From IMG/VR virus record IMGVR_UViG_3300022900_000928, positions 1 to 20,223 of that record: DNA of 20,223 bases; one strand, given 5' to 3'. This document shows, one piece after another, positions 1 through 20,223 of the stretch. This stretch comes from a virus. The position numbers were made by a program, and so were the translations under genes. Positions within the stretch are counted from its first letter, which is position 1. Each line of letters starts with the position of its first letter. Under the pieces are notes generated by a model. The model saw only the letters and a program-made list of their open reading frames with translations, did not search any database and was not told the origin of the DNA.

Positions 1-811
1 TGTGTTTGGTGACGAATGCCATGGGTTTAAATCCAAATCACTTACTACGATTATGGAAAAGTGTACCGAAGCAGAATACCGATTTGGCACCACAGGTACA
101 TTGGATGGTTCACTCACACATGAATTGGTTCTACAAGGTTTGTTTGGCCGTGTATTTAAGGTAACCACAACACGTGCGTTGCAAGATAATGATACACTTG
201 CTAAATTGGCAATCACCAGACTTGTTTTAAACTATAGTAAGACAAGTAGAGAAGCATGCAATGGGTTAACATACCAAGATGAAATTGATTTTGTCGTTAC
301 CAATGAGAAAAGAAATACACTCATTAGAAACCTAGCAGTAGATCAAACAGGTAACACATTGGTGCTATTCCAGTATGTAGAGAAACATGGTAAGGTTCTT
401 TATGATATAATAAGAGCCAAGGCACATGAAGATAGGAAAGTATTTTTTGTCTCAGGTCAGACAGAGACTGCCGATAGAGAAGCAATTCGTAAAATCACAG
501 AGAAACAAACAGATGCAATTATTGTCGCATCCATGGGTACATTTTCTACTGGTATAAATATTAGGAACCTACATAATATTATATTTGCATCTCCATCCAA
601 ATCACAGATTAGAGTTCTTCAAAGTATTGGACGTGGACTAAGAAAATCTGATGATGGTAGAGTTACAAAACTATTTGATATAACGGATGATTTATCCATT
701 AGGTCTCGAAAGAATTTCTGTTTGTTACACTCAGCTGAAAGGTTGAAAATGTATCAGAATGAAAATTTTGATTATAAAACATACGAGATAAATATTGATG
801 ATGGAAGTTAA
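1..811 (+). CDS. uvsW: UvsW-like recombination DNA helicase, 3' part (5' end outside window)
   Basis: Superfamily 2 helicase that in T4 unwinds branched DNA and R-loops and helps switch from origin- to recombination-dependent replication. The reading frame is open from the first bases, so the start and the Walker A motif lie upstream. The visible part begins at the DECH box (Walker B, bases 11-22) and continues through the whole C-terminal RecA-like domain: a FGTTGTL stretch, VFFVSG, a motif V region (FSTGINIRNLHNIIFA) and motif VI (QSIGRGLRKS). These stretches align with T4 UvsW from memory, including the ASxGxFSTGI and QxIGRxLRK segments. The stop codon overlaps the start of the next gene, pointing to co-transcription. 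High confidence in the family; the GTG at base 2 is not the real start. Confidence 0.93.
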   Translation, partial: VFGDECHGFKSKSLTTIMEKCTEAEYRFGTTGTLDGSLTHELVLQGLFGRVFKVTTTRALQDNDTLAKLAITRLVLNYSKTSREACNGLTYQDEIDFVVTNEKRNTLIRNLAVDQTGNTLVLFQYVEKHGKVLYDIIRAKAHEDRKVFFVSGQTETADREAIRKITEKQTDAIIVASMGTFSTGINIRNLHNIIFASPSKSQIRVLQSIGRGLRKSDDGRVTKLFDITDDLSIRSRKNFCLLHSAERLKMYQNENFDYKTYEINIDDGS

Positions 812-1169
812 ACAACTTAAACTTACTAACAATGATGAAATCATCTGTGAGGTAGTCACCTGGGCAGAAGATGGTGATCTTATTGTTGTTAATGCATTTA
901 AAATTCTAAATGTAGAAGATCAACAACGTGGTTTAAAATATTATTATTTTAGACCTTTCATGGTCTTTCAAGAAGATAATGAACAGAGAATTAATTCTTC
1001 ACACATTATTGCAGAAGCATATCCATCAGATGAAATGATAGAACATTATGCCGGTGCGGTAAAAGATGCTTTGGATGTAGCTGAGAATAGAGTTACGGTA
1101 ACCGAAGATCAGTTGGAAGCATTGGATAGTGAAACCATTGATCCAGAAATAAAGAAACACTTCCATTAG
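798..1169 (+). CDS. small Sm-like-fold conserved phage protein (paralogue of the gene at 11775)
   Basis: About 123 aa, function unknown. The first half has the pattern L-T-N-x-x-E-I-I-C-E-V, then D-G-D-L, a F-R-P-F-M segment and a S-S-H-I-I strand, which looks like a small five-strand beta barrel of the Sm/Hfq type. This is a fold guess from pattern only. The second half is an acidic helix-rich tail ending in KKHFH. The same plan occurs in the protein at 11775-12059. The start is either ATG 798 or ATG 801; both overlap the uvsW stop by 11-14 bases and neither has a strong Shine-Dalgarno sequence, so translation is probably coupled to uvsW. RNA binding would be a reasonable hypothesis but is not shown. 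Confidence 0.75.
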   Translation: MMEVKQLKLTNNDEIICEVVTWAEDGDLIVVNAFKILNVEDQQRGLKYYYFRPFMVFQEDNEQRINSSHIIAEAYPSDEMIEHYAGAVKDALDVAENRVTVTEDQLEALDSETIDPEIKKHFH

Positions 1170-1245
1170 AAGGGTATACCACTGCCTCCGTACCATTGTA
1201 TTAGGATTATATCATACTTTCGGAGTGCTGTAAATCAATGAATGC

Positions 1246-1262
1246 TTTCTTAAATTAAGAAA
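1246..1262. repeat. perfect 8-bp inverted repeat upstream of gene 55 promoter
   Basis: TTTCTTAA, one base (A), then TTAAGAAA form a 17-base odd palindrome that ends 7 bases before the -35 box of the gene 55 promoter. It could be an operator or a weak AT-rich hairpin at the end of the uvsW transcript. There is no GC stem or T-run, so a classical terminator is unlikely. Confidence 0.5.
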
Positions 1263-1269
1263 ATGCACA

Positions 1270-1298
1270 TATACTTTTGTAATGATACGTGTTATAAT
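1270..1298 (+). promoter_or_regulatory. sigma-70-like promoter for gene 55
   Basis: A TATACT -35 box (1270-1275), 17-base spacer and perfect TATAAT -10 box (1293-1298) with an upstream TG (1290-1291, extended -10). It fits the pattern shared by seven other sites in the window. The predicted transcript starts near 1305, giving a leader of roughly 17 bases that carries the strong AAAGGAG ribosome site (1309-1315). Confidence 0.8.
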
Positions 1299-1321
1299 AG
1301 ACACAATGAAAGGAGTGAACT

Positions 1322-1900
1322 ATGTCCAAAAAGGAAAATGTTCATTATGTAAATAATGCTCAATTCTCACAATCCGTGGTTGATTATGTGACCTTGGTAA
1401 GAGAAGCAGAGAAAGATAATAATCCAATTCCGATAGTACCTAACTATATTGCAGAATGTTTCCTGCGTATTTCTGAGGGTCTGTCACACAAATCAAACTT
1501 TATTCGTTACACATACCGTGAGGAAATGGTAATGGATGGAGTTGAAAACTGCCTCAAAGCTATTCTGAATTATAATTTGGAAACCGCAACGCGTACTGGC
1601 AGACCTAATGCATTTGCCTACTTCACACAGATTGTATGGTATGCATTTCTTCGCAGGATTGCCAAAGAGAAAAAACAACAGGACATTAAAATGTCTTACC
1701 TGTCCAAGGTTAATGTTGAAGATCTTATGGGTGCGGGTGAAGAAGACTTTGTCCAAACAGAACACATTGTTGAAGCTATCCGTCAGCGTATTGGTCGTAT
1801 TAGGGAAACCGATAACCAAATTAAAATATACGCTAAAGAAGAGAAAAAGAAACGTAAGAATAAAAACCAAGATTCTGATTTGAGTGACTTTTTAGAATGA
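1322..1900 (+). CDS. 55: late-gene sigma factor gp55
   Basis: RNA polymerase sigma factor that directs host polymerase to late promoters (TATAAATA in T4) and couples late transcription to replication through the sliding clamp. The 192-aa protein matches T4 gp55 (185 aa) along its length: the YVNN start, an I-x-E-G-L-S segment near residue 50, the YREEMVMDG helix near 65-73, and the AYFTQIVWYAFLRRIAKEKK core helix near residues 99-118, which corresponds to sigma region 2. The final residues D-L-S-D-F-L-E resemble the T4 gp55 tail that binds gp45. Strong AAAGGAG site 6 bases before ATG and its own promoter. It heads the 55-47-46 unit, with gene 47 overlapping by ATGA. Confidence 0.95.
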   Translation: MSKKENVHYVNNAQFSQSVVDYVTLVREAEKDNNPIPIVPNYIAECFLRISEGLSHKSNFIRYTYREEMVMDGVENCLKAILNYNLETATRTGRPNAFAYFTQIVWYAFLRRIAKEKKQQDIKMSYLSKVNVEDLMGAGEEDFVQTEHIVEAIRQRIGRIRETDNQIKIYAKEEKKKRKNKNQDSDLSDFLE

Positions 1901-2958
1901 AAATTGCCTTTCTGAATGATACACACTGCGGTATCCGTAATTCGTCCGATGTTTTTTTACAGAACCATGAAGATTTTTATGGTAAAGTTTTCTTTCCATA
2001 TCTTTTAGAAAATAATATCACCCAGATTATCCATTTGGGTGATTACTACGACCATCGTAAGTTTATTAACTTTAAAGCGATGCATCATAATCGTAGACAT
2101 TTTCTTGAGCCTCTGCGTAAACATGGTATTAAAATGGATATTATTCCAGGTAACCATGATACGTACTATAAGAATACAAACAATCTTAACTCATTGAAGG
2201 AACTCTTTGGCCACTTTATGAATGAGATTCATATTGTTATGGAACCAAAAGTTATGGAATATGATAAACTAAAGATTGGTTTGATGCCTTGGATCTGTGC
2301 AGATAACTATGAAAAGTCTATGGAGTTTATCCGTAGTTGTGATGCTGATATTCTTGGTGCTCACTTAGAACTCAATGGTTTTGATTTGATGCGTGGGGTC
2401 AAGGCAACGGATGGTATGGATCCATCGCTATTTAAACGCTTTGAGATGGTTCTATCAGGTCACTACCATACCAAGTCACAGAAAGATAATATTCATTACT
2501 TTGGTTCACAGATGGAATATTTCTGGTCCGATGCTGGTGATCCAAAATATTTCCATATTCTTGATACGGATACACGAGAACTTACTGCTGTAAACAATCC
2601 ATACACTTTATTTGAAAAAGTTGTTTACGATGACAGCAAAATGGATTATAATACATATGACGTGTCAAAATTTGATAACAAGTTTGTTAAGATCATTGTT
2701 GTCAATAAATCGGATGCATTTATCTTTGACAGGTTTGTAGATAGAATTCAGGGACGCGAGATCCATGAGCTAAAGATTGCCGAAACTTTTAATGAGTTTG
2801 TAGGCGAAAACGTTGATGATGAGAATATCTCTTTTGAGGATACAGGTGAGTTGCTAAACACATACGTTGATGCAGTTGATACGGAACTGGATAAGAGCCG
2901 TATTAAGATGCAGATGAGTGAACTTATGGTTGAAGCACAAACATTAGAAATTGCATGA
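1897..2958 (+). CDS. 47: recombination nuclease subunit gp47 (Mre11/SbcD-like)
   Basis: Nuclease subunit of the gp46/47 complex, which resects double-strand ends to start recombination-dependent replication and degrades host DNA. The metallophosphoesterase motifs appear in order: D8-x-H10, GD-x-x-D (48-52), GNHD (85-88) and GHYH (188-191), supplying the ligands for the two metal ions. Length of 353 aa is close to T4 gp47 (339 aa). The start ATG overlaps the gene 55 stop by four bases (ATGA), and its own stop overlaps gene 46 in the same way, so the three genes are probably translationally coupled. No oddities seen. Confidence 0.95.
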   Translation: MKIAFLNDTHCGIRNSSDVFLQNHEDFYGKVFFPYLLENNITQIIHLGDYYDHRKFINFKAMHHNRRHFLEPLRKHGIKMDIIPGNHDTYYKNTNNLNSLKELFGHFMNEIHIVMEPKVMEYDKLKIGLMPWICADNYEKSMEFIRSCDADILGAHLELNGFDLMRGVKATDGMDPSLFKRFEMVLSGHYHTKSQKDNIHYFGSQMEYFWSDAGDPKYFHILDTDTRELTAVNNPYTLFEKVVYDDSKMDYNTYDVSKFDNKFVKIIVVNKSDAFIFDRFVDRIQGREIHELKIAETFNEFVGENVDDENISFEDTGELLNTYVDAVDTELDKSRIKMQMSELMVEAQTLEIA

Positions 2959-4664
2959 TTAGATTTACTAAAGTAAAATGGAAAAATTTTCTTTCAACCG
3001 GAAATTCTTTCACAGAGATTGATTTAACTCGAAATAAATCCACACTGGTTGTTGGACAAAATGGCGCTGGTAAATCAACAATGTTGGATGCTATCTCCTT
3101 TGGTCTCTTTGGTAAACCACATCGGAACATTAATAAACCACAACTGGTTAACTCAGTGAATGGTAAGAATTGTGTCGTCGAGGTTGAGTTTACCCTAGGC
3201 AATAATAATTTTAAAATCGTTAGGGGTATCTCTCCTGGTGTGTTTGAGATTTGGAAAAATGAGCAGATGCTTAACCAATCCTCACACTCTAAAGAATATC
3301 AGAAGATCCTAGAACAAAACATCCTCAAACTGAACCATAAGTCGTTCCATCAAGTTGTGGTTCTAGGGTCTTCTTCCTTTATTCCTTTTATGCAATTACA
3401 GTCAGGACACAGACGTGAAGTGATTGAGGATTTGCTTGATATTAATATCTTCTCTAAGATGAATACGTTACTGCGTGAACAGACTAATACATTAAAGGAG
3501 AGCATTCGTCAAGTATCATATGAGGTTGATATCTCTAAAACTCGTATTGAATCGCACGAGAAATATATTAAAGATGTCCAAGTGTTGACTGAGGCTAATA
3601 TTGAAGCAAAGAAGAAGAAGATTAGTGCAAGTCAAGATGCAATTAATGCTTTAATGGAAACCAATACAACCATTACTGCTGATATTGAAAAAGAGCAAGA
3701 GCCTATTGAACGAGAAATCTCTAAACTCACTACAAAGCAACAAACAATTATCCAGTATCAGGCACAGTTTAAGCAACGGATGTCAACTGTAGCCAAGGAT
3801 GCAAAGTTCTATGAAGAACATGATACCTGCCCAACTTGTTCACAGGATATTACAGAAGAACTAAGAACAGTAAAACTTAATTCGGCAAAATCCACAGCAA
3901 AAGAACTTAAGGTTGCAATGGATAAAGCCAATGATGAAAGTACTTTACTTGAATCTTCTCTTACCACAGCCAATGAAACACTTACTAAGGTTCGTGAATG
4001 GCAAAGAGACCTATTGTCCAACACAAAAGAGATTACAAGACTGCAGGGTGAGATTAGAGAACTTGAATCTGAAATTGCCGGTACTGCCGTTGAGGATTTG
4101 CAGAATGCTAGAGATGAACTAAAACAACACATTGAGCAGAAACAAGCTTTGATGGAACGTAAGCTTGATTTAAATGACCAACTAGCCTATAATGGTGTTA
4201 TCAGTGAAATGCTGAAGGACACTGGTATTAAGACTAAGATCATTAAGCAGTATTTACCAGCAATCAATAAGTTGGTAAACCAATACCTACAAATCCTTGA
4301 CTTTTTTGTTCACTTTGATTTGGATGAATCATTTCAAGAAACAATTCGATCACGTCACCGTGATGAGTTTACCTATGAATCCTTTTCAGAAGGTGAGAAA
4401 CAACGAATTGACCTTTCACTGTTATTCACTTGGCGCCAAGTTGCTAAGATGAAAAACTCTATTGCAACTAACTTATTAATTCTAGATGAAACATTTGACT
4501 CGAGTCTTGATGCTGACGGCGTTGAGAATTTACTTAAGATTCTATATACTCTCCCTGACGATTCGAATGTTTTTGTCATCTCTCACAAGGGGGAGATTCT
4601 AGATGGTAAATTTGAAAACAAGATTGAATTTTATAAAGATAAGAACTTCAGTAAAATAAAGTGA
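2955..4664 (+). CDS. 46: recombination ATPase subunit gp46 (Rad50/SbcC-like)
   Basis: SMC-like ATPase partner of gp47. Walker A GQNGAGKST lies at residues 34-42. Two coiled-coil arms flank a CPTC zinc hook at residues 292-295. The ABC signature FSEGEKQR is at 477-484 and Walker B LLILDE at 507-512. The 569 aa compare with 560 in T4. It starts at an ATGA overlap with gene 47. Its last codons (K-N-F-S-K-I-K-stop) are duplicated, slightly diverged, 696 bases downstream after the PP-loop gene, which suggests that the following gene was inserted at the exact end of gene 46. Confidence 0.96.
   Translation: MIRFTKVKWKNFLSTGNSFTEIDLTRNKSTLVVGQNGAGKSTMLDAISFGLFGKPHRNINKPQLVNSVNGKNCVVEVEFTLGNNNFKIVRGISPGVFEIWKNEQMLNQSSHSKEYQKILEQNILKLNHKSFHQVVVLGSSSFIPFMQLQSGHRREVIEDLLDINIFSKMNTLLREQTNTLKESIRQVSYEVDISKTRIESHEKYIKDVQVLTEANIEAKKKKISASQDAINALMETNTTITADIEKEQEPIEREISKLTTKQQTIIQYQAQFKQRMSTVAKDAKFYEEHDTCPTCSQDITEELRTVKLNSAKSTAKELKVAMDKANDESTLLESSLTTANETLTKVREWQRDLLSNTKEITRLQGEIRELESEIAGTAVEDLQNARDELKQHIEQKQALMERKLDLNDQLAYNGVISEMLKDTGIKTKIIKQYLPAINKLVNQYLQILDFFVHFDLDESFQETIRSRHRDEFTYESFSEGEKQRIDLSLLFTWRQVAKMKNSIATNLLILDETFDSSLDADGVENLLKILYTLPDDSNVFVISHKGEILDGKFENKIEFYKDKNFSKIK
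4633..4663 (+). repeat. direct repeat, left copy (3' end of gene 46)
   Basis: Matches 5329-5359 at 28 of 31 positions, at an offset of exactly 696 bases. The three differences are transitions (G/A at 4638, C/T at 4649, A/G at 4650). This copy is the coding tail of gene 46; the left copy ends at the GTG that starts the PP-loop gene. Confidence 0.88.
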
Positions 4665-5326
4665 TAGATGATTTTAATCTAATAAAAGATAGAAATAGAA
4701 AAAACATTTTGGTTTCTATTTCAGGTGGTGTTGATTCAGCACTGTTAATGTATTTGTTAGTAAAATATGTTTATGAAAATAATTTAAATGTGTCTATCAC
4801 ACCGTGGACTAATGTAGATTTATATCGTCCTGGTAATGATAAAGCAGTTAAAAAAATTATATCATGCATTCAATCTAGATATCCATATCATATTGAAGAA
4901 AATATAATTGATTATTATTATAAAGAAAAAACCAAAAAAGAACATACAAAGGAATTTTGGGATAGAATATTTAAAACTAATAGATATGATTTATATATGA
5001 GTGGTACAACATCAACACCACCAATTGATGTTATGAAAAAATTAAATATGTACGATCATTTTCTACATATGACCATACAGCTAGGTGATACCCGTACGTT
5101 ACCAGATCAAAATAATCTCATCTATCAAAAAAGCACAAGAATGGATGTTTATAAACCATTCATAAACATTGATAAATCTCAATTGGCCAAAATTTATTAT
5201 GAGGAAGATCTTATGGAAGATTTATTCCCATTAACACAATCATGTATTGCACCAAAACGACCTTGTTACACTTGTTGGTGGTGTGCTGAAAAAAATTGGG
5301 CATTTGGTCTTTATGATATGTCATAA
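4661..5326 (+). CDS. QueC-like PP-loop ATPase, AT-rich inserted cargo gene
   Basis: PP-loop enzyme of the N-type ATP pyrophosphatase superfamily, 221 aa. The nucleotide-binding SGGVDS motif is at residues 21-26. The C-terminal part resembles QueC (7-cyano-7-deazaguanine synthase): a Y-K-P-F-x-x-x-D-K-S segment, T-Q-S-C, and four cysteines (195, 202, 205, 208) spaced like the QueC zinc site, followed by W-A-F. A role in making a 7-deazaguanine-type base is therefore possible, but no QueD, QueE or FolE partner is in this window and other PP-loop amidating enzymes remain possible. The start is GTG, overlapping the gene 46 stop (GTGA), with no clear ribosome site. It is visibly more AT-rich than its neighbours (many AGA, ATA and TTA codons) and flanked by the gene 46 tail repeat, both signs of transfer. 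Confidence 0.8.
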   Translation: MIDDFNLIKDRNRKNILVSISGGVDSALLMYLLVKYVYENNLNVSITPWTNVDLYRPGNDKAVKKIISCIQSRYPYHIEENIIDYYYKEKTKKEHTKEFWDRIFKTNRYDLYMSGTTSTPPIDVMKKLNMYDHFLHMTIQLGDTRTLPDQNNLIYQKSTRMDVYKPFINIDKSQLAKIYYEEDLMEDLFPLTQSCIAPKRPCYTCWWCAEKNWAFGLYDMS

Positions 5327-5328
5327 TA

Positions 5329-5359
5329 ATAAAAATAAGAACTTTGGTAAAATAAAGTG
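5329..5359 (+). repeat. direct repeat, right copy (diverged gene 46 tail, untranslated)
   Basis: Second copy of the gene 46 3' end. Read in the gene 46 frame it would encode K-N-K-N-F-G-K-I-K followed by TGT instead of a stop, so it is a relic. It directly abuts the -35 box (5360) of the sliding clamp promoter. The simplest reading is that gene 46 once ended here beside the clamp promoter and that the PP-loop gene plus a second gene 46 tail came in between. Confidence 0.85.
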
Positions 5360-5388
5360 TTTACAAGAAGTCAAAACCGTGATATAAT
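5360..5388 (+). promoter_or_regulatory. sigma-70-like promoter for sliding clamp gene 45
   Basis: TTTACA (5360-5365), 17-base spacer, TATAAT (5383-5388) with TG at 5380-5381. This is one of the best copies of the shared promoter pattern. Transcription would start near 5395, leaving a leader of about 27 bases that contains a T7 run and the AGGA ribosome site (5411-5414). Confidence 0.88.
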
Positions 5389-5421
5389 ACATCATACACA
5401 TTTTTTTATGAGGAACCTACT

Positions 5422-6099
5422 ATGGAACTAAGCGACAACACTCTCACAATTCTCAAGAACTTCTCTGGTATTAATCAGAATCTAATGGTTCGCGAGGGCA
5501 ATACGGTCAAGACTATGTCTGAGGCCCGTAACATCATGGCATCAGCAGATGTCACTGAAACTTTTCCACAAACATTCGGCGTCTATGATCTGAATGAATT
5601 CATCAGTGTCTTGGATTTGGTTGATAAACCACAGCTCAATTTCAATGAAAGTTATGTAGTCATTGGTGATACCGCTGGCCGATCCAAAGTTAAATACTTT
5701 TTCTCACCTGAGGAAACCCTTACCACACCAAGTAAGGATATCAAGATGCCAGAGTCCGAGGTTAAGTTTGAACTGACCACTGATACACTGACTAAATTGA
5801 AACGCGCTGCTTCTGCCTTGGGTCACTCAGATGTGTCCATCACAGGTAAGAATGGTGTGCTAAACTTTGCCGTTGTTGATAGTGCCAACTCTACATCGAA
5901 TACATATTCTATTGATGTTGATGGTGAGTTTGCGGCAGATGCAACTTTTAACTTTATTATGAATATTGGTAACCTAAAGATTGTCCCAGGCGATTATGAC
6001 GTCTCAATCTCTTCCAAACTCATTTCCCATTTTCAACATAAAAAACTTAATGTGCAATATTGGATTGCACTAGAGAAATCATCTACATTTGGAGCTTAA
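5422..6099 (+). CDS. 45: DNA polymerase sliding clamp gp45
   Basis: Trimeric ring that holds gp43 on DNA and, in T4, also activates late transcription with gp55 and gp33. The 225-aa length matches T4 gp45 (228 aa). The N-terminal L-S-x-N-T-x-x-I-L-K-N-F segment, the V-Y-D-L-N-E-F-I segment near residue 55, the F-N-F-I-M-N-I-x-N-L-K-I-x-P-G-D-Y stretch near 176-192, and the C-terminal W-I-A-L-E-K-S-S-T all align with T4 gp45. The ribosome site AGGA lies 7 bases before ATG, and the gene has its own strong promoter, as expected for an abundant replication protein. No oddities. Confidence 0.95.
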   Translation: MELSDNTLTILKNFSGINQNLMVREGNTVKTMSEARNIMASADVTETFPQTFGVYDLNEFISVLDLVDKPQLNFNESYVVIGDTAGRSKVKYFFSPEETLTTPSKDIKMPESEVKFELTTDTLTKLKRAASALGHSDVSITGKNGVLNFAVVDSANSTSNTYSIDVDGEFAADATFNFIMNIGNLKIVPGDYDVSISSKLISHFQHKKLNVQYWIALEKSSTFGA

Positions 6100-6100
6100 T

Positions 6101-6304
6101 ATGTCAGATAAAACACCCCAAGATCAACTTAATGAAATTGCCAACCGTATCGGCCGTAGCACTATTGCCGTTATTGATGCCATTACCACACGTGGTGGCT
6201 TTAAAGGCGAAGAGCTATCAACCATCGGTCAGTTACGTGATCAGTGTGTCCAGGCAATTCAATTGGTAGAACAAGTGCAACAGGAACAGGCAATGAATAG
6301 TTAA
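6101..6304 (+). CDS. small conserved phage protein between clamp and clamp-loader genes
   Basis: About 67 aa, function unknown. It is rich in Q, E and I with no cysteines and no membrane segment, and is predicted by eye as helical: D-Q-L-N-E-I-A-N-R-I-G near the start, then R-D-Q-C-V-Q-A-I-Q-L-V-E-Q-V-Q at the end, which could form a short coiled coil. The start at ATG 6101 is chosen because GGAG (6091-6094) sits 6 bases upstream; a TTG 12 bases earlier is open but less likely. The gene begins 1 base after the gp45 stop and so is probably co-transcribed with it. Confidence 0.75.
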   Translation: MSDKTPQDQLNEIANRIGRSTIAVIDAITTRGGFKGEELSTIGQLRDQCVQAIQLVEQVQQEQAMNS

Positions 6305-6375
6305 TGAATCAAACAATTGACAGCGTTAGTGTGAATAAATTTATTAAAGTATGGAGTAACTTGTCAAATGTCTAA
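6304..6375 (+). CDS. possible 23-aa coupled ORF or translational leader of gene 44
   Basis: ATG at 6304 shares its A with the preceding stop (TAATG) and the frame runs to a TAA at 6373-6375, overlapping the start of gene 44 by 8 bases. The peptide would be short and mixed (starts M-N-Q-T-I-D-S-V). The exact stop/start overlap at both ends suggests a translational relay into gene 44, but at this length chance is a real alternative. The stretch also holds a 12-base palindrome AATAAATTTATT (6334-6345). Confidence 0.3.
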   Translation: MNQTIDSVSVNKFIKVWSNLSNV

Positions 6376-7306
6376 TGAATTTCTGTGGGTAGAAAAATAT
6401 CGCCCTAAAAAAATCAATGATACTATTCTTCCGCAATCACTTAAGGATACATTTAATGCAATTGTTGATAAAGGTGATTTGCCTAATATGCTTTTTACCG
6501 GCACTGCTGGCCTTGGTAAAACCACCGTTGCTCGTGCTCTTTGTAATTCTCTCGACCTTGACCATATTGTTATCAACGGTTCCGAGGAAGGTAACATTGA
6601 AACACTAAGAGGTAAAATTAAACAATTTGCCTCTACCGTATCCTTGCAAGGTGGTTATAAGGTCGTTATCCTGGATGAGGCAGACTACTTGAATCCTCAG
6701 TCAACACAACCTGCACTTCGTGGGTTCATTGAGGAATTTAGTAACAACTGCCGATTCATTCTCACTTGTAACTTCAAGAACCGAATCATTGAACCTCTCC
6801 ATTCTCGGTGTGGCGTATATGAATTTAATACAAGTAAGAAGGACCTAGCTCAACTTGCTGCACAATTCATGAAACGCATGAAGTTCATCCTTGAAGAGGA
6901 AGGTGTGAGCTATGAAGAGATGGCAATTGCAGACTTGATCATGAAGTTTGCTCCTGATTGGCGTCGTGTTATTAATGAGTGCCAACGCTATTCATTGTCC
7001 GGTTTCATTGACTCGGGTGTTACCAAAAACCTGACCAATGATAACTATGACGGACTGATGAAACTCTTGAAGGAAAAAGACTTCAAGAAAATGCGTTCGT
7101 GGGTTGCTAATAATATTGATACTGATGCTTCTGCCATTTTCCGTGCAATCTATGACCGTGCGACAACTAAAATTAAAGCAGAATCCTTACCACAATTGAT
7201 TCTAATCCTTGCCGATTATCAATACAAGAACTCATTCGTTGCTGACCATGAATTGAACGTGGTTGCATGTATGACAGAGATTATGGCAAATGTCGAGTTT
7301 ATCTAA
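6368..7306 (+). CDS. 44: clamp loader ATPase large subunit gp44
   Basis: AAA+ ATPase that with gp62 opens and loads the gp45 ring at primer ends. Walker A GTAGLGKTT is at residues 45-53, Walker B ILDEAD at 101-106, a sensor-type T-C-N segment near 133-135 and the SRC arginine finger at 146-148. At 312 aa it is near T4 gp44 (319 aa), and the opening segment E-K-Y-R-P is typical of clamp loader subunits. The nearest ribosome site GGAG (6353-6356) is 11 bases from ATG, longer than usual, so coupling with the upstream reading frame may help. Its end overlaps a 55-aa membrane protein gene by 17 bases. Confidence 0.95.
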   Translation: MSNEFLWVEKYRPKKINDTILPQSLKDTFNAIVDKGDLPNMLFTGTAGLGKTTVARALCNSLDLDHIVINGSEEGNIETLRGKIKQFASTVSLQGGYKVVILDEADYLNPQSTQPALRGFIEEFSNNCRFILTCNFKNRIIEPLHSRCGVYEFNTSKKDLAQLAAQFMKRMKFILEEEGVSYEEMAIADLIMKFAPDWRRVINECQRYSLSGFIDSGVTKNLTNDNYDGLMKLLKEKDFKKMRSWVANNIDTDASAIFRAIYDRATTKIKAESLPQLILILADYQYKNSFVADHELNVVACMTEIMANVEFI

Positions 7307-7457
7307 ACTCTGGTATTATTGGACGAAGGCACTTGGAGAAAAAGCACATGCTGATTCGACTGAAGCAGATAAAGTTGCTTTAATCCGAACTGCCATCGTT
7401 TTATGGTATATAATAACCAATGCATTTATTATTGCAGGCGTTATTAGACATTGGTAA
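7290..7457 (+). CDS. small single-pass membrane protein (55 aa) overlapping gene 44
   Basis: A frame of 55 codons starting at ATG 7290, inside the end of gene 44 (17-base overlap). The N-terminal half is polar (W-Y-Y-W-T-K-A-L-G-E-K-A then acidic residues) and the C-terminal half is a single hydrophobic segment of about 20 residues containing T-A-I-V-L-W-Y-I-I-T-N-A-F-I-I-A-G, ending R-H-W. The L-G-E-K-A...D-K-V-A-L-I-R-T pattern is one I associate with tiny conserved proteins beside gene 44 in marine T4-like phages, but that is from memory. It fills an otherwise empty gap between two coding genes, which supports it. Function unknown, probably in the inner membrane. Confidence 0.72.
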   Translation: MSSLSKLWYYWTKALGEKAHADSTEADKVALIRTAIVLWYIITNAFIIAGVIRHW

Positions 7458-7471
7458 GATATAGATATATT

Positions 7472-7909
7472 ATGGAAAATAAAAAAACTGCTAAAGAATT
7501 TTATGTTCAATTGCCTGATGTGGTTGCCAAAAAGCAATTCGCCACATCAACGCGACTACTTGCTGCCAACTTTATTGAGAATCCGTACCTAACAGTGGGT
7601 GCGTATCTTACTAAGTTATCACAAGTTGAACTAGATCATCTATGTGAATTATCAGAAGTACGTGATGATGATCCAAGGCTTCAAGAATTAATTGTAATTA
7701 CCTTAATGCTATTACAAGCCGAAGGAACCATTGTGACTTCTGAGGATGAGGTTATTGATCATCTGATGACTTTTAAAATGATGATTGCAGGTACATCCTT
7801 GGGTAGAAAAGGATATATAAAGGTTAACTATGAAAATTTGTCATTCAATGATGATGTTGGTGACTTAATAGTTTTTGAAAAATTGAGTGAAGGAGAAGAA
7901 GATGTTTGA
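7472..7909 (+). CDS. conserved phage protein of unknown function
   Basis: 145 aa, unrecognised. It is mainly helical with a middle segment L-x-x-L-S-Q-V-E-L-D-H-L-C-E-L-S followed by D-D-D-P-R-L-Q-E-L-I-V-I-T-L-M-L-L-Q-A-E-G-T, and an acidic C terminus. There is one Cys, with no metal motif and no P-loop. ATG 7472 is preferred over the in-frame TTG at 7451. There is no Shine-Dalgarno sequence; the start sits in the context ATATATT-ATG. Its position inside the 44-62-regA unit suggests a replication-linked accessory role, but that is inference only. The stop overlaps the next gene by 8 bases. Confidence 0.8.
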   Translation: MENKKTAKEFYVQLPDVVAKKQFATSTRLLAANFIENPYLTVGAYLTKLSQVELDHLCELSEVRDDDPRLQELIVITLMLLQAEGTIVTSEDEVIDHLMTFKMMIAGTSLGRKGYIKVNYENLSFNDDVGDLIVFEKLSEGEEDV

Positions 7910-8255
7910 AAATTTTAAAGCGTGGTTACGTTCCTTGTTTGGATCAAAACCAACAATTGCTGGTCCTGAAGTCCATCCATTACCCACCGAGGTAGTTGAA
8001 GCACCTCAGCCTGTTGCGGAACAAGAACCAAAAGTAAATCCAGAAGCTAACTGGCCGTTCCCTACTGTAAGACCTGATGAGGTTGAACAACCAAAACCTA
8101 TTAATCGTAAACGCCGTAATCCACCAAAGGTTGCTGCTGTCGCTGCACCTCAGGTAAAAGCTGAACCTGCCAAGAAATCACCCAAGGAGATTGCTGCGGA
8201 ACGACGTAAGGCCGAAGGTAATAAAGATCGGCGTCGAGCTAAAGGTAAAAAATAA
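7902..8255 (+). CDS. Pro/Ala/Lys-rich, largely disordered basic protein
   Basis: About 117 aa. The N terminus (M-F-E-N-F-K-A-W-L-R-S-L-F-G) could form a short amphipathic helix able to touch membrane or a partner. A long low-complexity stretch rich in P, E, V and A follows, then a strongly basic tail with repeated K-R-R and ends R-R-R-A-K-G-K-K, suited to nucleic acid or acidic-surface binding. No catalytic motif. The start is chosen at ATG 7902 because AGGAG (7891-7895) lies 6 bases upstream. It overlaps the preceding gene by 8 bases. Function not recognised; it could be DNA-bound or virion-associated. Confidence 0.75.
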   Translation: MFENFKAWLRSLFGSKPTIAGPEVHPLPTEVVEAPQPVAEQEPKVNPEANWPFPTVRPDEVEQPKPINRKRRNPPKVAAVAAPQVKAEPAKKSPKEIAAERRKAEGNKDRRRAKGKK

Positions 8256-8276
8256 TTTACTGAAAATAACTATATT

Positions 8277-8690
8277 ATGAAAATTGGAATCACCGCCTCA
8301 ACCTTTGATTTACTCCATGCTGGTCATATTGCCATGCTTAGAGAAGCAAAATCAAAATGTGATTATCTAATCTGTGCACTACAAGTAGATCCTACCGTGG
8401 ACCGGGCAGAAAAAAATGCTCCGGTCCAATCCATTGTTGAACGTCAAGCACAATTGGCGGCAGTAAAATATGTAGATGAAGTATTAATCTACTGTACAGA
8501 AGCCGATTTACTTGATATAATAAACATGTATCCAATTAATATCCGGATACTTGGTGAAGAATATCGCCAAAAGGATTTTACCGGTAAAGATGAATGCCGT
8601 AACCGTGGCATTGAACTCTACTTTAATAAACGTGATCATAGGTTCTCATCCAGTGATCTACGTAAACGTGTGGCGGAAAAGGAATCATGA
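8277..8690 (+). CDS. cytidylyltransferase-like nucleotidyltransferase
   Basis: 137-aa single-domain protein of the HxGH nucleotidyltransferase superfamily, closest by pattern to the glycerol-3-phosphate cytidylyltransferase/TagD type. The T-F-D-L-L-H-A-G-H motif (HxGH at 14-17) binds the nucleotide phosphates, and R-F-S-S-S-D-L-R (122-129) corresponds to the second conserved phosphate-binding motif. Such enzymes activate a small phosphorylated substrate with CTP or ATP for surface polymer, lipid or sugar synthesis; the substrate here cannot be told. No Shine-Dalgarno; the start is in a CTATATT-ATG context. The stop overlaps the gene 62 start (ATGA). Confidence 0.85.
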   Translation: MKIGITASTFDLLHAGHIAMLREAKSKCDYLICALQVDPTVDRAEKNAPVQSIVERQAQLAAVKYVDEVLIYCTEADLLDIINMYPINIRILGEEYRQKDFTGKDECRNRGIELYFNKRDHRFSSSDLRKRVAEKES

Positions 8691-9064
8691 ATCCATTTGA
8701 ATATGTAAATGCCATTAACTTTTCAAAAGAAAATTTAATGGTCGATGATGTGACTGAAAAAGCCTATAATGGTTTTATGGTTAATAGGTCACTGTCATAC
8801 TTTCCAGATACCATCCTTGCTGCCAATGAGATGAATCTTAATCATCATATTGACAAAAAGTTACAACATGACTTTCTTATAAATATTATCAGGAAGCGAA
8901 AACGATTCTCCAAGTGGGAAAAGAAAAAAGCCGACGGTGATGTGGATGTCATAAAAGAGTATTATGGATACAACGATTTAAAGGCGCGTCAAGTACTCGG
9001 CCTACTATCACCTGAACAATTAGAACAATTACATAAAAAGGTGAACAAAGGTGGAAGAAAGTAA
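8687..9064 (+). CDS. 62: clamp loader small subunit gp62
   Basis: Partner of gp44 in the clamp loader. The recognisable region is F-M-V-N-R-S-L-S-Y-F-P-D-T near residues 30-42 followed by A-A-N-E-M-N and R-K-R-K-R-F-S-K-W near 69-77, which line up with FMVENALSQFPE...MN...GKRYGKWAK of T4 gp62. The 125-aa length is well below T4's 187 aa; the T4 N-terminal region is mostly missing, as I recall for marine relatives. It begins by ATGA overlap with the cytidylyltransferase gene and overlaps regA by 14 bases, conserving the T4 order 44-62-regA with extra genes between 44 and 62. Confidence 0.85.
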   Translation: MNPFEYVNAINFSKENLMVDDVTEKAYNGFMVNRSLSYFPDTILAANEMNLNHHIDKKLQHDFLINIIRKRKRFSKWEKKKADGDVDVIKEYYGYNDLKARQVLGLLSPEQLEQLHKKVNKGGRK

Positions 9065-9464
9065 TTTGATTGAATGGACACCCAACTTCATGTTGGAAGT
9101 CGCCTTAAATGAACCGGACGATTTTTTAAAGATCCGGGAAACCCTTACTCGTATTGGTGTAGCATCTCGTAAAGATAAAAAGCTATATCAGTCATGTCAT
9201 ATACTGCACAAGCAGGGTAGATATTTTATAGTTCATTTTAAAGAACTATTTCTACTTGATGGTAAGAAATCTAATCTGGAAGAGAATGATATTGCTCGTA
9301 GGAATACAATCGCTACTTTGATGAGCGACTGGGGCCTGTTAACTATTGAGCAAAAATCTGCAGCACAACCTGTTGCACCTCTACGTCAGATTAAAATTAT
9401 TCCTTATAAAGAAAAGAACGAATGGGAATTATGTCCGAAGTATAATATCGGAAATAAAGTTTAA
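9051..9464 (+). CDS. regA: RegA translational repressor
   Basis: RNA-binding protein that represses translation of many early phage mRNAs, in T4 including those for gp44, gp45 and itself, by covering the start region. Identity is clear from D-D-F-L-K-I-R-E-T-L-T-R-I-G, L-Y-Q-S-C-H-I-L-H-K-Q-G-R-Y, V-H-F-K-E, D-W-G-L-L and the end W-E-L-C-P-K-Y-N-I-G-N, all matching T4 RegA (122 aa). The start is uncertain: GTG 9051 has an AAGGTG site upstream and gives 137 aa, while ATG 9090 gives 124 aa that aligns directly with the T4 N terminus (M-L-E-V against M-I-E-I). It overlaps gene 62. Confidence 0.93.
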   Translation: MEESNLIEWTPNFMLEVALNEPDDFLKIRETLTRIGVASRKDKKLYQSCHILHKQGRYFIVHFKELFLLDGKKSNLEENDIARRNTIATLMSDWGLLTIEQKSAAQPVAPLRQIKIIPYKEKNEWELCPKYNIGNKV

Positions 9465-9473
9465 TATTTTTTA

Positions 9474-10088
9474 ATGCGACAGTCGTCTTTTTTTACACGA
9501 GACTATTCAATTAATCTTGATATTAGTAATAAATGTACTCTGGTCTGTCCAAAATGTATCAGAGCTAGATATAATTCTGCCGGTTTAGAAATACCAGGAG
9601 AAGAACTTTCTTTAGATAGTTATTATAAAATAATTAATCACTTTAAATATCTTATCTTCTGTGGACAAACATCAGATCCTACAATGCATACCCAGTTTCA
9701 TAAATTATTAGAAATAGCATATGAACGAGGTGTTTACTTGGAAGTACACGTTGCGGCATCCCATAGACCAATAGAATGGTTTGAGAAAGCATTTGACATA
9801 AATCCTAATACGAAATGGTGTTTTGGTATTGATGGTTTACCAAATTCTAGCCATCAATATAGAAAAAGACAGGATGGTAAAAAAATATTTGATATGATGT
9901 GCCGAGCTCGTGAAAAGGGGTTATACTGTGTGTGGCAATATATTATATTTGCTTATAATGAAAATGAAATAGAAAAGGCTAGAAACCTAGCTGCGGAAAA
10001 AAATATAGAATTTCATCTGGTAAAATCTTCAAGATTTTTAAAAAAAGATACATATAAACCATCAAGTAATAATTACATCAGCCGATAA
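9474..10088 (+). CDS. radical SAM protein, N-terminal (catalytic) ORF
   Basis: 204 aa. The C-x3-C-x2-C cluster motif of radical SAM enzymes (C21, C25, C28) ligates the 4Fe-4S that cleaves S-adenosylmethionine. Later segments fit a partial TIM barrel: L-I-F-C-G-Q-T-S-D-P near 61 and W-C-F-G-I-D-G-L near 122. Substrate unknown. It ends at TAA and, after 2 bases, an ORF in a different frame continues with a cysteine-rich domain, so enzyme and auxiliary-cluster domains are split. The gene is clearly AT-rich (AGA, ATA, TTA codons) compared with regA upstream and hsp20 downstream, like the PP-loop gene, suggesting transfer. No ribosome site upstream of ATG 9474. Confidence 0.82.
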   Translation: MRQSSFFTRDYSINLDISNKCTLVCPKCIRARYNSAGLEIPGEELSLDSYYKIINHFKYLIFCGQTSDPTMHTQFHKLLEIAYERGVYLEVHVAASHRPIEWFEKAFDINPNTKWCFGIDGLPNSSHQYRKRQDGKKIFDMMCRAREKGLYCVWQYIIFAYNENEIEKARNLAAEKNIEFHLVKSSRFLKKDTYKPSSNNYISR

Positions 10089-10090
10089 TT

Positions 10091-10393
10091 ATGTTGATTC
10101 CTAAGTGTATAAAAAACAATAAAGAATTTGGTCATTCTTCTCAGGGTTATCTATTGCCGTGTTGTTGGTGTGATAATCATTTCAAATCTATGTCAGACCC
10201 GGTATTTAATGCTTTATTTGATGAGGAGTTAAAATTAACCAACGTTAATAATATTAGTGATATATTACTATCTGATCAATGGTTAGCTTTTGAACAAGCA
10301 ATAAATGGTGATATAAAAAATGCACCACAGATTTGCAAGGAAAAATGTGGAAGTTTATCCAACACCAAAGTAATTGAAATTAATCCTATATAA
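10091..10393 (+). CDS. SPASM-like cysteine-rich domain, C-terminal half of split radical SAM protein
   Basis: 100 aa with C6, a L-L-P-C-C-W-C-D segment (C24, C25, C27) and C82-x3-C86-G near the end, the arrangement of an auxiliary iron-sulphur domain (SPASM/twitch type) that normally follows a radical SAM barrel in one chain. It starts 2 bases after the stop of the preceding ORF (TAATTATG), allowing reinitiation. Its frame is closed upstream by TAA at 10067 and 10070, so if the two were once one gene the indel lies between about 10073 and 10087. It may be a natural two-subunit form, a recent frameshift, or a sequencing error. Confidence 0.7.
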   Translation: MLIPKCIKNNKEFGHSSQGYLLPCCWCDNHFKSMSDPVFNALFDEELKLTNVNNISDILLSDQWLAFEQAINGDIKNAPQICKEKCGSLSNTKVIEINPI

Positions 10394-10491
10394 TAAATCC
10401 CACCTTAGGGCCGTTGTGATACAAACGGTAAAAATGTATCCGAACAATTGGACTGGCACTCGATAGTTGTCCCTGTATAAAGTAAGCAGGA
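10394..10491. other. intergenic stretch before hsp20, no gene seen
   Basis: No ORF or tRNA. A small hairpin can form from CCGTT (10412-10416) and AACGG near 10425-10429. A weak sigma-70-like pair CTGGCA (10453-10458), 17 bases, TATAAA (10476-10481) may give early expression of hsp20 but is not convincing. Confidence 0.4.
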
Positions 10492-10499
10492 TATAAATA
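10492..10499 (+). promoter_or_regulatory. T4-type late promoter for hsp20
   Basis: A perfect TATAAATA, the T4 late -10 consensus recognised by gp55, which is encoded in this window. It lies in non-coding DNA 63 bases before hsp20, and the expected start near 10505 falls exactly at the first base of the leader hairpin. I found no other intergenic copy of the octamer in the window. Confidence 0.75.
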
Positions 10500-10504
10500 G
10501 AATT

Positions 10505-10562
10505 GGATGCCGAATAATCGGGTCCATAACTACAACCTTGCTTTTATTAGGAGGTCATAACT
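10505..10562 (+). promoter_or_regulatory. candidate ROSE-like RNA thermometer in the hsp20 leader
   Basis: Two hairpins. The first pairs GGA/TCC and CCGA/TCGG around an ATAA loop (10505-10525), with a T-G wobble and one bulged G. The second pairs ACCTT (10535-10539) and CT (10541-10542) with the Shine-Dalgarno segment AGGAGGT (10549-10555), leaving G10540 bulged and TTTATT as loop. The strand opposite the ribosome site contains TTGCT, the U(U/C)GCU signature of ROSE elements, which repress small heat-shock genes in proteobacteria until the temperature rises. Function is inferred from this pairing and the gene downstream. Confidence 0.6.
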
Positions 10563-11045
10563 ATGACACATTTTAAGTTGCCACGCTCGGCATTTATTGG
10601 TTTTGATAATATCTTTGATGAGTTGGATAAATTATCCAATGCCACAACAGATAACTATCCGCCACATAATATCCTCAAACTTTCCGAAAACAAATATGCA
10701 ATTGAACTTGCTGTTGTGGGATTCAAAGAGAGTGATCTCGAACTCAATCAACAGGATGGTATTTTGCATGTCATTGGTGATAAGGCCAGTACTTATTTGC
10801 CCACTGACTATTTGCATAGGGGAATTTCAGGAAGATCCTTTAAGCGTTCCTTTCGACTGTCTGAACATGTAGAAGTAAAAGGAGCTAATCTAAGGGACGG
10901 ACTGCTCGTCATTGAACTAGAGAGAGTCATCCCGCAAGAAAAGCGTCCACGACTGATTCCTATTAATCAACACGTGGAGAACACACATGACACAAATCAA
11001 AGCAATCCTCAGTTTCTTTCAGAGAGGTCTCAACAACTTGCTTGA
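10563..11045 (+). CDS. hsp20: small heat-shock protein Hsp20 (IbpA-like)
   Basis: ATP-independent chaperone that holds unfolding proteins. The 160-aa protein has an IbpA-like opening (R-S-A-F-I-G-F-D-N-I-F-D), an alpha-crystallin domain from about residue 38 to 125 with the A-N-L-R-D-G-L-L-V-I-E-L signature, and a C-terminal I-P-I anchor (R-L-I-P-I) for oligomer assembly. The last ~25 residues (after I-P-I) are polar and overlap the next gene, so they may be shaped by overprinting. A strong AGGAGG ribosome site 8 bases before ATG is predicted to be masked by a leader hairpin. Hsp20 genes are common in marine T4-like phages, where a virion-assembly role is proposed. Confidence 0.94.
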   Translation: MTHFKLPRSAFIGFDNIFDELDKLSNATTDNYPPHNILKLSENKYAIELAVVGFKESDLELNQQDGILHVIGDKASTYLPTDYLHRGISGRSFKRSFRLSEHVEVKGANLRDGLLVIELERVIPQEKRPRLIPINQHVENTHDTNQSNPQFLSERSQQLA

Positions 11046-11169
11046 AGGCCTTATTCAAGCCCGCCAAAAACAAGTGGAAGCCTATTTGGCCCGCTCTGTT
11101 GACTTGGCAGACTTGGAAAGACGTATGAAAGAAGTTTCCAAAGAAGGTATTTCTTACCCTCGTTGGTGA
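10987..11169 (+). CDS. DUF3563-like small protein overlapping hsp20
   Basis: 60 aa. The segment E-A-Y-L-A-R-S-V-D-L-A-D-L-E-R-R-M-K matches, from memory, the core of DUF3563, a family of short proteins from proteobacteria with no known function. It has an amphipathic helical N terminus (I-L-S-F-F-Q-R-G-L-N-N-L-L). ATG 10987 is supported by GGAGA (10976-10980) 6 bases upstream, and it overlaps the last 59 bases of hsp20 in another frame. No later ATG would leave the core intact. A host origin is plausible. Confidence 0.75.
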   Translation: MTQIKAILSFFQRGLNNLLEGLIQARQKQVEAYLARSVDLADLERRMKEVSKEGISYPRW

Positions 11170-11204
11170 TATATATATAATATGAGTTGAGGAGCATCTC
11201 ATAT
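11153..11204 (+). promoter_or_regulatory. possible promoter with overlapping dyad before phasin-like genes
   Basis: CTTACC (11153-11158), 17 bases, TATAAT (11176-11181); the -35 is a poor match. An inverted repeat ATATGAG (11180-11186) and CTCATAT (11198-11204), 11 bases apart, overlaps the -10 and expected start, so it could be an operator or a 5' hairpin whose loop holds GAGGAG. Confidence 0.45.
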
Positions 11205-11255
11205 AAAACAAAAGCTCCGCCTTTCCTTTAACACAACACACATAGGAGAACTAAT

Positions 11256-11465
11256 ATGTTCACACCCAACTTTTACATCGATCAATTTCAAGCAACAAAG
11301 AAAATTGTTGCAGATCAAATCTTCAAAGACCAACCTGAGTTACAAGAAGTAGCAGTCAAGTTTATTGATACACAAACCGCATTTGCAAAAATGCTTGTTG
11401 ATAATACTGTTACAGTTAACAAATTCTTTTGGGATAAAGCCACTGCTTTTACCAAAGTTAAATAA
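11256..11465 (+). CDS. phasin-like small helical protein A
   Basis: 69 aa, predicted as two amphipathic helices: Y-I-D-Q-F-Q-A-T-K-K-I-V-A-D-Q-I-F near the start and F-I-D-T-Q-T-A-F-A-K-M-L-V-D-N-T-V-T-V-N from residue 36. The size, regular F/V spacing and lack of Cys resemble phasins, proteins that coat polyhydroxyalkanoate granules in proteobacteria, but this is a weak resemblance and the function is open. AGGAG (11244-11248) lies 7 bases before ATG. It is paired with a second similar protein 11 bases downstream, sharing an F-W/Y plus K-A-T end (K-A-T-A-F against K-A-T-E-F), so the two may be diverged duplicates acting together. Confidence 0.7.
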   Translation: MFTPNFYIDQFQATKKIVADQIFKDQPELQEVAVKFIDTQTAFAKMLVDNTVTVNKFFWDKATAFTKVK

Positions 11466-11476
11466 TGGAGAATATT

Positions 11477-11698
11477 ATGAGCAATAAAAACCCCTTTGAA
11501 ATTCGCACCGAGATGCTTTCTATGGCTAAAGACTATATGGACCGTGCTTGGGAAATGAATTATATGTTCACTCAACAAATGTTTGATCAAGGTAAGAAGA
11601 CTACTGAAGAAATGCAGTCAGCTTTGAAACCGTATTCAACTGAGGAACTGATGAAGAAAGCTACGGAATTTTATTCCTTCGTCTCTAAAAAAGATTAA
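11477..11698 (+). CDS. phasin-like small helical protein B
   Basis: 73 aa, mostly helix, rich in M, E and K: F-E-I-R-T-E-M-L-S-M-A-K-D-Y-M-D-R-A-W-E-M-N, then F-T-Q-Q-M-F-D-Q-G-K-K-T-T-E-E-M. The N-P-F-E opening and long amphipathic helix recall phasin N termini; not certain. ATG 11477 is chosen because GGAG (11467-11470) is 6 bases upstream; the in-frame ATG at 11465 would lie on that ribosome site. A hairpin terminator follows 6 bases after the stop, so this gene ends the hsp20/phasin unit. Confidence 0.72.
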   Translation: MSNKNPFEIRTEMLSMAKDYMDRAWEMNYMFTQQMFDQGKKTTEEMQSALKPYSTEELMKKATEFYSFVSKKD

Positions 11699-11702
11699 GT
11701 AC

Positions 11703-11726
11703 AAAGGGCCTTCGGGCCCTATTTAC
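11703..11726 (+). terminator. rho-independent terminator with UUCG loop
   Basis: AGGGCC (11705-11710), loop TTCG, GGCCCT (11715-11720): a perfect 6-bp stem closed by the very stable C(UUCG)G tetraloop, preceded by AA and followed by ATTTACATT. The T-run is short because it is also the -35 box (TTTACA, 11722-11727) of the next promoter. Confidence 0.8.
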
Positions 11727-11750
11727 ATTGTATCGGTTTTGTGATATAAT
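11722..11750 (+). promoter_or_regulatory. sigma-70-like promoter for second Sm-like gene
   Basis: TTTACA (11722-11727), 17 bases, TATAAT (11745-11750) with TG at 11742-11743. Expected start near 11757, leader about 18 bases with GGAG (11766-11769). The -35 box immediately follows the terminator stem. Confidence 0.88.
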
Positions 11751-11774
11751 GTACAATTAAATTATGGAGTGAAA

Positions 11775-12059
11775 ATGTCAAATATTCAAATCGTTCGTCT
11801 AACCTCAGGCGAAGAACTCATTGCAGAGGTTACCACACAAGCTGATGGTTGCCTTTTAAAGGATATTGCAATCCTTATTCCCACACAAGCTAATCAACTC
11901 GGTCTTGCTCCATTTATGGGTTATGGTGTAACCAATGAAGGTATCTTTTTTAAAGATGCTCATATCATGTTTGCAATTAATCCTATTGATCCATTGCGCC
12001 AACAATATCAAGAAATGTTTTCAAAAGTAATTTTGCCTCCTACTAGTATTATTTCGTGA
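11775..12059 (+). CDS. Sm-like-fold small protein, paralogue of the gene at 798
   Basis: 94 aa of unknown function. The N-terminal I-V-R-L-T-S-G-E-E-L-I-A-E-V matches the L-T-N-x-x-E-I-I-C-E-V of the protein after uvsW, followed in both by D-G-x-L, a run ending Q-x-G-L, an F-x-P-F-M or A-P-F-M segment and an H-I-M or H-I-I strand, then P-x-D. The compact beta pattern suggests a small barrel like Sm/Hfq proteins. ATG 11775 is chosen with GGAG 5 bases upstream; an in-frame GTG at 11769 overlaps that site. It has its own promoter and another promoter follows at its stop, so it is nearly a one-gene unit just ahead of DNA polymerase. Confidence 0.78.
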   Translation: MSNIQIVRLTSGEELIAEVTTQADGCLLKDIAILIPTQANQLGLAPFMGYGVTNEGIFFKDAHIMFAINPIDPLRQQYQEMFSKVILPPTSIIS

Positions 12060-12088
12060 TATACAGCTCTTGTATTTTGTGTTATAAT
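12060..12088 (+). promoter_or_regulatory. sigma-70-like promoter for DNA polymerase gene 43
   Basis: TATACA (12060-12065), 17 bases, TATAAT (12083-12088) with TG at 12080-12081. The -35 begins at the base after the preceding stop codon. Leader about 14 bases, including AAGGAG (12099-12104). Confidence 0.85.
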
Positions 12089-12108
12089 GGTAGAAAATAA
12101 GGAGTAAG

Positions 12109-14616
12109 ATGTCTTTTTACACGTCAGTTTTTCGTTATGGTAACAATATCCTATTCCGTGGATATGATGACCAAGGCCGTCGCTACCAGCGTAAAGAACC
12201 ATTTCAACCCACGTACTATGTGCCCTCACAGAAAGACGTAGGTTGGCGCGGCCTTGATGGTACAGTGATCGGTCCAGTCAAACTTGAGAGTATGCGTGAA
12301 GGCAAGGAATGGATGGAGAAGTACAAGGATGTTTCCGGCTTTAACATCTATGGTAACCCTAATCAAATTCACCAGTTCATCTCAGAGAAGTTTCCTGGTG
12401 ACATTAAGTTTGATCGTGACCGCATTAACGTAACAACAATCGACATTGAGACTGCTTATGATGATGGGTTTCCTCATCCTAGTAAAGCAGAAAATGAAGT
12501 GTTGGCCATTACTATTAAAAATAATATTGATGGTGTGTATTACGTTTGGGGTTATGGTGATTACGATACATCCAAAGCTCTTATTACACCAGTACGATAT
12601 ACCAAGTGCACATCTGAGGCAGAACTATTTAAGTCATTCTTAAATCATTGGCAAGCGCCACAGTTCTCACCAGATGTGATTACTGGTTGGAACGTCCGAT
12701 TCTTTGATATGCCATATCTGGTCAACCGAGTGACTAAGATTCTTGGTGAGGATTGGGCCAAGAAATTCTCTCCATGGGGTATGTTAAACTATCGCCAAGT
12801 GACTCGAATGAATAAGGTTGATGATACCTATAACATCGAGGGTATTCAGACTCTGGATTACTTAGAGCTCTTCCAGAAGTTTGGTTATTCATATGGTAAC
12901 CAAGAATCCTACAAGTTGAATCACATTGCATATGTTGTGCTTGGTGATACTAAACTTTCGTTTGATGAATCAGGTTCACTGAAAAATCTCTACAAAGACG
13001 ATTATCAAAAGTACATTGACTACAACATGAAGGACGTGGAACTTGTAGATCGACTTGAGGATAAGATGGGTCTGATTACTCTTGCCATGACCATGGCGTA
13101 TAAGGGTGGTGTGAACTATCAGGATACATTTGGTGTTACCGCGATCTGGGAATCAATTATCTACCGTAAGCTCAAGTCACAAAATGTTATGCCATCACTC
13201 GGCGATGGTAACCATCATAAGACTGCTTTTGCTGGTGGATACGTCAAGGATCCCAAAGTCGGACTTCATGATTGGGTTGTCTCTTTTGACTTGAACTCAC
13301 TGTATCCAAACATCATTGTACAGAACAATATGTCACCCGAGACAGTGACTGATAAGTTTGTTAAGTCTGGTGTTGAATATTACTTGGATGGCAACAAGGC
13401 GGATGTTGAGGAATATGCCGCCGCAGCGAATGGTTCCACATACCGTAAGGATATTGATGGTGTTGTGCCTGGTATCATTGTAGATTACTATGATGAACGG
13501 TCGGCAACAAAGAAGGCCATGCTTGCTGCACAACAAGCGTATGAGAAAAATAAGACCTATGAACTTGAGAAGGAAATCAACCGACTCGAGAATACTCAGA
13601 TGGCTCTTAAAATTCTACTCAACTCACTTTATGGTGCTCTCGGTAATGCTTATTTCAGATACTTTGATATCCGACTTGCCGAAGGTGTTACCCTAACAGG
13701 TCAGTTGGCTATTCAATGGGCCGAAAAAGCAATGAATACCTCAATGAATAAGGTACTCAAGACCAAAGACAAAGACTATGTCATTGCAATTGATACTGAT
13801 TCATTATACGTTGACTTTGGCCCATTGATTGACACTATGGTTTGGAAACCGAATGATGGTGTGGATAAAAAAGTAGCATTCCTTGATAAGGTTTGCCGTG
13901 AACATTTTGAACCTGTCCTTGCAGATGCCTATCAAAAGCTCTTCGAGAACATGAATGGTCACAAGAACCGGATGGTAATGAAACGCGAAGTGATTGCTGA
14001 CCGTGGAATCTGGACTGCCAAGAAACGCTATATACTTAATGTGCATAACAGTGAGGGTGTGCAGTATGCTGAACCTAAACTCAAGATCATGGGCATTGAG
14101 GCTATCAAGTCCTCCACGCCAGAAGTGGTCCGAGCCAAGTTCAAGGAAGTATTTAAAATTATTATCAGTGGTGACGAATTGGCAACACGTGACTTTATTG
14201 GTAAATTTAAAACTGATTTTAAACAACTGCCGCCAGAACAAGTTGCATTCCCTCGTGGGGTGAGTAATATTACCGACTGGTCCGACAGAAAAACTATCTT
14301 CAAGAAAGGTACCCCCATCCATGTACGTGGAAGTCTACTATATAATCACTATGTTAAGGAAAGCAGACTTAATGACCGGTACGAACTTATCCAGAATGGC
14401 TCAAAAGTAAAATTTGCATATTTAAAAATGCCGAATACTATTAAGCAGAATATTATTTCATTCCCGGATGAGTTGCCAAAAGAACTTGGTCTGCACAGAT
14501 TCATTGATTACGATACACAATTTGAAAAAACATTTATTGAACCATTACGATTTATCCTAGAAGCAGTAGGATGGTCGGTAGAGGAACAATCAACTTTAGA
14601 GGACTTTTTTGCATGA
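12109..14616 (+). CDS. 43: family B DNA polymerase gp43
   Basis: Replicative polymerase with proofreading exonuclease, 835 aa (T4 898). Exonuclease motifs: Exo I D-I-E at 112-114, Exo II N-V-R-F-F-D, Exo III Y-N-M-K-D. Polymerase motifs: A, D-L-N-S-L-Y-P starting at D394; B, K-I-L-L-N-S-L-Y-G; C, D-T-D-S from D562 with D564 as second catalytic acid; then the K-K-R-Y motif. All catalytic residues are intact and there is no intein or intron. The C-terminal S-T-L-E-D-F-F-A is a likely clamp-binding tail. AAGGAG sits only 4 bases before ATG, slightly close. The MazG-like gene overlaps its stop by ATGA. Confidence 0.97.
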   Translation: MSFYTSVFRYGNNILFRGYDDQGRRYQRKEPFQPTYYVPSQKDVGWRGLDGTVIGPVKLESMREGKEWMEKYKDVSGFNIYGNPNQIHQFISEKFPGDIKFDRDRINVTTIDIETAYDDGFPHPSKAENEVLAITIKNNIDGVYYVWGYGDYDTSKALITPVRYTKCTSEAELFKSFLNHWQAPQFSPDVITGWNVRFFDMPYLVNRVTKILGEDWAKKFSPWGMLNYRQVTRMNKVDDTYNIEGIQTLDYLELFQKFGYSYGNQESYKLNHIAYVVLGDTKLSFDESGSLKNLYKDDYQKYIDYNMKDVELVDRLEDKMGLITLAMTMAYKGGVNYQDTFGVTAIWESIIYRKLKSQNVMPSLGDGNHHKTAFAGGYVKDPKVGLHDWVVSFDLNSLYPNIIVQNNMSPETVTDKFVKSGVEYYLDGNKADVEEYAAAANGSTYRKDIDGVVPGIIVDYYDERSATKKAMLAAQQAYEKNKTYELEKEINRLENTQMALKILLNSLYGALGNAYFRYFDIRLAEGVTLTGQLAIQWAEKAMNTSMNKVLKTKDKDYVIAIDTDSLYVDFGPLIDTMVWKPNDGVDKKVAFLDKVCREHFEPVLADAYQKLFENMNGHKNRMVMKREVIADRGIWTAKKRYILNVHNSEGVQYAEPKLKIMGIEAIKSSTPEVVRAKFKEVFKIIISGDELATRDFIGKFKTDFKQLPPEQVAFPRGVSNITDWSDRKTIFKKGTPIHVRGSLLYNHYVKESRLNDRYELIQNGSKVKFAYLKMPNTIKQNIISFPDELPKELGLHRFIDYDTQFEKTFIEPLRFILEAVGWSVEEQSTLEDFFA

Positions 14617-14990
14617 CAAATGCTACTGATGTGAAAACATTTATGACAACCTTTGGTCAGGAAGTAAAATCCAAACCAGAGTTTCCAGATGCCGATACCG
14701 TAAAATTGCGCATTGAACTTATCCAAGAAGAGTTACAAGAATTGGTGGATGCATGTAACGCCAATGATATTGTAGAGGTGGCAGATGCCCTTACAGATAT
14801 TCTCTACGTTACCTATGGCGCAGCACATTCATTTGGTATTTCCATTGATGCTTGTTTTAAAGAAGTACAGAGATCCAATATGAGTAAACTTGGTGAGGAT
14901 GGTAAACCCATCTACCGTGAAGATGGTAAAGTTATGAAAGGTCCTGGTTATTCAGTGCCTGACTTAAAAAGTGTTTTACAAATTGCCTAA
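14613..14990 (+). CDS. mazG: MazG-like nucleotide pyrophosphohydrolase
   Basis: 125-aa all-alpha NTP pyrophosphatase. The metal-binding pattern is E-E-L-Q-E-L near residues 35-40 and E-V-A-D-A-L-T-D-I near 52-60 (ExxE with ExxD). The rest, C-F-K-E-V-Q-R-S-N-M-S-K-L and P-G-Y-S-V-P-D-L, matches a common phage subfamily. Such enzymes hydrolyse (d)NTPs or ppGpp-like alarmones; the substrate here is unknown, but location after gp43 favours nucleotide-pool control. ATG 14613 is chosen (ATGA overlap with gene 43, AGAGGA 9 bases upstream) over ATG 14571, which would extend into gene 43. Its last codons contain the -35 box of the next promoter. Confidence 0.88.
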   Translation: MTNATDVKTFMTTFGQEVKSKPEFPDADTVKLRIELIQEELQELVDACNANDIVEVADALTDILYVTYGAAHSFGISIDACFKEVQRSNMSKLGEDGKPIYREDGKVMKGPGYSVPDLKSVLQIA

Positions 14991-15003
14991 GTTGTGTTAT
15001 AAT
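14975..15003 (+). promoter_or_regulatory. sigma-70-like promoter for glycosyltransferase, near-leaderless
   Basis: TTTACA (14975-14980, inside the mazG end), 17 bases, TATAAT (14998-15003) with TG at 14995-14996. The start codon follows only 7 bases after the -10 box, so the predicted transcript begins at or next to the ATG. Confidence 0.87.
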
Positions 15004-15010
15004 ATAGTCT

Positions 15011-15961
15011 ATGCATAATCCAAAATACCCAATTTATATTATTTCCAAAGGTCGGTGGGAATCTCGTATGACACAACGTACGATGGAAGACATCGGCGTA
15101 CCGTATCGCATCGTCATTGAAGATGCTGAATATGATAAGTATGCCGAACACGTACCTAAGGAAAAGATCCTTGTTCTGCCAAATGGTTTCCGTGAGGATC
15201 CAAAGTATGCTTATAAGGATGAAAAGACCGGACTCTTAGGTGGTTCCATTCCAGTTCGTAACTTCGTGTGGGAACATTCAATCGAAGAAGGTCATAAGAA
15301 ACATTGGGTATTGGATGATAACATGCGGCATGTCTACCGTATGAATCGTAACCTCAAGACTCGTATGACCAGTGGCGCTGCATTCCGTATCTGTGAGGAC
15401 TTTACCGACCGATATGAAAATGTAAAATTGTCTGGTATGAACTATGCATTCTTTGCTCCGGCATCAGTGCGTAAACCACCATACTATACTAACACTCGTA
15501 TTTACTCTTGTATCCTTATTGATAATTCAGTCAAGCATCGCTGGCGTGGTAAGTACAATGAGGATACGGACTTGAGTTTGCGTGTGCTTAAGGACGGCGA
15601 CTGCACTATGTTGTTTAATTGTTTCCTTGTTGGTAAGGCAGCAACCATGACAATGAAAGGTGGTAATACTGAGGAAGTCTATAATGTTGGACAGACTGGT
15701 GACCGGACCAAACGTAGTGGTGAAAACTTTGACAACCGTAAATCGTTTGTTGAATCACTTATTGAACAACATCCCGAGCATGTGAAACTTGCATTTAAAT
15801 GGGGTCGTTGGCACCACGATGTGAATTACAGTGTATTCACTCAGAAACCAATTAAGAAACCAGGTCTAAATATTCCTAAAGGTACCAATGAATATGGTAT
15901 GGTACTCAAGGCAATTTCACCTGAATTAGATACACCTGATGGAGAAGAATATGGCGACTAA
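15011..15961 (+). CDS. TET-associated-type glycosyltransferase (GT-A fold)
   Basis: 316 aa. The segments I-Y-I-I-S-K-G-R-W (8-16), H-W-V-L-D-D-N (98-104), N-T-R-I-Y-S-C-I-L-I (161-170) and W-R-G-K-Y-N-E-D-T-D-L-S-L-R (178-191), then M-K-G-G-N, match what I recall of the TET-associated glycosyltransferase family. In phages these sit with TET/JBP oxygenases and put sugars on oxidised 5-methylcytosine. DDN and NEDTD would bind metal and sugar nucleotide. No TET gene is in this window, so DNA as substrate is inference. The fold starts at residue 8, so ATG 15011 must be real even though it has no ribosome site and sits 7 bases after a -10 box. Confidence 0.82.
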   Translation: MHNPKYPIYIISKGRWESRMTQRTMEDIGVPYRIVIEDAEYDKYAEHVPKEKILVLPNGFREDPKYAYKDEKTGLLGGSIPVRNFVWEHSIEEGHKKHWVLDDNMRHVYRMNRNLKTRMTSGAAFRICEDFTDRYENVKLSGMNYAFFAPASVRKPPYYTNTRIYSCILIDNSVKHRWRGKYNEDTDLSLRVLKDGDCTMLFNCFLVGKAATMTMKGGNTEEVYNVGQTGDRTKRSGENFDNRKSFVESLIEQHPEHVKLAFKWGRWHHDVNYSVFTQKPIKKPGLNIPKGTNEYGMVLKAISPELDTPDGEEYGD

Positions 15962-16238
15962 TAAATTAAATGTAGATACAGCATCTAATAATTTGTTTAT
16001 CCTTGCTGGCGAAGAGGATACACGTACACCTTATGATTGGGATGGCATGCCAGAGTTTGTTCAAGAAGATGCAGAGGCATATGCAAAGATCACGGTTCGT
16101 ATCCGTAATGAAGATGACTTGAAAAAGTTTGCAGAGATTATGGATCAACCAAGTATTACTACAAAGACCAAGGCAGTTTGGTATCCAGCATTGGATCGAA
16201 ATCGCAACTCTTTACTTCGTTGGATGGACGAAGAATAA
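15951..16238 (+). CDS. small conserved phage protein with KTKxxWYP motif
   Basis: 95 aa. The region W-D-G-M-P-E-F-V-Q near 30 and I-T-V-R-I-R-N-E-D-D-L-K-K-F-A, followed by T-K-T-K-A-V-W-Y-P-A-L, corresponds to a small alpha/beta protein I have seen repeatedly in phage genomes, without known function. It starts at ATG 15951 with GGAG (15941-15944) 6 bases upstream and overlaps the glycosyltransferase end by 11 bases, so the two are coexpressed and may act together. In-frame ATG 15939 would precede the ribosome site and is less likely. Confidence 0.75.
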   Translation: MATNKLNVDTASNNLFILAGEEDTRTPYDWDGMPEFVQEDAEAYAKITVRIRNEDDLKKFAEIMDQPSITTKTKAVWYPALDRNRNSLLRWMDEE

Positions 16239-16254
16239 AGAATTGTGATATAAT
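16225..16254 (+). promoter_or_regulatory. extended -10 promoter for primase-like gene, near-leaderless
   Basis: TATAAT (16249-16254) with TG at 16246-16247; the -35 is poor (TGGACG, 18-base spacer). The ATG is 8 bases after the -10 box, giving a leader of about 0-2 bases. Confidence 0.72.
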
Positions 16255-16262
16255 ACTATATT

Positions 16263-17192
16263 ATGATTTCACTCACCTCATTCAAAAGTCTCTTTGATAA
16301 TAAAACAGATAAGAGACTCGATTTTAAATCCTTCCCGGATTTTGAAAAGGCTTTGTACGCACTCTCCACGAAAGAGTGTGAGACAAAGAAAAAAGCATTC
16401 CTTATTTCACCTGCTACTTTCATTGAAGGTACCACACGTGCTAATAAGAACGTAATTGAATGGGGTGGTTGGGCAGCGGTTGATGTCGATGATCACGAGT
16501 TTAAAGGTAATTTAGAAAATGAGCTTCGCAATCGGTTTGGTAATTGGTACTATATTTGTTATAGTACTGCTAGCAGTACGCTTGATAGGCCAAAGTTCAG
16601 ACTTATCTTTCCGCTTACAGGATCAGTTACGTCTGACCGAATTCGTCACTTCTGGTTCGCACTCAACAGTGAACTCCAGTCCATTGGCGATAAACAGACT
16701 AAAGACCTTAGCAGAATGTATTACATCCCTGCGACGTATGCTGGCGCTAACAACTTTATCTTTACTAATGTTGGTGATTATATTGATCCTGATGCACTTT
16801 GTGCCAAATGGAAATATAATGACCAACGAACCAACTCAAATAATTTCTTTGACCGATTACCAGAAGAATGGCAACAGCAAATTATTGAACACAGAAAATC
16901 TCAACTAGAGAATGTCAACGTTCATTGGAGTGGTTACCGTGATTGTCCATTCTGGCCTAAGAAACTGGCATCAGAATATCAGGTCATTAATAATACTGGT
17001 TGGTACCATAAGATGTATCAGATCATGGTTGCCGTTGCCGGTAATGCTATTAAAAATGAATACCCCATTACTGTGCAAGAGATTACACAGATGTGTAGGC
17101 AATTTGATGCAGAGACTGGCAACTGGTATGCTACTCGGCCCCTGGAAAAAGAAGCAGACAGGGCACTAGAGTTTGTATACAAATCAATGTAA
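16263..17192 (+). CDS. archaeo-eukaryotic primase-like (PrimPol/RepB-type) protein
   Basis: 309 aa. The pattern W-A-A-V-D-V-D-D (70-77, catalytic DxD), C-Y-S-T-A-S-S (99-105), R-P-K-F-R-L-I-F-P-L (109-118) and D-L-S-R-M-Y-Y-I-P (148-156) fits the AEP fold of phage and plasmid primases and primase-polymerases. The C-terminal part (about 230-309) with G-W-Y-H-K-M, A-V-A-G-N-A, T-V-Q-E-I and E-A-D-R-A-L resembles PriCT-type domains. No helicase domain is attached. T4 itself uses a TOPRIM primase (gp61), so an AEP protein here would be additional or a replacement. There is no ribosome site; ATG 16263 sits in CTATATT-ATG. Assignment is by motif pattern only. Confidence 0.65.
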   Translation: MISLTSFKSLFDNKTDKRLDFKSFPDFEKALYALSTKECETKKKAFLISPATFIEGTTRANKNVIEWGGWAAVDVDDHEFKGNLENELRNRFGNWYYICYSTASSTLDRPKFRLIFPLTGSVTSDRIRHFWFALNSELQSIGDKQTKDLSRMYYIPATYAGANNFIFTNVGDYIDPDALCAKWKYNDQRTNSNNFFDRLPEEWQQQIIEHRKSQLENVNVHWSGYRDCPFWPKKLASEYQVINNTGWYHKMYQIMVAVAGNAIKNEYPITVQEITQMCRQFDAETGNWYATRPLEKEADRALEFVYKSM

Positions 17193-17205
17193 TACTTTTG
17201 ATATA

Positions 17206-17234
17206 TTTACTTTTGTCTCGTTTCGTGGTATAAT
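17206..17234 (+). promoter_or_regulatory. sigma-70-like promoter for GIY-YIG gene
   Basis: TTTACT (17206-17211), 17 bases, TATAAT (17229-17234) with TG at 17226-17227. ATG 17241 is 6 bases after the -10 box, so either the gene is leaderless or translation starts at ATG 17262. Confidence 0.82.
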
Positions 17235-17240
17235 AACCAT

Positions 17241-17954
17241 ATGAAATCTTTTGGAACTGCTATGAGTGAATTAGGTTCCGGTGCATTCTTTGAATCACTG
17301 GGTCAATATGTTTACGGTTATCGCAAGAAAAAATCCAATACCTGGGACTATATCGGTAAGGGTAATGGCAACCGTAGCATTCAGCATGTAAAAACCAAAG
17401 GTTATGATGTTGATAATCTCTATATTATCGCCCGAAATCTTGAACGGTTTGAAAACAAACAAGATTGGCAATCATTTCTTTTGGAATCATACCTAATTGC
17501 ATTTGAGCAACCTAAGGATAATTCTGTTTCTGGTCACTATGAGGAGTGTTTTATTATGGCAAAGTTTTCTGAACTTTATGGTACTTTTGTTGATTCACAG
17601 TTTGATGCATTTGCAGAATTCCCTGAATGGTATCGTGATAATTATGATACCAAAATCCGTGGGCGTGTAAATGCTTTTACCATTAAAAAAGATGGTGTGG
17701 AATTATGGTCACAGACTGTGGATAGTATCCAATTACAGTTTTACGCAGATAATAATGGCAATCCCACAGTGTGTAAAATGTACAATTGGCAGAAGAAAAA
17801 TAGAGAAGAAACATCTCAAAAAATCATTGGTTTTCTCACATCCTGTGGTATCGATGAGGATGATATTGAATCAGTAGGTTCACGTGAATCATATCAATTT
17901 AAAGTATCATCAATGGATCAATTGTTGCAAATTCTTGCCGACTTGACTTCCTAA
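17241..17954 (+). CDS. GIY-YIG nuclease-like protein
   Basis: 237 aa. The N-terminal ~100 residues carry a variant GIY-YIG core: Y-V-Y-G-Y (23-27), W-D-Y-I-G-K-G (35-41), R45, H49 and the metal-binding Glu in L-L-E-S-Y-L-I (E82). G-K-G-x-G-x-R is typical of the LEM-3-like branch. The C-terminal ~130 residues hold no motif I know. A free-standing homing-type endonuclease (compare T4 Seg proteins) or a host-DNA nuclease is possible. The first ATG (17241) would be leaderless; ATG 17262 has a weak GGA 6 bases upstream and keeps the full nuclease core, so the start is undecided. Confidence 0.75.
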   Translation: MKSFGTAMSELGSGAFFESLGQYVYGYRKKKSNTWDYIGKGNGNRSIQHVKTKGYDVDNLYIIARNLERFENKQDWQSFLLESYLIAFEQPKDNSVSGHYEECFIMAKFSELYGTFVDSQFDAFAEFPEWYRDNYDTKIRGRVNAFTIKKDGVELWSQTVDSIQLQFYADNNGNPTVCKMYNWQKKNREETSQKIIGFLTSCGIDEDDIESVGSRESYQFKVSSMDQLLQILADLTS

Positions 17955-17988
17955 TTTTACTATATACTATTTTACTTAAGGAGTTTAT

Positions 17989-18801
17989 ATGTCTCTAAAA
18001 ATTGCAATTGTTGGTCACGGTTTTGTCGGTCAAGCAGTGGATTATGGTTTTTCTAAACGCAGTGCTACAAAACAAATCATTGATCCAAAAAATGGCACCA
18101 GCGTTGCTGATATTGAAAAAGATATCGACTTGGTCTTTATTGCAGTCCCCACACCCTTTGGTGATTTTTCTATCCTGCGTAGTGTTATTGCTGATTTAAA
18201 GTCAAATGGTATTATGGATAAAGCAATCGTGGCAATCAAGTCCACCGTTGTGCCAAGTATTCTAACTGAACTTGCTCATCCTAATTTGGTTTATAACCCA
18301 GAGTTTCTGACAGAGAAAAATGCTAGTGAGGATTTTGTTAATCCACCCATGCATGTATTTGGTGGCGAATTAAATACTTGTAAGACTTTGCATTCATATT
18401 ATGATCAATATAGTCTTTGTGCAACTGCTCCAGCATTCTATATGCGCCCTGAAGAAGCATCGATGGTAAAATATACCATTAATTCTTATCTCTCGACCAA
18501 GGTTGGATTCTTTAATCAAATCTGGGAAGTCTGTCAGGATAACAACTTTGATTATCAGACGGTTATTAACACCGTTGCTCAAGATCCTCGTATCGGTTCA
18601 AGTCATACTCGAGTGCCTGGTCACGATGGTCGCCGTGGTTTTGGTGGTGCGTGTTTCCCCAAGGATACCAAGGCGTTTATCGACTACAGCGATCGCCTGA
18701 GTGTTCTACGTGCCGTTGTTGAGGCAAACAATGAGGTACGTGCTGGTTATGAATTGGATGATCGTGAAAAAGTTCAAGGTGTTGTTTACAAGATCGCATA
18801 A
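17989..18801 (+). CDS. UDP-glucose/GDP-mannose dehydrogenase-like protein, short form
   Basis: 270 aa against about 390-450 for full enzymes. The NAD-binding G-H-G-F-V-G (9-14), V-P-T-P segment, S-T-V-V-P near 80, N-P-E-F-L near 104, and the catalytic-Cys motif G-F-G-G-A-C-F-P-K-D (C222) are intact. The C-terminal sugar-nucleotide-binding domain is missing, so the substrate pocket is incomplete unless a partner or dimer supplies it. The expected product is a UDP-uronic acid, which the epimerase at 19528 could use. AAGGAG (17978-17983) is 5 bases before ATG. The last codons contain the TTTACA of the next promoter. Confidence 0.85.
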   Translation: MSLKIAIVGHGFVGQAVDYGFSKRSATKQIIDPKNGTSVADIEKDIDLVFIAVPTPFGDFSILRSVIADLKSNGIMDKAIVAIKSTVVPSILTELAHPNLVYNPEFLTEKNASEDFVNPPMHVFGGELNTCKTLHSYYDQYSLCATAPAFYMRPEEASMVKYTINSYLSTKVGFFNQIWEVCQDNNFDYQTVINTVAQDPRIGSSHTRVPGHDGRRGFGGACFPKDTKAFIDYSDRLSVLRAVVEANNEVRAGYELDDREKVQGVVYKIA

Positions 18802-18813
18802 TCCATATATAAT
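18785..18813 (+). promoter_or_regulatory. sigma-70-like promoter before 18843 gene and dCMP deaminase
   Basis: TTTACA (18785-18790, in the end of the dehydrogenase gene), 17 bases, TATAAT (18808-18813), without the upstream TG. Leader about 23 bases with AGGA (18831-18834); TGTGT (18813-18817) and ACACA (18822-18826) could form a small 5' hairpin. Confidence 0.82.
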
Positions 18814-18842
18814 GTGTATTAACACACACAAGGATAAAAGTT

Positions 18843-19073
18843 ATGTCTGAACCTAAAAGACGACTTAATGATGCAACCCCTGATGAGTGGAATAAGGCCC
18901 ATGTAAATTGGTCCAATTCTAATCCGTCTCATTTTGAGAAATTGAAACCAGTAAATACCGATTCATATGAACACCACCCATGTTACTATGATACGGATCG
19001 AAATAAACCACTAAATTATGATGAAACAAACACAGCTTGGGATAATTGGAAACCATCAAGGACCATTGGTTGA
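18843..19073 (+). CDS. small polar protein of unknown function
   Basis: 76 aa, unrecognised. Very polar, with many N, D, W, H and P and no hydrophobic core: P-D-E-W-N-K-A-H-V-N-W-S-N near 13-25 and a second D-E-T-N-T-A-W-D-N-W near 60-69, hinting at a weak internal repeat around tryptophan. It is probably unstructured alone. AGGA lies 8 bases before ATG 18843 and it has a clear promoter. Its end overlaps the start of the dCMP deaminase frame by about 56 bases. Confidence 0.65.
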   Translation: MSEPKRRLNDATPDEWNKAHVNWSNSNPSHFEKLKPVNTDSYEHHPCYYDTDRNKPLNYDETNTAWDNWKPSRTIG

Positions 19074-19521
19074 GTCACAACGTGATAGTTGGGACCAAGT
19101 ATTCTTACGTCTTGCCAAAGAAGTAGCATCTTGGTCTAAAGACCCATCAACAAAAGTTGGTGCAGTTGCCGTTGGACCAAAACGCAATGTTTTGGCTCAA
19201 GGTTATAATGGATTTCCCAGAGGTATTTTTGATTATGCCGAAAGGTATAATGATAAACCTACTAAATATATGTACGTGGTTCATGCAGAGATGAATGTAA
19301 TCTATAACGCTACATATAATGGTGTTTCACTTGATGGTGCATCACTTTATGTCTATGGTCTACCTCCATGCTCTGAGTGTGCGAAAGGTATTATCCAAGT
19401 CGGTATTAAAGAAATTATTACCGAAACACAGGGTATTCCTAAAAAATGGGAAGATTCATGGAATTTCTCTAAAAGCATGTTTGACGAAGCAGGCGTAACA
19501 GTACGAACAATCGAAAGGTAA
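19018..19521 (+). CDS. cd: dCMP deaminase
   Basis: Zinc-dependent deaminase making dUMP from dCMP for thymidylate supply. Zinc and proton-transfer residues are H89-A-E91 and P-C118-S-E-C121. Also visible are K-D-P-S-T-K-V-G-A-V (41-50) and G-Y-N-G-F-P (62-67), typical of the dCMP deaminase branch rather than RNA editors. 167 aa from ATG 19018; the first ~22 residues precede the conserved domain and overlap the upstream gene, so the true start may lie at 19021 or further in, and no ribosome site decides it. By length it lacks the extra zinc insertion of T4 Cd. Confidence 0.9.
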   Translation: MMKQTQLGIIGNHQGPLVESQRDSWDQVFLRLAKEVASWSKDPSTKVGAVAVGPKRNVLAQGYNGFPRGIFDYAERYNDKPTKYMYVVHAEMNVIYNATYNGVSLDGASLYVYGLPPCSECAKGIIQVGIKEIITETQGIPKKWEDSWNFSKSMFDEAGVTVRTIER

Positions 19522-19527
19522 AAATAA

Positions 19528-20223
19528 ATGGCAAAAATTCTAATCACAGGTGGCGCTGGTTTTATTGCGTATCATCTTGCACTTAAACTACAAGCAGAAG
19601 GTCATACTGTTTGTGGTTTTGATAATTACAATGACTATTATGATGTTGAACTTAAGTATGCTCGTGCTGCCAATCTGCAAGCAAAAGGCATTGAGGTTAT
19701 CAAGGGTGACTTGGTGAATCTTATTGATGTTGAGTTTGCAATTAGTACCTTTGCACCTGATGTTGTAATGCACTTGGGTGCTTATGCTGGTGTACGTCAC
19801 TCACTAGATCATCCACGTCTGTACTTAGAGAATAATATTAATGGTACCCATAACTTAATTGAAGTTTGTGAAAAACGTGGTGTTGATAAGATCATTTATG
19901 CTTCCACATCCTGTGTAATGGCGGGCAATGAACTACCTTGGAAAGAAAGTGACAAGTGTGGTTACCAACTTAATGCTTATGGTTACTCTAAGGCAACCAA
20001 TGAAGCACAGTTCATGGCAAGTAAAGTACCAGTAGCAATTGGTCTTCGTTTCTTTACTGTCTACGGTCCTTGGGGTCGTCCTGACATGGCACTGTTCTCA
20101 TTTACCAAATCAATTGTAGAAGAAACACCCATCAACCTATTTAACTATGGTGATATGATCCGTGACTTTACTTATGTTGATGATATTGTCCAGGGTATCA
20201 ATATTGTTATTAATAGAGCAAAT
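19528..20223 (+). CDS. UDP-glucuronate 4-epimerase-like SDR protein, 5' part (runs off window)
   Basis: 232 codons are present and the frame is open at the last base. Extended short-chain dehydrogenase: T-G-G-A-G-F-I-A (7-14; the third glycine of GxxGxxG is Ala14), D32-N with the N-D-Y-Y-D segment, A-S-T-S-C near 125-129, catalytic Y151-x3-K155 (Y-G-Y-S-K), R-F-F-T-V-Y-G-P-W-G-R-P (174-185) and R-D-F-T-Y-V-D-D. These fit UDP-GlcA 4-epimerases (CapI type), converting UDP-glucuronate to UDP-galacturonate. It starts 6 bases after the dCMP deaminase stop with only a weak AAGG. Together with the dehydrogenase at 17989 it would make a UDP-Glc to UDP-GalA route. Confidence 0.9.
   Translation, partial: MAKILITGGAGFIAYHLALKLQAEGHTVCGFDNYNDYYDVELKYARAANLQAKGIEVIKGDLVNLIDVEFAISTFAPDVVMHLGAYAGVRHSLDHPRLYLENNINGTHNLIEVCEKRGVDKIIYASTSCVMAGNELPWKESDKCGYQLNAYGYSKATNEAQFMASKVPVAIGLRFFTVYGPWGRPDMALFSFTKSIVEETPINLFNYGDMIRDFTYVDDIVQGINIVINRAN

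Follow-up and report, generated by a model that had tools for sequence, protein, structure and literature searches.

A probable ROSE-type RNA thermometer precedes hsp20 in a T4-like marine phage, and its leader structure recurs across phage hsp20 genes

The leader of the hsp20 gene in a T4-like marine phage is likely a short, two-hairpin ROSE RNA thermometer of the Pseudomonas (ROSE_3) type that is transcribed from a late promoter, with the response to temperature being inferred. The structure of this leader, its conservation with compensatory change, its homology to bacterial ROSE elements and the placement of its promoter are observed directly. The initial annotation of this DNA, in which a phage late promoter was joined to a ROSE-like leader, is largely supported, and the finding is far wider than one phage. 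The window (the whole stretch of DNA that was analysed, 20.2 kb in length) is the virus record of a T4-like marine phage (Kyanoviridae-like); in addition to the features listed here, it carries genes for a gp44-type clamp loader and a family B DNA polymerase, and the gene order around hsp20 agrees with that of phage C48C1 (Kyanoviridae). A search of the window for tRNAs found none.

1322-1900, plus strand: gp55-like late sigma factor gene (phrog_234, E 2.8e-49)
5422-6099, plus strand: gp45-like sliding clamp gene (phrog_223, E 1.4e-74)
9051-9464: regA-type gene (phrog_242)
10492-10499, plus strand: T4-type late promoter element TATAAATA (position, spacing in relatives, gp55 and gp45 genes in the window)
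10504-10526, plus strand: ROSE hairpin I, UGGAU(G)CCGA-AUAA-UCGGGUCCA, with the wobble U10508.G10522 and bulged G10509 (Rfam, fold, covariation)
10535-10555, plus strand: ROSE hairpin II, ACCUU(G)CU-UUUAUU-AGGAGGU, with bulged G10540 (Rfam, fold, covariation, scan)
10549-10555, plus strand: Shine-Dalgarno (SD) sequence AGGAGGU, all paired in hairpin II, 7 nt from the AUG (sequence and fold)
10554-10567, plus strand: possible start-codon mini-hairpin GUCAU-AACU-AUGAC (fold; weak)
10563-11045, plus strand: hsp20, encoding an IbpA-like small heat shock protein of 160 aa (PF00011, E 8.3e-15; phrog_432, E 2.3e-36)

The whole leader unit, consisting of the promoter and the two hairpins, spans 10492-10565, and the minimum-energy fold of 10504-10565 is exactly hairpins I and II. 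The perfect TATAAATA motif, the hairpin at about the expected start site, and the second hairpin pairing ACCTT-(G)-CT with AGGAGGT around one bulged G and a 6-nt loop (TTTATT) had all been described in the initial annotation and were confirmed, as was the TTGCT at the place typical of ROSE elements, which lies at 10538-10542 within the anti-SD strand. The leader shows what is expected of a ROSE element: it forms the 5' UTR of a small heat shock gene (PF00011, phrog_432), its SD sequence is paired in a U(U/C)GCU hairpin with a bulged G, and a further hairpin lies upstream in the same leader. Taken alone, however, the window is weak evidence and does not prove the ROSE case, because the fold scores only z -1.57 against shuffled sequences (19 of 200 shuffles were equally good) and TATAAATA occurs close to its chance count (3 observed, 2.0 expected); on present evidence, it is the comparison across phages that does. 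The 98 bases 5' of the promoter (10394-10491) showed no structure beyond that of shuffles (z -0.19). The mini-hairpin at 10554-10567, which competes with the base of hairpin II, is found in the AGGAGGUC leader group only, and the near-constant ATGAC makes a compensatory test of it impossible.

Searching phage records with the region at the DNA level found nothing, and protein searches were therefore used, yielding 424 hsp20 loci from five viral-contig scans and 23 named records. As these loci were collected by searching for hsp20 and some are near-duplicates, distinct sequences were counted; kinship remains, and the trials are not independent. An SD-masking hairpin II, defined as a U[UC]GC...GGA hairpin of at least 6 pairs with all candidate starts allowed, was present before 220 of 224 distinct phage hsp20 genes, compared to 4 of 744 other ORFs of the same loci. 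Hairpin I, for which a strict rule required a [U/C].G pair, a bulged G, a C-G pair and at least 6 pairs, was found with its bulged G in 208 of 215 distinct leaders versus 16 of 4300 shuffles. Among leaders near to that of the window, all 44 distinct sequences contained both hairpin I with the bulged G and the hairpin II core CUU(G)C/GGAG.

The structure of both hairpins is preserved by compensatory change, and the comparison of leaders that had been proposed at the outset revealed that related phages keep the SD pairing while the partners change together. In the 44 near leaders, pair 1 of hairpin II is A-U (24) or U-A (12) and pair 2 is C-G (21) or U-A (22), and at the upper end of this hairpin U-A is swapped for A-U in four leaders; AAC/GUU occurs in C48C1 and GUC/GAC in S-RSM4. 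Positions in hairpin I show up to six pair types, with the bulge-adjacent pair being U.G or C-G, and 7 of its 9 pairs covary. The covariation score was 0.268 for hairpin II (0.101 when shuffled; alignment A1) and 0.556 for the whole element (0.166 when shuffled, and no more than 0.113 with slid partners; alignment A3), and alignment A4, with 95 distinct rows, contained 286 doubly changed cells versus 84.5. Alignments A1 and A3 are plain MAFFT alignments, and A4 was fitted to the model and is thus biased towards it.

The gp55-like sigma factor is the trans-acting partner of the late promoter, and gp45 is a co-activator of late transcription in T4. A T4-type late promoter should combine TATAAATA at start-site distance with a late sigma gene, and the window has both; a sigma-70-like promoter was also looked for before the window's hsp20 gene and none was found. 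Across the loci TATAAATA occurs about 0.23 times per kb. It is present in 97 of the 215 leaders, and in 97/97 the distance from its end to the bulged G of hairpin I is 8-12 nt; this fixed spacing, together with the gp55 and gp45 genes of the window, bears out the earlier claim of phage late transcription. A further 40 of the 215 leaders carry TATATATA at about the same place and others have NATAAATA, TTAAATA, TATAAT or other sequence, such that about half lack TATAAATA. T4 late-promoter spacing places the start of transcription at the base of hairpin I. By this reasoning, the transcript of the window is predicted to begin at about 10504-10505, and the fixed distance between TATAAATA and the bulged G implies that late transcripts should start at hairpin I; the start itself is unmapped.

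The element was identified in C48C1, Melnitz-3 (Melnitz), Mosig, Phosso (469 kb) and PA5oct (287 kb), in the Pelagibacter phages HTVC115P (55 kb) and HTVC103P (54 kb), and in the cyanophages S-CAM3, S-RIM44, S-RIM2, S-RIM8, P-RSM1, S-P4, S-SSM4, Syn2, P-RSM4, P-HM2, S-CAM7, S-SKS1 and ACG-2014f; PA5oct and HTVC103P scored at the low end among these named carriers. In most of the cyanophages sampled, hairpin I has a UUCG loop (e.g., GGAUGCC-UUCG-GGGUCC). S-RSM4 fails the scan, its GUCGCUU/AAGGAC spacer being too short for the rule, and the element is seen by eye; the hsp20 leader of SCTP-2 also fails and has no such hairpin. A phage-only covariance model gave one match per locus, at the hsp20 leader, in 100 of 100 loci, and scans of whole records with this model gave no more than one match per genome, located at the hsp20 leader except in PA5oct. 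The match in PA5oct that is not at hsp20 (284446-284517, minus strand, E 0.006) falls between genes in antisense orientation and was taken to be a chance hit. Stricter filters in the whole-genome run lost several true cyanophage leaders.

A covariance search with the Rfam ROSE models had been recommended in the initial annotation. RF02523 (ROSE_3) matched at 10501-10568 over all 69 positions, covering both hairpins and the AUG, with E-values of 7.3e-6 in a 241-base scan and 1.5e-7 on the whole record; the score of 34.9 bits, however, lies below the gathering score of 43, which the best phage (40.8 bits) also does not reach. At the gathering threshold Rfam therefore reports no match on the leader region, and the match appears by E-value reporting. 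In 40 related virus records RF02523 gave 16 matches at E <= 1, 15 of them at E <= 0.0024, and on the leaders of cyanophages and other phages it matched S-SKS1 alone (27.9 bits, E 0.03). The cut-off is itself narrow, since only one of ten bacterial genomes with ibpA relatives passes it (Pseudomonas, 68.4 bits). RF02523 is too narrow for the leaders of cyanophages and other phages, in which both inspection and a motif scan readily show the motif. There was likewise no RF02523 match on genomes L468, L486 and L457 (Pelagibacteraceae and other alphaproteobacterial), and the model appears to miss marine ROSE elements. The two-hairpin plan of the phage leaders is also seen in the Pelagibacteraceae and other alphaproteobacterial hsp20 leaders L457, L468, L482, L486, L488, L494 and L501.

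Model R1, which was built from 19 phage leaders and no bacterial ones, matched ibpA/hsp20 leaders of Pelagibacteraceae, alphaproteobacteria and Pseudomonas (best E 1.8e-7), as expected if the phage and bacterial leaders share common descent, and the hairpin II scan was passed by 65 of 80 bacterial relatives. Because a phage-only model finds Pelagibacter and Pseudomonas ibpA leaders, the phage element is, judged by sequence comparison, the proteobacterial ROSE leader; together with the full-length RF02523 match and the compensatory changes in relatives, this upholds the ROSE identity first proposed. The Hsp20 protein tree contains approximately five changes between phages and bacteria, and well-supported branches require at least three of them. 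In this tree the Mosig-like proteins cluster with Pelagibacteraceae and a gammaproteobacterium, and Phosso with an alphaproteobacterium (some of these branches are long). The simplest reading of the tree is that there was likely more than one transfer between bacteria and phages, with the leader moving along each time. Thus, of the earlier suggestion that the element came with the gene from the host, a bacterial origin with the gene is supported in general, with no donor identified for the gene in the window.

The proposed mechanism is drawn from the Pseudomonas short ROSE element (RF02523), which has the same two-hairpin plan and for which melting and regulation have been demonstrated, with hairpin I being stable, hairpin II melting on warming, and hairpin II alone being enough; deletion of the G opposite the SD sequence over-stabilises hairpin II (Krajewski et al. 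2013, PMC3669281). In the phage, gp55/gp45-directed polymerase would initiate at the base of hairpin I late in infection. Hairpin I would fold first and remain closed, and by inference from Pseudomonas it may shield the 5' end or steer folding, while hairpin II would cover the whole SD sequence through a helix weakened by the bulged G and the U.G pair. Warming would then open hairpin II gradually and permit more Hsp20 translation in warm or heat-stressed infected cells. The case for such temperature gating rests on homology with the Pseudomonas elements for which probing has been done; for the phage there are no probing, translation or infection data, and the transcript start, the temperature response and any use in infection are inferences only.

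Nearest-neighbour folding in context predicts that the SD sequence of the window is unpaired at 0.13 at 15 °C, 0.29 at 37 °C and 0.40 at 60 °C, and hairpin II at 37 °C is estimated at -4.4 kcal/mol versus -8.0 kcal/mol in P. aeruginosa. A weaker hairpin would suit a colder host, but this is no more than suggestive, given the shallow curves and an energy model that takes no account of the non-canonical pairs in ROSE elements; ViennaRNA melting curves are so coarse that a switch can be neither demonstrated nor ruled out by them. The SD sequence is masked much better by natural 5' arms than by shuffled ones (median unpaired 0.06 versus 0.26 at 25 °C). For several relatives (Melnitz and the AUUCUUGC group), the folding model gives other folds in which the SD sequence is open. 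In the AUUCUUGCUUG group (L023, L024 and L052), the anti-SD strand can pair with hsp20 codons 2-4 (UUGCUUG/CAAGCA), and this alternative fold leaves the SD sequence open in the folding model.

The main rival to the thermometer, or its partner, is autoregulation, in which the ROSE leader is bound by the Hsp20 that it encodes and translation stays repressed until misfolded protein, heat-damaged or phage structural, titrates Hsp20 away, so that the signal is folding load instead of temperature; the two may act jointly. In E. coli, Cedecea and Vibrio, IbpA attaches to the 5' UTR of ibpA via Arg93 and thereby keeps its own translation repressed, and R93K abolished repression in E. coli (PMC10474464). 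The Hsp20 of the window keeps the equivalents of Arg93 (GISGRSF) and Arg97; across the scorable phage loci, however, the Arg93 equivalent is Lys in 167 and Arg in 155, and there are no RNA-binding data for phage Hsp20. Because the leader is kept in Arg and Lys phages alike, control of the R93 type probably does not account for it in general, and autoregulation, which we consider unlikely as the explanation, may contribute. A further reading, unlikely but possible, is that the late-promoter/ROSE unit of marine phages would be a two-condition switch responding mainly to folding load, needing both late mRNA and the release of leader-bound Hsp20 by client titration. Were this so, clients could be, e.g., newly made capsid protein or heat-damaged host protein, and in cyanophages an RNA sensor of proteobacterial origin would be operating within cyanobacterial cells.

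The hairpin could also be a fixed translational attenuator that sets a low level of Hsp20 with no response in the temperature range of the host. Many hosts are marine and exposed to small temperature changes, and the predicted opening is gradual, both of which would fit; an attenuator, however, needs neither the exact U(U/C)GCU/bulged-G architecture nor hairpin I, and these persist across phages whose Hsp20 proteins are approximately 40-50% identical and are common to bacterial thermometers, which leaves the attenuator quite improbable. Binding of the leader by the phage translational repressor RegA is hardly credible: the window has its regA-type gene upstream of hsp20, and regA lies directly before hsp20 in S-RSM4, P-HM2, S-CAM7 and ACG-2014f, but the conserved feature is the ROSE fold, which is found too in bacteria and in HTVC115P without a T4-like setting. 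It is equally hard to sustain that the SD hairpin and TATAAATA are accidents of AT-rich phage DNA; the TATAAATA count and the single-sequence folding energy are unremarkable alone, yet chance is contradicted by the hairpin II and hairpin I counts relative to other ORFs and shuffles and by the strong compensatory change.

Compared to known systems, the RNA is a member of the ROSE kind, and what is new is its phage setting, its late promoter and its near-universality on phage hsp20. Like the window element, the Pseudomonas ibpA short ROSE has two hairpins in a leader of approximately 60 nt before a small heat shock gene, a 3' hairpin that masks the SD sequence with U(U/C)GCU and a bulged G, an AUG that is unpaired in the model, and GAUGCCGAA...CGGGU in hairpin I; in contrast to this sigma-32 system, the window element is phage-encoded and under a phage late promoter, its hairpin II is predicted to be weaker, and its score falls below the Rfam gathering cut-off. 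Classical ROSE elements (ROSE1 of Bradyrhizobium hspA, E. coli ibpA) likewise mask the SD sequence of small heat shock genes with a U(U/C)GCU 3' hairpin, but have three to four hairpins rather than two (PMC3669281).

Phages have so far yielded very few RNA thermometers. Those of lambda cIII and SPbeta blyA, and one proposed for a sigma-70 gene in a gut Caudoviricetes, are likewise temperature-linked RNA structures in phage genes, but none is described as ROSE and none is on a heat shock chaperone; the 2024 paper counted blyA as only the second thermometer in a phage genome and added one candidate (PMC11182007). The same gene family, hsp20, is a core gene of T4-like cyanophages (PMC3037559), and the HspSP-ShM2 protein has been described (PMC5028025); these papers cover gene content or the protein, and a ROSE leader lies on most of the cyanophage hsp20 genes sampled here. 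Term searches in PMC3827213 and PMC5028025 turned up neither a thermometer nor an untranslated leader, and in open-access full texts no earlier description was found of phage ROSE elements or of phage hsp20 genes with an RNA thermometer (other texts are not excluded). ROSE leaders on nearly all sampled phage hsp20 genes, often under a phage late promoter, show a regulatory RNA that moves with its gene between bacteria and phages while the transcriptional input is swapped, and through them temperature or protein-folding stress could influence infection by abundant ocean phages in a way specific enough to be tested.

Several minor observations were also made. The annotated hsp20 starts in S-CAM3, S-CAM7 and S-SSM4 (L084:1465, L418:374 and L413:350, respectively) are probably too far downstream, and the ROSE leader in these phages lies at an upstream in-frame ATG. 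In OQ572409.1 (L086, 'Pseudomonas phage Y7', UNVERIFIED), the hsp20 stretch resembles Pseudomonas aeruginosa ibpA with its ROSE leader, and this record may be host DNA filed as phage. Downstream in the window, two small ORFs (11256-11465 and 11465-11698) are without a family match, and a 60-aa DUF3563 protein (10987-11169, E 3.9e-11) is encoded in another frame overlapping the 3' end of hsp20. Upstream, 9474-10088 encodes a radical SAM domain protein (E 2.6e-6) and the adjoining ORF at 10091-10393 is SPASM iron-sulfur-like (E 0.02); C48C1 has two ORFs at the matching place, and the pair at 9474-10393 is possibly a split radical SAM-SPASM enzyme.
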